The position numbers and the translations under genes are program-made. A model generated the notes under the pieces. That model was not told where the DNA came from. It worked only from the letters and a program-made list of their open reading frames with translations, and ran no database searches. From a virus, in IMG/VR virus record IMGVR_UViG_3300042503_002645, positions 1 through 64,000 of that record: a stretch of 64,000 nucleotides of DNA. One strand, 5' to 3'. Of the stretch, positions 1 through 64,000 are shown in pieces; the first letter of the stretch is position 1, and every line of letters starts with the position of its first letter.

Positions 1-2
1 CC

Positions 3-71
3 GCTGCAGCCGATTCCCTGGCCGAATACCAACCCGTGGACAGGCAAGCCGTGGACAAGCGTGCCCTCTAG
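3..71 (+). CDS. 3' end of an upstream gene (uncertain frame)
   Basis: The window opens inside a gene or between genes. The frame starting at base 3 is open and stops at TAG 69-71. The frame starting at base 1 is also open and stops at TAA 97-99, giving a Pro/Trp-rich tail. I cannot tell which one is translated. No function can be assigned. Confidence 0.3.
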   Translation, partial: AAADSLAEYQPVDRQAVDKRAL

Positions 72-101
72 TGAACTCACCGCTAACCCAAGGAACTAAA
101 C

Positions 102-533
102 ATGCCCGCACCGAACGCCCGTTTCATCATGAACGCCGAGCAGCGCGTCTACGTGGAGAAGTCCTGGGGCCACGAGGACTGGATCTACAACGGGCGCTAC
201 TGCGGCAAGAAGCTCCATGTCAAGAAGGGAAAATCCTGCTCTTTTCACCATCACCGGGTGAAGGACGAGGTGATGTACCTCGAGTCTGGTAAAATCGTCC
301 TGACCTACGGCTGGGACGAGGATCCCGCGCACGCGGCGCAGATCACCCTGACGCCCGACATGGCGTTTCACATCCCGCCCGGCATGTGGCACCAGTTCCA
401 GGGGCTCGAAGAATCGGTGATCACGGAGTTCAGCACGCACCACTCTGACAAGGACGTAGTGCGGGCGGGCAAGGACGGCACGGAGGTCGTCGGCGATGAA
501 GAGGAAGAAGAAGGCACAGACCAGCGCCGTTAG
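102..533 (+). CDS. Cupin-fold protein (sugar isomerase/epimerase-like)
   Basis: 143 aa. A single cupin barrel is visible. Motif 1 has G43, H49, H51, E56 and G63, the spacing typical of metal-binding cupins. Motif 2 carries P93-G94 and H97. The opening (EKSWGHEDWIYNG) resembles cupins related to mannose-6-phosphate isomerases. The last 25 residues are acidic and probably disordered. The ATG follows AAGGA. The gene overlaps the next by 38 bp. A metal-dependent role on a sugar or small molecule fits the downstream glycan cassette, but the substrate is unknown. Confidence 0.75.
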   Translation: MPAPNARFIMNAEQRVYVEKSWGHEDWIYNGRYCGKKLHVKKGKSCSFHHHRVKDEVMYLESGKIVLTYGWDEDPAHAAQITLTPDMAFHIPPGMWHQFQGLEESVITEFSTHHSDKDVVRAGKDGTEVVGDEEEEEGTDQRR

Positions 534-2622
534 TCCGGCCCGCGCGTTTGCAATCAAGCTGGCTGTTTCGGACGAGACGCTGAGTTTCAAAGCGCCAAAG
601 CCTCCAGCCCCGGCAAAATTGCCCGCGTTGTCCAGTCCGGCTTCGGTTTCGGCGCCGAAGCCGCTCGCGGCTCCTCGGTCTTCAGTGCCGCCGCCCGCCG
701 ACTATCGCGGCAAGGGCGAGTTTGGCGCGCCGAAGTGGACGCCGACTCGCGCGCCGTTCATGAAGACCAAGGCGCAGCTCGATCAGGAGCAATCGCTCGA
801 TCCCAACAACACGACGCCGCGCTACGGACCCGTTAACAGTTTTTTCGCGGGGTTGAAAGGTGTGGGCGCTGCCGGAGGCGCGGCCGCGTTGAATCTTGGC
901 GGTACGGTTCTTGGCAAGCCGGTTGCCTGGGCCGTCGACAATGTTGGCGGGCTGGCTGGCAAGCAGCCTGGTTGGCAGGAGGGCCTCGACGACCATCTGG
1001 CCGTGCTGCAGGATTGGCGCGACCGCGGCGCTCACCAGTTCCTTCACAGCACGCGTTCACGCGCCCTGGATGATTCGCTGGCGGCGAACGCGTCACAGGT
1101 GGCGCAGCACGCCACGCCGAGCATGCAGAACGTCTACAACACGGCGAACACCGCGGGCGAGGTTCTTCCGCAGGCCGTGGGCTACGGTAAGGCGATGCGC
1201 CTGGCTGGACGCGGGGTGCAGGCGCTGAGCTCGCTGCCGATGATCGCCGAGAGCGCGCCGGTCGTAAGCATGGCCGCCCGCGTGCCGGAGCCGGTCAAGC
1301 AGCTCGCCTCGTACGGGCTGGGTGTGCCGTTGTCCAGCAACGTGAACCCGACAGCGCTCGCGGCGGCCAACTTTGCGCGGATGAACGGCCACGCATTTGC
1401 CCGCGGGTTCGACGGGGGCAACGCGCAACACAACAACCCGACCAATTTCCGCTATTTGTTCCCGACTGAGCAGGCCTACAGCGGGCTGTTCGATGCGGCG
1501 CGCAGCGTTGGTGACCCTGTGGCGGCGATGCAGGGCGCCACGGTCAGCGCGGACAACGGCCAGCTGGTTGTGACGACGCCGGGCGGGCAGGCGCGACCTT
1601 TCGACCAGCTTTCTCCCGACGCAGCTGACGCGGCGCTTCGCAATCCGCAGAACATCGACGCGTTGGCGCAGACAATCACTGAGCTGCCCAACAACCTGAA
1701 GACGCCCGAAGAGCGTGTGTTTTCAGGCACGCCGCAGGATCCGCTTGCCAAGACGGAAGCTCCGCAACCGGCGACGTTCAAGCTGCCTGACAGCGCGCCG
1801 CCGGAAGCGCACGCACAGGTCGAGGCGGGGACGAAGCAGGTCCAAGCGCTTCCCGACGAAGACAAAGCCACCGCGGTTGCGGCGGTGCAGAATCCAGCGG
1901 GGCCCGAGGCGGAAACGCTCAGGCAGCGAGGTGCACAGAACGCGTTGAACGAAGCCGCCAGTGACCCCCGTACTCCGCCGCCGAGTAATCCCGCGCAGTA
2001 CGGCGAGTGGGTCAACGGCGTCGTCGGGAACTTCCAGAAGATGGACGGCATGTCGCAGCTCGCCATGGGACTGGGACTGGGCGCAGGGCTGCTCGGCCTT
2101 CTCGGCGCGTTTGACGAAGAGGGCGGCGTTGGCGGCTTCTTGCTGGCCGCGCTCGGTCTGGGCGCCGCAGGCTTGGGCGCCGCGGGCTCCGGCATGCTCG
2201 GCAACGACGCGCAGCAAATGGTCGGCAGTGGCATGCGCAGCGTCGCGAACATGTTCGGCGCCAAGATGCCAGAACGCGCGAACCTGTCGCCGCTGCTGAG
2301 CAAAGACGTGATCGCTGACGTGAACAACCAGCTGGGCGGAGACGACTGGTTCAGCAAGATTCGCGCGGCGGCGGGCGCGGCCATGAACCCCGAAGAGGTC
2401 AAGGCGAAACTGAAACAGGTCGAGCAGGTCAAGCAGCTCACCAGCCTGCCGAGTTTTCTCGCCCTGCCGTTGCTGCGGTCGCTCGACCCTGAAAACATCA
2501 AGACGACAGAGCAGGCGCAGCAGGCTTACGACAACGCGATGCGCATCCGCCGTGCGCTCGACAACCCGAATTCGCCACTCGCCAAAGCGGTTGAAAGTGG
2601 ACAGGGTTGGTTTGGCGGGTGA
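496..2622 (+). CDS. Large Gly/Ala-rich hydrophobic protein, unknown function
   Basis: 708 aa, not recognised. The N-terminus is basic (KRKKK), followed by a Pro/Ala/Ser-rich segment to about residue 80. Two Gly/Ala-rich hydrophobic stretches follow: about residues 118-155, and about 520-570, where LG and GLGAAG patterns form a long likely membrane-active segment. The C-terminal 120 residues are helical and charged. GGAGG precedes the ATG at 496. The same style of Gly-rich hydrophobic segment recurs in the genes at 18269, 24400, 25098 and 38960. An internal virion or membrane-penetrating role is possible, but that is inference only. Confidence 0.7.
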   Translation: MKRKKKAQTSAVSPARAFAIKLAVSDETLSFKAPKPPAPAKLPALSSPASVSAPKPLAAPRSSVPPPADYRGKGEFGAPKWTPTRAPFMKTKAQLDQEQSLDPNNTTPRYGPVNSFFAGLKGVGAAGGAAALNLGGTVLGKPVAWAVDNVGGLAGKQPGWQEGLDDHLAVLQDWRDRGAHQFLHSTRSRALDDSLAANASQVAQHATPSMQNVYNTANTAGEVLPQAVGYGKAMRLAGRGVQALSSLPMIAESAPVVSMAARVPEPVKQLASYGLGVPLSSNVNPTALAAANFARMNGHAFARGFDGGNAQHNNPTNFRYLFPTEQAYSGLFDAARSVGDPVAAMQGATVSADNGQLVVTTPGGQARPFDQLSPDAADAALRNPQNIDALAQTITELPNNLKTPEERVFSGTPQDPLAKTEAPQPATFKLPDSAPPEAHAQVEAGTKQVQALPDEDKATAVAAVQNPAGPEAETLRQRGAQNALNEAASDPRTPPPSNPAQYGEWVNGVVGNFQKMDGMSQLAMGLGLGAGLLGLLGAFDEEGGVGGFLLAALGLGAAGLGAAGSGMLGNDAQQMVGSGMRSVANMFGAKMPERANLSPLLSKDVIADVNNQLGGDDWFSKIRAAAGAAMNPEEVKAKLKQVEQVKQLTSLPSFLALPLLRSLDPENIKTTEQAQQAYDNAMRIRRALDNPNSPLAKAVESGQGWFGG

Positions 2623-2657
2623 CTTGATAAACTGGACACATCAACGGAGGCTGACGC

Positions 2658-3227
2658 ATGAGCAACTTTTCTGAGTTTTACACCCGGCTAGCCGTCAAGC
2701 AGGCAAGCCTGGCGCAGATGATGAAGGCCGCGCGCTGCTGGTCGGGCTACGAGCCGGTCCCGGGCAAGGCGCCCTACAGCGAGGACTCCTGCCGCCCGGC
2801 TGGCAGCAAGAAGAAGAAAGACGCGGCCAAGGAGAAGAAGGCCGCGATGTCTTCTTTCACGGCAAGCAAGCGTCCGACCATGACTCAAATGGCGCCAAAG
2901 CCCGCCGAGCCGCCCGTGAAGCCGCGTGTGGCGCCCAAGGGCGCGCCGCCGTACGTCTCTCTCGGACAACGCGCTGCCGAAGAAGCCGCTGCCAAGCGGC
3001 CGCCCGATGTGGGCACGATGGTCAAAATGCAGTCGGCCGGGCTGTCGCCCGCGCAGGCGGCCAAGGCGGCAGCTAGCTCGGTCTACCGCTGCGCGACGAA
3101 GACTCCCGAGGCCGTTGTCGACAGCAAGAAGCCGACGAGCATCGGGCAAGAGCACAAAGTGACGCGCCCTGAACCAGCTCAGTCCGAAGATCTCCGACCC
3201 GAGGAAGTGCAGCCGAGCAAGTCGTAA
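2658..3227 (+). CDS. Lys/Pro-rich protein with a CWxGYxPxPG motif
   Basis: 189 aa. Residues 27-47 contain C-W-S-G-Y-E-P-V-P-G followed by P-Y-S and a second Cys. I remember this short cysteine motif from many large phage and algal-virus proteins of unknown function. It is followed by a KKKK tract and a low-complexity Lys/Ala/Pro segment. A clear RBS (ACGGAGG) lies 8 bases before the ATG. Function unknown; binding to nucleic acid or another protein through the basic region is a guess. Confidence 0.75.
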   Translation: MSNFSEFYTRLAVKQASLAQMMKAARCWSGYEPVPGKAPYSEDSCRPAGSKKKKDAAKEKKAAMSSFTASKRPTMTQMAPKPAEPPVKPRVAPKGAPPYVSLGQRAAEEAAAKRPPDVGTMVKMQSAGLSPAQAAKAAASSVYRCATKTPEAVVDSKKPTSIGQEHKVTRPEPAQSEDLRPEEVQPSKS

Positions 3228-3238
3228 TAGATATCTAT
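3227..3238. other. GATATC palindrome, variant site
   Basis: ATAGATATCTAT, a perfect 12-bp palindrome, lies between the 2658 gene and the PhoH-like gene. It shares the AGATATCT core of the recurring CAAAGATATCTTTG motif but differs at two positions in each arm. Confidence 0.5.
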
Positions 3239-3270
3239 CACGCCACGCCCTGAAAAGGACTCCCGGCGCT

Positions 3271-3987
3271 ATGCGGAAAAATACAGTGCGGGTCGCGGAG
3301 AAAAAAACCGCTGAAAAAGCCCGCCGACGGCAAGAGCGCCAGGAAGTCCGGGAACAAGTTGTCCGGCAGCCTCTGGAGCTCACCTGGAAGACCAAGGCGC
3401 AAGCCGACGCCTGGTCCACGCTCGATAAAAGCCTTATCACTTTTTTGCTCGGCTCTGCGGGCTCCGGCAAGACGTTTCTCGCGATGGCCTGCGCCATCAA
3501 TGCCGTGCTGACGGGGCAAGCTGAGAAGATTGTGCTGACCCGGCCGATCGTCGACGCGGGCGAGAAGCTGGGCTATTTGCCAGGCACCTTCAACGAGAAG
3601 GTCAACCCGTACATGCAGCCGCTGTACGACGCCATGGAGGTGCTGGTCGGCAAGCAGTCTGCCAAGCGCGAGATGATCAACAAGGCGGTGGTGTTGGCGC
3701 CGCTGTGCTACATGCGCGGACGGACGTTCACCAACTCGATCTGCGTGTTCGACGAAGCCCAGAACGCGACCTTTGCGCAGCTCAAGCTTTTCCTGACGCG
3801 TTTCGGCGAGAACAGCCGTTTTGTCATCACCGGCGATCCTGATCAGAGTGATCTGCCGTTCTCGCCGCCGCCGCTGCGCGAAGTCGTCAGCAAGCTTTCG
3901 GGCGCGAAGGGCATCGGCGTGGTGAAGTTCGGCGAGAACGACGTCGTGCGGCACCCGATTGTCAAGACCATTCTGGCGCGCCTCTGA
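3271..3987 (+). CDS. phoH: PhoH-like P-loop ATPase
   Basis: 238 aa. Walker A GSAGSGKT is at residues 61-68. It is followed by the PhoH signature VLTRPIVDAGEKLGYLPG, and Walker B is CVFDEAQN with D161-E162. The TGDPDQSDL motif, where the family's sensor Thr/Gln lie, is also present. Length and motif order match stand-alone phage PhoH proteins. These are ATPases/helicase-like proteins associated with RNA metabolism or phosphate stress, and their role in phages is unsettled. The first 40 residues are basic. The ATG follows AAGGA with a long 12-base spacing. Confidence 0.93.
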   Translation: MRKNTVRVAEKKTAEKARRRQERQEVREQVVRQPLELTWKTKAQADAWSTLDKSLITFLLGSAGSGKTFLAMACAINAVLTGQAEKIVLTRPIVDAGEKLGYLPGTFNEKVNPYMQPLYDAMEVLVGKQSAKREMINKAVVLAPLCYMRGRTFTNSICVFDEAQNATFAQLKLFLTRFGENSRFVITGDPDQSDLPFSPPPLREVVSKLSGAKGIGVVKFGENDVVRHPIVKTILARL

Positions 3988-3992
3988 CGAGC

Positions 3993-4020
3993 TTGACCAA
4001 CAACTGGAGCGCGCTAAACT
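3993..4020 (+). promoter_or_regulatory. Candidate sigma70-like promoter
   Basis: TTGACC at 3993-3998 and TAAACT at 4015-4020 are separated by 16 bp, in the gap before the gene at 4066. The match to the -35 box is 5/6 and to the -10 box 4/6. Confidence 0.4.
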
Positions 4021-4065
4021 CTTCGGCACCGTGCTAGGGTTTTCACCCCCATTGCTGGAGAAGCC

Positions 4066-4587
4066 ATGTCGCTCGACATTGAACTCACGTTGGCAGAATT
4101 TGCGGTTGCTGTGCAGAGCACGATGACGCGCATGTTGGTGTCCGCCGGACAGCAACTCAATCACGCGTCGACCTACAAGCGCACCTATCTCGAGCGGCTG
4201 CACGAAGAGACGGTTGGCTGCTGCGCCGAAATGGCGATGGGCAAGCTCGTCAACCGGTATTTCATCCCGGAAGTCGGCACGTTTCACGAAAAGCCGGACT
4301 ACCTTCACGATATCGAGATCCGCGCCACCAGCCGCTTGGACGGGCGGTTGATTGTTCGTGACAACGACCACAACGATCGCCGCTATGTGTTCGCCACTGT
4401 AACGGGGCAGGTAGTTTCTTTTCACGGTTGGCTTTACGGCTACGAAGCCAAGAAGAACTCTTGGCTGACCAACCCCAACGACTACCGGCTTGCCTGGTTT
4501 GTGCCGCAAAGCGCTCTGCGTCCGATCGAGACGCTCGAGCTGCATGTTGATGCCGCGGCCGTTGCGCAGGTTGAACAGCCCGCGTAA
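4066..4587 (+). CDS. Putative restriction-endonuclease-fold protein
   Basis: 173 aa. The pattern resembles a small PD-(D/E)XK fold: helix with E55 (CCAEMAMGK), then D82 and E84-I-R86 in a strand (HDIEIRATS), then LIVRDND and a second strand (YVFATV). The usual catalytic Lys would be replaced by Arg86, so activity is uncertain. I recall similar phage proteins annotated only as hypothetical. It stands alone behind a candidate promoter at 3993-4020 and before a 300-bp gene-poor stretch. Confidence 0.6.
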   Translation: MSLDIELTLAEFAVAVQSTMTRMLVSAGQQLNHASTYKRTYLERLHEETVGCCAEMAMGKLVNRYFIPEVGTFHEKPDYLHDIEIRATSRLDGRLIVRDNDHNDRRYVFATVTGQVVSFHGWLYGYEAKKNSWLTNPNDYRLAWFVPQSALRPIETLELHVDAAAVAQVEQPA

Positions 4588-4899
4588 ACTTCTTGGATCA
4601 CTCACCCCCTACGTAGGGTACATGCGGGAGTGTCGCAAGGGAGGCGGTTTGCTGCTGCGCGTTCGGCATGGCGGACGTAAGAGCGCAGACTTTTACCTGC
4701 GGAGTCAGCTGGGGCTGGCTTGCACCTTATCGGATAGCCGAGGTGCCGGGATGCGCGCAAAGATATCTTTGAGCGCTTAACGCTGGTTGCTGGGTTTTCA
4801 TGTAGTCCGAGCTTCCTTCGCCCTTACGCAACACGAGCACAAGCGGGACACGAGCGGTCCTGCTGCCAGCGCCCAGCCCGCGTTATTCAGGAGTTCGCG
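4588..4899. other. Gene-poor spacer with two palindromes
   Basis: 312 bp without a convincing gene. It holds CCCTACGTAGGG (perfect palindrome, 4607-4618) and a perfect copy of the recurring CAAAGATATCTTTG motif (4758-4771). A 52-codon frame at 4622-4780 has no good RBS and I do not call it. The stretch could carry regulatory sites or a small RNA. Confidence 0.5.
4758..4771. other. CAAAGATATCTTTG palindrome, perfect copy 1
   Basis: Perfect 14-bp palindrome in the gene-poor stretch between 4588 and 4899. The flanks GCG before and AGCGC after extend the imperfect dyad. This copy lies outside any confident gene. Confidence 0.8.
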
Positions 4900-5016
4900 A
4901 TGATCGAGTTCGCCCTTGCCGCGTTCGTCTTCAGCGCCGCGCTCTTTATCGCGGTCTGCGCGCTGGGCGCTGCCGCCTTCATCTACAAAGACGTGTGGCG
5001 CAACGACGAGAGGTGA
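4900..5016 (+). CDS. Small single-pass membrane protein (38 aa)
   Basis: MIEFALAAFVFSAALF begins a protein that is almost wholly one hydrophobic helix (residues about 4-28), ending in the charged tail YKDVWRNDER. A CAGGAG RBS lies 7 bases before the ATG. Its end abuts the RBS of the next gene. Function unknown; many phage micro-proteins of this shape act on the host membrane. Confidence 0.6.
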   Translation: MIEFALAAFVFSAALFIAVCALGAAAFIYKDVWRNDER

Positions 5017-5025
5017 CTCTCGCGC

Positions 5026-5520
5026 ATGCGCCCGAGGGACTGGGCGCCGTCCCCGGGGCACGCGGTTATGGATCTTCCAGCGCGCACTTCTCAAATGGTG
5101 GGCCAGGCGGGTACGCACTACGCCGCCATGGAGCTTTTCAAGGTCGGAATCGCCACGGCGCACCCGACAGTCGACGTGGGCTACGACCTGATCACGGACG
5201 CCCACGGAATCTTGAAACGCTGCCAGGTGAAAGCCGAACTGGACGGCTCAGCCGAGCGGCAGCAGCTCCACCAACTGCGCTTCAACATGCGGCGCCGCAA
5301 GACTAAGCTTGTAGGCGATGGTGTGCGCGAGAACCGCGACCAGCAGTACACGACGTCGATGATTGACGTTATGATCTGCGTCACGATGAAGCACGACAAG
5401 ATCTTCATCGTTCCCGCCAGCGAGATCGACTTCTCCAAGGATTGGATCTACTACGCGCAGCTCGCGCCCTGGGAAAAAGCCTGGCACGTGCTTCTGACAC
5501 CCCACGAGGTTCCACGATGA
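5026..5520 (+). CDS. Putative PD-(D/E)XK nuclease-fold protein
   Basis: 164 aa. The order of conserved residues fits the PD-(D/E)XK nuclease fold found in resolvase-like and homing nucleases: E36 in the first helix (HYAAMELFK), D54 (VGYDLI) and Q67-V-K69 (RCQVKAEL), followed by a strand VMICVTMK and a FIVPASEI strand. Q-x-K in place of (D/E)-x-K is a known variation. The start at 5026 has GAGAGG upstream; a later start is possible. It overlaps the ferritin-like gene by 4 bp. Confidence 0.65.
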   Translation: MRPRDWAPSPGHAVMDLPARTSQMVGQAGTHYAAMELFKVGIATAHPTVDVGYDLITDAHGILKRCQVKAELDGSAERQQLHQLRFNMRRRKTKLVGDGVRENRDQQYTTSMIDVMICVTMKHDKIFIVPASEIDFSKDWIYYAQLAPWEKAWHVLLTPHEVPR

Positions 5521-5975
5521 CTCACGAAGAACTGGTGCGCGCGCTGAACGCCGACCTCCGCAACGAGCGGCAGCATCTGAACTTCTACCTGTACCACGCC
5601 AGCGCCGTTGCCGGTCTTCACGCTCACGAGTACCGCGAGTTTTTGCTGGAAGCGGCCAAAGGCGAGATGGAACACGTGCTGGCTTTCCAGGACCGCATTT
5701 TTGGGCTGCATCCGGAGCACCTGGCGGGCCACAACTCGCCTGGACTTAGCGCCAACGCGTTCAAATCCGAGCTCCTTACCGTCGCACCTGAAGCGATTCT
5801 CCGCGCCGCGCTCGAGATGGAAAACGAAGTCGTGCGCAACTACACCGAGCGGCTCGCGCAGCTCGAAAAGTCGGAGCACCCTGCCGCGGCCTACATGAAG
5901 ATCTTCTACGAGGACCAACTGCAGGACAGCTACGAGGACGCGGAGCGGCTGCGGCGGATTCTGGCGGGCGTTTGA
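5517..5975 (+). CDS. Ferritin-like diiron-fold protein
   Basis: 152 aa. A four-helix bundle pattern is visible: E17 in helix 1 (RNERQHLNFY), E50-x-x-H53 in helix 2 (GEMEH), EMENEVVRNYTERL in helix 3 and EDQLQDSYEDAERL in helix 4. This is the arrangement of bacterioferritin/Dps-like proteins, though the second ExxH of helix 4 is not obvious (EDQ and E-D-A-E instead). It may bind iron or protect DNA, or be a relic of that fold. Translation is coupled to the previous gene through ATGA. Confidence 0.75.
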   Translation: MTHEELVRALNADLRNERQHLNFYLYHASAVAGLHAHEYREFLLEAAKGEMEHVLAFQDRIFGLHPEHLAGHNSPGLSANAFKSELLTVAPEAILRAALEMENEVVRNYTERLAQLEKSEHPAAAYMKIFYEDQLQDSYEDAERLRRILAGV

Positions 5976-6006
5976 GCGCGACGGTTTACAGCCATTGGAG
6001 CGCGGC

Positions 6007-7107
6007 GTGTACGACTTCCTCATCGTCGGCAGTGGACTTTACGGCGCTGTGTTTGCGGAGCGTTGCCGGGCAGCGGGCAAACGCGCGCTCGTGATAGACC
6101 AACGCGCGCACATCGGCGGTAACTGCTACACAGAGAATCGAGACGGCATCGCGGTTCATGTCTATGGGCCGCACATCTTTCACACTAGCAACCGGCGGCT
6201 CTGGGACTACGTCCAGCGGTTCGGCCAGTTCAACAACTTCGTACTGCGCCCCAAAGTCCGTTACGGGGACGATCTCTATTCGTTCCCTATCAATCTTTTC
6301 ACGCTTTACCAGCTGTGGGGCGTTTCGACGCCCGGCGAGGCCCTGACTCGCCTGGAAGCCGAGCGCGTTCACGTTGCTGACCCGACGAACCTCGAGGACT
6401 GGGTCCTCAGCCAGGTGGGCCGCACCGTTTACGAGAAGTTCATTCAGGGCTATACCCAGAAGCAGTGGCAGCGTGATCCTCGGCAGCTGCCCGCCTCGAT
6501 CATCCGTCGCCTGCCGATTCGCACGACGTTCGACGACAACTACTTTATGGACGCCTATCAGGGCATCCCCGTCGACGGCTACACCGCCGTGATCGCCCGC
6601 ATGCTCGATGGGACTGAAGTCGTGCTGGGCGAGGACTATTTGGCGCGGCAGAGCTACTGGGACGCCAAGGCCGAGCGCGTCGTGTTCACCGGGTGCATCG
6701 ACGCCTTCTACCGATACTGCTACGGTGCACTGGAGTACCGGTCGCTGCGCTTCCGCCATCAGCGGCTGGAGGTCCCCGATTTCCAAGGCGTGGCCATGGT
6801 CAACTACACTTCAACGGCGGTCCCATTTACCCGCATCGTTGAACACAAGCACTTCACCGGCGTCCAGACGCCTTTCACCCACATCACGCGCGAGTACCCC
6901 GAGACTTGGAGCCGCGGTGATGTGCCATATTACCCCATCTGTGACGCGGAGAACCAGGCGCGCTACGAACAGTACGCGGCGCTGGGCCGCGCCTCGCCGC
7001 GCTACATTTTTGGCGGCCGACTGGCCGAGTACCGCTACTACGACATGCACCAGGTGATTGGCAGCGCGCTGCATCGGTGCGCAACACTTGGAATGGACTT
7101 AACATGA
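6007..7107 (+). CDS. glf: UDP-galactopyranose mutase
   Basis: 366 aa flavoenzyme that converts UDP-galactopyranose to UDP-galactofuranose. The N-terminal FAD-binding motif is VGSGLYGAVFAE, followed by VIDQRAHIGGNC and the family hallmark GPHIFHTS. SFPINLFT and YTQKQW, which line the active site in the family, are also present. The length is close to the bacterial enzyme (about 370-390 aa). I chose GTG 6007 because GGAG lies 6 bases upstream; TTG 5995 in the same frame is the alternative. It heads the glycan cassette and overlaps the next gene by ATGA. Confidence 0.93.
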   Translation: MYDFLIVGSGLYGAVFAERCRAAGKRALVIDQRAHIGGNCYTENRDGIAVHVYGPHIFHTSNRRLWDYVQRFGQFNNFVLRPKVRYGDDLYSFPINLFTLYQLWGVSTPGEALTRLEAERVHVADPTNLEDWVLSQVGRTVYEKFIQGYTQKQWQRDPRQLPASIIRRLPIRTTFDDNYFMDAYQGIPVDGYTAVIARMLDGTEVVLGEDYLARQSYWDAKAERVVFTGCIDAFYRYCYGALEYRSLRFRHQRLEVPDFQGVAMVNYTSTAVPFTRIVEHKHFTGVQTPFTHITREYPETWSRGDVPYYPICDAENQARYEQYAALGRASPRYIFGGRLAEYRYYDMHQVIGSALHRCATLGMDLT

Positions 7108-7715
7108 AAACTCTTCAGCAGATCCTAGACTCCGTGTTGGTCGCCGGACTTTACGACGACGGCCGTGCAATCTACCCAGAACGTTTCCGGCCCTACTTTT
7201 CGAAAACCGGTAGCTGGCAGCAGCCTGAAGAGCTGGCCGCGTTGCTCCATTACTTGCAGGACTATCCAATCCAGTCGTTTCTGGAGATCGGCACGTTTCA
7301 GGGGCGCACGTTTAAGGTGATCGCCGACTTTCTTACGGAGCTAAATCCGCAGGTGCGTTGCTGCACAGTCGACCCCATCGTGCATTCTGACCGCCTCGAA
7401 GACCCGCGATACACTTACATCCTCGGCACGGCCGAAGCTGTCGCGCATGACTCGTTTGATTTGGTCCTCATTGACGGCGATCACGCGACTAACTCAGTCC
7501 GTTCCGATTTTGAGCGGGTGGGGCGGCAGGCAAAAATTTGCGTCTTTCACGACATTGAGGACCAGTTCATCGCGGCTGATTACCCAGGCGGCGGTGCGCC
7601 GCGCGTCTGGGCCGATTTACGCCGCGAGCTGGCGCAGACACACGCCGTAATCGAGTTCATTGCACCCGACAAGCCGACGCGTAACATGGGCATCGGTGTC
7701 CTGATCAAACTGTGA
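7104..7715 (+). CDS. Class I SAM-dependent methyltransferase-like protein
   Basis: 203 aa. Motif I is FLEIGTFQGRTF, the acidic post-I position lies in CTVDPIVHSD, and LVLIDGDHATNSVRSDF matches the Methyltransf_24-type motif IV/V. HDIED follows. This family often modifies sugars or small molecules in glycan clusters. Start and previous stop overlap (ATGA). It resembles the gene at 11482 in fold and motif style, so the cassette holds two such enzymes. Substrate unknown. Confidence 0.8.
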   Translation: MKTLQQILDSVLVAGLYDDGRAIYPERFRPYFSKTGSWQQPEELAALLHYLQDYPIQSFLEIGTFQGRTFKVIADFLTELNPQVRCCTVDPIVHSDRLEDPRYTYILGTAEAVAHDSFDLVLIDGDHATNSVRSDFERVGRQAKICVFHDIEDQFIAADYPGGGAPRVWADLRRELAQTHAVIEFIAPDKPTRNMGIGVLIKL

Positions 7716-8539
7716 GAAATGCTATGCGCAGAATCGTCGTCACTCCCGCGGGCCGATCGCGGTATTTGAGCCTGCTGGCGCGCCACCTCGCCGCGCAGCG
7801 CACGTCGTTCGATGAGTGGCACGTGTGGCTCAACACGGACGTACCTACCGATATCCAGCTGTGCCGCGACCTGGCGGCGCGCTACTCCTGGGTGAAGCTC
7901 ATCCCGCTGAACACCACGTTCAACCGCAACTTTTCAATCCACTCGTTCTTCAAGAATTGCGTCGACCCCTCCGCGATGTATTTGCGGTTGGATGACGACG
8001 TCGTGTGGCTCGAGCCTGAGTTCGCGGAGAAGATGTTCGCGTTCCGCGAGCGCCGCCCGGAGTTTTTCCTGGTCTACGGCAACATCATTAACAACGCCGT
8101 GATCTCCCACATTTACCAACGCTGCGGCCTGATCGACTACCGGTACGGCCGCTGCGGCTACGACTGTCTCGACGGCGTGGGCTGGGCCACGCCGAAGTTC
8201 ACACAGTATCTCCACGAGACGTTCCTGGTCGACCTGGCTGCGGGCGCGACCTCCCGTTGGCGTTGTTTTCCCGAATGGCAGCTGTATCTCTACGAGCGCG
8301 TGTCGATCAACGCCGTGGCGTTTCTGGGCTCGGACTTCGCGCGCTTCAAGGGGGCGGTCCCGCCCGATGAGGAGCCCTGGCTGGCGAGCATCTATCCGGC
8401 GGCCGAACAGAAGATGTGCGCCATCAACGGCTCGGCGCTGTGCGTCCATTTCGCGTTCGGCCCTCAGCGCGTCCTCCCCGCCTTCGACGAGGCGACGCTG
8501 CTGGCTCAGTACGAGAAGTTTGCGCCCGTTCTTGCATGA
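7712..8539 (+). CDS. GT-A-type glycosyltransferase-like protein
   Basis: 275 aa. YLRLDDDVVWLEPEF carries a DxD-type metal/nucleotide-sugar site around residue 93 and is preceded by a Rossmann-like N-terminal half. CGYDCLDGVGWATP and PEWQLYLYER follow in the acceptor half. I start it at GTG 7712, which overlaps the previous stop; ATG 7724 is an equally good alternative. Its place among sugar enzymes supports glycosyl transfer, with donor and acceptor unknown. Confidence 0.7.
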   Translation: MRNAMRRIVVTPAGRSRYLSLLARHLAAQRTSFDEWHVWLNTDVPTDIQLCRDLAARYSWVKLIPLNTTFNRNFSIHSFFKNCVDPSAMYLRLDDDVVWLEPEFAEKMFAFRERRPEFFLVYGNIINNAVISHIYQRCGLIDYRYGRCGYDCLDGVGWATPKFTQYLHETFLVDLAAGATSRWRCFPEWQLYLYERVSINAVAFLGSDFARFKGAVPPDEEPWLASIYPAAEQKMCAINGSALCVHFAFGPQRVLPAFDEATLLAQYEKFAPVLA

Positions 8540-8548
8540 GGTCTGCGC

Positions 8549-9949
8549 ATGTCGTTGCCAGTGACTGCACATCAGCAGTTGGTCGTGATCCCTGACGCGG
8601 CGTTCTCGCCCTACATGGTGCCGGGTAATCCGCGGGCGCACACTTACCTGGAGTTTTATCCGGAGCGCCAGTACGCCCACACGATGGTGATCGCCCCGCA
8701 TCATCACGAAGCGTGGCTCAATACCCACCTGTTCAAGATCGCCCTGTTCTGCCGGGCCAACAACATCAAGTTGGTCTCGATCGGCCACGAGAACCAGCTG
8801 CCATTCTTCGGCATGTTCTCCGACGCGGTAATTCTCCAAAAAGGCAGCCTGCATGAGCTGTTCGGCTGGTTCTCCACCTTCTCGACCGACACGCGCAACT
8901 TTGACAAGATCCCGGGCTGGGTCGACGTCTACAAGCACGACGACTTGCCCTGGGACGCGCTGCCCGTGCCGGTCGAACAGACTGTCCCCGACGCGCGGGC
9001 GAAGTTCCGGTCGCCCTGGCGCGCTATCTACGGGCACTACCCGGCCGAACACGTAATCGCCGTCTTCAGCGATTGCCGGATTTTTATCCGCGAGGCCAGC
9101 AAGGCGACCTTCGACCGGCTTAACGACGAGAACAAGCTTCCACGTCAGGCGATCTGGTGCGAGGTCAAAGAAAAGTACGGCAAAATGAACGCGCGGCTCG
9201 AGAATCTTCGCGCTGCCGGGCTGCCGTTGGTGGGCGTCAACAAACAGCTGCAGCGGGATCTAGTCCGCGAGCACGGCGCGGACTTCATGACTCTGCAGAT
9301 CCTATGCTCGTTGCGCAACGAGTGCCGGATGCTGTTGGGGGCTGGGAGCGCGCACGTCTTCGCCGTTGCCCCGGCCAACCACGCGATGGCGTTGGCCCCC
9401 GCAGATCGGTTCTACGACGCCGAGACCGAATACATCGTGCGTAAGTTCAACCAGCACCGTTTCGGCGCCGTGCCCTACGTCGAGGAGGCCACGCTGACGT
9501 TTCTTTGCACGGAAGATCCACGGCAATACTCGCCGAAACGCGAGGATGAACATATCGCGCACTGGCAGCTAGATTACTTTCTGCCCGAGGAGGCACTGCG
9601 CGCCTATCTGGAGTGCGCGCTGGCGATCCCGCCGCGCACGAGCGTGGAGGAAGTGACCTGGGAGGCGTTTCGCGCCGAGCGCCGTTTTGATCCGTTCACC
9701 AGCGGCCGCCAAATTCGGTTTCAGCGCGGCAGCGGCGAACATTTGTCGGATGTAATTCTTGAGCCGGACGGTACACTGACCCCGCGCTCGACGAACGAGA
9801 CTTACTGGAGCCAGGTCGGCGACAGGCTAGCGTTCAAGATGCACCTCGGACAAACGGCTACAGTTTTTCGGCCTGAGAATGACTCGACGCTCAGCGGATG
9901 TTTTATTTACAACCAGCCCATCCTCCATCAACTGCTACTTATCCCGTGA
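8549..9949 (+). CDS. Unknown protein of the glycan cassette
   Basis: 466 aa, not recognised. Residues 1-150 contain HTMVIAPHHHEAWLNTH and LVSIGHENQLPFFGMFSDA, and the middle contains a strand-helix pattern (HVIAVFSDCRIFIREAS, LPLVGVNKQ, LLGAGSAHVFAVAP) that could be a GT-B-like double Rossmann fold. The last 100 residues look beta-rich. Position between glycosyltransferase-like genes suggests a sugar-related role, but no motif proves it. Confidence 0.7.
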   Translation: MSLPVTAHQQLVVIPDAAFSPYMVPGNPRAHTYLEFYPERQYAHTMVIAPHHHEAWLNTHLFKIALFCRANNIKLVSIGHENQLPFFGMFSDAVILQKGSLHELFGWFSTFSTDTRNFDKIPGWVDVYKHDDLPWDALPVPVEQTVPDARAKFRSPWRAIYGHYPAEHVIAVFSDCRIFIREASKATFDRLNDENKLPRQAIWCEVKEKYGKMNARLENLRAAGLPLVGVNKQLQRDLVREHGADFMTLQILCSLRNECRMLLGAGSAHVFAVAPANHAMALAPADRFYDAETEYIVRKFNQHRFGAVPYVEEATLTFLCTEDPRQYSPKREDEHIAHWQLDYFLPEEALRAYLECALAIPPRTSVEEVTWEAFRAERRFDPFTSGRQIRFQRGSGEHLSDVILEPDGTLTPRSTNETYWSQVGDRLAFKMHLGQTATVFRPENDSTLSGCFIYNQPILHQLLLIP

Positions 9950-10947
9950 GTAATTCATCGCCGACGACCGCGCCGCGCAAGATAATCTTTCGCAACTGGC
10001 AAAGCCCGGGCGACCTCGTGATGCTGCTGTTCGCCATCACGAGCCTGCACGAGTCGCATCCGGGCAAGTTCATCACGGACGTGGACTGCGGCGTCAAAGA
10101 TATCTTTGAGCACAATCCTCTGATTACGCCGCTGGACCGCGCGGATTCGGATGTCGAGGTGGTCCACGCCGAGTACCCGAGCATTCACCGCTCGAACACG
10201 CACTCGGTGCGGTTCGTCGAGGCTTTTGGCGAGTACCTGAGTGAGAAGCTGGGCGTGCCGATCAAGCCGACGCGCTTCCACAGCGTGCTGTACATCACGC
10301 CCGAGGAGCAGGGCTGGTTTTCGGGCGTCTACGAAAAACTCCAGAAAGACGTGCCGTACTGGGTCATCAACGCGGGGCACAAGTACGACTACACGGCCAA
10401 GGCCTGGAGCTTCGCGCGCTACCAGGAGCTGGTCGCCCGCTTCCCCGACGTCTGGTTCGTCCAGGTCGGCGCCAAGGAGCACAACCACCCCGAGCTGACC
10501 GGCCCCAACGTTCTGAACTTCATCGGGCAGACCACGATCCGGCAGATGATCCGTTTGGTCTACAACTCGTTCGGCGTGATCTCCGGCGTCAGCTTCCCCA
10601 TGCACCTGGCCTACGCTGTGCCGCCGCACCCGCGGTTCAATCGAAGTAGCCGCGCCAACATCACCATCGCAGGCGGTCGCGAGCCATCGCACTGGGAGGA
10701 GGGACCCAACCACCAGTTCCTCCATACGTGTGGTATGCTCCCCTGCTGCGACATGGGCGGCTGCTGGAAGAGCCGAGTGATCCCGCTGGGCGACAACGAC
10801 TACAAGGACAAGAACCTTTGCAGTCGCCCAGTGGTCATGGAAAACGGCCAGTGGATCGGCGAGTGCATGGCGATGATCAGCGTGGACGAAGTCGCCCGGC
10901 ACATTGAGCGGTACATGGCCTACTTGGATTACTCTCCTAAATTCTGA
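9946..10947 (+). CDS. Glycosyltransferase family 9-like (heptosyltransferase-like)
   Basis: 333 aa. It opens with IIFRNWQSPGDLVMLLFAI, matching the N-terminal strand and GD-rich loop of ADP-heptose:LPS heptosyltransferases. VPYWVINAGHKYDYTAKAW, the strand WFVQVGAKEH and SGVSFPMHLAYAV correspond to the second Rossmann domain and its sugar-nucleotide loop. The C-terminal third has a Cys cluster (HTCGMLPCCDMGGCW), odd for the family. Start GTG 9946 overlaps the previous stop. A perfect copy of the dispersed palindrome lies in codons for KDIF. Confidence 0.75.
   Translation: MSNSSPTTAPRKIIFRNWQSPGDLVMLLFAITSLHESHPGKFITDVDCGVKDIFEHNPLITPLDRADSDVEVVHAEYPSIHRSNTHSVRFVEAFGEYLSEKLGVPIKPTRFHSVLYITPEEQGWFSGVYEKLQKDVPYWVINAGHKYDYTAKAWSFARYQELVARFPDVWFVQVGAKEHNHPELTGPNVLNFIGQTTIRQMIRLVYNSFGVISGVSFPMHLAYAVPPHPRFNRSSRANITIAGGREPSHWEEGPNHQFLHTCGMLPCCDMGGCWKSRVIPLGDNDYKDKNLCSRPVVMENGQWIGECMAMISVDEVARHIERYMAYLDYSPKF
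10095..10108. other. CAAAGATATCTTTG palindrome, perfect copy 2
   Basis: Perfect 14-bp palindrome inside the GT9-like gene, read as codons AAA GAT ATC TTT (KDIF). AAA and TTT are disfavoured codons in this GC-rich genome. Confidence 0.8.
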
Positions 10948-10957
10948 AGGATCAGAG

Positions 10958-11482
10958 ATGCCCCACGAAGACGACATCGAGTGGCTGCGAACAGCGCTGG
11001 CACACGCGGCGGCCTATTCAGACGACCCGCGGACGCAGAACGGCGCGGTGATTGTGGCGCAGCCTGGCGGCTACCCCCTCGGCGAGCCGCATTTTGTCGT
11101 GGCCGCAAATTGTTTTCCTGTCGGCGGCATCGGCAGGATTCAGGTCACCGACGAGCGCCTGGACCCGGCCACGAAGCTAACGTACATGGAGCACGCTGAG
11201 CGTGGCGCGATCTACAGGGCCGCGGCGGACCGCGTCACGACCTGGGGCTCGACAATGTACTGCCCGTGGTTCGCCTGCGTGGATTGCGCCCGGGCGATTA
11301 TCTGTTCGGGCATCAAGCGTGTCGTCGGGCTCAAGAAGCCGCGGCTGCTTACTCCCGAGCGTTGGCGGGCGACGATCGAGCAGGCCGATGCGCTGCTGGC
11401 CGAGGCGCACGTTCGCGTCGACCTGCTCGAGGACGAGATCGGTGTCGAGATCCTGTTCAACGGCGAAAAGGTGGTGCTGTGA
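10958..11482 (+). CDS. Cytidine/deoxycytidylate deaminase-family protein
   Basis: 174 aa. Zinc site: H79-A80-E81 (MEHAERGAI) and P103-W104-x2-C107-x2-C110, the HAE plus PxxCxxC pattern of zinc deaminases with Trp in place of the second residue of PC. The opening PRTQNGAVIV matches the nucleotide-binding strand of dCMP deaminases. It could supply dUMP for DNA synthesis or act on a cytosine-containing sugar nucleotide. The ATG at 10958 follows AAGGATCAGAG. It overlaps the next gene (TGATG). Confidence 0.85.
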   Translation: MPHEDDIEWLRTALAHAAAYSDDPRTQNGAVIVAQPGGYPLGEPHFVVAANCFPVGGIGRIQVTDERLDPATKLTYMEHAERGAIYRAAADRVTTWGSTMYCPWFACVDCARAIICSGIKRVVGLKKPRLLTPERWRATIEQADALLAEAHVRVDLLEDEIGVEILFNGEKVVL

Positions 11483-12012
11483 TGCTTTCTCGAGACGACC
11501 TTGGCCCGTGGATGACCGAGCGTGGCTACACCCGGGCCGCGGAGATCGGTGTCTGGAAGGGCGAGTTCTCGGCTCGGCTCCTGAGCACCTGGGACGGGAC
11601 GCTCCACATGATCGACGCCTGGCGGCACCTCGAGGGCTACCAGGACCAGTGCAACCTGCCGGACGAGGAGCACGAGCGTTGCCTCGAAAAAGCTCAGCTC
11701 GTTGCCAGCGCCTTTGCGCCGCGGGGGCTGATTCTGCGTGGATTGTCGCTGGACGTCGCGCCAATGCTTCCGGACGGCTACTTCGACTTGGTCTACCTGG
11801 ACGCCGACCACAGTTACGAAGCGGTCATGCAGGACCTGGCAGCCTGGCGGCCCAAGCTTCGCGCTGGCGGCACGCTCGGCGGGCATGATTACATCGACGG
11901 CGTCCGCGAAGAGGGCGTGTTCGGCGTCAAGACGGCCGTGCACGAGTTCTTTGGGCGCCCGCCTGAGATCATTACGAGCGACTACTACCCCAGCTGGTTC
12001 TACACCGTATGA
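11482..12012 (+). CDS. Class I SAM-dependent methyltransferase-like protein
   Basis: 176 aa. AAEIGVWKGEFSARLL is motif I and MIDAW the second acidic strand. DLVYLDADHSYEAVMQDL is the Methyltransf_24-type motif, and GGTLGGHDY follows. It is similar in layout to the gene at 7104. Start and end overlap neighbours by single-base TGATG and ATGA junctions, so it belongs to one translationally coupled operon. Confidence 0.82.
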   Translation: MLSRDDLGPWMTERGYTRAAEIGVWKGEFSARLLSTWDGTLHMIDAWRHLEGYQDQCNLPDEEHERCLEKAQLVASAFAPRGLILRGLSLDVAPMLPDGYFDLVYLDADHSYEAVMQDLAAWRPKLRAGGTLGGHDYIDGVREEGVFGVKTAVHEFFGRPPEIITSDYYPSWFYTV

Positions 12013-12419
12013 CCCCCTTTCGGCGTACGCACATCGCGCTGGACTTCGATCGCACGTTTACCAGCGACATTGAACTGTGGCGGCACCTGATTCGGCTGTT
12101 TGCGCAGCGCGGGCACCGGGTCTATCTGGTTACCGGTCGGCACGATCGTCCGGACAACCACGAGCTGGTGGAACGCGTCGTGGGTGCGCTGGCGTACAAG
12201 TTCCTGAGCGGCTGCGTCTTCTGCAACCACGCGCCCAAGCGCGACGTGATGGAGGCGCGCAGCATTATGATTGACATCTGGATTGACGATTTGCCAGAAA
12301 TGATCGGGCATAACGACCAAGCAGTGTTTCGCAAGCTTGAAGCGCAGCAGCACGTCACCGAGACGTTGCCGGTCTTCGAGCCGGGCGCCGTTGATCCGGC
12401 CGCTGTCTGGCCGTCTTAG
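12009..12419 (+). CDS. HAD-superfamily phosphatase-like protein
   Basis: 136 aa. HAD motif I is ALDFDRTFT (D12 nucleophile, D14 general acid), motif II VTGR, and the motif IV acidic pair lies in IWIDDLPE. The motif III Lys may be K80 in APKRDV. Small size and no cap domain suggest a C0-type phosphatase, perhaps acting on a sugar phosphate of the cassette. Confidence 0.8.
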   Translation: MTPFRRTHIALDFDRTFTSDIELWRHLIRLFAQRGHRVYLVTGRHDRPDNHELVERVVGALAYKFLSGCVFCNHAPKRDVMEARSIMIDIWIDDLPEMIGHNDQAVFRKLEAQQHVTETLPVFEPGAVDPAAVWPS

Positions 12420-12431
12420 TGAGAACACGTC

Positions 12432-13724
12432 ATGCGCTCGTGGGACTTTTTCGACACGCTTCTGGGGCGCGCTTGCGGCGAGCCATGGCGTGTGTTTGAA
12501 CTGATCGGCGGCGCGGAGTTCAAGCAGCTCCGGCAGCAAGCTGAGCAGAAGAGCGACAAGTCGTACGCGGGGATCTACGCGCAGCTCAAGACGATGACCG
12601 GCTGGTCGTCGGAGAAAGTCGCCGAGCTGGCCGAGCAAGAGCTGGACTGGGAGCGCCGCCTGGCATTTCCCATTCGTGAGAACGTGAGCCAGGTCGCACC
12701 CGGCGATTACGTGATCACCGACACGTATCTCGACGCGGCCCAGGTGCGCGAACTGGCCGACCGCGTCGGTGTGCCCGCCGTGCAGATCATCGCGACTTAC
12801 GGCGGCAAGCATCACGGGACTGTCTGGCGCGATCTGCAGAAACAGCGCGCGGCGATCGTGACCCACACCGGCGACAACCGGCACGCCGACTTCGACCAGG
12901 CGCGGCGGCATCAGTTTCAGTCCGTTCACTACCGGGGCGGCGAGCTAATTGGCATAGAGAAGACGTTTGTTGTCAGCGGGCACTGGGACGTTGCTGGGCT
13001 ATCCCGCTGCGTGCGGCTCCAGAATCCGTACGCGCGGCCCGATCCGCGCGCGGCCGCGTGGAATCAGCAGGCGAACTACAACATTCCGTTCTTGCTGTTT
13101 TGCGCGGCTGAGCTGCGCAATTACATCGGGCACCAGCGGCGGCGCAAAGTGTTCTTTCTGTCGCGCGACACCTGCCTGCTGCAGCGGGTGTTTCAGGCGC
13201 TCTATCCGGACATCCCCGCTGAGACGTTCTACGCCAGCCGTCAAACCTACACCCACCCAAGCGCGCACTTTATCGAGTACGCGAAGCGCGCCGCGGAAAC
13301 ACCGGGTGCGCTGTTCGTGGATCTGCAGGGCACCGGCAAGAGCGTCAACACGTTTTCGACTGCGCAGGGCGTGTCGTTGCCGTACTTGTACTGTGCCGCG
13401 CCCGCAAAGCTGCAACTGTACTGCCCGGCGCTCTACAGGCTTTCTTACGTCGGGACGGAGCTCGAGGTCTTCAACTACGACGTGCAGGGCCGCGTGATCG
13501 ACGTGGTGAACGGGCAGCCCGTCCGAGACAAGGTCGAGTACGATGTGACGTTGGTTGAGGCGGGGCACGCGGCGGTCGATTGCCTGTTGCGGTCTCTCTT
13601 CCGCGCGCCCCAGCAGGCTGACGAAAAGCTCACCAATATGCTGTTCGCCAAGATTCGGCACCACGCGCCGCGCGGGCTACTGCAGCAGCACCAGGTCTAT
13701 CACCCCATCGTCAAGCCGAAATAG
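12432..13724 (+). CDS. HAD-like hydrolase with C-terminal extension (COG5610-like)
   Basis: 430 aa. The first ~180 residues have HAD-like motifs: SWDFFDTLLGR, YVITDTYLD and THTGDNRHADFDQAR. The second half has VFFLSRDTCLLQRVFQAL, ETFYASRQTY and GALFVDLQGTGKS, which resembles the long HAD-type proteins encoded beside bacterial polysaccharide genes. The motif I aspartates are displaced (DFFDT). Likely handles a phosphorylated glycan intermediate; specificity unknown. Confidence 0.7.
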   Translation: MRSWDFFDTLLGRACGEPWRVFELIGGAEFKQLRQQAEQKSDKSYAGIYAQLKTMTGWSSEKVAELAEQELDWERRLAFPIRENVSQVAPGDYVITDTYLDAAQVRELADRVGVPAVQIIATYGGKHHGTVWRDLQKQRAAIVTHTGDNRHADFDQARRHQFQSVHYRGGELIGIEKTFVVSGHWDVAGLSRCVRLQNPYARPDPRAAAWNQQANYNIPFLLFCAAELRNYIGHQRRRKVFFLSRDTCLLQRVFQALYPDIPAETFYASRQTYTHPSAHFIEYAKRAAETPGALFVDLQGTGKSVNTFSTAQGVSLPYLYCAAPAKLQLYCPALYRLSYVGTELEVFNYDVQGRVIDVVNGQPVRDKVEYDVTLVEAGHAAVDCLLRSLFRAPQQADEKLTNMLFAKIRHHAPRGLLQQHQVYHPIVKPK

Positions 13725-13726
13725 CC

Positions 13727-14353
13727 GTGTACGCCTCGATTCCGGCCTTCTGCATCAACCTTGATACCCGGCCGGATCGGTGGGCGCAGGCCGAGGCTGA
13801 GTTTCAGCGCGTGGCGTGGCCGGTCGAGCGCTGGCCCGCGATGCGCTACGCAACCTCGCCGGTTCCCGGACTTTCGGCAGGCGCGGCTGGCTGTCTGGAA
13901 AGCCATCGGCAGCTCTGGCGGCACTGCCTGGCTGCGGGTTTCTCCGTCATGGCTGTCTTCGAGGACGACGGCGTGCTGGCGCCGCGGTTCAAAGATATCT
14001 ATTCCAGCGTGGCGGCCCAGCTACCCGCGGACTGGGAAGTCTGGCACCTGCACAGCACCCACGCCCGGACAGCGCCCGTCAGCGAGGCCATCGTGGCGTA
14101 CCGGAGCAACGGCTGGGGCTCGCACGGCTACCTGATTCGACCCAGCGCCTGCGAGAAGCTCCTGCAGCTGGACAGCGCGCAGCCGGTCGACGCGCAGCTC
14201 ACCGGCGGCCTGCTCGCGTTGGGTGGACAACCCTATGGTACGGCGCTAGGCTGCGCCCTCTGTTTGCAACGCGGCGAAGATACGGACATCCCGGTGAACT
14301 CGCAGGTCGACTATTGGCGTCGGTTGCGCGGGCGCCTTTTTGAAGGACGTTAA
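13727..14353 (+). CDS. Glycosyltransferase family 25-like protein
   Basis: 208 aa. FCINLDTRPDRW opens the protein as in LPS glycosyltransferases of family GT25. GCLESHRQLWRHCLA and VMAVFEDDGVL (EDD metal site) follow at the expected spacing, and WGSHGYLIRPSACEKLL matches the third family block. Start GTG 13727 lies two bases after the previous stop. A variant of the dispersed palindrome (13990-14003) codes for KDIY here. Confidence 0.85.
   Translation: MYASIPAFCINLDTRPDRWAQAEAEFQRVAWPVERWPAMRYATSPVPGLSAGAAGCLESHRQLWRHCLAAGFSVMAVFEDDGVLAPRFKDIYSSVAAQLPADWEVWHLHSTHARTAPVSEAIVAYRSNGWGSHGYLIRPSACEKLLQLDSAQPVDAQLTGGLLALGGQPYGTALGCALCLQRGEDTDIPVNSQVDYWRRLRGRLFEGR
13990..14003. other. GATATC palindrome, variant site
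   Basis: CAAAGATATCTATT, left arm perfect and right arm 2/4, inside the GT25-like gene (codons for KDIY). Confidence 0.6.
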
Positions 14354-14354
14354 C

Positions 14355-14873
14355 GTGGCCAGGCATGAAGAAGACAAGGCGCACCGCAAACTCGTCGACG
14401 ACTGGATCCGGGGGCCGCGAGAGAGCAGCGGCGACGCGTTGATCCTGATTGCGCACCTGGGCAACATCGATGGCCAGGACGTCGAGCTCCAGAACACCCC
14501 GGCGTATCTCCAGGCAGCGCTCGCGCAGGGCTGGCACGTCTGCTGCGATGTCGTCTCCCGGCACGGCGGCTTTGCGCTGCCGACCCAGCGCGGCCTGGCG
14601 CCGATGCCGTACTCAATGCTGTCTCACGCGCGGGTCTGGTGCCGCGCAGCCGACCCCGAAACGTTCGACGCCCTGGCACAGGTCGGCGCCCACATTGTCC
14701 TCCGCGACACGAACTCCTGGTCGCCCACCAATCACGGTTATCTCTGGACACACCCCGACGCGCCCCTGACGCCGCGCTCTATCGCGGCCTACCCCGAACT
14801 TGCGGCGCCAGATTGGTTGAAATCCCGCGAAATTGCGGGAATCTGCAGCAACGAAATCGCGCGCTATCTATAA
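14355..14873 (+). CDS. Degenerate glycerophosphodiester-phosphodiesterase-like protein
   Basis: 172 aa. The layout follows a small TIM-barrel family I remember from large phages and giant viruses, with HRGN near the start, an ENS motif, an EID motif and a C-terminal GYIWTYPG block. Here these read AHLGNIDG, LQNTPAYLQAA, VCCDVV and GYLWTHPDAPLT. The catalytic His/Arg and Glu/Asp positions of active GDPD enzymes are mostly changed, so it may be inactive or act on another substrate. GTG 14355 follows GAAGGA. It is the last gene of the glycan cassette. Confidence 0.6.
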   Translation: MARHEEDKAHRKLVDDWIRGPRESSGDALILIAHLGNIDGQDVELQNTPAYLQAALAQGWHVCCDVVSRHGGFALPTQRGLAPMPYSMLSHARVWCRAADPETFDALAQVGAHIVLRDTNSWSPTNHGYLWTHPDAPLTPRSIAAYPELAAPDWLKSREIAGICSNEIARYL

Positions 14874-15214
14874 TGCGGCAGTGCCGCTGTTCTTTGACAA
14901 CCTTTTTGCGCCCGTCTATTGAGACGTGATAAATTGGTGTTTGCGCGTGAAAACGTGCAAATGCTGCGAGTTAGTCGTGGTGGCCGACTGGTTAGGTGCT
15001 ATTTCGGCGGCATGGATGCTTTCGGGGTAGCGGGAACCGTGGTCAGATCATGACGTGAACACGGTCGGAGGCGCGGTGAATGCCACACGGGGCGAACATA
15101 TGCCTTTGTAAGTCACCGCATTACTTCAGCTTGCTGAAGTTGGACCTGGGGGTAGGGGATCCCAGGAGCTCGCGGCACAACAATCGATTTATTTACGCGC
15201 AGAGGGCTGATGGG
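14874..15214. other. Hairpin-rich noncoding stretch, possible structured RNA
   Basis: 341 bp without a convincing gene. A TTGACA hexamer lies at 14894-14899. Further on, GTCGTGGT (near 14972) can pair with ATCATGAC (near 15045). ACCGTG and CACGGT pair around 15036-15064. GCGGTGA at 15073-15079 pairs with TCACCGC at 15113-15119. ACTTCAG/CTGAAGT forms a tight hairpin at 15123-15140. CCTGGG/CCCAGG pair at 15145-15166. Part of it looks D-arm-like (GCC, GACTGGTTA, GGT) but no anticodon arm or T arm fits. I call it a candidate structured RNA or leader before the lysis genes. Confidence 0.45.
14894..14922 (+). promoter_or_regulatory. Candidate promoter upstream of the hairpin-rich stretch
   Basis: A perfect TTGACA (14894-14899), then 17 bp, then TATTGA (14917-14922), which is only a 3/6 -10 box. 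TGATAA at 14928-14933 is AT-rich but too far away. It would drive the hairpin-rich region and the lysis genes. Confidence 0.3.
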
Positions 15215-15553
15215 ATGTTTTTAGACGCAACTCATCCGCTCTGGGTATTTCTCAGCGCGTTCGGGGTGTCGTCGTTTGCCGGGCTGGCCACGTATCTCCG
15301 TTTTTCGCGTAAAATGTCGCGGCTCGGCCTGCTTAGCGCTATGCTGAATGCGGGTTGTCTCGGGCTGGCGATTTCGCTGCTCTGGTACCGGCATTTCCGG
15401 GAATCGGAGAACATTTATGGCCTCATCGGAATCTGCGTGTTCGCAGGCATGAGCGGGTCGGCGGTCACCGACGTTGTGTGGTCGATTCTTTCTGGATCCG
15501 GAATCAAGGTAAACATTACCCACGAACACAACAGGAGCAACGAAGATGAGTGA
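15215..15553 (+). CDS. Holin-like membrane protein
   Basis: 112 aa with three likely membrane helices (about residues 7-27, 37-57 and 67-90) and a charged polar tail (ITHEHNRSNEDE). This topology is typical of class I-type phage holins, which permeabilise the inner membrane for endolysin. The start ATG 15215 follows AGAGGG; the frame is open upstream but that part has no protein-like character. It overlaps the next small gene by 8 bp. It could instead be another membrane protein. Confidence 0.6.
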   Translation: MFLDATHPLWVFLSAFGVSSFAGLATYLRFSRKMSRLGLLSAMLNAGCLGLAISLLWYRHFRESENIYGLIGICVFAGMSGSAVTDVVWSILSGSGIKVNITHEHNRSNEDE

Positions 15554-15695
15554 CCGAAAACTTCGCGTGACTCTGAGCGCGGCGGCTTGGTGCGCCACGC
15601 TCTTGTGGGCCCTGGCGCTGCTTTCGTCCGCTTCAGCGGTCAGTAATAGCCGCGCGGTTATGGCGTCCGAAGCAACAAGAAGCGCGCGTCCATGA
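15546..15695 (+). CDS. Small membrane or exported protein (49 aa)
   Basis: MSDRKLRVTLSAAAWCATLL begins a protein with a basic N-terminus and a hydrophobic helix to about residue 30. SSASA could be a signal peptidase site. It overlaps the holin-like gene by 8 bp and the PAS gene by ATGA. Position suggests a lysis accessory protein (spanin-like or antiholin), but no motif proves this. Confidence 0.5.
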   Translation: MSDRKLRVTLSAAAWCATLLWALALLSSASAVSNSRAVMASEATRSARP

Positions 15696-16252
15696 CTTTT
15701 CTCACAGCCATGATGCTTGAACAACCTGCTGGAAAACGGCGCAATTTCGCGACCTGGTGGGCGTTCGCCGCCTCGGTTGCGTGCGCACTGCTGCTTTGGC
15801 ACAACGTCGCGCAGATTAACGCGCGCCAAAGCGAGATCATGAAGATCATCAACTACTCGACGGACGGAATCGTCGTCTGCGACCGGAATGGCAAGGTGCT
15901 CTTTGCCAATGACGCGACGCAGACGATTACCGGATTCAGCGAGCGCGACCTGGTTGACTCTGGCCTGGCGCAAATCATCCCGAACTACCTGCACGACAAG
16001 CATCGCCAGGGCCTCGAGCGCGCCAAAGACAAGAGCGCGCGCGGCATCGAAGGCGTCTTCTATCGAAACATCTATCCGGTCACGCGCAAGGACGGCGAAA
16101 CGATTATTTGTCTGATCAGCGTCGGTAGCGTGCTTCACTTTGGCGGCCCGCAGTTCTTCGCTTACATCACACCCGTTGCCGAGCCGACGGAAAGAAAGTC
16201 TTCCGTCAAACCTGGCGCACTGTCCAGCGTTCCGTCCTCGAGCGCGAAGTGA
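15692..16252 (+). CDS. Membrane-anchored PAS domain protein
   Basis: 186 aa. One membrane helix (about residues 20-38) is followed by a short helix and a PAS domain (about 52-165). The PAS features are INYSTDGIVVCDRNGKVLFAN, TITGFSERDL, then strands IEGVFYRNIYPV and ETIICLISV. No kinase, cyclase or other output domain follows, only a short Ser/Pro-rich tail. PAS domains bind small ligands or sense redox, light or oxygen. In a lysis cassette it could time lysis or interfere with host signalling; that is inference. Confidence 0.75.
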   Translation: MTFLTAMMLEQPAGKRRNFATWWAFAASVACALLLWHNVAQINARQSEIMKIINYSTDGIVVCDRNGKVLFANDATQTITGFSERDLVDSGLAQIIPNYLHDKHRQGLERAKDKSARGIEGVFYRNIYPVTRKDGETIICLISVGSVLHFGGPQFFAYITPVAEPTERKSSVKPGALSSVPSSSAK

Positions 16253-16262
16253 GGTGACGGCC

Positions 16263-17993
16263 ATGGACGGCTTTTCTGTGCTTGACCCGCTGGCGTGGGA
16301 TCCGTGCGCCATTAAGTTCCACCCGGCCTATCTTGCCGGTAATACGGCAGGTTGGCTGTCGAAGAGTGGCGCTGTTACTGGCACCGACCATTACCTATCC
16401 GGGCGGCTGTACGTCTCGAAGAGTGGCTACCTGCTCCTCTCGGTGCCCAATGCCCTGGTCCGCGGCGTGTTTGACGCCATGACGGCCCCGGGCGTCGAGC
16501 TGCCCACGATGAACGCCTTCAAGGGCGAGGCGGCTGACAAAGAACTGCTCAACGCTCACATCACAGTGATGACCGATGCCGAGGTCGATAAGATCGGCCC
16601 CGACAAGATCAACGAGCGCGGACATCACTTTCACTACGCCCTGGGCCCGGTCCGCGAGTTCTCGCCCAAGACCGAGAGCCTGAGCCGCGTGTGGGCGATC
16701 CAGGTCGCCAGCCCCGAGTTGGCTGCGCTGCGCAAGAGTTACGGCCTGTCGGCGCTGCCCAACGGCGACCACCAGTTTCACATCACGGTTGCCGTGCGCC
16801 GGAAGAACGTCCTGGGCGCTAACGAAGTCGCTAAGATCGACGGCAGCCGGGGCGAGCTCAAGGCGGCAGCCGATCACACGGTGACTTACGACTGCGGGTG
16901 CTCGGGGCCGTGTTCATGCCCTGATACCTGTATTTGCAAGCAAAGCGGCCGGTGTGGTGCGGCACACAAAGCAGCAGCGACTGAAAAGCTGCCCTGGCGC
17001 GAGCGCGCTGAGGTTTACGCGCGCGACCCGAACACTGGCAAGCTGTACGGCGGCAAGTGGGACAACGACGGCTCTTTTGCCCTTCCAGGTGGCGGCATCG
17101 ACCCTGGCGAGGATCCGGCAACGGCAGCGTTGCGCGAGCTGGAAGAAGAGACCGGTATCAAAGCCACCAACGCGCGCGTGTTGCCAATTCCGGCGGTGGA
17201 TTCGCCGTGGAGTGACGCCGTTCGCGCCGAAAAAGCTAAACAAGGGCGCGGTAACTTTGCCGGTTCGCGCACGCACTTTGTTGCTGCCGACATCGTGAAC
17301 CACCCCAAACGCGATGGTCTGGACTACTGGGCCGCGAAAGACAGGGGATACTACGACCCGGCCGACGCGCTAAAGATCATGCAGGGCGTAAAGAAGTTCA
17401 ACGTGCCTAGCATTGCCAACGCGCGGATGGCCGCCATCAACCATCTCATTGCTGAAGCGTCCAAAAAGCAAGCTGCCGCGGTCAAAGACGTCCTGTCCGG
17501 CGGCGAAGCGGATCACAAGCCCGATAGCGAGTTTCCCCAGGAGGCCTTGGCAGAAGGCAAAAAGCATGAGCGAGAACACACGGACAATGCAGAAGTCGCC
17601 GAAGAAATTGCCAAGGATCACCTGTCCGAAGACCCCGCGTACTACGAAAAAGCTAAAGCCCTAGAGAAGCTCTCGAACAGCGTTTACCTGAATCAGGCGT
17701 TTCAGGCGCTCAACCCGGCGACGATCGGCGGGCTCACCCCGTACGACCCGAGCAAACCGGTCTTCGAGAACATCCACCATCAGCTCGCCGAGGCCAAAAA
17801 CCGCGGCGACTTCATCCTGCAGTCGCAGCGCAACTACCAGATGTGGCGCGCGGCTCAGGACCCGCAGTATCGTTACCAGCTTGCCATGCAGGCCGTTCGC
17901 GGCGACATGCCTCAGCCCAGCGTGTTCGATCAGGCGATTGAGCGCTACGGCGACCAGGCGGCCGCGAGCCTTGGTTTTGGACCAGGGAGGTGA
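16263..17993 (+). CDS. 2H phosphoesterase-NUDIX fusion with DUF5661-like tail
   Basis: 576 aa. Part 1 (about 1-185) carries two H-x-T motifs, H99-I-T101 and H173-I-T175, as in 2H phosphoesterases, which cleave cyclic phosphates or 2'-5'/3'-5' linkages. A Cys-rich linker follows (about 210-231, nine Cys in CxC and CxxxC spacing), probably a metal site. Part 2 (about 245-400) is a NUDIX domain with the full box from G277 through E283 and R291-E292 to E295-E296-x-G298; it would hydrolyse nucleoside diphosphate-linked molecules. Residues about 425-480 resemble DUF5661 (HTDNAEVAEEIAKDHLSEDP). ATG 16263 follows GAGGTGACGGCC. Confidence 0.8.
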   Translation: MDGFSVLDPLAWDPCAIKFHPAYLAGNTAGWLSKSGAVTGTDHYLSGRLYVSKSGYLLLSVPNALVRGVFDAMTAPGVELPTMNAFKGEAADKELLNAHITVMTDAEVDKIGPDKINERGHHFHYALGPVREFSPKTESLSRVWAIQVASPELAALRKSYGLSALPNGDHQFHITVAVRRKNVLGANEVAKIDGSRGELKAAADHTVTYDCGCSGPCSCPDTCICKQSGRCGAAHKAAATEKLPWRERAEVYARDPNTGKLYGGKWDNDGSFALPGGGIDPGEDPATAALRELEEETGIKATNARVLPIPAVDSPWSDAVRAEKAKQGRGNFAGSRTHFVAADIVNHPKRDGLDYWAAKDRGYYDPADALKIMQGVKKFNVPSIANARMAAINHLIAEASKKQAAAVKDVLSGGEADHKPDSEFPQEALAEGKKHEREHTDNAEVAEEIAKDHLSEDPAYYEKAKALEKLSNSVYLNQAFQALNPATIGGLTPYDPSKPVFENIHHQLAEAKNRGDFILQSQRNYQMWRAAQDPQYRYQLAMQAVRGDMPQPSVFDQAIERYGDQAAASLGFGPGR

Positions 17994-17995
17994 AC

Positions 17996-18265
17996 ATGCC
18001 GCTTTTCCCGTGGAGACCCAAGAACCCCGATACCCCTGCGCCGCTGCCCCCGGCGCCCTTGCCGACGCCCGACGACGTGGCCAACCCAGCCCGGGCGGCC
18101 TGGCTTAAGGCGCTGTATCTCCTGCGCCAAATCGACAAGCAGAAGCTGGGTGTGGCGGTATTTACGGTGCCGGTCATTGTGTTCCTGGCGCTGTCGGGTG
18201 TGGTACTTTGGGGTTATGTCCTGTGCCGCGGGGCCTGGAAGTTCGTCAAATCCGTTTTCGCGTGA
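17996..18265 (+). CDS. Small single-pass membrane protein
   Basis: 89 aa. A proline-rich N-terminus (about 1-30) is followed by a short amphipathic segment and one strong membrane helix (about 52-75), then a basic end (KFVKSVFA). GGAGG lies 5 bases before ATG 17996. Not recognised. Confidence 0.65.
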   Translation: MPLFPWRPKNPDTPAPLPPAPLPTPDDVANPARAAWLKALYLLRQIDKQKLGVAVFTVPVIVFLALSGVVLWGYVLCRGAWKFVKSVFA

Positions 18266-18268
18266 ACC

Positions 18269-19297
18269 ATGTCCGCTGTCATTGATATCTTTGCCTGGCA
18301 GCAGGTCCCCGAGCGGGTCAGCCAGCTTCTTCCCGAAGCGGCCAAGGTTCGCGCTCTGCACGAAAAGGCCGCTCTGGCCGCGGACATCCTGCCGCTCACG
18401 ATGGCGACCTGGAATCCCGAGGTCAACGCGCTGCTGCTTTACAGCAAGACCGGGCTGGGCAAGCGCGCCTACGAGACCTACGAAAAGGCGATCTACGACG
18501 GATCGCGGAGTTTCGCAGCGCTGGTCGGCGCGGAGCCGAACTGGGACGAAGAGATTCTCGTCAAGCGTGGCAGCTCGGCGTTGATTCCGGGCTACGACAA
18601 GCTCTGGAACTACAGCAACGCAGCCCTGGGCGGCCCCAACCCGATGACCAACGGCATTGTCTCGGCGCTGGTGCTGGGCGGGCTGGGTTACGGCGGCGGC
18701 GCCCTGGCGGAGCGGTTGTTCCCCGAGCGCTATCTCGAGCGCGGCAAGCTCCGGAAGTCGCTCGCCACCGCTGGCGCTCTGGGCGGCCTGGGGTTTGGCG
18801 CCGCAAACGCCTACGCCAACTCCCGGGCGATGAACAAAAGTTATCTCGAGGGGTTGTTCACCAACAACCACACGATTCCGCCTTATCTTCAGGAAAAGGC
18901 CAGCGTCGACCTCGGCCCCAGCCCCCTGACGTCCATGGACAGCGGGCTGTATGCGCCGTCGATTCCCGTGCCGCAGTTCAACCGCGCGGCCTGGATGGAC
19001 GTCAACAAAGGCCTGTACAACCCGGGCGGTATGCACACCCCGCCCGCATACGCGGCTGTTACCACCGGCATGATGAGCGGCATCAGCGCCGGAACGGGCT
19101 CCCAGGTCATTCGGCCTGTGGACGTGGTCAAGGGCTTCATGTCAGCCGGTGTCGGCCTGGCGACGGCAAATATCGCCGGAAAGACGTTGTCGGCGCTGGC
19201 CGGGTTGACTCCCGAAGCCCAGAACAAACTCCAAGACATGGGCCTGTGGGCCGGTATGATGCACGCCGTCGTGCCGCCGTTGTTCGGGCGGCGCTAG
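18269..19297 (+). CDS. Gly-rich hydrophobic protein, unknown function
   Basis: 342 aa. Helical N-terminal third. Gly-rich hydrophobic segments lie at about 128-147 (ALVLGGLGYGGGALAE) and 165-185 (AGALGGLGFGAANAYA), and another near the C-terminus. It resembles the other Gly-rich hydrophobic proteins of this window. No RBS is obvious before the ATG, which lies 3 bases after the previous stop, so translation may be coupled. Function unknown. Confidence 0.65.
   Translation: MSAVIDIFAWQQVPERVSQLLPEAAKVRALHEKAALAADILPLTMATWNPEVNALLLYSKTGLGKRAYETYEKAIYDGSRSFAALVGAEPNWDEEILVKRGSSALIPGYDKLWNYSNAALGGPNPMTNGIVSALVLGGLGYGGGALAERLFPERYLERGKLRKSLATAGALGGLGFGAANAYANSRAMNKSYLEGLFTNNHTIPPYLQEKASVDLGPSPLTSMDSGLYAPSIPVPQFNRAAWMDVNKGLYNPGGMHTPPAYAAVTTGMMSGISAGTGSQVIRPVDVVKGFMSAGVGLATANIAGKTLSALAGLTPEAQNKLQDMGLWAGMMHAVVPPLFGRR
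18280..18293. other. GATATC palindrome, variant site
   Basis: CATTGATATCTTTG, right arm perfect, at codons 5-8 of the 18269 gene (codons for IDIF). Confidence 0.6.
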
Positions 19298-19363
19298 GAG
19301 TTGCGCAAAATGCAGTGTCTTGGCAGAATGGGCCGACCTCGTAGCACAGGGAGAAACACCGCT

Positions 19364-19735
19364 ATGGCGACAAAGAAGCCGATTTCGACGATGCGTGAAG
19401 AACTGCGCCAGCTGGGCGAGGCCGCCGACGAGGTGGCACCAGCTGGCTCGAATGACTGGTTCACCCCTGAGTTTTGGACGATGGTCGTGTCGGCCATCAC
19501 CAATCTCATCGCGGTGGGCGTGGTGCTAGGCTGGATCAGTTCCAGCGATGCCGAGACGATCAATCGGAGCCTGGCTGCGCTTCTCGGCGCCGCGCAGGTG
19601 ATCATCGTCAACGCGGCCATCGTATGGAAGTACATCTCGGCTCGCGTCGCTGTCAAGGAAGCGATGATCGACGCGCGCTATCGGTACATGGAAGCCATCG
19701 CTGTCGAGCGCATCCGCGCCGAGAGAACAACGTGA
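19364..19735 (+). CDS. Two-helix membrane protein, second holin candidate
   Basis: 123 aa. The N-terminus is polar and acidic. Two membrane helices (about 37-57 and 68-88) are separated by a short loop with SSSDAETINRS, followed by an amphipathic charged tail. I have seen this pattern in phage proteins labelled holin. GGGAG precedes ATG 19364 by 11 bases. It lies 2 kb upstream of the two protease genes. It may work with or against the holin-like protein at 15215. Confidence 0.55.
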   Translation: MATKKPISTMREELRQLGEAADEVAPAGSNDWFTPEFWTMVVSAITNLIAVGVVLGWISSSDAETINRSLAALLGAAQVIIVNAAIVWKYISARVAVKEAMIDARYRYMEAIAVERIRAERTT

Positions 19736-19736
19736 C

Positions 19737-20150
19737 ATGACACCAGAAGATCTCCAGGAACGGATCGAGGATTCCCCGGCGCTGGCGATTTTGCGAAACC
19801 GCCTTCAAGAAGAAATCGGTTTCCGCGCCGCACCGGGCTGCGAGTTCAGTCCGTTCCTGGTGATCTCGGTGATCTCGATCATTGTGCAGGTTGTAATTCA
19901 TTGTCGTGAGCAGCGCAGCGCCGAGGATTTGCGGCTCGACATGCGCGACCTGCGCAACCTCGGGCCAGTGAAGAACTACATGCTGCGCCGCCGCCTCAAC
20001 GCGCTCTGGCGAGACCATTGTCCGCCCGAGATGCTACAATCAGAGAATCCGCTGCTGGAGGCTGTTTACGATCTGAGCGACAGCGCCGATGACGAAATCA
20101 TCGACGAACTGTTGTGGCTAGGAGATCGATACAAACAGACCGGCGACTAA
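19737..20150 (+). CDS. Unknown protein with one hydrophobic segment
   Basis: 137 aa. A hydrophobic stretch (about 38-56, FSPFLVISVISIIVQVVI) sits between charged helical parts; the C-terminus is acidic. The ATG follows the previous stop by one base. Not recognised. Confidence 0.6.
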   Translation: MTPEDLQERIEDSPALAILRNRLQEEIGFRAAPGCEFSPFLVISVISIIVQVVIHCREQRSAEDLRLDMRDLRNLGPVKNYMLRRRLNALWRDHCPPEMLQSENPLLEAVYDLSDSADDEIIDELLWLGDRYKQTGD

Positions 20151-20179
20151 CCGCATCTCTCGCAAGGACGCGAACTATC

Positions 20180-20989
20180 ATGGCAAGGATGCCATCAAAT
20201 CACGTTCTGCCGACCAACGAGATCTTGCGCAAGCTCTTCGTGTTCGGGTACTTCGGCACTAAGACTTGGGCGCAGGTTCGGCAGATCAAGGGCGCCGAGT
20301 TGGACCGCGCCGTCCGGGAATACCAGCGCTTTCACGGTCTGGACCCAGACGGCCGCGTTGACGAGCGCACGGCTCACGTGCTCGAGCGCCGCCGCTGCGG
20401 TCTGCCCGACTTTAACTTTTCGGCGAGTGACACGGAGTGCAAGTGGCCGCACAAGGCGATCACGTACCACCCCAAGCTGATCTTGCCTGGCGTGACAGCC
20501 GAGCAGGCCAAGCAGGCGTACGACATCGCTTTTGGCCAGTGGGCGCGCGTCTGCGACATTGAGCCGGAGCGCGTGGAAGACCCGACCAAGGCCAACATTT
20601 TGGCGCGCTCAGGCAAGGGAAAGAAGCACGGACTCGATGCCCGCGGCGGCACTCTTGCTTGGAGCGAGCTGCCTTGCGGCGTCCATGAAAAAATTCAACT
20701 CGATCAGATGTACGACGAGGCTGAGTCGTGGAGCTTCAACATGGCCGTCGCCGTGATCTGTCACGAGATCGGTCACGCTTTGGGCCTGCCGCACCTGGCC
20801 AACGGCAACCTGATGGCGCCCTACTACGACCCGAACGTCACCGAGCCCCAGGCAGGCGATGTGCGCGAAATTCAGGCTCTGTACGGCAAGCGGAAGCGCC
20901 CGTATTCGAAGTTGAAGGACGCGTCGGTTGAGCTCGGCGGGACGATCGTGATCAACGGCAAGCCGTACATCCTGGTCCCCAAAACTTGA
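20180..20989 (+). CDS. Matrixin-like zinc metalloprotease with peptidoglycan-binding-like prodomain
   Basis: 269 aa. Residues about 10-70 resemble a PG_binding_1 domain (AVREYQRFHGLDPDGRVDERT). RRCGLPD (C73) matches the cysteine switch (PRCGxPD) that keeps matrix metalloproteases latent. The catalytic domain has HEIGHALGLPH (H195, E196, H199, H205) and a Met-turn with M212 in NLMAPYYDP, then the family's closing DVREIQALYG. No signal peptide is seen. It could be a virion-associated or lysis-stage protease. Start ATG 20180; ATG 20189 in frame is possible. Confidence 0.88.
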   Translation: MARMPSNHVLPTNEILRKLFVFGYFGTKTWAQVRQIKGAELDRAVREYQRFHGLDPDGRVDERTAHVLERRRCGLPDFNFSASDTECKWPHKAITYHPKLILPGVTAEQAKQAYDIAFGQWARVCDIEPERVEDPTKANILARSGKGKKHGLDARGGTLAWSELPCGVHEKIQLDQMYDEAESWSFNMAVAVICHEIGHALGLPHLANGNLMAPYYDPNVTEPQAGDVREIQALYGKRKRPYSKLKDASVELGGTIVINGKPYILVPKT

Positions 20990-21017
20990 AAACTGCGATA
21001 GCCTGTAGGGAGGCGCT

Positions 21018-21302
21018 ATGACTACTTTTCAGCTGCTCTGTCTCGTGTTGTTCGCCGGGGTGGTCTTCGCCGCCTACGGCAAAGATATCTATGGCTGGCT
21101 CAAGGCTCGCCTGCCCAAGCCGCCCGAGCCGGTGGGCCCCGCTGCGCCGAACACACCGACCGGCGACATCCTCGTGGACGAGCTGCTCGACATCGCTGCG
21201 CTGCGCGAGTATTTCGAGCAGGCGGGCTGCGCTGAGGGCGTCGAGGCGTGCTCGCTCCTGCTCAGGATCCTGATCGACCACAAGCATCCGCACGCGGAGT
21301 GA
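21018..21302 (+). CDS. Small membrane-anchored protein
   Basis: 94 aa. One N-terminal membrane helix (about 4-20), a Pro-rich linker and a helical C-terminal domain with two Cys. GGGAGG precedes the ATG. A variant palindrome at 21080 codes for KDIY. Not recognised. Confidence 0.65.
   Translation: MTTFQLLCLVLFAGVVFAAYGKDIYGWLKARLPKPPEPVGPAAPNTPTGDILVDELLDIAALREYFEQAGCAEGVEACSLLLRILIDHKHPHAE
21080..21093. other. GATATC palindrome, variant site
   Basis: CAAAGATATCTATG, left arm perfect and right arm 3/4, inside the 21018 gene (codons for KDIY). Confidence 0.6.
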
Positions 21303-21307
21303 ACCCC

Positions 21308-21808
21308 ATGAAGAAGCTCGTCTGGCCCGCTGGGCTCCTGCTCGTTTTCGCGCTGCTGTTTCCCAACGGCCTGCACATCAAGCTCCCGACTGTTCCGCCG
21401 TCGCCTGTGGTGCCGGTGCCGCCTGCGCCCGTGGTCCCGGAACCTGTCGTCGTCAAGGATCCAAAGATCGCGGAACTGCTCGCGAACGCCTCTCCCGCGG
21501 ACAAGAGCCGCGTGCGCGGGATCTACTCGGGCATGGCCGTCATCATCAAGCGTGACAAGGGCCAGCTCATCAAGACGACCGAGCAGCTCGCGCTGTGGCA
21601 GGCCAACACGCTCAAGAACGCCGTCGACCCCGAGATGAAGGGAAAGTATCCCGGACTCGACGTGGCGATCGAGGCGGTGTTCGACCGGAAGATTCTCGAG
21701 CTGTACCCCGATGGCGATCACAACCCGAAGGAAGTGATCCCCGCGGACGAAGCGGTGCAAAAGAAGCTCATCGAGGCGTGCACGCTCATTGCAGACTCCG
21801 CGCTCTAA
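21308..21808 (+). CDS. Signal-anchored protein, unknown function
   Basis: 166 aa. A basic start and hydrophobic stretch (MKKLVWPAGLLLVFALLF) form a signal anchor, followed by a Pro/Val-rich linker (about 25-48) and a helical domain (IAELLANASPADKSRVRGIY, GMAVIIKRD). It looks like a periplasm-facing domain on a tether. ATG 21308 is chosen because the hydrophobic N-terminus begins there. Confidence 0.65.
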   Translation: MKKLVWPAGLLLVFALLFPNGLHIKLPTVPPSPVVPVPPAPVVPEPVVVKDPKIAELLANASPADKSRVRGIYSGMAVIIKRDKGQLIKTTEQLALWQANTLKNAVDPEMKGKYPGLDVAIEAVFDRKILELYPDGDHNPKEVIPADEAVQKKLIEACTLIADSAL

Positions 21809-21817
21809 GGAGACGCA

Positions 21818-22333
21818 ATGCTTGTCGCGCTGGTCATTACAATCGCACTGATTGTGGTAGTGTTAACCATCGTGTGGTGGTTGACGGGCGGTGTCGCGCC
21901 GCCCGAGGCGTTGGAAGTTCAGCAAACTGGGAGAGACCTTATGGCAGACGTGCTTGTGTACAAGGTGTCCGTGGGCCCCGTGGTCGACGCGGACGTGGTT
22001 GAGCGCCAGCTGGCGGTTGTTGTCGACGGCCTCGAGCAGCCGGAATCCCGCAAGGTGTTTCCGGCCTCGGCCACGGATCTCGGCGAGATTCGCGTGCCGC
22101 AGGACGCATCGGTCGAGCTGTCGCTGGTCGACGTGGACGATGCGGGCAACCGCTCGGAGCCCGCGGTGTTCGAGTTCGTGGCGGTTGACACGCTTCCCCC
22201 GGCCGCGCCCGGCGCGTTCGGCGTGACGCTGGTCGCCGAAGAGGAACAGGTTGTGGAGCCCGCCGCTCCGGAAGCCCCGGTCGAGCCGGAAGCCCCGGTC
22301 GTCGAGCCGGAAGCCCCGTCGGACGAGATCTGA
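21818..22333 (+). CDS. Membrane-anchored protein with beta-domain and Pro-Glu repeats
   Basis: 171 aa. A strong N-terminal membrane helix (2-23) is followed by a beta-rich domain ending in VDTLPPAAPGAFGVTL, which looks fibronectin type III-like. The C-terminus consists of PEAP repeats. AAGGAG precedes the ATG. Probably exposed outside the inner membrane. Confidence 0.6.
   Translation: MLVALVITIALIVVVLTIVWWLTGGVAPPEALEVQQTGRDLMADVLVYKVSVGPVVDADVVERQLAVVVDGLEQPESRKVFPASATDLGEIRVPQDASVELSLVDVDDAGNRSEPAVFEFVAVDTLPPAAPGAFGVTLVAEEEQVVEPAAPEAPVEPEAPVVEPEAPSDEI
22268..22319 (+). repeat. PEAP-coding short repeat
   Basis: Three imperfect copies of GCCGGAAGCCCCG with GTC/GAG spacers, coding for an acidic Pro-Glu-Ala tail of the 21818 gene. 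Confidence 0.7.
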
Positions 22334-22352
22334 ATCAGATAGCGAGGTTGCC

Positions 22353-23378
22353 ATGGACGGCGAAGTTTTCTTTGAATCGGTTTTCGACGTACAGAAGGCC
22401 TACGAAGAGGGTTTCGTCGGCGCGATGTGTGACCCTGAGCGCACCGATGCGCTCAAGGCCGCCATTGCGGAGGCAGGTGGCATTCCCGAGGGCGCCGCGG
22501 CTTGTTCCGCGTACGGCCTCGAGGAAACTGGCAAGGGAAAGCTCAGCATCCCGTTCCTGGACGTTTTTTCGCTCTACCCGGACTGCCTCCCGGGTGGAGC
22601 CCAGGGGCGGGGTGACTGTGTTTCGTGGTCGACCCGTAACGCCGGGCTGATCACGATGTGCACTGACATCACCAGCGGACTGGCCGACGAGGAGACTGGT
22701 GTTGTCGAGGGCGCGCCGGAGATCTCCGACAAGGCCCGACTCGGCGGCGTGCTCAGCACTGAAGCGATTTACAATTGGCGCCGTCATGGCGGCGACGGGT
22801 GGTTTTGCAGCGACGCCGCCCAGGTCGTCATGAAGGAATCGGGGCTCTGGCTCCGCAAGGCGTATCCCGAGATCAAGGTCGATTTCGAGACTTACAGCTC
22901 GCGGAACGCCGGGATCTACGGCTCCTCGACGCCGCCCAAGTCCTGGCTCGATATCGGCCGCCAGCACCTGATCCGCACGACCACGGTGCTCAGCAGTTAC
23001 GAAGAGCTTCGTGACATGCTGGCCAACGGCTACGGCGTCAGCTCCTGCGGCGGCGAGTCGTTCTCCGAGCAGCGCGACGCAAACGGCGTGTCGGTCCGCA
23101 CCGCCAAGGGCTGGGCGCATGCCATGGCTTATATCGCGGCCGATGAGCGTCCCGAGGTTATCGCGCTCTACAAGGAGCCGCTAATCCTGGTCCAGAACAG
23201 CTGGGGAAACTGGAACGACGGTGGTCGCCGAATCCTGAACACGAACTTCCAGATTCCCATCGGGTCCTTCTGGGCACGCTGGAGCGCGCTGCGGAATCGC
23301 GACATGATCGCCTTCTCGAGCTTCAATGGCTGGCGGCGCAAGGCGCTGAAGAGCTGGGGCGCGATCGGCAACATCTGA
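22353..23378 (+). CDS. Papain-like (C1-family) cysteine protease
   Basis: 341 aa. Catalytic triad pattern: C89 in GRGDCVSWS, H256 in GWAHAMAY, and N282 in LVQNSWGNW, the NSWG hallmark of papain-type enzymes. The distances fit the family. The usual QGxCGSCW is reduced to GRGDCVSW. The first ~65 residues could be a propeptide or a separate small domain. It follows three membrane-anchored proteins and lies 1.4 kb after the metalloprotease. Target unknown. Confidence 0.8.
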   Translation: MDGEVFFESVFDVQKAYEEGFVGAMCDPERTDALKAAIAEAGGIPEGAAACSAYGLEETGKGKLSIPFLDVFSLYPDCLPGGAQGRGDCVSWSTRNAGLITMCTDITSGLADEETGVVEGAPEISDKARLGGVLSTEAIYNWRRHGGDGWFCSDAAQVVMKESGLWLRKAYPEIKVDFETYSSRNAGIYGSSTPPKSWLDIGRQHLIRTTTVLSSYEELRDMLANGYGVSSCGGESFSEQRDANGVSVRTAKGWAHAMAYIAADERPEVIALYKEPLILVQNSWGNWNDGGRRILNTNFQIPIGSFWARWSALRNRDMIAFSSFNGWRRKALKSWGAIGNI

Positions 23379-23395
23379 TACGAAAGGACCCGCAC

Positions 23396-23908
23396 ATGTT
23401 CGAATGGATCTTTCTGCTTTTCGCCCCGCCGGTGCCTTATGAAGCCCCGCCCGCCCCGCCTGCGCAGGACTATATCGGAATGGTCGCTGCAGAGGCTGCT
23501 TACACTACTCTGCTTCCTCGCGCGCCCGAGCCCGACAAGCCCAAGCCCCCGCCCGTCGACCCCGCCAACTGCCCGACCTGCAAGAACTCCGGCCGACCGG
23601 GCTGGGTGCGCACCGGCGACGGTCACGAATGGACGAAGTGCCCGACGTGTCAGCCGATCACGGCCCCCGCACCGGCGCCGGAAAAGCCAGCGCTGCCCAA
23701 GGCCAAGTCGACGCTTCCGCCTGGGCCGTTTCCCAAACCGCAGGTGAAAGCCCAGACTTCCGCGCTTCCGCCGCTAACGCCTGCTGTTACAGGCCCTTGC
23801 GCCACCGGAGTTTGTCCAGTAGAAAAAGCGGCGCCTGCGGCGCCGCTTTCTGGCTTTCCGATATTTCCGGTGCCGGTGTCGCCGCGGCGTCTCTTTCGTA
23901 GACGGTGA
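23396..23908 (+). CDS. Pro-rich protein with a zinc-ribbon motif
   Basis: 170 aa. A hydrophobic N-terminus (MFEWIFLLFAPPVP) is followed by a CPTCKNSGRPGW ... KCPTC pair (about residues 60-84) that would bind zinc, then a long Pro/Ala-rich part and an RRLFRRR end. A strong 11-bp hairpin followed by TTTCT lies within the last third. Function unknown. Confidence 0.6.
   Translation: MFEWIFLLFAPPVPYEAPPAPPAQDYIGMVAAEAAYTTLLPRAPEPDKPKPPPVDPANCPTCKNSGRPGWVRTGDGHEWTKCPTCQPITAPAPAPEKPALPKAKSTLPPGPFPKPQVKAQTSALPPLTPAVTGPCATGVCPVEKAAPAAPLSGFPIFPVPVSPRRLFRRR
23825..23849 (+). terminator. Terminator-like hairpin inside a gene
   Basis: AAAGCGGCGCC and GGCGCCGCTTT form a perfect 11-bp stem with a TGC loop. 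It ends in TTTC, and the A/T ends make it usable on both strands. It lies inside the coding region of the 23396 gene, about 60 bp before its stop. Confidence 0.5.
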
Positions 23909-23911
23909 GCC

Positions 23912-24400
23912 ATGCCTGTCGAAAACACGGTCGGTAAGTGCTACTCCTGGCGCGATCTGAAGTTTTACGCGAAGAACGGCTACATTTGCCTTCACGACGA
24001 GGAAGACGGCTCGTTTATCGTGCTCACCCGCAGGGAGTTTCTCGAGCGCGCCCAGGCGCTCTCTGACGAGGCCAAACGGCTCCGCCAGCAGGCTGTCGAT
24101 AATCCCGGCCGGGCCTGGATCGCGGCAGACCGTTTGGAGTTACAGCAGGCAATTGAGAACATGGTGGAGTGCTGCAAGGACGCGAAGGAACAGGGCGACC
24201 GGAACGATCCGGAAGTTGCCGAATGGTTCGCGCGACACCGGCCGCACGCGCGTGGTCGGGTGTCGATGGCAGGCACGGCGAATTTCTCCATGCCTACGCC
24301 CGGTGTGTTGCCCCGGGGTAAGAACACCGGAAAGCTCGTGACGCCGGACTTCGCGGTCAGCCCCAACCCGAAGAAGCTGATTCTGCCAGGAGAATTCTGA
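23912..24400 (+). CDS. Conserved-type phage protein, unknown function
   Basis: 162 aa. A short beta part (YSWRDLKFYAKNGYICLHDEE) is followed by a long helix (about 44-100) and a basic, Pro/Gly-rich tail. Not recognised. Its stop overlaps the next ATG (TGATG). Confidence 0.6.
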   Translation: MPVENTVGKCYSWRDLKFYAKNGYICLHDEEDGSFIVLTRREFLERAQALSDEAKRLRQQAVDNPGRAWIAADRLELQQAIENMVECCKDAKEQGDRNDPEVAEWFARHRPHARGRVSMAGTANFSMPTPGVLPRGKNTGKLVTPDFAVSPNPKKLILPGEF

Positions 24401-24732
24401 TGTCTGACGAAAACAGGGACGCGTTCAAGCTCGGTTTCCTCACCCGGTGCGCCGAAGAGGGGCTGACGGGCGAGGCGCTCGAGGCGCGGCTACGGCTGAC
24501 AGAAAAAGACGCCGTTGTGGGTGTTGCGGACGCTCTGGGCGCGACGGCGCTGTTGCCTGTTGGCGCGTCTCTGTTGGGCGGCGGCGCGCTGGGCTGGGGC
24601 GCCGCAAAGCTCATGGAACCAAAGCTCACCGAAGACGAAATCAAGGCCCAGGAACTCGCCAACACCTACAGGGTGTATGCTGACCGTCTGCGAGCCAAAC
24701 GGAAACTGAAGTCCTACCGTCCGGGTATGTAA
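24400..24732 (+). CDS. Small Gly-rich hydrophobic protein
   Basis: 110 aa. It starts FKLGFLTRCAEEGLTGEAL, a helix pattern common at the N-terminus of small proteins in large phages. A Gly/Ala hydrophobic segment (about 42-72) follows, then a charged helix. Likely membrane-associated. Function unknown. Confidence 0.65.
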   Translation: MSDENRDAFKLGFLTRCAEEGLTGEALEARLRLTEKDAVVGVADALGATALLPVGASLLGGGALGWGAAKLMEPKLTEDEIKAQELANTYRVYADRLRAKRKLKSYRPGM

Positions 24733-24744
24733 GGAGCGCTCCGC

Positions 24745-25095
24745 GTGAGCATGCGCAAGTTCCACAGCGAGATGGCCGGATCCCAGCACGGCGACGGGCT
24801 GCTCCACTGGCCAGGCACGCTTGACGGTTTTCCTGTTCTTGGCAGTCGGGGCCAGATGACCGACCTCAAGAAAGAGGAAATGGAGAACCTGGACCTCCGC
24901 TTCGACTTCAAGTCGAAGATGTTCGAGCTGTGGGAGCCGGACCAAAAAGCCGATTTCGACGACGTAAATGATAAGATAGTGAACGGTTGGTATCGGCTCG
25001 TGAAGCGGGCCGACAACTGGGACGAAGAGAAGAAACATTACCGCGTATGGATGGAATGGTTCCAGGTCTACGGAATGATTCCGCCGAGGCAGTAA
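24745..25095 (+). CDS. Unknown acidic protein
   Basis: 116 aa. GTG start 24745 with AAGGAG 8 bases upstream; ATG 24751 is also possible. The C-terminal part is rich in Trp, Tyr and charged residues. Not recognised. Confidence 0.6.
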   Translation: MSMRKFHSEMAGSQHGDGLLHWPGTLDGFPVLGSRGQMTDLKKEEMENLDLRFDFKSKMFELWEPDQKADFDDVNDKIVNGWYRLVKRADNWDEEKKHYRVWMEWFQVYGMIPPRQ

Positions 25096-25097
25096 AC

Positions 25098-25982
25098 ATG
25101 CAAAACGTCGAAAAGCGGGCCCTCACCGGCACGGAAATGTACAACCAGGCCGTGGCAGCGGGACAGCCAGCCGTCAATCAAATGCACGGCGAGAACATCC
25201 TCTCCGCGCTGGGAATGGGCGCCGGAGTCGGCGCGGGCGGCATGGCGTTGTATCACCTGCTCCGGGGCTTGAAGTCGCGCGGCGCGAAGGAAAAGCGCTA
25301 TCAAAACTACGGCTCTGATACGCCGATCGTGGCGCAGCAAAAGGTCGGCAACGACATTCTCGGCACGATTGTGAATGAAGTCGGCGCCATTCCGGGCAAG
25401 ATCACAAATTCGCTCCCCGAATCGCTGAAGAGCGTCTTCCAGAGCGTGGCGCCTCCCGCCAAAGCCGACCCCAACATGCTTAGTGGTGCGCTGGCCACGG
25501 CACTCACCGCGGGTGCGGGATTGGGCGGCCTGTACGGCGGCGGCAAGCTCGTCAATTCGCTCATGGAAGCCAAGCAAAAGCGCGACGCCAAAGACGACGT
25601 TGAAGAAGCCCGGCAGCGATACTACGCGATTCTCTCGGGCGCCGACAAGGCTGCCGAGTCACTGAACGCCGCGTACGATCGCTTGCAGAACAAGCAAGCC
25701 GACGCGCTCGATTCGATTCAGTCCGGCTTGAGCACCGTCGGTACCGCGGTCTTCGACACGCTTCCGCGCGGTTTGACCACGACGGGCTTGCTGGCGTCGC
25801 TCGCGGCGGGCGGGCTGGGCGCCAAGTTCATGTACGACCGCACGGCCGAGCGCACGCGCGGCGAGAACGCGGCCAGGGCGCAGGCGTCCCGTGCGCGGAT
25901 GAAGCCGCTACCGACCATGTGGATCGACCCCGAACAGCTTGCGCGGGCCAAGCAGCTCGCGGAACAGGGCAACAATGAGTAA
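25098..25982 (+). CDS. Gly-rich hydrophobic protein upstream of RNA polymerase
   Basis: 294 aa. Three Gly/Ala hydrophobic segments (about 35-55, 133-155 and 232-250) alternate with charged helical stretches, one of which (about 158-215) is likely coiled coil. It resembles the 18269 and 38960 proteins in style. ATG 25098 lies two bases after the previous stop. Function unknown. Confidence 0.65.
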   Translation: MQNVEKRALTGTEMYNQAVAAGQPAVNQMHGENILSALGMGAGVGAGGMALYHLLRGLKSRGAKEKRYQNYGSDTPIVAQQKVGNDILGTIVNEVGAIPGKITNSLPESLKSVFQSVAPPAKADPNMLSGALATALTAGAGLGGLYGGGKLVNSLMEAKQKRDAKDDVEEARQRYYAILSGADKAAESLNAAYDRLQNKQADALDSIQSGLSTVGTAVFDTLPRGLTTTGLLASLAAGGLGAKFMYDRTAERTRGENAARAQASRARMKPLPTMWIDPEQLARAKQLAEQGNNE

Positions 25983-25987
25983 CCGCG

Positions 25988-28900
25988 ATGCCAGACTCGA
26001 TTCTCTCTGGACCGCCGGTACAGCCGCCGACGCCGCGCGCGTTTGGTGACATTGGCGCACTGCGCACTGGCATCTTCGATCGCGCGCTGCAAAGCGCCTC
26101 GGCGTTGGAGCCCGTCAAGAACGACCTCCACACGCTGCAGCTTCACGACGTGAAGTACGCGGGGCCGGAGAAGTTCACAAAGGCGGACCAGAAACGCGCC
26201 ATTCTTACGGGCAACTCGCTGCACCGGCGGTTGACGGGGACCTGGTCCCTGCTCGACAACACCACGGGGCAGCCGATCGCGACTCGCCAGACCACGATCG
26301 CGCACGTGCCGTATCTCACGGATTCGGGCACGTTCGTGAATCGCGGCGTGGAGTACACCCTCGCGCACCAGATGCGGCTCAAGCCCGGCGTCTACACTCG
26401 CGAGAAGGACAACGGCGAGCTCGAGGCGCACGTGAACGTGCTCCCCGGCAAGGGCCGCATGCACCGGTACTTTCTGGATCCCAAAACCGGTGTGATGAAC
26501 ATCAACATCGGCCAGGCCAAGATCCCGCTGATGCCGCTGTTGAAGGCGATGGGCGCGAAGGATTCCGACATTCGCGCTGCGTGGGGCAACGAGATCACCG
26601 CCGTCAACATGGAGAAGGGCGACGCGGGCACACTCGACAAGCTGTACCAGCGGCTGGTCTACAAACAAGTTCCTGGTCTTGATGCGCCCGGCAAGCAACA
26701 GGCCATCGCCGCTGAGTTTGCGCGCATGGAGCTTGACCCGGACGTCACGCGGCGCACGCTGGGCAAAGACTACAAAAACCTCACGCCCGAGGCCATTCTC
26801 GACATCACCAAGAAACTGATCGCGCTGAACCGCAAAGAGGCCGACCCTGACGATCGCGACGCCATGGCGTACCAAAACGTCGTGGGCCCCGAGGACCTGA
26901 TCTCCGAGCGTTTCACGAAAGACCGCCAGTCGTTGCGCAAGCTGCTGTGGCGGGCAACGGCCAAGAAAAACCTCGACCACGTGCCGACGGGGGTGTTCAA
27001 CAAGGCAATCTCTGCGGCGCTGATCGGCTCGGGACTCGGCAGCTCGCTCGAGGAAATTAACCCGGCGGAAATCTTCGATCACCAGGCGCGCGTCACACGC
27101 ATGGGCGAGGGCGGCATCGGCTCGCTGGACGCTGTGCCCCAGGAATCGCGCTCCGTCCAGCCCAGTCACCTCGGCTTCGTCGATTTCTTGCGCACGCCGG
27201 AGTCGGGAAAAGTGGGCGTCGACATGCGCTTCGCTCGCGGCGCCATGAAAGGTGCTGACGGCAAAATCTACACGCCCGTCGTGAACATGAAGACCGGGCA
27301 GTCGGAGCTCAAGACGCCAGGCGAACTGGCCGACATGCCGCTGGCCTTCCCGGGCGAAGACAAGAGCGACATGCCGATGGTCGCGGCGCTCGTGGGCGGC
27401 AAGATGAAGTATGTCCCGCGCGAGGAAGTCCAGTTCTCGCTGCCGCACATGGACAACACGTTCTCGGGCCTGTCGAACATGGTTCCGATGAAGTCTTACA
27501 TGAAGGGCCACCGCGTGATCATGGCCAGCCGCATGTTCACGCAGGCGCTGCCACTGGTGGGCGCAGAGGCGCCGCTGGTGCAGTCGGCCATCGCCGACAA
27601 GGACGGTTCGAGCTACGAAGACGAGATGGGCGAGAAGCTCGGCGCCGTGCGCGCGCAGTTTCACGGTCAGGTGGTCTCGGCGGAGCCCGGAATGATCGTG
27701 GTACGCGATCGCGAGGGCAAGAAGCACGAGATTGACCTGTACAACGACATGCCCTTCAACCGGAAGACCTTTTGGCACCAGACGCCCGCCGTGCAGCCCG
27801 GCGACGTGTTCAAGCCCGGGCAACTCCTGGCGCACTCAAACTTCACGGACAAGCAGGGCACCGCGGCGCTGGGCAAGAATCTCCGCGTGGCCTATTTGCC
27901 GTTCCAGGGCAAGAACTACGAAGACGCCGTGGTGATTTCCGCGAGCGCTGCGAAGAAGCTCTCCAGTGAGCACATGTACCAGCACGAGGCCGAGTGGGAC
28001 GACAACTCCCGCATCGGCAAGAAGACGTTCGTCTCGCTCTTCCCGACCGAGTACGACAAGAAGACGCTCGAGAACTTTGATGACAAGGGCGCCATCCAGA
28101 AGGGCACCGTCGTCAACTACGGCGACCCGCTCATCCTGCAGGCCAAGACCAAAGAGACGACCTACGGCAAGGTCCACCGCGGCCGCGCAGGCAGCTTCTC
28201 CAATGAGACGGTCACTTGGGAGCACCACTCGCCGGGCGTTGTGACGGACGTCGAGCACACCGACAAGGGCGTGCAGGTCGTCGTGAAGACGCAGGCCGAG
28301 ATGCAGGTCGGCGACAAGCTGACCGGGCGTTACGGCGACAAGGGCGTGATTGCCGATGTCATTCCCGACCACCAGATGCCAAATGACAAGGACGGCAACC
28401 CGTTCGAGATCCTTGTCTCGCCGCTGGGCCTGATCTCCCGCGTCAATCCGGCGCAGATCGTGGAGGCGGCGCTTGGCAAGATCGCAGCGAAGACGGGAAA
28501 GCCCTTCAAAATGAAGGACTTCGACAGCACCGCGGATTACGTGGACTTCGCGCAGCAAGAGCTTGGGAAGCACGGCCTCTCCGATACTGAGGACGTTCTG
28601 GATCCTGAAACCGGTCGTAAGATCAAAGGCGTGCTGACCGGTAACAGGTTCTTCATGAAGCTCCATCACACGGCCGAGGCCAAGGGGCAGGGGCGCGCGA
28701 TGGGCAGCTACACGGCCGAGGGCACGCCCGCAAAGGGCGGCTCCGAGGGGGCCAAGCGCGTCGGCATGCTCGACCTGGGCGCGCTGCTCTCTCACGGCGC
28801 CGGAAAGGTCATCCGGGACGCGAAGATGGTGCGGGGCCAAGCCAACCCCGAATACTGGTCGCAGTTCATGGCCGGGTACACTCCGCCGCTGCCCAAGGTT

Positions 28901-30367
28901 CCCCACGTCTACGAGAAGTTCGTCAGCCAGCTCCGCGGCGCCGGGATCAACACCGTGCGCACCGGCACCAAGACGAACATCATGGCTATGACCGACAAGG
29001 ACGTCGATCAGCTGGCCGGTGACCGCGAGCTGCAGAACAGCGAGACGGTCGACTGGAAGGGCAAGCTGAAGCCGGTCAAAGGCGGCCTGTTCGACGAGCA
29101 GCTCACGGGCGGGCACAGCGGCAACCGCTGGAGCAAAATCACGCTCCACGAGCCGATGCCCAACCCGGTCATGGAAGAGCCGATTCGGCGCGTTCTCGGC
29201 CTGACCGAGAAGCAGTTCCGCGGCGTGCTGGCAGGCGAGGTCCATCTTTTCGATAAGACTGGCCCCGAGGCGCTCAAGGCGGCGCTGGGGCGGATCAACA
29301 TGCCCAAGGCCATCGAGCAGGCCCGGTTAGATATCAAATCGGGCCGCAAGGTGCTGCGCGACGCTGCCGTCCGGCGGCTGGGCTACCTGAAGGCCGCTGA
29401 GGCGCAGGGCGTGCATCCCGAGGACTGGATGCTCACGAAGATGCCGGTGCTTCCGCCGATGTTCCGGCCGGTGTCGCAGATGGGCGCCAGCAAGATGACG
29501 TTGGTTTCTGACGCGAACTACCTGTACAAGGAGCTGCTGGACAGCAACAACGCGCTCAAGGAAACGTCTGGCGCCTTCACCGAGTTCGGCGAAGAGCGGC
29601 TGGGTTTGTATGACGCCATGCGCGCCGTGACTGGGCTGGGTGACCCGACCCAGCCCAAGAACCAGGAACGCCGCGTCAAGGGGTTCCTCCAGCACATCTT
29701 CGGCAGCTCTCCCAAGTACGGCACGGTGCAGCGCAAGCTGCTCAGCACGACCGTTGACCTGGTTGGCCGCGCTGTAATTACGCCCAACCCCGACCTGAAC
29801 ATGGACGAGGTGGCGCTCCCCGAGGACAAGGCCTGGGACGTTTACAAGCCGTTCGTTGTGCGGGGCCTGGTGCGCCGCGGGATGCCGCGCATGAACGCAC
29901 TTGATGCCGTTGAAGGGCGCAACAAAGCGGCCATGGACGAGCTGCAGACGCAAATGTCGTCTCGGCCGATCGTTATCAACCGTGCGCCGGTGCTTCACCG
30001 ATACGGTATGATGGCCTTCTACCCGAAGCTCACCAAGAACAAGGTCATGGAGGTCAACCCGGTCATTACCAAGGGCTTTGGCGCCGATTTCGACGGTGAC
30101 GCGATGCAATATCACGTCCCCAGCACGGAAGAAGCCGCCAGGGAAGCCGCCGAAAAGATGTTGCCCAGCAAGAACCTCTTTTCGACGGCGAGCTTCAAGG
30201 CGCACTACGTTCCAAACAAGGACTATCAGGCTGGTGTGTATCTGGCCTCGAGTCGAGTCGACAAGCGGCAGAAGCCGCGGGTGTTCAAGTCCAGACAGGA
30301 CGCCATCAACGCGTATCACCGCGGCGACATTGACGTCGACACCCCGGTGCATATTGTCGATAGCTAA
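25988..30367 (+). CDS. RNA polymerase beta subunit fused to N-terminal part of beta'
   Basis: 1459 aa. The beta part (1 to about 1000) shows KNYEDAVVIS (from about 642), VGDKLTGRYGDKGVI (from about 774), LVSPLGLISRVNPAQIVEA, VGMLDLGALLSHGA (from about 925) and the C-terminal clamp PHVYEKFVSQLRGAGIN. The beta' part continues with KGGLFDEQLTGG (from about 1032), PVLPPMFRPV, LVGRAVITPNPDL, VINRAPVLHRYG, and the catalytic ADFDGD with D1367, D1369 and D1371 that bind Mg2+. It ends (DVDTPVHIVDS) just before the point where bacterial beta' continues with TTxGRxxLNExLP. The N-terminal zinc cysteines of beta' are absent. Confidence 0.95.
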   Translation: MPDSILSGPPVQPPTPRAFGDIGALRTGIFDRALQSASALEPVKNDLHTLQLHDVKYAGPEKFTKADQKRAILTGNSLHRRLTGTWSLLDNTTGQPIATRQTTIAHVPYLTDSGTFVNRGVEYTLAHQMRLKPGVYTREKDNGELEAHVNVLPGKGRMHRYFLDPKTGVMNINIGQAKIPLMPLLKAMGAKDSDIRAAWGNEITAVNMEKGDAGTLDKLYQRLVYKQVPGLDAPGKQQAIAAEFARMELDPDVTRRTLGKDYKNLTPEAILDITKKLIALNRKEADPDDRDAMAYQNVVGPEDLISERFTKDRQSLRKLLWRATAKKNLDHVPTGVFNKAISAALIGSGLGSSLEEINPAEIFDHQARVTRMGEGGIGSLDAVPQESRSVQPSHLGFVDFLRTPESGKVGVDMRFARGAMKGADGKIYTPVVNMKTGQSELKTPGELADMPLAFPGEDKSDMPMVAALVGGKMKYVPREEVQFSLPHMDNTFSGLSNMVPMKSYMKGHRVIMASRMFTQALPLVGAEAPLVQSAIADKDGSSYEDEMGEKLGAVRAQFHGQVVSAEPGMIVVRDREGKKHEIDLYNDMPFNRKTFWHQTPAVQPGDVFKPGQLLAHSNFTDKQGTAALGKNLRVAYLPFQGKNYEDAVVISASAAKKLSSEHMYQHEAEWDDNSRIGKKTFVSLFPTEYDKKTLENFDDKGAIQKGTVVNYGDPLILQAKTKETTYGKVHRGRAGSFSNETVTWEHHSPGVVTDVEHTDKGVQVVVKTQAEMQVGDKLTGRYGDKGVIADVIPDHQMPNDKDGNPFEILVSPLGLISRVNPAQIVEAALGKIAAKTGKPFKMKDFDSTADYVDFAQQELGKHGLSDTEDVLDPETGRKIKGVLTGNRFFMKLHHTAEAKGQGRAMGSYTAEGTPAKGGSEGAKRVGMLDLGALLSHGAGKVIRDAKMVRGQANPEYWSQFMAGYTPPLPKVPHVYEKFVSQLRGAGINTVRTGTKTNIMAMTDKDVDQLAGDRELQNSETVDWKGKLKPVKGGLFDEQLTGGHSGNRWSKITLHEPMPNPVMEEPIRRVLGLTEKQFRGVLAGEVHLFDKTGPEALKAALGRINMPKAIEQARLDIKSGRKVLRDAAVRRLGYLKAAEAQGVHPEDWMLTKMPVLPPMFRPVSQMGASKMTLVSDANYLYKELLDSNNALKETSGAFTEFGEERLGLYDAMRAVTGLGDPTQPKNQERRVKGFLQHIFGSSPKYGTVQRKLLSTTVDLVGRAVITPNPDLNMDEVALPEDKAWDVYKPFVVRGLVRRGMPRMNALDAVEGRNKAAMDELQTQMSSRPIVINRAPVLHRYGMMAFYPKLTKNKVMEVNPVITKGFGADFDGDAMQYHVPSTEEAAREAAEKMLPSKNLFSTASFKAHYVPNKDYQAGVYLASSRVDKRQKPRVFKSRQDAINAYHRGDIDVDTPVHIVDS
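29326..29339. other. GATATC palindrome, variant site
   Basis: GTTAGATATCAAAT, core with AT-rich arms but weak arm match, inside the RNA polymerase fusion gene (codons for LDIK). Confidence 0.4.
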
Positions 30368-30381
30368 ACACGGAGGTTTAC

Positions 30382-31110
30382 ATGTTCACGGTCAATCCCG
30401 AACTGATCGCGCTCGCCCGGCAGGCTTTTGAGAAGTCCGCCGTCGTGCCGTCGGATATGGCAATGATGGCAGCAGGCGGCGCGCCTCCGATGGGCGGCGA
30501 AGCCCCCGATCCGTCGATGCTGGGCGTCCAGGGCGCCGCGCAACCCGTGGACCCGGCCACCGCCGCGATGGGCGCTGCGCCGCCTCCCGGCAGTGATCCG
30601 ACCGGCGCGGCTACGGTCGCTGCGCCTCCGGCCCCAGCTCCGGCGCCGATGCCCCCGGCCACGCCGACCGGCGGCGCCCCAGGCCAGCAGAAGCTCAAGC
30701 CCGAGCAGATGATGCAGATGCTGGATTATCGGCTGTACAACATGCAACAGCAGCTCACCGCGATCATGAACGCGATGGGCGTCCAGGTCGCTCCCGAGTC
30801 GCTCGTCCTGCCTCCCGGCACGACCGGCGCGCCTCCGGCCGAAACGGCGCTGCCTGGCGGCCCGATGGCGCCGCCGCCCCAGGATCCAAACGCCCAGGCG
30901 GGTCCTGCAGCTCCCGGCGGTCCGCTTCCGCCGGGCGGGCCGATGGACCCCAGTCAGCCGCCCATGGATCCCAATGCCGCCAAGCAGGCGAATTGGTGGG
31001 ACCGCGTAGCCACGAAGTTCGACGAGCAGAATGGCGACGAGCCGACGGAGACGCAGATCAAGGCCGCAGCGATCGCCGCGTTGCTCCGGAGGCAAAACGG
31101 TGCGCGTTAG
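30382..31110 (+). CDS. Pro/Ala/Gly-rich protein inserted between RNA polymerase parts
   Basis: 242 aa. Apart from a short helical N-terminus, a central helix (about 108-140, with MMQMLDYRLYNMQQQL) and a C-terminal helix, it is disordered and rich in Pro, Ala, Gly and Met. A strong RBS (ACGGAGG) precedes the ATG. It sits between the two genes that share the beta' subunit, so it may assist the polymerase or simply be an inserted virion protein. Not recognised. Confidence 0.65.
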   Translation: MFTVNPELIALARQAFEKSAVVPSDMAMMAAGGAPPMGGEAPDPSMLGVQGAAQPVDPATAAMGAAPPPGSDPTGAATVAAPPAPAPAPMPPATPTGGAPGQQKLKPEQMMQMLDYRLYNMQQQLTAIMNAMGVQVAPESLVLPPGTTGAPPAETALPGGPMAPPPQDPNAQAGPAAPGGPLPPGGPMDPSQPPMDPNAAKQANWWDRVATKFDEQNGDEPTETQIKAAAIAALLRRQNGAR

Positions 31111-31339
31111 ACTTCAGCACAAACTTCAACCGCTTGAAACTGAAGCGGATAGCCTGGTGATTGAAGATCAGCAGGGAAATCCGATCTTTGTAGCGCTGCA
31201 GCTGCCAGAGGCGGTGATCTACGCCGACGCTGGCGAGCCTGATTTCCATTCGCTGCTGCAGCAGCTGGGGATCAAGAAGACCGTGGCGGTTACGGAAATC
31301 CGCCCGAAGCCTGTGCAGAACGTGATCTGGAAGCCCTAG
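31100..31339 (+). CDS. Small protein between RNA polymerase parts
   Basis: 79 aa from GTG 31100, with GGAGG 7 bases upstream, overlapping the previous gene by 11 bp. It reads as a small beta-rich domain (LVIEDQQGNPIFVALQL). It stops two bases before the beta' C-terminal gene starts, so the genes are probably co-translated. Function unknown. Confidence 0.65.
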   Translation: MRVRLQHKLQPLETEADSLVIEDQQGNPIFVALQLPEAVIYADAGEPDFHSLLQQLGIKKTVAVTEIRPKPVQNVIWKP

Positions 31340-31341
31340 CC

Positions 31342-33222
31342 ATGCTCAAGACGACGGCGGGACAAATCCTGCTGAACGAGGCGCTCCCGGAAGACCTCCG
31401 GGACTACGAACGCGTCTTGACCAAAAAGGAAATGGGGAAGCTCGCCACTACGCTCGCGGAAAAGCACCCGGACAAGTACCGGGACGTGATGAAGCGGATT
31501 CACGACGTGGGCCGGTCCGCGGGGTTCACCACGAACGGCATGTCGTTCGGGCTGAAAGATATCAAACCCACGCTGGCCGCCCGAGACGCTCAGCTGCGCG
31601 TCCAGCGAGAGCTGCGCAGCATTCTTTCGGATCGCCAACTGAGCGAGCAGGAGCGGTCGCTGAAGATCCTCCGACTGGCCAGCCAGACGCAACGGGAGCT
31701 GGTCGAGAAGGTCTACGAAGAAGCCAAGGGCGCAGATAACCCGCTGGCGCATCAGGTGGCAGGCGCAGCCGTCGGCAACAAGTTTTCGCTGAACTCACTG
31801 ATCGGCGCCGACATGCAGTACGTCGATCACAAGAACGACCCGATCCCGATCCCGGTGCTGCGCGGCTACAGCCAGGGTTTGCGACCGGTGGAGTACTTTG
31901 CGGGCGCATTCGGCACCCGGAAGGGCGTGATGGACCTCAAGGCCGCCACGGCTGACGCGGGATTTTTCGCGAAGCAGCTCACCCAGATGACGCACAGGCT
32001 GCTCGTCACCGACGACGACGAGCGCGATCAGGACCGCCTTGCCGTCGCGCACGACCGCGGTTTCCCCACCGACGTCGACGACGTTGACAACGAAGGCGCA
32101 CTTCTCGCCCGGCCGGTGGGGCCGTACAAGCGCAACACGATTCTGACGCCGAAAATCTTGAAAGATATCAAAGAGCTCGGAATCAAAGACATTCTCGTGC
32201 GCAGCCCGATGGTCGGCGGCCCTGATGACGGCGGCGTCTATGCTAAGGACGTCGGCTACCGCGAAAAGGGCAGCTTGCCGCCAATTGGCGACTATGTCGG
32301 CATTGCCGCGGCCCAGGCGCTTTCTGAGCCGGTCACGCAGGCGCAGATCTCTTCGAAGCACTCGGGTGGCGTGGGCGGCGCCAGCGCCATCGGCGGCTTC
32401 AAGGCGATCAACGCGCTTGTTCAGGTGCCCAAGAAGTATCCGGACGGCGCGGCGCACGCACAGGTAGATGGGCGTGTCCAGGACATTCGCCCGGCACCCC
32501 AGGGCGGCCATTACGTTCAGATCAACGGCCAGGATCACTACGTGCCTGTTGATCGCGAGCTGTCGGTGACGCGCGGCCAGGAAATCGAGGCGGGTGACGT
32601 AATTTCCGATGGCATGCCCAATCCGGCCGAGGTCGTCAGGCACAAGGGCATCGGCGAGGGGCGGCGCTACTTTGTGCAGGCCATGCAGACTGTGTTCAAG
32701 AATTCAGGCGTGTCTGGCCACCGTCGCAACATCGAGTTGCTGTCCCGCGGACTTGTAAACCACGTGCGCATGACGGACGAGCATGGCGATTACAGCCCAG
32801 ACGACATTGTTCCTTATTCGATGCTCGAGCGCGCCTGGGAGCCCCGCACGGGCAGCGTGACGGGAGAGCCCAAAACCCTGATGGGGCACTATCTGGAGCG
32901 CCCGATCCTGCACTACTCGATCGGGACAAAGATCGGGAAAAACGTGGTTGGTACGCTGGGTAAGTACGGCATAAACAACATTGAGGCGCACCGCGAGCCG
33001 CCGCCATTCCAGCCCGAGATGATTCGAGGCATGTCCAATATCTCGAACGACCCAGACTGGATGACCCGTATGCTTGGCTCGTACCAGCAAAAGGGGCTGC
33101 TCAGCAGCGTGCATCGCGGCGGCACCAGTGACACGGCAGGTAGCAGCTTTGTGCCCGCTTTGTCGCGCGGCGAGACGTTCGGTGCGTCGGGCGCAACGAG
33201 CGGATGGCGCCCGCAAACGTGA
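31342..33222 (+). CDS. RNA polymerase beta' subunit, C-terminal part
   Basis: 626 aa. It opens with TTAGQILLNEALPEDL, the block that follows the end of the upstream fusion in bacterial beta'. GFTTNGMSFGLKDI corresponds to the funnel start. Bridge helix and following helix: GLRPVEYFAGAFGTRKG (from about residue 179), then TADAGFFAKQLTQ and LLVTDDDE. Trigger-loop region: GDYVGIAAAQALSEPVTQ (from about 316) then SSKHSGG. The catalytic His is kept, but Met and Arg of the bacterial TMRTFH are replaced. The CxC...CxxC zinc site is gone (PMVGGPDDGG). It ends soon after the clamp segment. Confidence 0.95.
   Translation: MLKTTAGQILLNEALPEDLRDYERVLTKKEMGKLATTLAEKHPDKYRDVMKRIHDVGRSAGFTTNGMSFGLKDIKPTLAARDAQLRVQRELRSILSDRQLSEQERSLKILRLASQTQRELVEKVYEEAKGADNPLAHQVAGAAVGNKFSLNSLIGADMQYVDHKNDPIPIPVLRGYSQGLRPVEYFAGAFGTRKGVMDLKAATADAGFFAKQLTQMTHRLLVTDDDERDQDRLAVAHDRGFPTDVDDVDNEGALLARPVGPYKRNTILTPKILKDIKELGIKDILVRSPMVGGPDDGGVYAKDVGYREKGSLPPIGDYVGIAAAQALSEPVTQAQISSKHSGGVGGASAIGGFKAINALVQVPKKYPDGAAHAQVDGRVQDIRPAPQGGHYVQINGQDHYVPVDRELSVTRGQEIEAGDVISDGMPNPAEVVRHKGIGEGRRYFVQAMQTVFKNSGVSGHRRNIELLSRGLVNHVRMTDEHGDYSPDDIVPYSMLERAWEPRTGSVTGEPKTLMGHYLERPILHYSIGTKIGKNVVGTLGKYGINNIEAHREPPPFQPEMIRGMSNISNDPDWMTRMLGSYQQKGLLSSVHRGGTSDTAGSSFVPALSRGETFGASGATSGWRPQT
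31554..31567. other. GATATC palindrome, variant site
   Basis: GAAAGATATCAAAC, left arm AAA kept and right arm AAA instead of TTT, inside the beta' C-terminal gene (codons for KDIK). Confidence 0.4.
32160..32173. other. GATATC palindrome, variant site
   Basis: GAAAGATATCAAAG, the same AAAGATATCAAA form as at 31554, 606 bp away in the same gene (codons for KDIK). Confidence 0.4.
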
Positions 33223-33302
33223 TTCTGTAGGATGTAAGAGCTACGACACGGTAAATTGTTGCTTACGCGTGTCTTATGTCGTGCCGCACGGAGGTGGCTG
33301 CT

Positions 33303-35681
33303 GTGTACAACCGTAAGAAGACTGCGTCCTCGACGGCGCACTGGCTCAACGTGGTCCGCTCGCACAGTCGAGCCCAGACAAAGGCTGCCGCTGATTTCGG
33401 CGGCAAGGGCGACTCAACGTCCTTTGAGCAGGCTTTCAGCAACCTCGCCCACGCCTACCTCCGCGATTCCGCGCCCAAGCTTCTCGACCACGAGATTGGC
33501 TTCCAGCTTCTCGACCGTGACCGCGAGAACACCAAGGCGGTCGGCGTTTTCGCCTTCAAGGTCGGGTCGAACTGGCTTTACGCGCCAGTGTTCTTCCTGA
33601 ATGGCGATCTCAAAGGTCACGAGCTCCTGTACATCAAGAACCAGGACGTGTTCGTGCCGCTCAAGGAGAACTGGATCAACTATCTGGTCAACCGGAAGCC
33701 CAACATCCTGGGCAGCTCGGTTGAGCGGAATCTCAGCCAGCTCGGGCAGCGGCAGCCCGACTTCACCCAGCTTTCGCGATCCCCGGCCAAGTTCGGCTCG
33801 GCTAAGCCGACGCTCAGGGAGATGATGGCAGCGGTTTACGGTCCGTTCGCCAAGACCGCCACGATGAACACGGCGCTGGCGTTCCAGGAGGTCGGCCGCG
33901 CGCTGGACTTGCCGAAGTTCCTCAAGGAAGCGCGCCTCACCACGATCGACATGCTCGTGAAGACTTTCCAGGACGCTCCGGCCATGGCCAAGGCGTTCGA
34001 CGAGTTTCACGGCCTGGGCGTAATCAAGGAAGCCATCGCGCTGGCCAAGGAGCGGGAGAGCCGCCCGAAGATCGCCAGCGTGCTGTCGGAAGCCCCGGAA
34101 AAGAGCCCGGCTGCCGCCGGGCTCAAGATCATCAGCTACTCGGTGACGATGCAGACGAAGCTGCCGCCAGAGACGACCGAGGAAGACCAGGAGAAGCTTC
34201 TCCGCGACGGCGTGCTCATCCTCGACCAGCGCGACCGTGACAACGTCTCGATTCCTTACAACATTCAAGTCGACAAGAAGCTCTGGAACCCGACCGAGTC
34301 GGGCCTCTACGACATTCTCGTCAAGCCCGGCAACATCGAGCGGGTCTACATCGCCATGTTCCCGATGGGCGCGGCAAAGCGCTCCGATTTCGTGACCGTG
34401 GTTCGCACTGAGGGCAAGCCCGAGTGGATCAACACCCGGGCCGACCAGGTGTTCGTGGTGGCCTGCCCTACGGATGAAGAAAAGAAAGAGTGGTTCAACG
34501 GTCTGCCCGAGGCAAACAGCCTCCCCAGCAGCGGCCGATACATGCTGATCAGCGAACGCGGTGACGCCACCGTGCCGGTCCGCGTGATTCGCGAGTACGG
34601 CGAGAGCGAGTTCGGCGTGACGAGTTACGAAGTCCACATGGAGGACCACTCGAAGTTCCCGCCGAAGGGACACATCGGCCCGTGCTGCTACACAGACCCG
34701 CTGAACTACGACAAGTGGCGAGACGGCGTGCGCATCCATCTCAACGGCAAAAAGGGCTCCAGCCTGCGCAGCTCGATGGGCGACATCTTCGTTCCCGAGG
34801 GTTTCAAGCTCCTCAAGTGCGCCCCCGGCGAAGACGACGCCGAGACGGCCGAGGACCAGGGCGCATGCGGTTGCGGCTCGAGCGATATGCCGCCGCTGAT
34901 GCCTGGCAACCTGGCGGACGCCCAGCTCGAGCTGATGGGCAAGACGGCCAGCCTCGAGGTTTACCACAACGGCACCGAGGTGGTGATCAACAAGGAGGCA
35001 GCCCGCTCGCCCGTGGTGGCGCTGGTCACCCTCGTCGAGCACCATGGCCTGCGCGAGGACGCGGCACGCGAGATCCTCAAGCAGGCTGCGGCCAAGAGGA
35101 AGTTCGGCTGCCACGTGAAATACGCCGCGCCGTACGGCCCGCCGATGATGGTCAATCAAGGCCCAACGGCTCCGACTGACCCGGGTCCGGTGATGGGCGG
35201 CGAGACGATCATGGGCGCCGATGTTCCCACCCAGATGGGAATCGACATCGGCATGCCGGTGGCGGACATGTCAGCCAGCCTCACCGACCGGCAGATCTAC
35301 AACCCGAACACGCGCCTGGACAAGAAGGACATCAACAACGTCATGCAGGCGGCGCAGTCCGGGCAGAAGGAAGTGTTCGACACGGCGATGATCGGCAGCA
35401 TGCTCCGGGCTGTCCGGGACGACTCGATGGTCGACCGGTACATGGGCGAGCTGACCAACGGGCTCGACAAGCTTGGCCGCATTCTGTTCATGTTCTACTG
35501 GCACGGCGACAAGTTCGCGGACCGTTACGGTAAGTCGGACATGCCCGAGCTCGAGGACTCGCTGCGTAACGCCTTCGAAATGCTTGGGGACGTTATCCTG
35601 TTCCTCAAGCAGAAGACCATCGAGCCGTACCCGGAAGAGGCGGGGGCTGACGCCGACCTCTCCAGTGTGGCCAACGCATAA
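33303..35681 (+). CDS. Large conserved-type phage protein, probable virion component
   Basis: 792 aa, not recognised by function. I recall the C-terminal 110 residues (NGLDKLGRILFMFYWHGDKF, LEDSLRNAFEMLGD) as a conserved block in other large-phage proteins. The middle has CGCGSSDMPP and a beta-rich domain. GTG 33303 has GGAGGT 7 bases upstream, whereas ATG 33276 has no RBS. It lies between RNA polymerase and the head genes, so a virion or packaging role is likely but unproven. Confidence 0.7.
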   Translation: MYNRKKTASSTAHWLNVVRSHSRAQTKAAADFGGKGDSTSFEQAFSNLAHAYLRDSAPKLLDHEIGFQLLDRDRENTKAVGVFAFKVGSNWLYAPVFFLNGDLKGHELLYIKNQDVFVPLKENWINYLVNRKPNILGSSVERNLSQLGQRQPDFTQLSRSPAKFGSAKPTLREMMAAVYGPFAKTATMNTALAFQEVGRALDLPKFLKEARLTTIDMLVKTFQDAPAMAKAFDEFHGLGVIKEAIALAKERESRPKIASVLSEAPEKSPAAAGLKIISYSVTMQTKLPPETTEEDQEKLLRDGVLILDQRDRDNVSIPYNIQVDKKLWNPTESGLYDILVKPGNIERVYIAMFPMGAAKRSDFVTVVRTEGKPEWINTRADQVFVVACPTDEEKKEWFNGLPEANSLPSSGRYMLISERGDATVPVRVIREYGESEFGVTSYEVHMEDHSKFPPKGHIGPCCYTDPLNYDKWRDGVRIHLNGKKGSSLRSSMGDIFVPEGFKLLKCAPGEDDAETAEDQGACGCGSSDMPPLMPGNLADAQLELMGKTASLEVYHNGTEVVINKEAARSPVVALVTLVEHHGLREDAAREILKQAAAKRKFGCHVKYAAPYGPPMMVNQGPTAPTDPGPVMGGETIMGADVPTQMGIDIGMPVADMSASLTDRQIYNPNTRLDKKDINNVMQAAQSGQKEVFDTAMIGSMLRAVRDDSMVDRYMGELTNGLDKLGRILFMFYWHGDKFADRYGKSDMPELEDSLRNAFEMLGDVILFLKQKTIEPYPEEAGADADLSSVANA

Positions 35682-35690
35682 AGGTGAAAC

Positions 35691-36089
35691 ATGGGACACA
35701 GCACGATTTGGTCCGGCGAGACGGTGTTCGAGGCGACCAGCGGCGCAGAGGCCGTCGTGGCGCTCAAGGTGCCGCATCGCGGCGTGATCCGCGGTTTCAG
35801 CCTGTCGCAAACCAGCGGCGCCAACGCGGGCGCGGCTGCGGCGATCTACACCAGCAAGCAAGACACCACGCCCAACAGCACGCTCCCTGCCGAGGCGTTT
35901 CACATCCTCGACATTACGCTCACGGCGGCGGCCAAGGTTGATAATCACAACCTGAACGTCGCGTACGTGAACCGAGACGGCACGCCGACGAATCCGCAAA
36001 GATATCTTTACTTGAAGATCACCCCTGCAGGTTCGGGCGCCAAGAACTTCGTGTTCTCGATCACCATTGAGACGCCATCGCTGCGCTAA
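35691..36089 (+). CDS. Small beta-rich protein, possible virion decoration protein
   Basis: 132 aa of alternating strands with Gly/Ala/Thr loops and no Cys, ending SITIETPSLR. Such proteins near capsid genes are often head decoration or fibre proteins. AAGGTG precedes the ATG. A 13/14 copy of the dispersed palindrome lies in it, in a frame coding QRYLY rather than KDIF. Confidence 0.55.
   Translation: MGHSTIWSGETVFEATSGAEAVVALKVPHRGVIRGFSLSQTSGANAGAAAAIYTSKQDTTPNSTLPAEAFHILDITLTAAAKVDNHNLNVAYVNRDGTPTNPQRYLYLKITPAGSGAKNFVFSITIETPSLR
35997..36010. other. CAAAGATATCTTTG palindrome, 13/14 copy
   Basis: CAAAGATATCTTTA, one mismatch at the last base. Read as CAA AGA TAT CTT TAC (QRYLY), a different frame from the KDIF sites, so the conservation is at DNA level. 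Confidence 0.8.
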
Positions 36090-37018
36090 TGCTCCAAGCA
36101 CTTCGAGATAACCCGCGGCGCGCCCCGAACTGGCGCTGGCTGCGGGCTGTGCATATTGACGGCGGCGGCCCCAAGGCCTCCCGCGCCATGGACGGCGAGG
36201 AGGGCTTTAGCTGGATCCGCCGCGCGTCTCGCATGAAGCGGCGGTACGAACGTGCAGGCGGCCGCCCGGACGTACTTTACCGGCTGATCCAGTACGACCG
36301 CGAAATGTTCTGGGCGCACTCGATTTGGCTTGATGACAAGGCGCCGACGCGTTGGGCGATTGAGGCCCGCATTTTGGCGGGCGAATCCAACGAGGGTATC
36401 GCGGAGCGCCTCGGCACGGCCCCCGAAATCATCGCCGCCTACGAGAGCGTCTTTTTCAATGTGCGCGACATGCTCGACCGCCGCGATTACATCGTCAACG
36501 TAGTTATGGGCGACGCCGTGACCCGCGGGCTTTCCGAGCGGCAATACGACTTGCTCTGGAAGCTTTTTGGCTACCACGGCGGCAGCCACGTCCTGGACGC
36601 GGTGATCTCGAAGTTCTCGCCGATTGCCAAGCCCGAGAAGTCGGACGACGTCGGCCAGTTCTTCCAGGACTTTGCGGTGAACACCGTGAAGCACAAGGCC
36701 GCGATTGCCACGCTGACGGTCCCAATCAACACGCACACCCAGCTGGCGATTATCGACTCGTTCGTTCAGTACGTGCAGATCGAGAAAAACAGCGAAAACT
36801 CCGGAAAAGCCCAGTCGACCATCGTCGAGAACATCGGGGCCATGCTTGGGGCGCTGCCTTTCCGAATCGGCACGAAACTGGAATCCAGAGCCGACAAAAT
36901 GTTACCTTACGATGACGGCGCGGCAGAGCTGCGCAACGATGAGTTGATGGTTGTCGCGACCGGCGGCACGATCATTGACCACAAAGAAATCCAGGACCTG
37001 CGGTTCCCGGGAGAATAA
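36089..37018 (+). CDS. Helix-turn-helix-containing protein, possible small terminase or regulator
   Basis: 309 aa. Residues about 91-125 (ARILAGESNEGIAERLGTAP then EIIAAYESVFFNVRD) read as a helix-turn-helix, followed by a mostly helical C-terminal half. The N-terminal RRASRMKRRYERAG is basic. The fold and position before head genes would suit a DNA-binding packaging subunit or a regulator. The large terminase is not in this window. Start overlaps the previous stop (TAATG). Confidence 0.55.
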   Translation: MLQALRDNPRRAPNWRWLRAVHIDGGGPKASRAMDGEEGFSWIRRASRMKRRYERAGGRPDVLYRLIQYDREMFWAHSIWLDDKAPTRWAIEARILAGESNEGIAERLGTAPEIIAAYESVFFNVRDMLDRRDYIVNVVMGDAVTRGLSERQYDLLWKLFGYHGGSHVLDAVISKFSPIAKPEKSDDVGQFFQDFAVNTVKHKAAIATLTVPINTHTQLAIIDSFVQYVQIEKNSENSGKAQSTIVENIGAMLGALPFRIGTKLESRADKMLPYDDGAAELRNDELMVVATGGTIIDHKEIQDLRFPGE

Positions 37019-37020
37019 AC

Positions 37021-38949
37021 ATGCAGCCTCTTTCGAAACAGGCCGAGGCCAAGCTGATCGCGGCTATCGAGCGCGCGGCTTCGTACGTGAACGACGGCCT
37101 TGCGCCGAACGACGCCATCATCAAGAGCGCCTCGGAGTCGAGCATTCCGTCAGGACACATCAACCTGATGGTTCACGCCTACAACACCGGGCGTACGACC
37201 AAGCAGCGCGAGCAGGGCAACGACACGCTCGAAAAGGCGGCCGATTTCCCGCTGGCTGACGGCACGACCGTCATGGACGCGCTGTTCCCCAAGGCTGTGA
37301 AGACCTCCGCAGAGATTTCACGCGCTCAAGTGGTTTCCGCTGAATACGCCGTCGACCCAGCTGGCATGCTGGCACGCCGTAAGGCCGCTCAGGCCAAGGA
37401 AGCCGCCGCAAAGATATCTTTGCCCGCGCCGACGTGGGTCCCTCCGCCGCGTGACGAGGAGGCGGCCGCCCGGCGCGCTGCCTCCGAGAAGCGCGCCGCA
37501 GAGTTGGCCCAGGAAGAGCTTCGACGCCAGGCTACGGTCGCCTACGCAAAGGCAGCCGCGGCCATGGAAGAGCTTGGCGATTATTTCCGTCGTCCGGGCA
37601 ACATGAGCTTTCAGGACGCCGTGCGCGAGACCGATCTGCGCTTCGGCGACGAGGGCGTGAGCGTGCTCAACAAGCTCGCGCAGGTCTACCCACACCTCAC
37701 CAAGCAGGCCGCCACAAAGGGGGTCGTTATTGGCGAGTGCCAGCCCTGCAAGCTGGCCGCGGCCGTGCTGACGGCGCTCGAGGCGTACAACGAGGCGCAG
37801 GCCAAGGTGCCGGTGAAGGAGGCTGCGTGTAAGAAAGACACGCCAGTCTTTCTTACAGGTTCCATTCTCTACAACCCCGCCGACGAGCCACTGACGCTGA
37901 AGAGCGCCATGGCCGTAGGTGACCGCTATGGGCTGCTCGACCAGCCGCGTACAGGGCAGGAAGGAGCGCCGCGACTCGGCAACAAAGGGGTCGAGGTCGA
38001 TCCTGCCGCGCATGCGGACTTCGTAGCGCGCCGTCCGGCGCCGGGCCCCAATTTTCGTCTGGTGATGCCAGACCGCAAGCTCGGCAATCCGATCTGGGCA
38101 GCTGACGAAGAGCTGATGGACGAGGCTGCCTTCGACGAGCAGAAGGCGCAGCAGCTGGCGCTTGAGGCAGCGCGGCGTGATGCGCGGCGGTCAACGAGCA
38201 GCAGCCCGCTGGTCAACGCGGTCGACAACATTCTTGGCGGGGCAGACGACGAGGCCGCAGATTTCATTCCCGACGATGAGCCGACCGATGCCGGTGGTGC
38301 CAGCGCCGCTGGCGGTGGCGGAAGTTCGGGTGGTGGCGGGGGTGGTATTCGCGGCAGTGGCGGCGGCGCTCCAGGTGGCCCCAGTGGTCGCGGCAACCGC
38401 GGCCCCCGAGGCGGCGGGGGCGGTCCGCCGCCACCACCTCCGGGCGGTCCTCCGGGTGGTCCTCCGGGAGGCGGCGGCCGACGCCAGGGCGGAAGCGGTT
38501 CCGGCAAAGACACGGAGCCGCAGTCGTCCTTCCCGCTCACGAAAGGCGTGCTCAACGTTGCCAAGCGGCTGGTCCAGGGCGGGCTGGCGATGCAAAAGGA
38601 TCCGCGTGATTTGACCCGCGGCGCTTACAACACGCTGACCGATCCAGAACACGAATCCGAGCTGCGCAACATTCGCGCAAACGGCGTGCTGCATGACCTG
38701 GTGCTTAATGACCCGGTCATCTCCGGACACGACCCGCACGAAGTCGCGTTGGCGTTCAATGATCTTGCGGAGGTTGCGCCCAATTTCGTCGACTCGCCTG
38801 CTACAATGCAGGCTCTGTTGCGAAAGCGCCTCGAGGCTGGCCATCTGGCTGATTTCGACATCAAGCAGCTCATCGACATGGAAAAGACCCGCGCCGATAC
38901 GGAGAAGGCGCGTGTCGATACGATGGCCGCGGAACGCCAGCTTATCTAA
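37021..38949 (+). CDS. Large head-module protein with Gly/Pro-rich linker
   Basis: 642 aa. N-terminal helical part to about 150 with Ala/Glu-rich helix, a middle domain with CQPCKLAAAV, then an extreme Gly/Pro-rich low-complexity stretch (about 425-495). The C-terminus has FPLTKGVLNVAKRL and a helical block (VALAFNDLAEVAPNF, LLRKRLEAGHLADFD) that I recall from other large phages. Possibly a portal-adjacent or internal protein; unproven. A perfect palindrome copy lies at 37409. Confidence 0.65.
   Translation: MQPLSKQAEAKLIAAIERAASYVNDGLAPNDAIIKSASESSIPSGHINLMVHAYNTGRTTKQREQGNDTLEKAADFPLADGTTVMDALFPKAVKTSAEISRAQVVSAEYAVDPAGMLARRKAAQAKEAAAKISLPAPTWVPPPRDEEAAARRAASEKRAAELAQEELRRQATVAYAKAAAAMEELGDYFRRPGNMSFQDAVRETDLRFGDEGVSVLNKLAQVYPHLTKQAATKGVVIGECQPCKLAAAVLTALEAYNEAQAKVPVKEAACKKDTPVFLTGSILYNPADEPLTLKSAMAVGDRYGLLDQPRTGQEGAPRLGNKGVEVDPAAHADFVARRPAPGPNFRLVMPDRKLGNPIWAADEELMDEAAFDEQKAQQLALEAARRDARRSTSSSPLVNAVDNILGGADDEAADFIPDDEPTDAGGASAAGGGGSSGGGGGGIRGSGGGAPGGPSGRGNRGPRGGGGGPPPPPPGGPPGGPPGGGGRRQGGSGSGKDTEPQSSFPLTKGVLNVAKRLVQGGLAMQKDPRDLTRGAYNTLTDPEHESELRNIRANGVLHDLVLNDPVISGHDPHEVALAFNDLAEVAPNFVDSPATMQALLRKRLEAGHLADFDIKQLIDMEKTRADTEKARVDTMAAERQLI
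37409..37422. other. CAAAGATATCTTTG palindrome, perfect copy 3 (16-bp dyad)
   Basis: Perfect 14-bp palindrome, extended by G and C to GCAAAGATATCTTTGC. Read as AAG ATA TCT TTG (KISL), a third reading frame compared with 10095 and 35997. Confidence 0.85.
38300..38500 (+). repeat. Gly/Pro-coding low-complexity tract
   Basis: About 200 bp of GGT/GGC/GGA and CCG/CCT/CCA codons coding for poly-Gly with Ser/Arg, then GGPP-type repeats. The boundaries are approximate. Confidence 0.75.
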
Positions 38950-38959
38950 GGGTCTAGGC

Positions 38960-39811
38960 ATGGATGCCAACACACTGAACGACCTTGCTAGCTCGTTGGC
39001 CGTGCTCTCGGTGACCGGCGATCGGGCGCCGCTGGAAAAGGCCGCCGCGGATTATCTCAAACAGGCCGACCTGATGCAGCAGCTGCAGGGTTACGGCAAC
39101 CAAGCAGCCGATTACGCCAAGGGGCTGTACGCACAGGCTCAGCCGCACTTGGCTGACCCTTACGTGCGGAATTCGCTCATCGGCCTCGGCGCCGGTGGAC
39201 TTGTCGGCATGATGCAGCCGAAGCGCAAGCTTCGTAGCGCGCTGACTTACGGCCTGGTAGGCGGCCTGGGCGGCCTGGGCCTGGCGCATGCGCTCAACGG
39301 CGGCCAGCTTCCCGCGGGCGGCGGCGGAAACGCTGCTGCGTCCGCCGATCGAGCCGCACGAGTGCAGGCGGCGAATACAGCAATCGTGGCCGAGGGCAAA
39401 AATCCAGGCGCGCGGCAACTTGCCGGGCAGGTCGCAGGCTTCGCGACAGCTGTACCCGCTTATGGTGTGATTCGTGATCGGCTCATTGCCCGAAACGGCA
39501 TGCGCAACCTGTACAACGTGCCGGAGACGGCCAGCCGCGCGACGCGCGAGATTGCGCAGCGCGTCCAGCCGCAGGGCGACAAGTTTGTGTTCACCGCCAA
39601 TGAGCCGTCCGAGCTTAAGCGACTGTCGGCAGCCAAGCTTGAAGCAAACAGGCTGGCAAAACCCACGCTTAGCCAGCGCACGCTCGCGGGCACGGGCGCG
39701 GGCGTTGTCGGTATTCTGTCTTCGCTCGGCATGGGGCGGCTCGGTGAGTGGGCGGCTAACTATTACAATAAGCCGCTGTACGACGCCAAAACTAGGGCGC
39801 AAGCACAATGA
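38960..39811 (+). CDS. Gly-rich hydrophobic protein in head module
   Basis: 283 aa. Hydrophobic Gly-rich segments lie at about 76-86 (IGLGAGGLVG) and 94-113 (LTYGLVGGLGGLGLAH), plus one near 250-262, separated by charged helical parts. ATG 38960. It ends in an ATGA overlap with the protease gene. It belongs to the same loose group as 18269 and 25098. An ejected internal protein is a possibility. Confidence 0.65.
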   Translation: MDANTLNDLASSLAVLSVTGDRAPLEKAAADYLKQADLMQQLQGYGNQAADYAKGLYAQAQPHLADPYVRNSLIGLGAGGLVGMMQPKRKLRSALTYGLVGGLGGLGLAHALNGGQLPAGGGGNAAASADRAARVQAANTAIVAEGKNPGARQLAGQVAGFATAVPAYGVIRDRLIARNGMRNLYNVPETASRATREIAQRVQPQGDKFVFTANEPSELKRLSAAKLEANRLAKPTLSQRTLAGTGAGVVGILSSLGMGRLGEWAANYYNKPLYDAKTRAQAQ

Positions 39812-41283
39812 GCATGATCAAGGTCATCCAGCCGAACTCGCAGGACTTTAGCGAACCGGTTGCCGCGCTGGTGAAGCTGTCCAGCCGCGGACTGCTCGGC
39901 GCCGACCGGGTCGCGTTCATCAAGCGCGCGGGCGCCGACTTCGCCGAGAAGCTTAATCAGGTGAAGTTCGCGTCGGACGAGATTCCCGTTCACATGATCG
40001 CAATCGGCGCCACCGAGGATTACGGGCCGAACCGTAATGCCGACGGTTTCACGCGCGCCGCATGCCAGCAGCATCACAACACATTCGAGAAGTTCGCGAA
40101 GTTCTACCGTGATCATCTCAACAAGGATCCGGCCAAGAGTTACGGCGTCGTGAAGGTTGCAGCCTGGAACGAGCCGATGAAGCGCATCGAGCTGATCTGT
40201 GCGCTGAACGGCTCCAAGGAAGCAGCCGCGCGCAACGGAGGCCTGCTCGCCGACCGCGAGATGGAGAAGCTGGCTCGCGGCGAAGACATCGGCGTCTCGA
40301 TGGCCTGCAAGATTCCTTTCGACGTCTGCTCGAGCTGCGGAAACCATGCGCGCACCCGCGCCGAGTACTGCGACTCGGTTGAGAACGGCGGCATGTGCAA
40401 GGCGGGCGGCCTGAAACACAATCTCGGCCGCGTCCTGGAAAACGGCCACATCCTTCACGCTGACAACCCCGATCCCACGTTCTTCGACATCTCGCACGTC
40501 TTTCGCCCTGCCGATCGTATTGCATACATCTTCGGCAAGGTTGCGCACGACCTCGAGAAAGCTGCCAGCGCTGGCGTGCTGAGCGGCTCCGAACTGGCCG
40601 AACAGCTCGGTGTTTCTGCGCCCGCGGGTTTCGATCGCGATCTGCGCGGATCGTTGCTGTTGGCGCGGCAGCTCGACGCGCTCGAGAAGCTGGCTGCAGC
40701 GGAGATCGCTGCAGCCGCGGCCCCGCAGTCCTGGACGCAAGTAGCGTTATCGTCGGCAATCAGTGTGCAGCCGCCCATCAGTCTTGCCGACGCCGACAAC
40801 GTCAAACTAGCCGAGGCGCTGCGCGCGCTGGGCGACGCCGGTGTTGTGTTGCCTGTGCGCGACTTCTTGTCGCTGGTCGGCATCAAGCACGCTAGCGCAG
40901 ACCTCGTGCGCGCTGTGTCAGTCGAACTCGATGGCGTGTTCAGCAAACTTGCAAGCGACCCGGATATCACGCAGGCCCTTGAAAACAACGCGTTTTCTCC
41001 GGCAGGCACCGCGTCCGCCAAAGTTCGAATGTGGGCCGAAAAGGTGGCGCTCACACACAGTGTTCGTCCGCAGGCAGTCGAAAAGCGCGCGTATCAAGCC
41101 GTGCTTCGTGACGCGCGTGCGCCCGAACTTGTGCGCGAGAAGGGTGCAAGTTCGAGAGCGGCCGGGGCCCTTGCGCGGCAGTACGCTCTGTATAAGATTG
41201 CCGCCTGCGCGACCTTGAGTGAAAAAACTGAAGTTTGCTGGTTGACAGCAAACCATTGTGTTCTGCAGAATTACATTACGTGA
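39808..41283 (+). CDS. Putative capsid maturation (prohead) protease
   Basis: 491 aa. The N-terminal ~190 residues match the pattern of large-phage head proteases: GPNRNADGF, then YRDHLN with H103, RIELICAL, and IGVSMAC with S164, giving a His/Ser pair as in prohead proteases of the U35/S78 type. CSSCGNHARTRAEYC adds a Cys cluster that may bind zinc. The C-terminal 250 residues are Ala-rich helices, perhaps a scaffold-like or targeting region. It stands just before the scaffold and capsid genes. Confidence 0.75.
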   Translation: MSMIKVIQPNSQDFSEPVAALVKLSSRGLLGADRVAFIKRAGADFAEKLNQVKFASDEIPVHMIAIGATEDYGPNRNADGFTRAACQQHHNTFEKFAKFYRDHLNKDPAKSYGVVKVAAWNEPMKRIELICALNGSKEAAARNGGLLADREMEKLARGEDIGVSMACKIPFDVCSSCGNHARTRAEYCDSVENGGMCKAGGLKHNLGRVLENGHILHADNPDPTFFDISHVFRPADRIAYIFGKVAHDLEKAASAGVLSGSELAEQLGVSAPAGFDRDLRGSLLLARQLDALEKLAAAEIAAAAAPQSWTQVALSSAISVQPPISLADADNVKLAEALRALGDAGVVLPVRDFLSLVGIKHASADLVRAVSVELDGVFSKLASDPDITQALENNAFSPAGTASAKVRMWAEKVALTHSVRPQAVEKRAYQAVLRDARAPELVREKGASSRAAGALARQYALYKIAACATLSEKTEVCWLTANHCVLQNYIT

Positions 41284-41328
41284 ACGGAATCCGCGCGCTA
41301 AAGCGTGTGGGGCCACAAGGAGATGACC

Positions 41329-42669
41329 ATGGCACGGATGCAACGATCGCTTTTTGCGCAGCTCAACGCTTTGGCCGAAGAGATTTCACAGGGCGCTGTG
41401 AAATCTGCCGCCGACAAGAAGGCGGAAGGCCCCACCCCTGCTGATCCCGGTACCTACACTGGCACTTCTTCGCACCCGACCGCCAACGTTGACAACAACG
41501 TGCAAAAGGCGGAGACCGGCGCGCGTGCTTCGGAGTACGAAGCCGACATCAAGAAGCAGCAAGGCGCGCTTGCTGTCGACAACACTCCCGAGATGTCGTA
41601 CGAGGGGCGCCAGGACGAGGTCCAGCAGAACATCGGCACCAACGTCGCCGCCACTGGCGAAGACCCGGCTGCCGAGCGCGACTTCAAGGGCGACAAGGAC
41701 GACCCGGGCACCACGCATCCCGCCAAGACCAACGACGGCGAGAAGTACAGCTCGGTGACGTTCAAGGAAGCCCGCGACCGCGCGGCTGCTCTCGGCAACG
41801 GTATCCTCGCCGAGCTTCTCAACGCCAGCACCAAGCAGGCCGAGATGCCCGCCTTCTTGAAGGACAAGAAGAAGGAAGCTCCGGCCAAGGGTGGGCTCAA
41901 GGGCGACCAGCACAAGCTGGACGTCGATAACGACGGCAAGATCGAGGGCTCCGACCTCAAATCGCTCCGCGCTGGTAAGGAAGCATCCTTCAAGGCTGGG
42001 TATGAGCTCGCTGCGCAGCTCGGTCTGTCGAAGGAAGCCGCCGAGGCGTCTGTCCGCGAGATCTGCGCGAACACGCTCCGCGAGACTGACGAAATGGCCG
42101 ACCTTTTCATCGGTTTTGTCAGCGGCAAGTCAGCAGCGGCTGATCCGGCCGACGAGGCCGAGGAAGGCGAAGACCACTCGGCACCCGGCGATGATGCGTC
42201 CGGCGCGAGCCAGGCGGACGGCGCCGGTGGCGCTCCGGCTGACCTCGCTGGCATGATGGGCGGCGAAAGCGCACCGCCCATGGACGCCGGTGCTGAAGGC
42301 GGCGCGCCTGGCGGCGCATCGGAAGACGAAGCCATGCAAGAACTCGCCATGGCGCTTGAAGAGCTCGGCATTCCGCCCGAAGCGCTTCTCCAGGCTGTGG
42401 CTGGCGGCGCCGGTGGCGCTCCGGCTGATGCTGGCATGGGCGGCATGGGTGGCATGGGTGGCATGGGTGGCGCCCCCGCGGGTCCCGAGATGGCGCCCGA
42501 GATGGCTCCCAAGATGGCCGCGGCAAACGACCTGCGCACGATCGGCACGGCAGTCGTGAATTTCAAGCGCTCCGGCAAGTTCCAGGTCAAGGAAGCTCGC
42601 ACGAAGCGGTCGCGTCAGTTGCGCGACTTCATGAAGCAGCATGTTCTGGAACTCACTCGTTCCCGTTAA
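41329..42669 (+). CDS. Putative scaffolding/head protein with an EF-hand-like loop
   Basis: 446 aa, acidic and largely low complexity. Residues 198-209 (DVDNDGKIEGSD) match the 12-residue calcium loop of EF-hand/dockerin motifs, with acidic residues at 1, 3, 5 and 12, Gly at 6 and Ile at 8. A Gly/Met repeat lies near residues 369-380. The C-terminus is basic (TKRSRQLRDFMKQ), as in many scaffolds that bind capsid protein. AAGGAG lies 6 bases before ATG 41329. Confidence 0.6.
   Translation: MARMQRSLFAQLNALAEEISQGAVKSAADKKAEGPTPADPGTYTGTSSHPTANVDNNVQKAETGARASEYEADIKKQQGALAVDNTPEMSYEGRQDEVQQNIGTNVAATGEDPAAERDFKGDKDDPGTTHPAKTNDGEKYSSVTFKEARDRAAALGNGILAELLNASTKQAEMPAFLKDKKKEAPAKGGLKGDQHKLDVDNDGKIEGSDLKSLRAGKEASFKAGYELAAQLGLSKEAAEASVREICANTLRETDEMADLFIGFVSGKSAAADPADEAEEGEDHSAPGDDASGASQADGAGGAPADLAGMMGGESAPPMDAGAEGGAPGGASEDEAMQELAMALEELGIPPEALLQAVAGGAGGAPADAGMGGMGGMGGMGGAPAGPEMAPEMAPKMAAANDLRTIGTAVVNFKRSGKFQVKEARTKRSRQLRDFMKQHVLELTRSR
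42433..42468 (+). repeat. GGCATGGGT tandem repeat
   Basis: Four 9-bp units GGCATGGG(C/T) in tandem, coding Gly-Met-Gly repeats within the scaffold-like gene. Confidence 0.85.
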
Positions 42670-42690
42670 TTCACACGGAGGTTTGAAATC

Positions 42691-43116
42691 ATGCCCGATA
42701 CCAGCAATTCGCTCGTCAAGAACATGATCGACTACATCGGTTATTCCGATGCAGCGATGACCAAGGCAGCGTCGGTTCTCAAGGAACGGGAAGAGCAAGC
42801 TGAGAAGCTGGCTCACCTAATTCCCGAGGCCGTCAAGGTCTGTCTCGAAAACGAGCGAATCGAGCCGCAGCAAAAGGAGGCCCTTGCGAAGGCCCTCGAA
42901 AACCCGGTGCGCGCGGTGGAACTCGTGATCAAGCTCGCGGCGCATCGCAACGCCGCTGAGATGGCACGCCTGGGTACGCCGGTGGCTTCCAAGTCCGCCA
43001 GCTACGACCCGTCGAACAGCCTGACGAGCGGGTATGTGGGCGCTCGTGACGGCAAGCTCAAGGCCTCGGACGCAGCGTTGTTCCGCGGCCTTGGGCTGAA
43101 TGTGCCCACTACCTGA
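42691..43116 (+). CDS. Small head-module protein
   Basis: 141 aa. Helical N-terminal two thirds with a Lys/Glu-rich coiled part (VLKEREEQAEKLAHLIPEAV), then a polar tail (SYDPSNSLTSGYVG). A strong RBS (CACGGAGG) like those of other structural genes precedes it. Not recognised. Confidence 0.65.
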   Translation: MPDTSNSLVKNMIDYIGYSDAAMTKAASVLKEREEQAEKLAHLIPEAVKVCLENERIEPQQKEALAKALENPVRAVELVIKLAAHRNAAEMARLGTPVASKSASYDPSNSLTSGYVGARDGKLKASDAALFRGLGLNVPTT

Positions 43117-43164
43117 TTTCACTCGGTCCTGTGATTCCAACGAAAAAGACATGGAGGTCTTAAC

Positions 43165-43713
43165 ATGGCAACTGCTCCCAATCTGATCACCGAGAAGGGG
43201 CTCGACGTCAAGAAGGGCTGGTTCCAGATGGCCGCCCTCGACTATGACGCCAAGCTCAGCTCGGCTGTCACTTTCGACGTGCCGCGCGGTCGCGTGGTCC
43301 ACGTCGATTCTTCGGGTGATTTCCGGCCCGGTGCACACAACACCGGCGTGGCGATCTTCTTGCTCAACGGCTCCGCCGAAGCGGACGTCAGCAACCCCGG
43401 CACCACGGCTTCTGGCAACTTCATGCACCGGGCCATCGCCCCGACCGGCAAGATGAGCGGCCTCGTGGCGACTGGCGGTTACGAGATTGCGTCGACCGAG
43501 TTCGACTCGGCGCGCAGCTACACCCCGGGTGATCTTCTCACCGCCGTGGCTTCGAATTCGAACGCCACGACCGGTGGTCGACTCACGAACGAGTCGGTCG
43601 AGCAGTTTGTGACGCCGGTGGTCGGTGTCGTGTCGTCCGGTAAGGCCAAGAACCACAACGGGGTCTACGCGCTGTCCTTCTGGACGGCGTGGCTCCCGGG
43701 CGCGGCCGCCTGA
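43165..43713 (+). CDS. Putative capsid decoration protein
   Basis: 182 aa, beta-rich with Gly/Ser/Thr loops and no Cys. It lies immediately before the major capsid gene and behind a strong RBS (ATGGAGG). Size, position and composition fit a decoration or stabilisation protein; no motif proves it. Confidence 0.6.
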   Translation: MATAPNLITEKGLDVKKGWFQMAALDYDAKLSSAVTFDVPRGRVVHVDSSGDFRPGAHNTGVAIFLLNGSAEADVSNPGTTASGNFMHRAIAPTGKMSGLVATGGYEIASTEFDSARSYTPGDLLTAVASNSNATTGGRLTNESVEQFVTPVVGVVSSGKAKNHNGVYALSFWTAWLPGAAA

Positions 43714-43753
43714 GTCATTTTCTAGTCACACCCGGAACATGGAGGTTCCATAA

Positions 43754-44680
43754 ATGCCCACTCAGCAAGAAATCCAGCTGCTCAACGAGACTCTCTTCGA
43801 GCAGCTCGATACCCCCGGCATGCAGAAGCAGGCCGTTGATGCAGTGAACGACTTCACGCGCACCAAGATGCGTGAAGACGGGTTCTACCGGCGGATCATG
43901 CCGCCGCTCACCATCACCAATGACGAGCTCGACCGCCAGGTCGATACCGACAAGCCGGTGAAGGTGGTCGACAAGGAACCCGATTCTCCGGCGGCCGTGT
44001 CGCTTCCGTTTGCGACGCTCCCGATCAACTTCTACATCCGTGGCCCGCGCTACCGCGTCATGTTTGACCGGATCGTGTCGCCCCGCGCTGTGAAGGACGT
44101 CGACGAGCTCCGCACCTACGTGATCGACATCCGGCAGGTCCTTTCCGACAACATGATCAAGGACATGTTGGCGGAAGAGGACTCCAAGTTCATCGCCGCA
44201 TTCAACGCCGTCCTCCCGACTCCGGGTGTGGCGAACGTTGCGTCGGGCGAAGTTCAGTACGAGGAGATCCACGGCGGCATCACGCGTGAGACGATCGTCG
44301 ACGCGCTGAAGGTCATGCCGCGGACGCCCTCGCACTTCGAGGTCGAGACCTGCCTGGTGAACAACATCACCATCAAGGAGCTGCTGAAGTTCGGCCGCGA
44401 CGAGATGGGCGGTGACTTCTCCCAGGACATCATCAAGAACGGCTGGGCGGAGACCAACTTCCTCAACTGCCGCTGGATTGTCACGATCAAGCGGAACTTG
44501 GTCCCCGACGATTCGATGTTCATGTTCGCGTCGCCGAAGTTCATCGGCAAGAACTACGAGCTCGAACCGACCACGATGTACATCCGTCGTGAGGCGTTCA
44601 TGCTCGAGTACTTCGCGTACAACACGCAGGGTGGCTCGTTCGGTCACACGAACGGTCTCGCCCGCGTCGATTTCAAGTGA
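43754..44680 (+). CDS. Major capsid protein (HK97-fold type)
   Basis: 308 aa. The N-arm helix (QEIQLLNETLFEQL) is followed by RTKMREDGFYRRIMPP, then a long helix with VDELRTYVIDIRQVLSDNM like the spine helix. A late domain carries PDDSMFMFASPKFIGKNYEL and TMYIRREAFMLEYF, the pattern of the P-domain and closing strands in large-phage capsid proteins. The strong ATGGAGGTTCC RBS and the terminator-like hairpin just after the gene fit high expression. Confidence 0.8.
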   Translation: MPTQQEIQLLNETLFEQLDTPGMQKQAVDAVNDFTRTKMREDGFYRRIMPPLTITNDELDRQVDTDKPVKVVDKEPDSPAAVSLPFATLPINFYIRGPRYRVMFDRIVSPRAVKDVDELRTYVIDIRQVLSDNMIKDMLAEEDSKFIAAFNAVLPTPGVANVASGEVQYEEIHGGITRETIVDALKVMPRTPSHFEVETCLVNNITIKELLKFGRDEMGGDFSQDIIKNGWAETNFLNCRWIVTIKRNLVPDDSMFMFASPKFIGKNYELEPTTMYIRREAFMLEYFAYNTQGGSFGHTNGLARVDFK

Positions 44681-44698
44681 TGATGTGAAACTTGGGAC

Positions 44699-44731
44699 GG
44701 GAGGCGGGCGCGTTGTAAACGCCCGCCTCCC
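44699..44731 (+). terminator. Stem-loop after the major capsid gene
   Basis: GGGAGGCGGGCG and CGCCCGCCTCCC form a perfect 12-bp stem with a 9-base loop. There is no T-run after it, so it may be an mRNA-stabilising 3' structure or a partial terminator rather than a full stop. Confidence 0.65.
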
Positions 44732-44754
44732 AACCCATCAAGAGGAGAGCACTC

Positions 44755-45150
44755 ATGGATCAGGTTAAGGTTGCGGCGGATCAGGCTTACGGGACGATCG
44801 TTTCGGAGCTTGCCGCGCCGTATTTCTTCGAGAAGCTCGCTGCCCACGGCATTCAGCCGCGGTCCGAGAAGGAAGCCGCTGACATGTGGGCTGCTGCCAC
44901 GAAGCTCCACGTGCTCTTTGCAGCGGAACAGGAAAAGGTCGCGGCTGCAAGCGCTACGAACATGGCGGCTGTTAACAGCCGTCTGGACGAGATGCTCGCT
45001 GCCGCTGGTTACGGCGAAGCTCCCGGAGCCGAAAAGTCGGCATCCGCGTTCGTCCACGCCGGAAACATCGCTGCCGAACAGCCCGAAATCGCCAAGGCCG
45101 TTCTGACGCTGCAGGCTGCTGCGGCGGCGGCGATGCAGAACGCCGAGTGA
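44755..45150 (+). CDS. Small helical structural-module protein
   Basis: 131 aa, Ala-rich and helical throughout with a C-terminal Ala run. AGAGGAG precedes the ATG. It follows the capsid gene. Not recognised. Confidence 0.6.
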   Translation: MDQVKVAADQAYGTIVSELAAPYFFEKLAAHGIQPRSEKEAADMWAAATKLHVLFAAEQEKVAAASATNMAAVNSRLDEMLAAAGYGEAPGAEKSASAFVHAGNIAAEQPEIAKAVLTLQAAAAAAMQNAE

Positions 45151-45168
45151 ACAGAAAGAGAGTGAAAC

Positions 45169-45534
45169 ATGCCATACGCCCCTGTGACCACCGGCCTCTA
45201 TACGACGGTTGAAAACACCTCCGGCTCTGACAAGGTGTTCGGCTTTCTCGGCACGCACGGCAAGCGACTCGAGGCCAATGAGACCTACACGGTCCCTGGC
45301 GACCTCGTTTCGAAGCTCGGCGCGCAGCGGAGCCAGCGAAAGTTCAAGGCGTTGGAGTCGGCGCTGCAGACTGGCGATCTCAAGATCGTCAGCTCGCCCG
45401 CCGTCTACCTCTACGACGCAACGGACGAAGTGACCCGCGAACTCAGCATCGACAACGGCGTGATCGGCACGGTCGACCCCCAGTGGGATCCGACCGGCAC
45501 CGGCACGAGCGACTTCGTCGACAACGACGGCTGA
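45169..45534 (+). CDS. Small beta-rich structural-module protein
   Basis: 121 aa. Strand-rich N-terminal half (TVENTSGSDKVFGFLG), ending with an acidic Gly/Thr tail. It sits just before a terminator. Possibly a head completion or decoration protein; not recognised. Confidence 0.6.
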   Translation: MPYAPVTTGLYTTVENTSGSDKVFGFLGTHGKRLEANETYTVPGDLVSKLGAQRSQRKFKALESALQTGDLKIVSSPAVYLYDATDEVTRELSIDNGVIGTVDPQWDPTGTGTSDFVDNDG

Positions 45535-45566
45535 TCGCGCGTTTCAACCATCGGGACGTTCCAGAG

Positions 45567-45596
45567 GAAGGCTGGCTGCGCAAGCGGCCAGCCTTC
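45567..45596 (+). terminator. Rho-independent terminator-like hairpin
   Basis: GAAGGCTGGCTGC and GCGGCCAGCCTTC form a 13-bp stem (one G-T pair) with a GCAA tetraloop, followed by TTCGCT. It closes the head gene group. Confidence 0.75.
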
Positions 45597-45615
45597 TTCG
45601 CTATGAGGACCGAAA

Positions 45616-45672
45616 ATGCGCACGCTCATCACCCTTGTCGTTTTCCTGTACGCCGCCTTCTACGCGAGGTGA
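45616..45672 (+). CDS. Possible 18-aa membrane micro-protein
   Basis: MRTLITLVVFLYAAFYAR, almost entirely one hydrophobic stretch flanked by Arg at each end. GAGGA lies 7 bases before the ATG. It fills the gap between the terminator and the next gene. A chance frame cannot be ruled out. Confidence 0.35.
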   Translation: MRTLITLVVFLYAAFYAR

Positions 45673-45675
45673 GTC

Positions 45676-46692
45676 ATGGTCGTCATCGCCACGCCGAGCC
45701 CGTATCCGCAGGTACCGGTCCCGGACCCGCAGATCTCCAACGGGCAGCTTAACCCGGTTCCTTGCGCCACGCAGAACGTCATCAGCGCGCCCGTGTCGAC
45801 AGTGAACGGCGCCCCAGTCTACGGCCGGATGCGCGCCGTCACGTTCACGCAAGGCCAGTGCGGCGTCGTCGAGTGGCAGCTACACGACAAGGACGGGCAT
45901 CCGGTCAACCTGGAAAGCTGCGGGCTCACTGACGGCTCGCTGAGCGTGCCGGACGCGGAGTTTAGGGTCGTGCTGCGCCTCAAAGAGCAGCTCAGCATCG
46001 GAAACGCCAGGCGACCCATTGAAGTCGAGGCGCAGGTCATAGACGCGTCCGAGGGGCGTGTACAGGCCGAGATCACCAAGGGAATGACCGACCTGCCGGG
46101 TGTCTATTACGGCGAAATGGCCCTGGTGAGCGCCCAGGCCGAGGCAGCCGGACAGCCCTGTGTGATCTTCGGCAACACCTTTTCGGTGATCGTCAACCGC
46201 GGCACCTTCGGCCCGCTGGGGCAGGAAGGTGGTCCGCCGTCGATCGCCGAGATCCGCCTCCATCTTCGCGACAGCGCGCCCGGGGAGAGCTTCCTGCTCG
46301 ACAACCTGATGTTCGACGACGCGGAGATCGCGCTGGCCATCGCGCGGCCGATCATGTACTGGAACGAAACCCCGCCGCCGCTCGACGAGGTGTACAACAC
46401 CCAGAACTTCCCCTTCCGGTACCACTGGCTTGAGGGAATCTGCGCAAACTTGTTCCTGATGGTCGCCGAGCAGTTCCGCCGCAACGATTTCCAGTATTCG
46501 GCTGCGGGCCTGCAGATCAATGACCAGAACAAGGCCCAGGCCTACGAGCAGGCCGGGCAGACGCGTTGGCAGGCTTACCGGGAGTGGGTTCGGGCCACCA
46601 AGGCCACGATCAACCTCGAGAGTTGCTACGGCGAGGTCACGAGTACCTACAAGTACTCGGCCTACACCAGCGGCGCCCGGATGCGCTACTAA
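45676..46692 (+). CDS. Putative neck/head-tail adaptor protein
   Basis: 338 aa. The N-terminal half is a beta domain (AVTFTQGQCGVVEWQLHDKD ...). The C-terminal half has SIAEIRLHLRDSAPGESFLL and DDAEIALAIARPIMYWNETP, a helix pattern typical of head-tail connector proteins. It opens the tail module after the terminator. GAGGTGAG precedes the ATG. Confidence 0.6.
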   Translation: MVVIATPSPYPQVPVPDPQISNGQLNPVPCATQNVISAPVSTVNGAPVYGRMRAVTFTQGQCGVVEWQLHDKDGHPVNLESCGLTDGSLSVPDAEFRVVLRLKEQLSIGNARRPIEVEAQVIDASEGRVQAEITKGMTDLPGVYYGEMALVSAQAEAAGQPCVIFGNTFSVIVNRGTFGPLGQEGGPPSIAEIRLHLRDSAPGESFLLDNLMFDDAEIALAIARPIMYWNETPPPLDEVYNTQNFPFRYHWLEGICANLFLMVAEQFRRNDFQYSAAGLQINDQNKAQAYEQAGQTRWQAYREWVRATKATINLESCYGEVTSTYKYSAYTSGARMRY

Positions 46693-46708
46693 AAAGTGCC
46701 AGAAACGC

Positions 46709-46725
46709 GGGCATATTAAGTGCCC
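46709..46725 (+). terminator. Weak terminator-like hairpin
   Basis: GGGCA and TGCCC pair across a 7-base loop (TATTAAG), followed by ACTGTTTTA. The stem is short. Confidence 0.35.
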
Positions 46726-46798
46726 ACTGTTTTACCGTCAGGGGCCTTCCGCTTCGCATTTTGGCGCGTTAGATTCACGCCATTCTGTGAAATCGGAG

Positions 46799-46812
46799 GT
46801 TAGATATCTTTG
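46799..46812. other. GATATC palindrome, variant site
   Basis: GTTAGATATCTTTG, right arm perfect, in the 180-bp gap before the 46873 gene. Confidence 0.6.
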
Positions 46813-46872
46813 ACGCTCCGTGGTAGGCGTCGCGCGCTGGGCGCTCCCCAGCCCCCTGTGAAGGAGGCATCC

Positions 46873-47157
46873 GTGCCTGCGGTGCTCATAAACAAGGAGA
46901 CTGCGCTGGCCGTCAAGGCGGCGCGGCGCATCAACGAGTCGACAAAAGGCGAACTCGTGACGATAGCTCGACAAAAGGCCGCGACCGACACGCTCGAGGA
47001 GGTAGGCGCGGGTCTGGCGGGCGCCATTCGCCTCGTTTACGCGCCAGCGGTCGTGCTCGCCCCGCCGCCGATCGTGACGATGCTGAATGCGTTCATGGCA
47101 AAAGTCGATTGGGAGATTGTCGCCGAGAAGCTCGTCATTCGCCCGGAGGACAACTGA
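46873..47157 (+). CDS. Small phage protein, unknown function
   Basis: 94 aa from GTG 46873, chosen for the GAAGGAGG 5-6 bases upstream. It is helical with two hydrophobic stretches (LEEVGAGLAGAIRLVY, PPPIVTMLNAFM). It overlaps the next ATG (TGATG). Not recognised. Confidence 0.65.
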   Translation: MPAVLINKETALAVKAARRINESTKGELVTIARQKAATDTLEEVGAGLAGAIRLVYAPAVVLAPPPIVTMLNAFMAKVDWEIVAEKLVIRPEDN

Positions 47158-47435
47158 TGGCCGCAGCTAAGCTAAACGAGATGTCGATGATTGTCCTGAA
47201 CTGGATCCGCGAGATGGACGAGGAGCCGGGCGGCACACTCCGCGAGATCGCTGAAAGCGCGGGCGTGACCGAAGACCCCGAACGGCTGGGGCAAAGAATG
47301 AAAGAAGCCCTCATGCTGTTCAATTTGCCGTTTCAGGCGATTGCCCCGGCGTTTCTCAAAGACGCCACCGCGTACTGCCTTGAGCAGGTCGATTGGACGG
47401 GCGTGGCGCGCCAGCGCATGGCGGAGACCGCCTGA
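47157..47435 (+). CDS. Small helical phage protein
   Basis: 92 aa. The middle (TLREIAESAGVTEDPERLGQRMKEA) could be a helix-turn-helix. Translation is coupled to the previous gene and a strong terminator follows. Possible small DNA-binding protein, unproven. Confidence 0.6.
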   Translation: MAAAKLNEMSMIVLNWIREMDEEPGGTLREIAESAGVTEDPERLGQRMKEALMLFNLPFQAIAPAFLKDATAYCLEQVDWTGVARQRMAETA

Positions 47436-47453
47436 TTGCTCGCCCTATCACGG

Positions 47454-47497
47454 AAAGCGCTGGCGCCGCCCTTCGGGGCGGTGTCAGCGTCTTTCTT
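47454..47497 (+). terminator. Strong rho-independent terminator
   Basis: CGCTGGCGCCGCCC and GGGCGGTGTCAGCG form a 14-bp stem (two G-T pairs) with a TTCG tetraloop. Outer AAAG/CTTT pairing is possible and TCTTTCTT follows. Confidence 0.85.
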
Positions 47498-47508
47498 AGA
47501 TATCAGCG
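47495..47508. other. GATATC palindrome, weak variant
   Basis: CTTAGATATCAGCG, core kept with weak arms, directly after the terminator and overlapping the -35 position of the candidate promoter at 47518. Confidence 0.35.
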
Positions 47509-47517
47509 CTCCCCGGA

Positions 47518-47523
47518 TACAAT
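47518..47523 (+). promoter_or_regulatory. Candidate -10 box for a leaderless transcript
   Basis: TACAAT seven bases before ATG 47530, downstream of a strong terminator. No RBS is visible for this gene, so transcription starting at or near the ATG is plausible. The -35 region is CTTAGA, a poor match. Confidence 0.3.
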
Positions 47524-47529
47524 AATGCT

Positions 47530-48786
47530 ATGTCGAGCTTCAAGCGCCTATTCCCGTTCCGCCAGGTTTCCGTGGACCACATGGTTCGCGGCGTGACCCG
47601 CGTCTGGTGGCAGCTCGAGCCCGCTTTCAATGACCCGGGGCCGCACGTCTTTCAGCTCCAGTACGGCAACACCCCGCTGAACGACACGACTGATTGGCGC
47701 AATGTCGGCAGCCCGATCACCGACGGCTATGTGGCCTACGACGACGTCTGGCGCGCCGCAGGGGGCGATCTGGTAACGCATTACCGGCTGACCCTGACAA
47801 CCCCCAAGGACGTCTACATCAGCGCGCCGGTGAACTGCTTTGGCGAGCTGGCCGAGCGCGACTGGAACATTGCCCGGGAGATCATCCGCAAGGAACAGCT
47901 CCGTCACCGGTACGTCTCAGTTTCGGGCTACCTGATCAAGCCGTATCGTTTCGGCCGCCCCTGTACGCGCTGCCGCGATCAGCTGACCGGCGAAGTTCTG
48001 GATTCGAACTGCCCGGTCTGCTCGGGCACCGGCTTCGAAGTGGGTTATCACCCGGCGCTGCCACTCCAGTGCTGGGACGTCGAGCCGTACACCATCGAGG
48101 AAGACCAGGACGTTAACGCCCTGGGCACAACCCGGTCGAAGCACATGACCAAGGCCCGGGTGGTCGGCTTTCCGACGCTCAACACCAACGACATCTGGGT
48201 CAACGGCACAAGCGACGAGCGCTGGATTATTCACTCGATCAAGGTGGCTGCGGCGATCCGGGGCGTGCCGCTGATTTATGAAGTCGAGATGGGCTTGGTG
48301 CCGCTGACCAACGCTATCTACGCCCTCGAGGTCGGCGGCGAGCCCCCGGAACGACCGGGCCCCACGCTGCCAATCGTCGGCTGCGGCTCGGTGACCATCG
48401 ACCACAATTACGGCGGCGTTGATAACCTGGCCTACCTCGACGCTACCGGGTATCCCGTGGTGGGCGCCGCGGTGTACCTGTTTCCCAAAGATATCTTTGA
48501 GGCCGCCACGCCTGCGCTGCCTAACCGCGAGCTTGCCGTTGCCGGAACGTTTACACGCACCAATGGGCGCTGGCAGGACGCCGTGCGTGTGCCGCCTGGC
48601 GAATATGTTGTGCTGTACGAATACCCCGGCGCATGGGGCCCGGACCACGAGCACATTACAGCCGTCGAATCTGATGAGGGCAGTTCACAAGCCTGGCTGC
48701 CGATGATGGCCCCGCCGCCGGTGTCGCGGTGCAAACCCCGTAACACCGCCTCCCAGCGCTCCGACAATGATTTTTGGAACTTCTAG
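47530..48786 (+). CDS. Neck/tail protein with a zinc ribbon
   Basis: 418 aa. The N-terminal beta domain (VRGVTRVWWQLEPAFNDPG) is followed by AREIIRKEQLRHRYVSVSGY and a four-Cys ribbon (CTRCRDQLTGEVLDSNCPVC then SGTGF), a combination I remember from neck or tail proteins of large phages. The C-terminal third is a beta domain. A perfect palindrome copy lies at 48486. No RBS is evident. Confidence 0.65.
   Translation: MSSFKRLFPFRQVSVDHMVRGVTRVWWQLEPAFNDPGPHVFQLQYGNTPLNDTTDWRNVGSPITDGYVAYDDVWRAAGGDLVTHYRLTLTTPKDVYISAPVNCFGELAERDWNIAREIIRKEQLRHRYVSVSGYLIKPYRFGRPCTRCRDQLTGEVLDSNCPVCSGTGFEVGYHPALPLQCWDVEPYTIEEDQDVNALGTTRSKHMTKARVVGFPTLNTNDIWVNGTSDERWIIHSIKVAAAIRGVPLIYEVEMGLVPLTNAIYALEVGGEPPERPGPTLPIVGCGSVTIDHNYGGVDNLAYLDATGYPVVGAAVYLFPKDIFEAATPALPNRELAVAGTFTRTNGRWQDAVRVPPGEYVVLYEYPGAWGPDHEHITAVESDEGSSQAWLPMMAPPPVSRCKPRNTASQRSDNDFWNF
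48486..48499. other. CAAAGATATCTTTG palindrome, perfect copy 4
   Basis: Perfect 14-bp palindrome inside the 47530 gene, read as AAA GAT ATC TTT (KDIF). Confidence 0.8.
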
Positions 48787-48825
48787 CGCCGCCCGATAGC
48801 GCCTGCCGAGTTAACCGGGTATCGT

Positions 48826-48990
48826 ATGGATAAAGACAAAGCGAAAAAGCTCCGCCTGCAGCCGCCACGGATGGCGATGCACCATAAGCCGATACGCATG
48901 CTTCCGGTCATGAAGTTGCCGGAACCCGACGCAGCAAAGGATGGCTTGCGTGAGTACTTGCGACGACACGCCAAACCCGCCGGAAATTGA
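48826..48990 (+). CDS. Small basic protein (54 aa)
   Basis: Starts MDKDKAKKLRLQPPR and is rich in Lys, Arg, His and Met. It fills the gap between 48787 and the next start and overlaps that gene by 41 bp. The RBS is weak (GGGT). Not recognised. Confidence 0.45.
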   Translation: MDKDKAKKLRLQPPRMAMHHKPIRMLPVMKLPEPDAAKDGLREYLRRHAKPAGN

Positions 48991-49663
48991 GGCGCTGTAC
49001 CCTGAAGGGAGCACGCCGGAGCCGCGCCTGGACAAGGTGAGCGCGCTGTGCTCCTACGGCATGCGGCCGCACGTTATGACCGGCCTGCTGCGGCAGCTGT
49101 TGCTGGCGCATTTCTCCGACCCGGAGAACATCGAGGAACCGCGTGTGCGCCGCCAGCTCGAGCAGATCGGCATGTGGCGCCCCAGCGATAACGGTTTGAA
49201 CGCCGGTGGTATTTTGATAGAAAGTATCACACGCTGGCAGCCCGCAACTGCCGATAAGCGCCCGGCCATTCTGCTCCGCAGAAACGGCTGGCGCTGGCAG
49301 CGGCAAGGTATCGGCGACAAGGCACAAACGAACGCGTACGAGGGGTCGACGCACTACGCCGGGTTGTGGGAAGGCAGCCATACGCTGTTCTGCCTGTGCC
49401 CCAGCGGCGCCGAAACTGAGTTGCTGGCCACGGAGGTCGTTAAGTTTTTACACTCCTTCGCGCCCTGGATTCGCGAGCAAATGAACCTTTTCCGGTTCTT
49501 TGTCAGCGAAGTTGGCGGGGTCAGCGAAGTTCAAGAAGCGTTGCAGGGCTACGCCGTACCTGTAACCGTTGCATACATGGCCGAGGAAGCCTGGCAGCTC
49601 CAGCCGTATGCGCCGCGCCTCAAGCGGATTGTCTTTAAGGCGACTGACCTGTTGTCGTACTAA
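48950..49663 (+). CDS. Neck/tail completion-like protein
   Basis: 237 aa from GTG 48950 (AAGGA 8 bases upstream); ATG 48941 is the alternative but has no room for an RBS. A mixed alpha-beta protein with RPAILLRRNGWRWQRQGIGD and GLWEGSHTLFCLCPSGAE. Placement between the neck protein and the sheath suggests a tail completion protein; this is by position only. Confidence 0.6.
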   Translation: MSTCDDTPNPPEIEALYPEGSTPEPRLDKVSALCSYGMRPHVMTGLLRQLLLAHFSDPENIEEPRVRRQLEQIGMWRPSDNGLNAGGILIESITRWQPATADKRPAILLRRNGWRWQRQGIGDKAQTNAYEGSTHYAGLWEGSHTLFCLCPSGAETELLATEVVKFLHSFAPWIREQMNLFRFFVSEVGGVSEVQEALQGYAVPVTVAYMAEEAWQLQPYAPRLKRIVFKATDLLSY

Positions 49664-49697
49664 GGAAAATTCACACACCGTGTCGTGACAACTGATT

Positions 49698-49726
49698 TTT
49701 TTTGATCACGTTGCGTGGGTTATACT
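49698..49726 (+). promoter_or_regulatory. Candidate promoter before the tail sheath gene
   Basis: TATACT (49721-49726) lies 17 bp after a T-run (49698-49703) in an AT-rich gap of about 110 bp before the sheath gene. The -35 box is poor, so this could be a phage-specific or activator-dependent promoter. Confidence 0.35.
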
Positions 49727-49772
49727 GAGCCCGTCGCACCGTTCACGACATTTAGGCATGGAGGCCTGACGC

Positions 49773-52595
49773 ATGTCGAGCTACGTCAAACCACAAGTTC
49801 TCGTTTTCCAGGAATTCACGATCGTCCCGACGGAGATCACTGAGCCGCTGCGCGCTCACATCTCCGGCCCGCACGCGGTCCTCCATCGCTACAGCGATGC
49901 TGACGAGAAGCCGCTGTGCCGTCTCGGTGCCTACGACTACCTGAGCGATACCTGCTATCCGTGGCCCGGGCGCCTGGCAGGTTCTCGTATCGACCAGAGC
50001 TACACGAAGCTCTACGTCGACAACGCGCTGCTTCGCTACTACGAGCACACGATCGGCCAGGTCGCCACCACGGTTACGGCCGTCGAGGGCCGCTCGAACT
50101 GGATCTACGCCGACGGCCTCGCGTTCAAGAGCAACGGCTCGGCTTACTCGCGCAGCGCCGTCTTCAACGACCGCGACGTTCAGCTGGGCGACGTGGTCCA
50201 CCTCCGCACGGTGAGCCAGGACGACGACTGCGCCGAGGTCACCCTCGAAACGATCGTGACGGGTTTTGCGAGCGAGACGGTCGCCGCCACGGTTGGCACC
50301 GCTCGTGTTGACGACAGCAACGAAGCAACCAATGCGTCGACGACGGCCACGATCAACAAGATCGCCGGGCCCGACAACTGCATCGTCGCTTCGGTCGACG
50401 CGTCGGGTTACGACGGTCTCGCCGACGGCGACATCGAAGAAGAGTACACGATCGAGGTCATCAAGAGCTCGGTGCCCGGCTGCCCCGGCGCGCGCCTGCG
50501 CGTCACTTCGGCCAGCGGCAACGACGACGTGGCCGAGGTTACGCCCGGCGATTGGGAAGAGCCCACCGCGATCGGCACCCGCGGCCTCGAGGTGACGTTC
50601 GAGTACGACCCCGATCTCACCTGCTCGACTGATGCCAGCACCGACGGCGTGGAGCCCGACGTGCTTGCAGTCGGCCAGAAGTGGGTGGTCACGGTGAGCC
50701 AGCAGTTCACCGCGGTCAAGGCGACCTCGGGCGGCACTTACGCGGGTGACAAGAACGACGTTTACGTCGTGGAATGCACCAAGGGCGGCCTGTGGGCTGA
50801 TCTCCCCGAGATCACTGTTCGCACCGTCAAGGGCCTCGACTTCTCCGGCCCGACCGAGGTGACCAACCACAACGTGTTCATCGACGTCGGTTCGAACAAC
50901 GTGGAGATCAAGTTCCACGGCAACACGGTCGGTTCGTCGGTCGGCGGTCTGCGCAAGGGCGACAAGTGGTACATCACGGTCACGTCGAGCCAGGCAGGCG
51001 CTGTCCGCAAGCTCATCCTCCGCGATGACCTTCCGGCCGAGATGCAGTCTGCGTCCGACATGGATCTGCGGCTCTACATCAAGGACAACATCCAGGTGTC
51101 GCTGAATCGGGTTGGGTACGCTCCGGCGACCAACTACGCGCAGGAAGCCACCCAGATCTGCGTCCACGAGGGCATCGTCGCCTACCACCCCGAGTGGACC
51201 GACGGCGGCGCCGAGCAGCCCCTCGAAGTGCGAGCTGGTGATTTGTACGTCGAGTATCGCGAATGGCTCAGCGAGCTGGCCGACGAGGTCAACTCGATCA
51301 GCGACGTGGCGGACCTCGACCAGATCAAGGGCCAGATTCACCCCGACAACCCGCTGAAGTACGGCGTCTTCAAGGCGCTGGCCAACAGCAACGGCACCGT
51401 GGTGAAGTACACCGCTGTGGCAAACCCCGATGACCTCAACAGCTGGGTCCAGGTGCTCGAGCGGATCAAGGGTCGCGACGACATGTACAACCTTGTCCCG
51501 CTGACCTTCGACCGTCGCGTTCACAACCTGTACGCGGCACACATCGGCGCCGAGAGCAACGAGATCTCCAACAACTGGAAGAGCGGATTCTTCTCTCTCC
51601 AGGCTGTGTCGCGAAAGAAGGTCGTCGGCGAGGGCGCGGCGATCGCGGGCGTTTCGGGTAGCACGATCACCGACCCGGTGCTCGCGACGCTCGCAGACGA
51701 CCCGAACGCCACGGGTGACAACCAGTTCACGCTTCTGCAGGTGTCCGACGGATCGGGTTACTTCGTCACCAACGGCGTTCAGCCCGGCGACGTGGTCCGG
51801 TACCTCTACACCGTGGACGGTTTCGGCGAAGAGCAGTACCAGGAGTTCGTGGTCGACTCGGTGATTTCCGAGAACTCGCTCCTGCTCTACTCCGGCGCCG
51901 ACGCCGCAGTCACCGAGCCGCAGCGGGTCGAGATCTACCACAACCTCAACCGCAACGAGATCGCGGATGACATCGCCACGCAGGCCGGTTCGCTTTCGAA
52001 CCGCCGGGTGTGCGCGGTGTGGCCGGATCAGGTGGGCGAGGCGGGCACGCTCGTGGCGGGTTATTACCTGGCTTCGGCGCTCGCGGGCCTGGCCTCGGGC
52101 GTGGTCCCGCAGCAGGGGCTCACGAACGTGGAAGTGGCGGGCTTCGACGACTTCACTCGCAGCTACAAGTTCTTCAACGAGACCCAGCTGAACCGCATGG
52201 CGGAAGCAGGAGTGTGGATCGTGACGGAGGATCGGGACGGCACGCCGCACTCGCGGCACGCGTTGACGACGGACAACCTCGACCTGAACCGTCGGGAAGA
52301 GATGATTCGTCGCAACGTGGACTCGATCTCGTACCTCTTCCTGCGGCGTCTGCGCCCGTACATCGGTCGCACCAACGCCACGCCAGCGATGGTCAGCCTG
52401 CTCGAGGATGAGGTCACGGCACTGATCGACTTCTTCAAGACCAACGGAGCGACGGCCGAACTCGGCGCGCAGCTCATCGACGGTTCGATTCGCATCCTGC
52501 GCATCCACCCGTTGCTCAGCGATCGGATCGAGATCGTGCTCGATCTGACGGTCCCGGCACCGCTCAACAACATCGAACTCCACCTTGTTGTCTGA
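49773..52595 (+). CDS. Tail sheath protein
   Basis: 940 aa. The C-terminal 300 residues carry the conserved sheath core: LAGLASGVVPQQGLTNVEVA, FNETQLNRMAEAGVWIVT, RRNVDSISYLFLRRLRPYIG and the closing strand VPAPLNNIELHLVV. The sheath contracts around the tube to drive it into the cell. The protein is larger than most sheaths because of beta-rich insertions between about residues 100 and 420 that are probably surface-exposed. ATGGAGG precedes the ATG. Confidence 0.93.
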   Translation: MSSYVKPQVLVFQEFTIVPTEITEPLRAHISGPHAVLHRYSDADEKPLCRLGAYDYLSDTCYPWPGRLAGSRIDQSYTKLYVDNALLRYYEHTIGQVATTVTAVEGRSNWIYADGLAFKSNGSAYSRSAVFNDRDVQLGDVVHLRTVSQDDDCAEVTLETIVTGFASETVAATVGTARVDDSNEATNASTTATINKIAGPDNCIVASVDASGYDGLADGDIEEEYTIEVIKSSVPGCPGARLRVTSASGNDDVAEVTPGDWEEPTAIGTRGLEVTFEYDPDLTCSTDASTDGVEPDVLAVGQKWVVTVSQQFTAVKATSGGTYAGDKNDVYVVECTKGGLWADLPEITVRTVKGLDFSGPTEVTNHNVFIDVGSNNVEIKFHGNTVGSSVGGLRKGDKWYITVTSSQAGAVRKLILRDDLPAEMQSASDMDLRLYIKDNIQVSLNRVGYAPATNYAQEATQICVHEGIVAYHPEWTDGGAEQPLEVRAGDLYVEYREWLSELADEVNSISDVADLDQIKGQIHPDNPLKYGVFKALANSNGTVVKYTAVANPDDLNSWVQVLERIKGRDDMYNLVPLTFDRRVHNLYAAHIGAESNEISNNWKSGFFSLQAVSRKKVVGEGAAIAGVSGSTITDPVLATLADDPNATGDNQFTLLQVSDGSGYFVTNGVQPGDVVRYLYTVDGFGEEQYQEFVVDSVISENSLLLYSGADAAVTEPQRVEIYHNLNRNEIADDIATQAGSLSNRRVCAVWPDQVGEAGTLVAGYYLASALAGLASGVVPQQGLTNVEVAGFDDFTRSYKFFNETQLNRMAEAGVWIVTEDRDGTPHSRHALTTDNLDLNRREEMIRRNVDSISYLFLRRLRPYIGRTNATPAMVSLLEDEVTALIDFFKTNGATAELGAQLIDGSIRILRIHPLLSDRIEIVLDLTVPAPLNNIELHLVV

Positions 52596-52616
52596 GAATT
52601 TTAGGAGAACACACAC

Positions 52617-53090
52617 ATGGCTTTGAGTGCATTCGCGGCAGGCAACGGCAAGGACCAGTTCTTCAACGGGGCCTTCCGCGCCGACGATGTCCGGCTGAAC
52701 TGGCTGGGCAGCGGGGCCAAGGAAGGGGCGCTGGTGCAGAGCGCGCAGTGGCAGTGCCAGCGGACCGTGAACTTCCTTTACGAGATCGGTTCGACGGCGG
52801 TCTATTACGTCGGCAATCGTCGCCAGGGCAACGCGAATTTCACGCGCGTTGTGGCTGGCAGCGCGACGTTCAAGAACATGGTCAAGAAGTTTGGCAACCT
52901 CTGCGCGCCGGACAACTTGATCCTCGACGCGAAGCAGGCGGCCTGCAAGGGCGGCGCTGTTTCGGGCGGCGGCGTGAAGTACACGCTCGTCAGCGCCACG
53001 CTGACGACTGTGGGCGGAAGCGTTACCGCGCAGGACATCGTGATCAACGAACAGCTCGGATTTATGTTCGTCGACCTCTACTACGTGTAA
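52617..53090 (+). CDS. Tail tube protein
   Basis: 157 aa, beta-rich with one central helix (TFKNMVKKFGNLC), directly after the sheath as in nearly all contractile-tail phages. The size is close to the typical ~160 aa. It is followed by a terminator. Monomers stack in rings to form the inner tube. Confidence 0.8.
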   Translation: MALSAFAAGNGKDQFFNGAFRADDVRLNWLGSGAKEGALVQSAQWQCQRTVNFLYEIGSTAVYYVGNRRQGNANFTRVVAGSATFKNMVKKFGNLCAPDNLILDAKQAACKGGAVSGGGVKYTLVSATLTTVGGSVTAQDIVINEQLGFMFVDLYYV

Positions 53091-53125
53091 GCGTAGCGGG
53101 CGGCGAGCTGGCAAGCTGAACCACG

Positions 53126-53157
53126 AACGGCGGTTGCGCTTTGCGCAGCCGCCGTTT
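53126..53157 (+). terminator. Rho-independent terminator-like hairpin after the tail tube gene
   Basis: AACGGCGGTTGCGC and GCGCAGCCGCCGTT form a 14-bp stem (one G-T pair) with a TTT loop, ending in GTTT. A smaller GGGCC-TTCG-GGCCC hairpin lies near 53187. Confidence 0.7.
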
Positions 53158-53224
53158 ACGGTATTAGGCGTCGCTATGGCGCCTGGGGCCTTCGGGCCCG
53201 TAACCACACCATTTGGTGGACAAT

Positions 53225-56113
53225 ATGAGCGGATCATCGGCTCCCAAGCCCGTGGGGCAGACTCCACAAACTAGCCAGGCGACGGCCTACGACCCGACCC
53301 GGCAGGCCCGGCAAGTGCAGGCGGCAACGCAGTACGGCAGCCGCAACGCCACTTCTGCCCTCGGCGCCCAGCTCAGCGCCGTTGCCGACCCTAACTGCAA
53401 GCACGTCGGCTACAAGCTCGGGTTTCAGGACACCGGGCGCCTCTGCCTCGGCTGGATCGTCGACGGCACGGCGATCGCCAACTGTTACCGCGTCCAGGTC
53501 GAAAAGGGCCGGGCGCCCCTGATGGCCGCCACGCTGTCCGGCACCAGCCAGGCCTGTTTCGGGGCGTCGGAGATCAACACCTATACGCCGGGCACGCCCG
53601 TCGTGTTGATGATCCACGACAAGGTTGACCTGGCGTACATTCTCGGCGCCGCGCCCAGCGTCCTCGACGTGGCTTACCGGGGCTATCACGACTACATCTC
53701 GCAGATGTCGCGGAAGCGAGTCGACGACTGCCACAAGAAGTACCTCAAGATGCCGATGAGCGGCGAGGTGAGCGACCTGAGCGCCTGGCGTCCGGTCGAT
53801 GCCACGCTGGCCAGCGAGTGGGGCGCCGTCAGCACTACCGGCCTGCGCGTTACGCTCGACGACTTCATGGCGCAGCTGTCCGTGAACGAGTTTACGGGCG
53901 TGTTCGGCTTCTACCACGATTCGCTGCTGCGTGTGGCGGGCTACAACATGCAGACCTGGACCGGCGGCGCGGAGCGCGACGCTTTCGTGGACCAGGGCGA
54001 GTACAACGACTACCAGGGGTACTCGCCGTACCCGTGGGAGGCGATGGGGCTGCTCGAGACCGGCACCGAGAACATCCAGGAGTACGGACCGCTTTCGTAC
54101 CTCTGCCCGCAAGGCAGGCCGTACTACGCCCACTTCGAGAACAAGCACGAGTACCAGCAGCCGTTCCACCGGACGCAGGTGTTTCAGGGCTATCTGGGTC
54201 AGGGGCAGCGCACGCTCGTGCAGGCGCCGCCGCAGGGCGTGGACCGCTGGACGTACAAGCCCGGTGATCAGGGCCCGCAGGGCGGCGTTTACGACTCAAA
54301 CGTCGAGGCGGAAAACACAGAGCCGCCGCAGTGCGAACAGGGCCCGGCCAAACTGCGCGACTTCCCCAACGAAAACACGCCCGCCATCGGCCTGCATGAA
54401 GACAACATCGCGGCGGACGGTCGGCGTTTCATGGCCAGCGCCAAGGGCATTATCATCGCCAAGCGCATGATGATTCCGGCCCCGGCGCGCCTGAAGCGCC
54501 CGGAAGCGGGAGACGGCGACGACGCGGAGAAAGACTACAAGGCCGCGGGGAAGTTCGGCTCCGGGCCCGAGCATACGATCACCGGCGACATCCAGGCCGA
54601 GGGCGATTTTCCAAACCTGCAGCGCGCTAGCGGCGTTATGGACCTGCACGCCTACCTGTTCAACTACGCCGGGATCCACCCATTCTTCTGGCACACAAAA
54701 GACTTCAAAACCTGGGAACACAGCGAGCTCGAGTACGCCGACGCAAACCAGGTCGTGCCCGACTTTACGTCGCTCAAGGGTTCGATGTATCTCGAGGCGC
54801 CGCAGCCCAAGCAGCTGTACGTCGACCACCGCTACAAGCAGCAAGACTTCTACGAGACCACGTCGCACGTTTCACTGCTTGATGACGGCAGCGTGGTGAT
54901 CGGTGACGGTTACGGCGCCGAGATCCGAATGAGCGCGGGGACTGTTACCATTTCGGCGCCGGGCGACGTCTGGCTCAAGAGCGGCCGCCACGCGCAGGTC
55001 TGGTCCGGCGGCGACACGATCGTCCGCGCGGCTGGCAACGTCGACGTTTCGACCACCGAAAAGAGCATCCGGCTCAAGAGCGAGAAGGACGTCATGGTCC
55101 TCGCCGGAAACGAGGGCGGCGCGGGCGGCGTGCTCATCGAGAGCCGGTCCAAGCTTCAGACCTACGACTTTGAGAAGGGCGGCGAAGAAGTACAGTTTGG
55201 CGGCGTCGTGCTGCGTTCGCCACACTCCAGCGTTGTGAACCTCGCGCACCAGATCTACCTGCGCACGGGCGGCGGCGGGAGCGAGATTCAGCCCGGAAAC
55301 ATCACCATCGACGCGGGCAAGGGCGAAGCTGACCTGGTGACCAAGAGCAGCCAGCTCTTTCATTACGTCGGCCAGAGCGGGCAGATTTGCCACTTCTTCC
55401 GCGGCAGCGCAGACGACGCCACGCAGAAGGCCAACTACTTCAGCAGCAATTTCACGCTGCTCACCGGGCCGCTTGGTGTGGACGGACCGGCGATTGTTGC
55501 CGGGCCGGTGCTGGCCAACGGCAGTATCTACACGAACAGCGGCCATATCTACACACAGCAGGCGGCCTCCGGCAGCGTGTTCGTGCTCCCATGCGACGGC
55601 AACTGCGCGGGCCAGATTGAAGAAGCGATTCAGAAAGTTCGCGAGTACGTCGAGCAGATCTTGCCCGACACCGGCGACAACGTGGACGCGTCCTACCTCG
55701 AAGGCCTCTGGTACGAGGCCAAGCAGGCTGGCAACGCTGATGTCATGGACAGCATGGAGTTCAGCTTCCGCACCGACGACCAGTACAACATTCCCGATTT
55801 TGTGCTGTTCGAGGACCGGTGGCAGCAGATGGCGCGGCTGGCGAACAATGTGCCGGAGCGCTGGACGGAGCGCGCGGTCACATCCAAGAAAGCGGGCGAG
55901 ACGTACCCGTTCCCCGGCAAGAAGTGGCTGGCCGAGTCCGACGCGTTCCTGACGCAAGATTTCAGTCTGGTGGACTTCAACGGCGACGGCCTGGTCGACA
56001 AGCCGCGCGGCAGCGACGGCGATCTCGCCAGTGAGTACGCCGAGCCCCGCTTCTCGAGCGAGCAGAGAACGAAGATTAACGGGCAGTACCCGATTGTTGG
56101 CGTTGTCAAGTAA
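53225..56113 (+). CDS. Needle/hub-type baseplate protein (gp5/VgrG-like)
   Basis: 962 aa. Residues about 85-170 look like an OB-fold (VQVEKGRAPLMAATLSG, YTPGTPVVLMIHD). Residues about 560-710 contain repeated short strands (SVVIGDGYGAEIRMSAGTV, VWLKSGRHAQVWSGG, IVRAAGNVDVSTTE) typical of the triple-stranded beta-helix of gp5/VgrG needles. ATG 53225 follows GGTGGA. No lysozyme domain is obvious. It may puncture the outer membrane. Confidence 0.7.
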   Translation: MSGSSAPKPVGQTPQTSQATAYDPTRQARQVQAATQYGSRNATSALGAQLSAVADPNCKHVGYKLGFQDTGRLCLGWIVDGTAIANCYRVQVEKGRAPLMAATLSGTSQACFGASEINTYTPGTPVVLMIHDKVDLAYILGAAPSVLDVAYRGYHDYISQMSRKRVDDCHKKYLKMPMSGEVSDLSAWRPVDATLASEWGAVSTTGLRVTLDDFMAQLSVNEFTGVFGFYHDSLLRVAGYNMQTWTGGAERDAFVDQGEYNDYQGYSPYPWEAMGLLETGTENIQEYGPLSYLCPQGRPYYAHFENKHEYQQPFHRTQVFQGYLGQGQRTLVQAPPQGVDRWTYKPGDQGPQGGVYDSNVEAENTEPPQCEQGPAKLRDFPNENTPAIGLHEDNIAADGRRFMASAKGIIIAKRMMIPAPARLKRPEAGDGDDAEKDYKAAGKFGSGPEHTITGDIQAEGDFPNLQRASGVMDLHAYLFNYAGIHPFFWHTKDFKTWEHSELEYADANQVVPDFTSLKGSMYLEAPQPKQLYVDHRYKQQDFYETTSHVSLLDDGSVVIGDGYGAEIRMSAGTVTISAPGDVWLKSGRHAQVWSGGDTIVRAAGNVDVSTTEKSIRLKSEKDVMVLAGNEGGAGGVLIESRSKLQTYDFEKGGEEVQFGGVVLRSPHSSVVNLAHQIYLRTGGGGSEIQPGNITIDAGKGEADLVTKSSQLFHYVGQSGQICHFFRGSADDATQKANYFSSNFTLLTGPLGVDGPAIVAGPVLANGSIYTNSGHIYTQQAASGSVFVLPCDGNCAGQIEEAIQKVREYVEQILPDTGDNVDASYLEGLWYEAKQAGNADVMDSMEFSFRTDDQYNIPDFVLFEDRWQQMARLANNVPERWTERAVTSKKAGETYPFPGKKWLAESDAFLTQDFSLVDFNGDGLVDKPRGSDGDLASEYAEPRFSSEQRTKINGQYPIVGVVK

Positions 56114-56123
56114 GGAGGCACGT

Positions 56124-57110
56124 GTGGAACTGGTAGAGAACCCGTACGTTTCTGATTTCACCAAGGCGACGCTCGAGCAGTTTGGCTGGAAGGTCGGCGA
56201 CGCCTTTCCAGCAACGCTCGGCGCGCTGCTGCTGCAGTTCAAGGAAACGGCGGCGCCCTCGTCGCGCACCGACGTGCTGGTGGACAGCGCGGGCCTCAGT
56301 CCGGCGCAGATTGCGGAGGTGCGCGCACTGCTGGCCGAGGCCAAACGGGTGGCGGCCAACCGCGATAAGACGGAAGCGGTCGAAGCGGAAACGCAGAACA
56401 TGTCTCCGGAAGTCGCGGCGCTCTACAAGACGCTTGAGGATGCCGGGCCGGAGATCGTCGACGACCGGGAAGCCCCGCCGCCCCCGCCGCCTGCTGCGCC
56501 CCAGACTCCCGCGCCGCCTGCCCCTGAACCCGCGCCTGCGGATGCCCCGGCAACCTCGGCGCCCATGGTGATCCTGCCGTTCTGCCCGCGCTGCGGCTGG
56601 GACATGCGGCAGAAGTTCGAGGTCGAGGTCACCGACAACGACAAGCAGGAGTTTCTGGCGTCGACCCTCGGTGGCCGCCGGTTCCAGCGCCGGTTTGATA
56701 TCTTTGGCGGCAAGCTGGTGCTGGTCTTCCGGTCGATGCTGGCCGAAGAAAACCGTCTGATCATGCGGCAGCTCGTGCTCGACCAGGCCTCGCAGGACAT
56801 CGTCACCGAGGACGAGTGGTTTCTTCGTCTCATGGAGTACCGCCTGGCTTGCTCGCTGGAACTCATGCTTGACGGAAACGGCAAGCCGCTGCATACCGTT
56901 CCGGAGCTGTCGCAGTTCCCGCACTCGCCGCCGCCGGACAAGCCACTGCAAACAGCCCTGGTGGGCCTGCGCGAGTTCGTGAACAACACGATCTTGCCGC
57001 ACGAGGTGACCCGGCGCATGGTTGGGCAGCAGCTGCGGTATTTCCAGCGGCTCGTTGAAGCCATTGAGGCTATGGCGCTCGAACCAAGTTTTTGGCACGG
57101 GATCGGGTAG
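56124..57110 (+). CDS. Probable tape-measure chaperone or baseplate assembly protein
   Basis: 328 aa. The N-terminal domain (FTKATLEQFGWKVGDAFPA) is followed by a Pro/Ala linker (about 110-148), then LPFCPRCGWDM with a Cys pair and a helical C-terminal domain. I recall this FCPRCGWD block from large-phage proteins encoded just before the tape measure. GTG 56124 follows AAGGAGG. A variant palindrome at 56693 codes for FDIF. Confidence 0.6.
   Translation: MELVENPYVSDFTKATLEQFGWKVGDAFPATLGALLLQFKETAAPSSRTDVLVDSAGLSPAQIAEVRALLAEAKRVAANRDKTEAVEAETQNMSPEVAALYKTLEDAGPEIVDDREAPPPPPPAAPQTPAPPAPEPAPADAPATSAPMVILPFCPRCGWDMRQKFEVEVTDNDKQEFLASTLGGRRFQRRFDIFGGKLVLVFRSMLAEENRLIMRQLVLDQASQDIVTEDEWFLRLMEYRLACSLELMLDGNGKPLHTVPELSQFPHSPPPDKPLQTALVGLREFVNNTILPHEVTRRMVGQQLRYFQRLVEAIEAMALEPSFWHGIG
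56693..56706. other. GATATC palindrome, variant site
   Basis: GTTTGATATCTTTG, right arm perfect, inside the 56124 gene (codons for FDIF). Confidence 0.6.
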
Positions 57111-57118
57111 CAGCACTG

Positions 57119-57499
57119 ATGGTGCGGGCTGCTGCGGCGGGAGTGGTCGACTACTCCCGCGCCGATCCCCAAGACGGTAAGTGGAGAATCAAGCACCGGC
57201 TGCTGCTGCAAGAACTCGAGCGGCAGGAGAACTACAAGCTGCTCGACGCGGTCCACCGGCAGTGGCTCAGCCATGTGTCGCACGGGCACCTTGTCGACGA
57301 GAGCTACCAGAACGTTAAAACGCACGCAAACGAAACGCTAGAGGCCCTGGAAGCCAACCTTTTCCCGTGGGCCGTGATCCCAAAACCCCAGGGTGAAAAA
57401 GATACAATAAGTCCCGACGCACAAATCGCGATCGAGAAGTACAAGCAGTATCGAGCCAGCTTGCAAAACGGCGAAGACAGCGATGCCCAACCCACTTGA
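57119..57499 (+). CDS. Small tail assembly protein, possible chaperone
   Basis: 126 aa, helical (HRLLLQELERQENYKLLDAV, SYQNVKTHANETLEAL). It lies between the 56124 gene and the tape measure, the place of tail assembly chaperones. ATG 57119 has no clear RBS; TTG 57092, which overlaps the previous gene, is in the same frame. It overlaps the tape measure start by 17 bp. Confidence 0.6.
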   Translation: MVRAAAAGVVDYSRADPQDGKWRIKHRLLLQELERQENYKLLDAVHRQWLSHVSHGHLVDESYQNVKTHANETLEALEANLFPWAVIPKPQGEKDTISPDAQIAIEKYKQYRASLQNGEDSDAQPT

Positions 57500-60400
57500 T
57501 CCATTTTCCGGGGGTATGTTTCGGGTGCCGCACTACGGCCCGGGCCAGTCTGCGTCGATGATGCAGGACCCCATGTCGACAATGATCATGTTGTTCGGCA
57601 TGCCGATTCTGCAGCAGCAGCTGGGCGGGCGCGACAAGTTCTTGCCGCACCTCACGCCTAACCAGGCGTTGATGGACCAGTTCATGGCCTCGCAGTACCA
57701 GCGAGCAAACATGAACGCCACTCTTGCCGCGTCCCAGGCCGGGCAGGCGGCGGTGAGCAACCGGGTCGCCGGGCTTATGTCCATGATGACCGGGCAGCCC
57801 GTAACGCCCCTCAACCGGGAGCAGTCGGACAACATCGCCGGGGTCATTAACAACCCTGTCGTAAAGATGGTCTTGGGTCAGATGATCGGCCCGGACAACC
57901 TCGAAGCGGTCATGTTCGGCCGCCACGGCGACCCGAGCGCGCTGGCCGGTGCTGTGGGCCGGACGGGCTTCTTCCGCCAGGACCCCATGGGCGGGCAGCG
58001 GATGACGGCGAAATCCCTGGAAGAGTTCACAAAGTCGATTCACGCCAACCTGTACGGCGAGGGCGCCGACGTCGATCAGATGCGCGGCTTTATGGCCGGG
58101 CAGGCCGGGCAGATGTTCGAGAATCTGTTCCAGCGCGGCATGCTCCCCCAGAGCATCGGCGCCCTGACGCCTGCGGAGCGAGTGCGCGCCATCGGCGACG
58201 AGGCCCGGCGAGATGACGCCACGATGAACCGGCTGGCCGAGGAAATGGCGCGCACCGAGCTGATGCAAAGCACGGAACTGTTTGACGGCCGTCGCTTCGA
58301 CGAAGTCACCGAGCAAGAGCGCAAAACTATCCTCGAAGGGCGGCTGCCGACGTACCGCGGCCGCGTCGATGACACGATGCGGAAGATTGACGAATTCCGC
58401 AACAACGACCCACGCGCGTCGTCCGTCGAGGACATCGAGAAAAGCGCCGGGTTTGACTCCCTGGCGCGGAACGTTGACGGCGTGAAGGCCGCGAACAAGG
58501 TGAAAGAGTTCGCGGGCGCCGTGTCCGCCGTGCGCGAGATCTTCGGCGACAACGGCAATCCGAACGCCCCAATGCCTGCGCTGTTGGCAGCCCTGGACCA
58601 GCTCACGCAGGGCACGATGGCGCAGATGAGCACCGGCAAGGTTGAGAACACGCTGCGCCAGATGCGGCTGGCTGCTAAGGATGCCGGAATCGGCATGGAG
58701 CAGCTCATGGGCATGTCGGGCGAGATTAGCGCCTACGGCGACACGCTTGGCATTGCGCGCCCGATCTCGCTGCAGAACACGGTGAACGCCGCGTTGATGA
58801 CGCAGGCGATGCGGCAGGCCGGAAGCTTTGACAAGCCCGTCTTCGGCCGCATGGACCAGGCCACGGCGTCGCGCGAAGCGGCCATGCGTATCCAGCAGGG
58901 AGACGCGTCGGGCGTGGGCAAGACGCTGGCATCCATGGCCCGTGCCGTCGCAGAGAACCCGACGCAGTACGCGGGCACCGAGGTCGAGGCGCTTGTAAGC
59001 GCGTACAACAACGGTCAGGAAACGTACAACTTCGACGGCAAGACCGTGAACCTGGCGCAGCTGGCGGGCGTGGGCGGCGCTCCGGCGCTGGCCGAGTTGT
59101 TCACGCGGCCTGAGAACAAGGGCAACATGGCCACGCTGGAGATGTTCTCCTACGACCAGACGACGCAGCGCTACATGAAGCCAGGGTATGCGGTGCTGGC
59201 GCAGCGTTTTCAGCTCCAGCGCGACATGGCCAATTCGAATTTGGGCGGCGCGATCATGGACCTGGTCGACGCCAAGGGTTTCGAGAACGTGGCGGCCGGA
59301 CTGGGCATTCCGCTAACCGATCCGGACGCCGAGCGCTTCGGTTTCGGCAAGATGTTCGCAAGCGGCCTGGCCGACGTGATCCTCAGCGAAACGGGAAACA
59401 TGAACCCGGAGGAGCGCGTCGACTACCTGATGAAGGACAACCGGGTCGGGCGCATGCTCGAGCAGCAGTTCGTCGCGGCGGGGTACACCCCAGACGAAGC
59501 CAAGCGGCGGGCAGAGGCGTCAATGCCGCTGGTGATCGGAAACACGCCCGAGGAGCAGCGGGACCGGCTGGGGCGGTTCCTGTCGGCTGCAGACGTGGAC
59601 GCCCAAGCTATTACCGGTCGTTCGCTGGCGGCCAACGCTCAAATGCAAAGTCCAGCTGTCCAGGCGAATTACGTGCGAAACCAGCAGCGCTCAGAAGCGC
59701 GGTCGGAGCGTTACCGGGCCATGGCCATGGGCAACGAATCCAGTCTGCTCCAGCGCGTTTTCGAGGAGGTCGACAAAGTCTCCCAGGGCGAGACGTTTAG
59801 CCTGGAGCGCGTGGCCAACGTGCTCAGCGTTGCGGGCATGGAGCAAAAGTACGCCGCGGGCATTGCCGCGGGGCTCGAGTCGGCCTACGGCGAACGGGCC
59901 AAATTGTTTGTCTCTAAGCCTGAAGTGGATGACCTCAAGGCGCGCGCCGAGAAGGGCGACCAGGCGGCGATCAAGCAGCTCAAGTTCATGACCGGCGTTA
60001 AGGACGGCACCGAGGTCGTCTCGGCGGACGACATCAGCACCAAGCTCGGCCTTAAGTCGAACGAAGAAATCAACGACATCTACAAACGGCTCGTTGACGC
60101 GGGCGAAACAGACACGGCCAAGCAAATCACGGCGCTCTCCACCGCGGCGGGCATCGAGAACGTGGCGGGCGTGCTCGACCCGGACAAGGATCAGATCACG
60201 CAGGCGCAGCTTTCCAATCTGGCCGAAGGTACAGTTGGCCGGGTGTTCAAGGGGAGCACCGTCGAAGAGCAACGAGCCAGCCGAGACCGCGCCCGCGAAA
60301 TCGAAACTTACACGAACGCGGTCTACAACGCGGCCGGGCTCGAGACCGCCGCTGGCAGCCTGGCGACGGAGGCCGCGTCTGCGCGCAAGCTATCCGAGCC

Positions 60401-61001
60401 GCAAACAAAGGAGCTCCGCGAGCAGTACGCCAAGGCGCTGCAAGGGGACGCAGCGGCGTTGACCGCGCTCGAGAAAACCGAGTCCACAGATTCGATCACG
60501 CGGCTCAAGTCGCTGATCTCGGCGAAGACGGAAGCGGTCAAGGGCAACATCATGGCCGACGCGGGATTCCAGACCCGCTTCAGCACCGCCGACGACGCGC
60601 TCCAGCAACAGGAAGTCCAGAAGCGCGCCGAAGAGGTCACCAAGCAGAACAACGAGATCAAAGCGCGGGCCGCTGGCCGGGACCCCGCCGACGCAGCGCA
60701 GAAAGACACACCCGTTCCCGACGCCACGCAGCAGCTCGCCTCAGCGACACTGCAGGCCAGCACGGTGCAGCTCACGGCCCAGGCGGTCAACATGAACGCC
60801 GCCCCCGCCGTCGACGATGTCGCGTCTGGAACGCGGTCGCTCACGCCGTTGTCCGCCGTGGGTTCAGACGGGAACCAGCTCGTTGTGAACGGCACACTGA
60901 CCCTGGACAACATGCACCGAGCCGTGCTCGAGGTGGTGGGCGACAAGCCGCTGGAGACGCCGGACGGTCCGCCGATCATGAACGCACACGTTTACGGTTG
61001 A
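57483..61001 (+). CDS. Tape measure protein candidate
   Basis: 1172 aa, mostly helical, rich in Ala, Gln, Met and Gly, with an N-terminal Met/Gly/Pro-rich part and long helical C-terminal stretches. It is the longest gene of the tail module and lies after the chaperone-like genes, as a tape measure should. No lytic domain motif is obvious. If it is the tape measure, the common rule of about 1.5 angstrom per residue implies a tail of roughly 170 nm. Confidence 0.7.
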   Translation: MPNPLDPFSGGMFRVPHYGPGQSASMMQDPMSTMIMLFGMPILQQQLGGRDKFLPHLTPNQALMDQFMASQYQRANMNATLAASQAGQAAVSNRVAGLMSMMTGQPVTPLNREQSDNIAGVINNPVVKMVLGQMIGPDNLEAVMFGRHGDPSALAGAVGRTGFFRQDPMGGQRMTAKSLEEFTKSIHANLYGEGADVDQMRGFMAGQAGQMFENLFQRGMLPQSIGALTPAERVRAIGDEARRDDATMNRLAEEMARTELMQSTELFDGRRFDEVTEQERKTILEGRLPTYRGRVDDTMRKIDEFRNNDPRASSVEDIEKSAGFDSLARNVDGVKAANKVKEFAGAVSAVREIFGDNGNPNAPMPALLAALDQLTQGTMAQMSTGKVENTLRQMRLAAKDAGIGMEQLMGMSGEISAYGDTLGIARPISLQNTVNAALMTQAMRQAGSFDKPVFGRMDQATASREAAMRIQQGDASGVGKTLASMARAVAENPTQYAGTEVEALVSAYNNGQETYNFDGKTVNLAQLAGVGGAPALAELFTRPENKGNMATLEMFSYDQTTQRYMKPGYAVLAQRFQLQRDMANSNLGGAIMDLVDAKGFENVAAGLGIPLTDPDAERFGFGKMFASGLADVILSETGNMNPEERVDYLMKDNRVGRMLEQQFVAAGYTPDEAKRRAEASMPLVIGNTPEEQRDRLGRFLSAADVDAQAITGRSLAANAQMQSPAVQANYVRNQQRSEARSERYRAMAMGNESSLLQRVFEEVDKVSQGETFSLERVANVLSVAGMEQKYAAGIAAGLESAYGERAKLFVSKPEVDDLKARAEKGDQAAIKQLKFMTGVKDGTEVVSADDISTKLGLKSNEEINDIYKRLVDAGETDTAKQITALSTAAGIENVAGVLDPDKDQITQAQLSNLAEGTVGRVFKGSTVEEQRASRDRAREIETYTNAVYNAAGLETAAGSLATEAASARKLSEPQTKELREQYAKALQGDAAALTALEKTESTDSITRLKSLISAKTEAVKGNIMADAGFQTRFSTADDALQQQEVQKRAEEVTKQNNEIKARAAGRDPADAAQKDTPVPDATQQLASATLQASTVQLTAQAVNMNAAPAVDDVASGTRSLTPLSAVGSDGNQLVVNGTLTLDNMHRAVLEVVGDKPLETPDGPPIMNAHVYG

Positions 61002-61018
61002 CCGGGGAGTAAATCTAC

Positions 61019-61570
61019 ATGGCTACTAGCGTATTCTCTCCGCGCACCGGCGCCGTCGTGAAGGTGAAGCCGGACGCGTCGACCACGGGGGTCTTCACGA
61101 TCACCGTGAACGGCGCCCCGCTCACGCTGCCGGTTACGGGCTTCGCGCTCGACATGAACACCAACCACCAGTTCCTGCACACGCTCAACGACTTCATTTA
61201 CGTTCATGTGTTCGGCGAGCGAATCGGGGAGCTGACCGTGTCGGGCATGTGCTTCATGGGCGACACCTGCAACAACCCCGAGCTGTCGGTGAAGAGCGCG
61301 CTGACGCAGTACAACCAGTACCGGCTCTCGAAGACCAAGCGCGGCTATCCGATCGCGCTCTCTGACGCGGGCACGTTTTGGGGCTTTCTGACCGGCATGC
61401 GCATCGACTCGGCTCGGCCCGACCTGATGATGGCGCAGTGGTCCATGCGGTTCCACGTCATCCAGAACAACAGCGGACCTATTTCCAGCCTCAACATGTG
61501 GCGCCCGCCGTCTTCAAACTACATGAACACGTTCCCGGGCGGCTTCCTGGACGGCCCCGTGCTTACCTAG
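61019..61570 (+). CDS. Baseplate or tail terminator-like protein
   Basis: 183 aa, beta-rich N-terminal half (GAVVKVKPDASTTGVFTIT) with FALDMNTNHQFLHTLND, then a mixed C-terminal half. It resembles tail-tube-like or baseplate ring proteins. GGGGAG precedes the ATG. Exact role unknown. Confidence 0.6.
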   Translation: MATSVFSPRTGAVVKVKPDASTTGVFTITVNGAPLTLPVTGFALDMNTNHQFLHTLNDFIYVHVFGERIGELTVSGMCFMGDTCNNPELSVKSALTQYNQYRLSKTKRGYPIALSDAGTFWGFLTGMRIDSARPDLMMAQWSMRFHVIQNNSGPISSLNMWRPPSSNYMNTFPGGFLDGPVLT

Positions 61571-61583
61571 TCGGATTGCTGCC

Positions 61584-62387
61584 ATGATCAACCACGCACG
61601 CACCCTGTTGCTGAACGTACCCGGCGCGACGAGCAGCCACGCTGCCGTCGGCGAGGAGTACATTCCGCCGACGTACGCGCCGCTCCAGGAGCCGTCCTAC
61701 ACCCAGGCCGTGCGCCGCACGCTGCTTGGGACGTCGCCGGACCGGTACTTCCTGAACTTCCGTGCGCGGGAGCTGATGCATAACATTCACCAGACGGAGC
61801 TGGCCGAGTACGTCTACGCGCTGGACCCACGGGTGACGTACTGGCCGGAGGTGGACACGCCTTTCCTGGGCGCCGGGTCAAAGATATCTATTGCACGCGT
61901 CGCCGGGGCAGGCAACAGCCGCTTGGTCGTCGTGGGCCAGCCAGTTGCCGACAACGGCCGCGGTCGGGCGCTGCGCGAGTACGATGTCGAGGTAGACGCG
62001 ACCAACCTGACTGTCTCGGCGGTGCTCCTCCGCGGCGAGCCACGCGCGGCTGAAACCGCGCCGCTGGCCACGGTCGACGGTATGTCGGCGCCGGTGCGCG
62101 CACCGCGCAGCCAGCTTTCCGTTAAAGTGGCATTGCCCGAGACTGGCGACCGCTGGCGGTTGACTGCGCTGGCCCGGCCCGAGCCCGCGATCACCACGCT
62201 ACTACCGATCCTGGAAATTCTGGGCGAATCGGTGTTTCTTGGGTTGTTCGGCGTCGGTAACGCTGAGCCGTACAACACCTTCAAAAACCTGTGGCTCGAC
62301 CACCCCGATCCAGCGTACCGGTTGGGCGGTCTGACCATGGCGTTGATTTACCGCACGAACGACATCAGGAACGGTATCAATGTCTAG
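61584..62387 (+). CDS. Baseplate-module protein
   Basis: 267 aa. The N-terminal arm is followed by a beta domain (ISIARVAGAGNSRLVVVGQP, YDVEVDATNLTVSAVLL) and a helical end (LPILEILGESVFLGLFG). Overlaps the next gene by 8 bp. A variant palindrome at 61879 codes for KISI. Not recognised beyond its position. Confidence 0.6.
   Translation: MINHARTLLLNVPGATSSHAAVGEEYIPPTYAPLQEPSYTQAVRRTLLGTSPDRYFLNFRARELMHNIHQTELAEYVYALDPRVTYWPEVDTPFLGAGSKISIARVAGAGNSRLVVVGQPVADNGRGRALREYDVEVDATNLTVSAVLLRGEPRAAETAPLATVDGMSAPVRAPRSQLSVKVALPETGDRWRLTALARPEPAITTLLPILEILGESVFLGLFGVGNAEPYNTFKNLWLDHPDPAYRLGGLTMALIYRTNDIRNGINV
61879..61892. other. GATATC palindrome, variant site
   Basis: CAAAGATATCTATT, identical to the site at 13990, but read here in a different frame (codons for KISI). 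Confidence 0.65.
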
Positions 62388-64000
62388 CCCGCCGTATGTC
62401 ACCAGTAGCTTCGCGATCAAGGCCGAGTTCACCACCGAAAGCGGCGTGGTTGAGTTTCGGGACATCCTCTCGTTCTCGGGCTCGTATGGCTTGAACACCG
62501 TGCCCGTCGCCACCCTGGTTGTCGCGACCGGCCGCGAGGCCAAGCAGAGCGGCAAGCTGGCCACGATTCACACGGCGCGCGACCAGCTGCGCCCGGGCGA
62601 CGAGGTCAAGGTCACGCTGACGATCACCGAGCACGACGGCCAGACTGGGCGCATGGACCAGGGCACGTACGTGATCTTCGAGGGCAAGTACGCCGGGATA
62701 GGCTACCAGCGGAGCTACAACCACGCGAACTACGTGCTGCACCTGGTTCACTGGCTCGACAACCTCAACCAGGGGTCGATGATCAACGGCAACTGGTTTC
62801 CCGGCGCGCCGTATGACATGGCTCAGAACGGCCTGTACATCGGCCTGGGACCGGTGCGCGAAGGCGCGGCGGGAGCTGAAAAGGGGCACCCGGTTCCGAA
62901 GATCGACACTGAGGGCAAGCTGATCAACCTCACAACGGTGCAGGAAGACCTGTGGGGCCAGGCTCTGCGGCCTGTGTTTGAGAAAATCGCCAAATGGCCG
63001 ACGCCGCGCTATCAGGATTCCGAACGCACGCAGAACGAGGAAGACAACAAGTATGTGCTGGCCGCGTTGAGCCGGATGCCGGGCAAGGGAGCGCAGTACT
63101 ACACGCCGTTGAAGCTCGATCTGTCGGGCATCCGATCCAAGAACACCGTAGAGGCCATCAAGTCCGCGCTGACCAAAGACGCGCTGGACTCGTTCGCCTA
63201 CACCACGTTTTGGAACAAGCTCGTCGGTGACTACGCGCCGCAGTTCTACTTTGCCATTTCACCGGCGGCCGAGTTCGCGCTCCCCGTGCCGTTCTTCGCT
63301 GGCCTTAAGACGCCCTACAAGACCATCAAGGCAAGCGAGTACAGTTACTCGAATTTTAATGCCAGCCAGGTCAGCGTGCTGGAGTCAGTGGATATCTTCT
63401 ACTCCGTTAACGGTGACACAGGACTCTTCGCAGGTGCCCCGCTGCCCGGCGCCCAGCAGCCGTCGTACAAACTCGTTCCGGGCTTTTATCCGCCGCGCGA
63501 TTTGCAGAAGAAGAACAAGCGCCGCGGCCTTAAGCTCATCAAAGAGCCGCCCACGTGGATGACAAACCTTTTGGCGGGCCCGGCCTTCGCCGGGCGCGCG
63601 AGCGGTGTTGGCGCGCCGGGCAAGTGCGTCTGCTCGCCAGCCGCGGGCAACACACAAATGCCCGCAGGGTTTGTCGGCGCAGGCGCGGTGCAGGTCGAAG
63701 TGCAGCAAAGCCAGGCCCTCACCCGGTTTGCCGAGCACTGGTACAAGACCGAGGTCCTATACCAGCGCCAGGGTGAGATGTCCGGCAAGCTGCGGTTCGA
63801 CATCGCGCCAGGCAGCGTCGTCGGCATCGAAACCGCCGACTACGACCTCGGCATGTACGACACGCTTTTCGCCACCGTGACGCAGGTTTCATACGCGATC
63901 AACGCCGAGCAAGCGACAGCGGGTACGAGCTTTTCTCTGGCGCACATCCGCTCGAGCAAAGAAAACGAAGAAGAGACGCTTGTTTCAGACCGCCCGCCCA
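62380..64000 (+). CDS. Baseplate hub-like protein (partial, runs off the window)
   Basis: 540 codons are visible and the frame is open at base 64000. The N-terminal beta domain (FAIKAEFTTESGVVEFRDIL, LVVATGREAKQSG, RPGDEVKVTLTI) and FEGKYAGIGYQRSYNHANYV suggest the hub fold seen in gp27/late control D proteins. Late residues (GKLRFDIAPGSVVGIETADYD, MYDTLFATVTQVSYAIN) look like a second hub domain. ATG 62380 overlaps the previous gene by 8 bp. Confidence 0.65.
   Translation, partial: MSSPPYVTSSFAIKAEFTTESGVVEFRDILSFSGSYGLNTVPVATLVVATGREAKQSGKLATIHTARDQLRPGDEVKVTLTITEHDGQTGRMDQGTYVIFEGKYAGIGYQRSYNHANYVLHLVHWLDNLNQGSMINGNWFPGAPYDMAQNGLYIGLGPVREGAAGAEKGHPVPKIDTEGKLINLTTVQEDLWGQALRPVFEKIAKWPTPRYQDSERTQNEEDNKYVLAALSRMPGKGAQYYTPLKLDLSGIRSKNTVEAIKSALTKDALDSFAYTTFWNKLVGDYAPQFYFAISPAAEFALPVPFFAGLKTPYKTIKASEYSYSNFNASQVSVLESVDIFYSVNGDTGLFAGAPLPGAQQPSYKLVPGFYPPRDLQKKNKRRGLKLIKEPPTWMTNLLAGPAFAGRASGVGAPGKCVCSPAAGNTQMPAGFVGAGAVQVEVQQSQALTRFAEHWYKTEVLYQRQGEMSGKLRFDIAPGSVVGIETADYDLGMYDTLFATVTQVSYAINAEQATAGTSFSLAHIRSSKENEEETLVSDRPP
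63387..63400. other. GATATC palindrome, weak variant
   Basis: AGTGGATATCTTCT; only the core and part of the right arm match. It may be chance. Confidence 0.25.

Follow-up and report, generated by a model that had tools for sequence, protein, structure and literature searches.

The window analysed here, a 64,000-nt stretch of a viral metagenomic contig (IMG/VR record IMGVR_UViG_3300042503_002645), carries two genes that, on the best reading of their sequences, together specify the catalytic core of a single phage-encoded, bacterial-type RNA polymerase (RNAP). In the first, beta is fused to the N-terminal part of beta' (beta'-N); the second encodes the remainder of beta' (beta'-C). Taken as a whole, the explanation that we regard as probable is that of a virion RNA polymerase of two chains, alpha-less and sigma-dependent, that arose by fusion followed by breakage. 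Beta and beta' would have been joined in the ancestor of the phage lineage as a single chain of approximately 2,000 residues, which would have broken once, in the ancestor shared by the window phage with Arash and the D69 group, at a point a few residues past the last strand after the beta' double-psi barrel. We infer that beta'-C, with the bridge helix and trigger loop, would be made separately and re-assemble in trans, that, with no alpha dimer present, its role may be taken by the tether between beta and beta', and that a phage sigma70-family protein would bind the core and make it promoter-specific. The virion would hold the fused chain, beta'-C and sigma and inject them, whereupon transcription of early genes could start.

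Layout of the two polymerase genes and its recurrence

Pfam domains Rpb2 domain 6 (1.2e-49) and Rpb1 domain 2 (3e-24) were identified in the 1459-aa chain, with only a sub-threshold match to Rpb1 domain 1, and Rpb1 domain 5 (1.7e-23) was identified in the 626-aa chain (Table 1). The fused chain ends in DTPVHIVDS, 93 residues past the start of the DFDGD motif, and the 626-aa chain opens with MLKTTAGQILLNEALP, the next block of bacterial beta'. Aligned with Salmonella beta', the first chain stops at the VKVRI strand, and the TTVGR block opens the second. The description in the earlier note, of a gene running from beta through the beta' ADFDGD and stopping at the equivalent of VKVRI, was therefore right to within a few residues, as was its placing of the next beta' block at the start of a second gene about 1 kb downstream, the gap being 974 nt. 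The AlphaFold model of beta'-C (mean pLDDT 85) matched bacterial beta' in Foldseek (T. thermophilus 5x21_D, E 2e-26), and the best PDB matches of residues 950–1459 of the fused chain (pLDDT 81) were cyanobacterial and plastid RpoC1 and bacterial beta'.

Table 1. Polymerase genes and neighbouring features of the window
Feature	Position	Strand	Evidence or remark
Beta + beta'-N fusion, 1459 aa	25988..30367	+	Pfam, alignment, Foldseek
Beta part of the fusion, approximately aa 1–1030; beta'-N part, approximately aa 1031–1459			
Beta' catalytic ADFDGD (aa 1366–1371)	30083..30100	+	Conservation count
242-aa Pro/Ala/Met-rich protein between both RNAP genes, own ribosome-binding site	30382..31110	+	Kept in window clade
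79-aa protein, kept ahead of beta'-C across the window clade	31100..31339	+	
Beta'-C, 626 aa; TTxG block at its start (MLKTTAGQ...)	31342..33222	+	Pfam, alignment, AlphaFold/Foldseek
Bridge helix and trigger loop of beta'-C (GDYVGIAAAQALSEPVTQAQISSKHSGG)	32287..32376	+	Trigger-loop His 100 % conserved
801-aa orthologue of Arash gp218 (virion protein), after beta'-C in split clade	33276..35681	+	PMC10585845 Table 2

After the stop of the fused gene come GGAGG and a new ATG, the gap holds two conserved ORFs, and beta'-C starts 2 bases past the stop of the second of these. Neither a terminator-like site on the + strand nor an Rfam family was detected between the two RNAP genes. Cysteine is absent from both window RNAP proteins, indicating that both beta' zinc sites have been lost there; the Arash group retains the second site, as do 19 of the 39 single-chain relatives described below.

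Scans of IMG/VR with each of the two proteins recovered the same layout, with near-identical lengths, at 28 and 70 loci, and the break was shared by almost every locus in which both parts were covered. The layout is also common to the cultured Salmonella phage Arash and the Vibrio phages D69, D181 and D148; Arash possesses a 1525-aa beta-beta'-N chain, a separate beta'-C and an orthologous sigma. In the window clade, a Pro/Ala/Met-rich protein of approximately 200–270 aa and a protein of approximately 70–90 aa are encoded between the RNAP genes. The gap ranges from 0.6 to 4.7 kb among relatives, the 4.7 kb of Arash (compared with 974 nt in the window) containing several genes on the opposite strand. 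Upstream of the polymerase, many loci of the A3 scan carry a portal gene, identified by its likeness to Arash gp204, and in the split clade an Arash-gp218-like virion gene lies downstream of beta'-C; a helicase homologous to Arash gp217 is encoded near the polymerase in some single-chain and split relatives. Inteins and homing endonucleases are present in the RNAP genes of some relatives. When prokaryote genomes were scanned with the fused chain, no relative was found, and so there was no hint of the host.

It is extremely improbable that the break is a sequencing or assembly artefact or the mark of a decaying pseudogene. The window record, a 119-kb metagenomic contig, is probably incomplete, relatives reaching approximately 200 kb; the identical layout in dozens of independent contigs and in four cultured phages nevertheless rules out an artefact or frameshift, including the sequence error that the earlier note had considered, and invariant catalytic residues (see below) speak against a pseudogene. 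Joining of the pieces in expression, by a frameshift, an intron, trans-splicing or a split intein, such that the working enzyme is one chain, is very unlikely: single-chain orthologues exist and the inteins and homing endonucleases mentioned above could be read in its favour, but a stop, a Shine-Dalgarno sequence and two conserved ORFs come after the break, no intron was matched in Rfam, intein-like sequence is absent from the chain ends, and the gap varies in length across relatives and in Arash includes opposite-strand genes.

Single-chain relatives and the proposed order of fusion and break

A wider scan, with an alignment headed by Arash, revealed phage contigs in which beta, beta'-N and beta'-C are encoded in one ORF, mostly of 2000–2160 aa. 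Among non-redundant (≤90 % identical) phage sequences, 53 were split, 39 were single-chain and one, L233, was in three pieces, and in a few of the 53 beta was further broken. The split is exact, since 2–4 residues span the break point in most single-chain enzymes (DLVTIRG-LKTTVGK in L236 and DPILLQN-IRTTAGN in L235, compared with DTPVHIVDS, a stop, and later MLKTTAGQ in the window). The three Asp of the beta' ADFDGD motif were 100 % conserved, and both beta active-site lysines (GDK...GxKG) and the trigger-loop His were invariant, across 54 split (including L233), 39 single-chain and four bacterial sequences. The residue preceding ADFDGD was N in 95 % of single-chain enzymes, whereas G was the commonest (43 %) in split enzymes, as in the GADFDGD of the window; the corresponding motif of the mReC polymerases discussed below is NADxDGD.

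A maximum-likelihood tree of 35 rows (LG+C20+F+G4) was rooted on bacteria, with an outgroup of three bacterial rows only, archaea and eukaryotes being absent; Carin-5, a long branch, was omitted. Three records labelled as phage (L107–L109; OR844998, OR846602 and MT836236) encode beta and beta' separately. As ribosomal-protein genes flank L107 and L109 and cellular-looking genes flank L108, they were taken for mislabelled bacterial contigs and rejected as a phage sister group, and L107 and L109 were used as outgroup rows.

The phage enzymes formed one clade apart from bacteria (100/100), within which the split forms, together with L233, formed a single clade (89/78) nested in the single-chain forms; the split clade plus the single-chain L235 was supported at 100/100. 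A topology with all single-chain forms in one clade was rejected (p-AU 0.015). Nesting of the split clade among single-chain enzymes in this bacteria-rooted tree places the fusion first and the break later, and the simplest history suggested by the sequences would run from separate beta and beta' in bacteria through a fusion in the phage ancestor to one break. The order of neighbouring genes described above is consistent with this history. Support for a single break is moderate and the bacterial root sits on a long branch; because the sister of the split clade is the single-chain L235, the chain may instead have broken twice or been re-fused once.

We consider it decidedly unlikely that the split is ancestral, for example of the phiKZ-like or cyanobacterial type, and that the single-chain forms fused later. 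The beta' of phiKZ-like phages and cyanobacteria likewise breaks after the double-psi barrel (PMC7598289), and RpoC1 chains are the best Foldseek matches of beta'-N, but the bacterial root falls among single-chain forms whose grouping as one clade was rejected, and beta' is unsplit in the bacterial sequences used. Moreover, phiKZ-type enzymes also split beta and have no sequence-recognisable sigma, and in both respects they differ from the window enzyme. The kinship with phiKZ-like split enzymes implied by the earlier note was not upheld: beta is unsplit here, the sequences are closely akin to bacterial beta and beta', and in the tree the layout descends from single-chain beta-beta' phage polymerases.

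Sigma factor and presence in Arash virions

A divergent sigma70-family gene is located at bases 64052–64864 of the record and encodes a protein of 262–270 aa. It was found only via the orthologue of a relative and then with PF04539, region 3 scoring above the gathering score (E 3.8e-8) and region 4 below it (E 1.8e-4); region 2 reached only E about 0.04, in orthologues. PF04542, alpha (PF01193) and omega (PF01192) gave no match in the window's own record. Orthologues of this sigma were present in all 20 window-clade records, in Arash (gp10) and in D69; a profile of the window-clade sigmas matched Arash gp10 at 4e-26, and two genes downstream of sigma are also shared with Arash. Sigma70 region 3 was detected in 17 of 20 records, both split and single-chain, and region-3 proteins in most of the single-chain records searched; in L235 and L289 the sigma gene lies shortly downstream of the polymerase. 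Alpha and omega were found in none of 20 records, including two cultured genomes, with positive controls. The earlier observation that alpha, omega and sigma were not visible thus stands for alpha and omega; for sigma it is true within the window, because the gene starts 52 bases past its end, but not for the record.

The fused chain, beta'-C and sigma are all listed in the proteome of purified Arash virions (PMC10585845). Gp206, the fused chain, accounted for 3516 spectra (128 unique peptides), the most of any protein and more than the capsid protein, followed among the proteins of interest by beta'-C Gp216 (1210 spectra, 40 peptides), Gp218 (1149), the helicase Gp217 (1148), the portal (877) and the sigma Gp10 (467 spectra, 24 peptides, full coverage) (PMC10585845). 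Spectra per residue, which we calculated from these published counts, were 2.3 for Gp206, 2.0 for Gp216, 2.0 for Gp10, 2.4 for Gp217, 1.9 for Gp218 and 1.5 for the portal, as would be obtained from a roughly equimolar packaged complex. The values are compatible with a ratio of fused chain, beta'-C and sigma of approximately 1 : 1 : 1, spectral counts not being true stoichiometry. In the Arash paper Gp206 is labelled 'beta' and Gp216 'beta prime', with no mention of a fusion or break (PMC10585845); the layout described here would explain why the two gave about equal spectra per residue. The earlier note had taken close relatives with the same layout, if already described, as grounds for refutation: close relatives in deposited records do share the layout, but their annotators did not describe it as a fusion or a break.

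Packaging by the window phage itself would follow by analogy with Arash, whose enzyme is only about 31 % identical to that of the window over the aligned core. It is unlikely that the window enzyme is instead a non-virion polymerase of middle or late infection and that its presence in Arash particles reflects carry-over. Carry-over of enzymes was named as possible by the Arash authors, and some replication and nucleotide enzymes were detected too (PMC10585845). The spectra of Gp206, however, exceed those of every other protein, the polymerase genes are located among portal and virion genes, and sigma Gp10 was detected, whereas the main text and table of that paper make no mention of Gp196, the second sigma of Arash (PMC10585845).

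Relation to known polymerases and implications

Polymerases of broadly this kind were already reported in 2020 by Weinheimer and Aylward as those of multi-subunit RNAP-encoding Caudovirales (mReC; 97 contigs; PMC7481178). As in that study, the sequences considered here come from tailed-phage contigs of IMG/VR or metagenomes, the polymerase genes lie among phage hallmark genes, and beta and beta' are homologous to the cellular subunits yet form a deep clade of their own (PMC7481178). The window subunits are recognisably homologous to the cellular ones, and the phage clade is separated from bacteria at 100/100, with reference to three bacterial rows only; the mReC-type major capsid protein PF07068 was found in none of 15 records, the controls likewise giving none. 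By its sequence, the window enzyme fits the broad mReC class, and it would work like a virion RNA polymerase. In the mReC paper, unlike here, beta and beta' figure as subunits, fusion comes up in the main text for crAssphage only, and no fused chain, break or sigma is described (PMC7481178). In the literature covered, which mostly excludes subscription journals and preprints, no account was found of such a phage beta-beta' chain or of its break, and the fused and broken architecture, its polarity and the link to sigma appear to be undescribed in accessible literature.

The phiKZ and AR9 polymerases resemble the window enzyme in that beta' is broken after the double-psi barrel and alpha and omega are absent, and a virion form exists; they differ in having a split beta unfused to beta' and no sequence-recognisable sigma, and in being far more divergent (PMC7598289). 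The window beta is whole and fused to beta'-N, and sigma70 region 3 is present in its own record. An identity with, or descent from, the phiKZ/AR9 type was rejected on the whole beta, the sigma and the similarity to bacterial beta and beta'. The break site is common to phiKZ-like and cyanobacterial enzymes (PMC7598289) and is reached here via a separate route. In the cyanobacterial and plastid RpoC1-RpoC2 enzymes beta' is in two pieces, broken after the double-psi barrel, and beta is separate; the solved gamma chain 8h3v_E (625 aa), when aligned, extends about 67 residues beyond the phage break.

The fused rpoBC of Helicobacter and its relatives works with alpha and omega. Its beta and beta' are tethered as in the single-chain phage relatives, but it is cellular and its beta' is unbroken, unlike the window enzyme (PMC9696931). 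The crAss-like gp66 is a single-polypeptide phage RNAP with a virion location and is extremely divergent; such enzymes have both double-psi barrels in one chain, as does the enzyme described here judging by its sequence domains, but they are too divergent for cellular beta and beta' profiles, whereas the window enzyme matched Rpb2_6 strongly. The P23-45 RNAP is located in the virion as well and is fused to the tape-measure protein (PMC10770324).

It is an open question (PMC7598289) what keeps multisubunit phage polymerases assembled when alpha is lacking. As one enzyme exists here in single and broken chain states, with near-bacterial catalytic parts, a sigma and cultured hosts, the question becomes directly testable. 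The order of events proposed, fusion and then break, concerns a site also broken independently in phiKZ-like phages and cyanobacteria. The chances are somewhat better than even that a tailed-phage lineage carries and injects an alpha-less, omega-less, sigma-dependent RNAP of bacterial type, the core of which is a single beta-beta' chain broken secondarily in one sublineage, the virion holoenzyme including a true subunit of the sigma70 family. If true, this would be a natural case in which the alpha assembly platform may have given way to a tether between the two large subunits.

Further breaks and interruptions of the polymerase genes

In a relative of Salmonella phage Arash, beta, beta'-N and beta'-C were encoded by three adjacent genes, a layout that is a second break, reversing the beta/beta' fusion. 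Beta'-C-like genes of 504–507 aa were found in two phages of ~110 kb, Acinetobacter phage Ab1-TPeters (L114) and Escherichia phage EP_H11 (L115), with no Rpb2_6 match in either record. EP_H11 also possesses a separate 522-aa beta'-N downstream; its beta' is split, and the break lies slightly more upstream than in the window.

Inteins, recognized by Intein_splicing or Hint domains together with LAGLIDADG, were present within the beta or beta'-C genes of two relatives (L286 and L089), and several further loci (L020, L223, L072 and L222) carried large insertions that match no named domain. In Vibrio phage D181 a homing endonuclease gene splits the beta portion of the fused gene into two pieces, and according to the search table the same holds for Vibrio phage D148.

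Three records filed as phages, OR844998 (L107), OR846602 (L108) and MT836236 (L109), look like bacterial chromosome fragments with rpoB–rpoC, which in L107 and L109 adjoin ribosomal-protein genes. PHROGs 24349 and 25354 may also include bacterial rpoB/rpoC.

Proteins encoded beside or fused to the polymerase

In the vicinity of their RNAP genes, neither Arash nor Vibrio phage D69 showed counterparts of the two proteins encoded between the window RNAP genes. The domains fused to the RNAP of L286 and L302 (2H-SAK, DUF5661 and AAA kinase-like) overlap with the set in a third window protein; this protein and the fusions are possibly injected multi-domain proteins.

Coordinates of features in the window and its relatives
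Feature	Location	Remarks
2H-phosphoesterase + NUDIX + DUF5661 protein	window 16263-17993	
Pro/Ala/Met-rich protein	window 30382-31110	between RNAP genes; kept in window clade; conserved helical C-terminal part
Small 70-90-aa protein	window 31100-31339	between RNAP genes; kept in window clade
Divergent sigma70-family gene	record 64052-64864 (L104:52-864)	
Arash gp196	L003:2498-3535	second sigma
ECF-like sigma	L119:1471-2229	relative G012
Three-gene RNAP	L233:5652-11970	Arash relative
RNAP, intein and fused domains	L286:3097-10170	
RNAP, intein	L089:5859-8915	
RNAP, fused domains	L302:14360-18466	
Interrupted fused gene	L005:3845-9413	D181

Sigma genes

The divergent sigma70-family gene just beyond the window end has tail/baseplate-type genes as neighbours and is kept throughout the window clade; it is likely to be the missing partner of the window polymerase. 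Arash gp196 is a second sigma with a better sigma match, in region 2, and D69 seems to possess such a second sigma as well. These, together with the ECF-like sigma of G012, may be later-stage sigmas.
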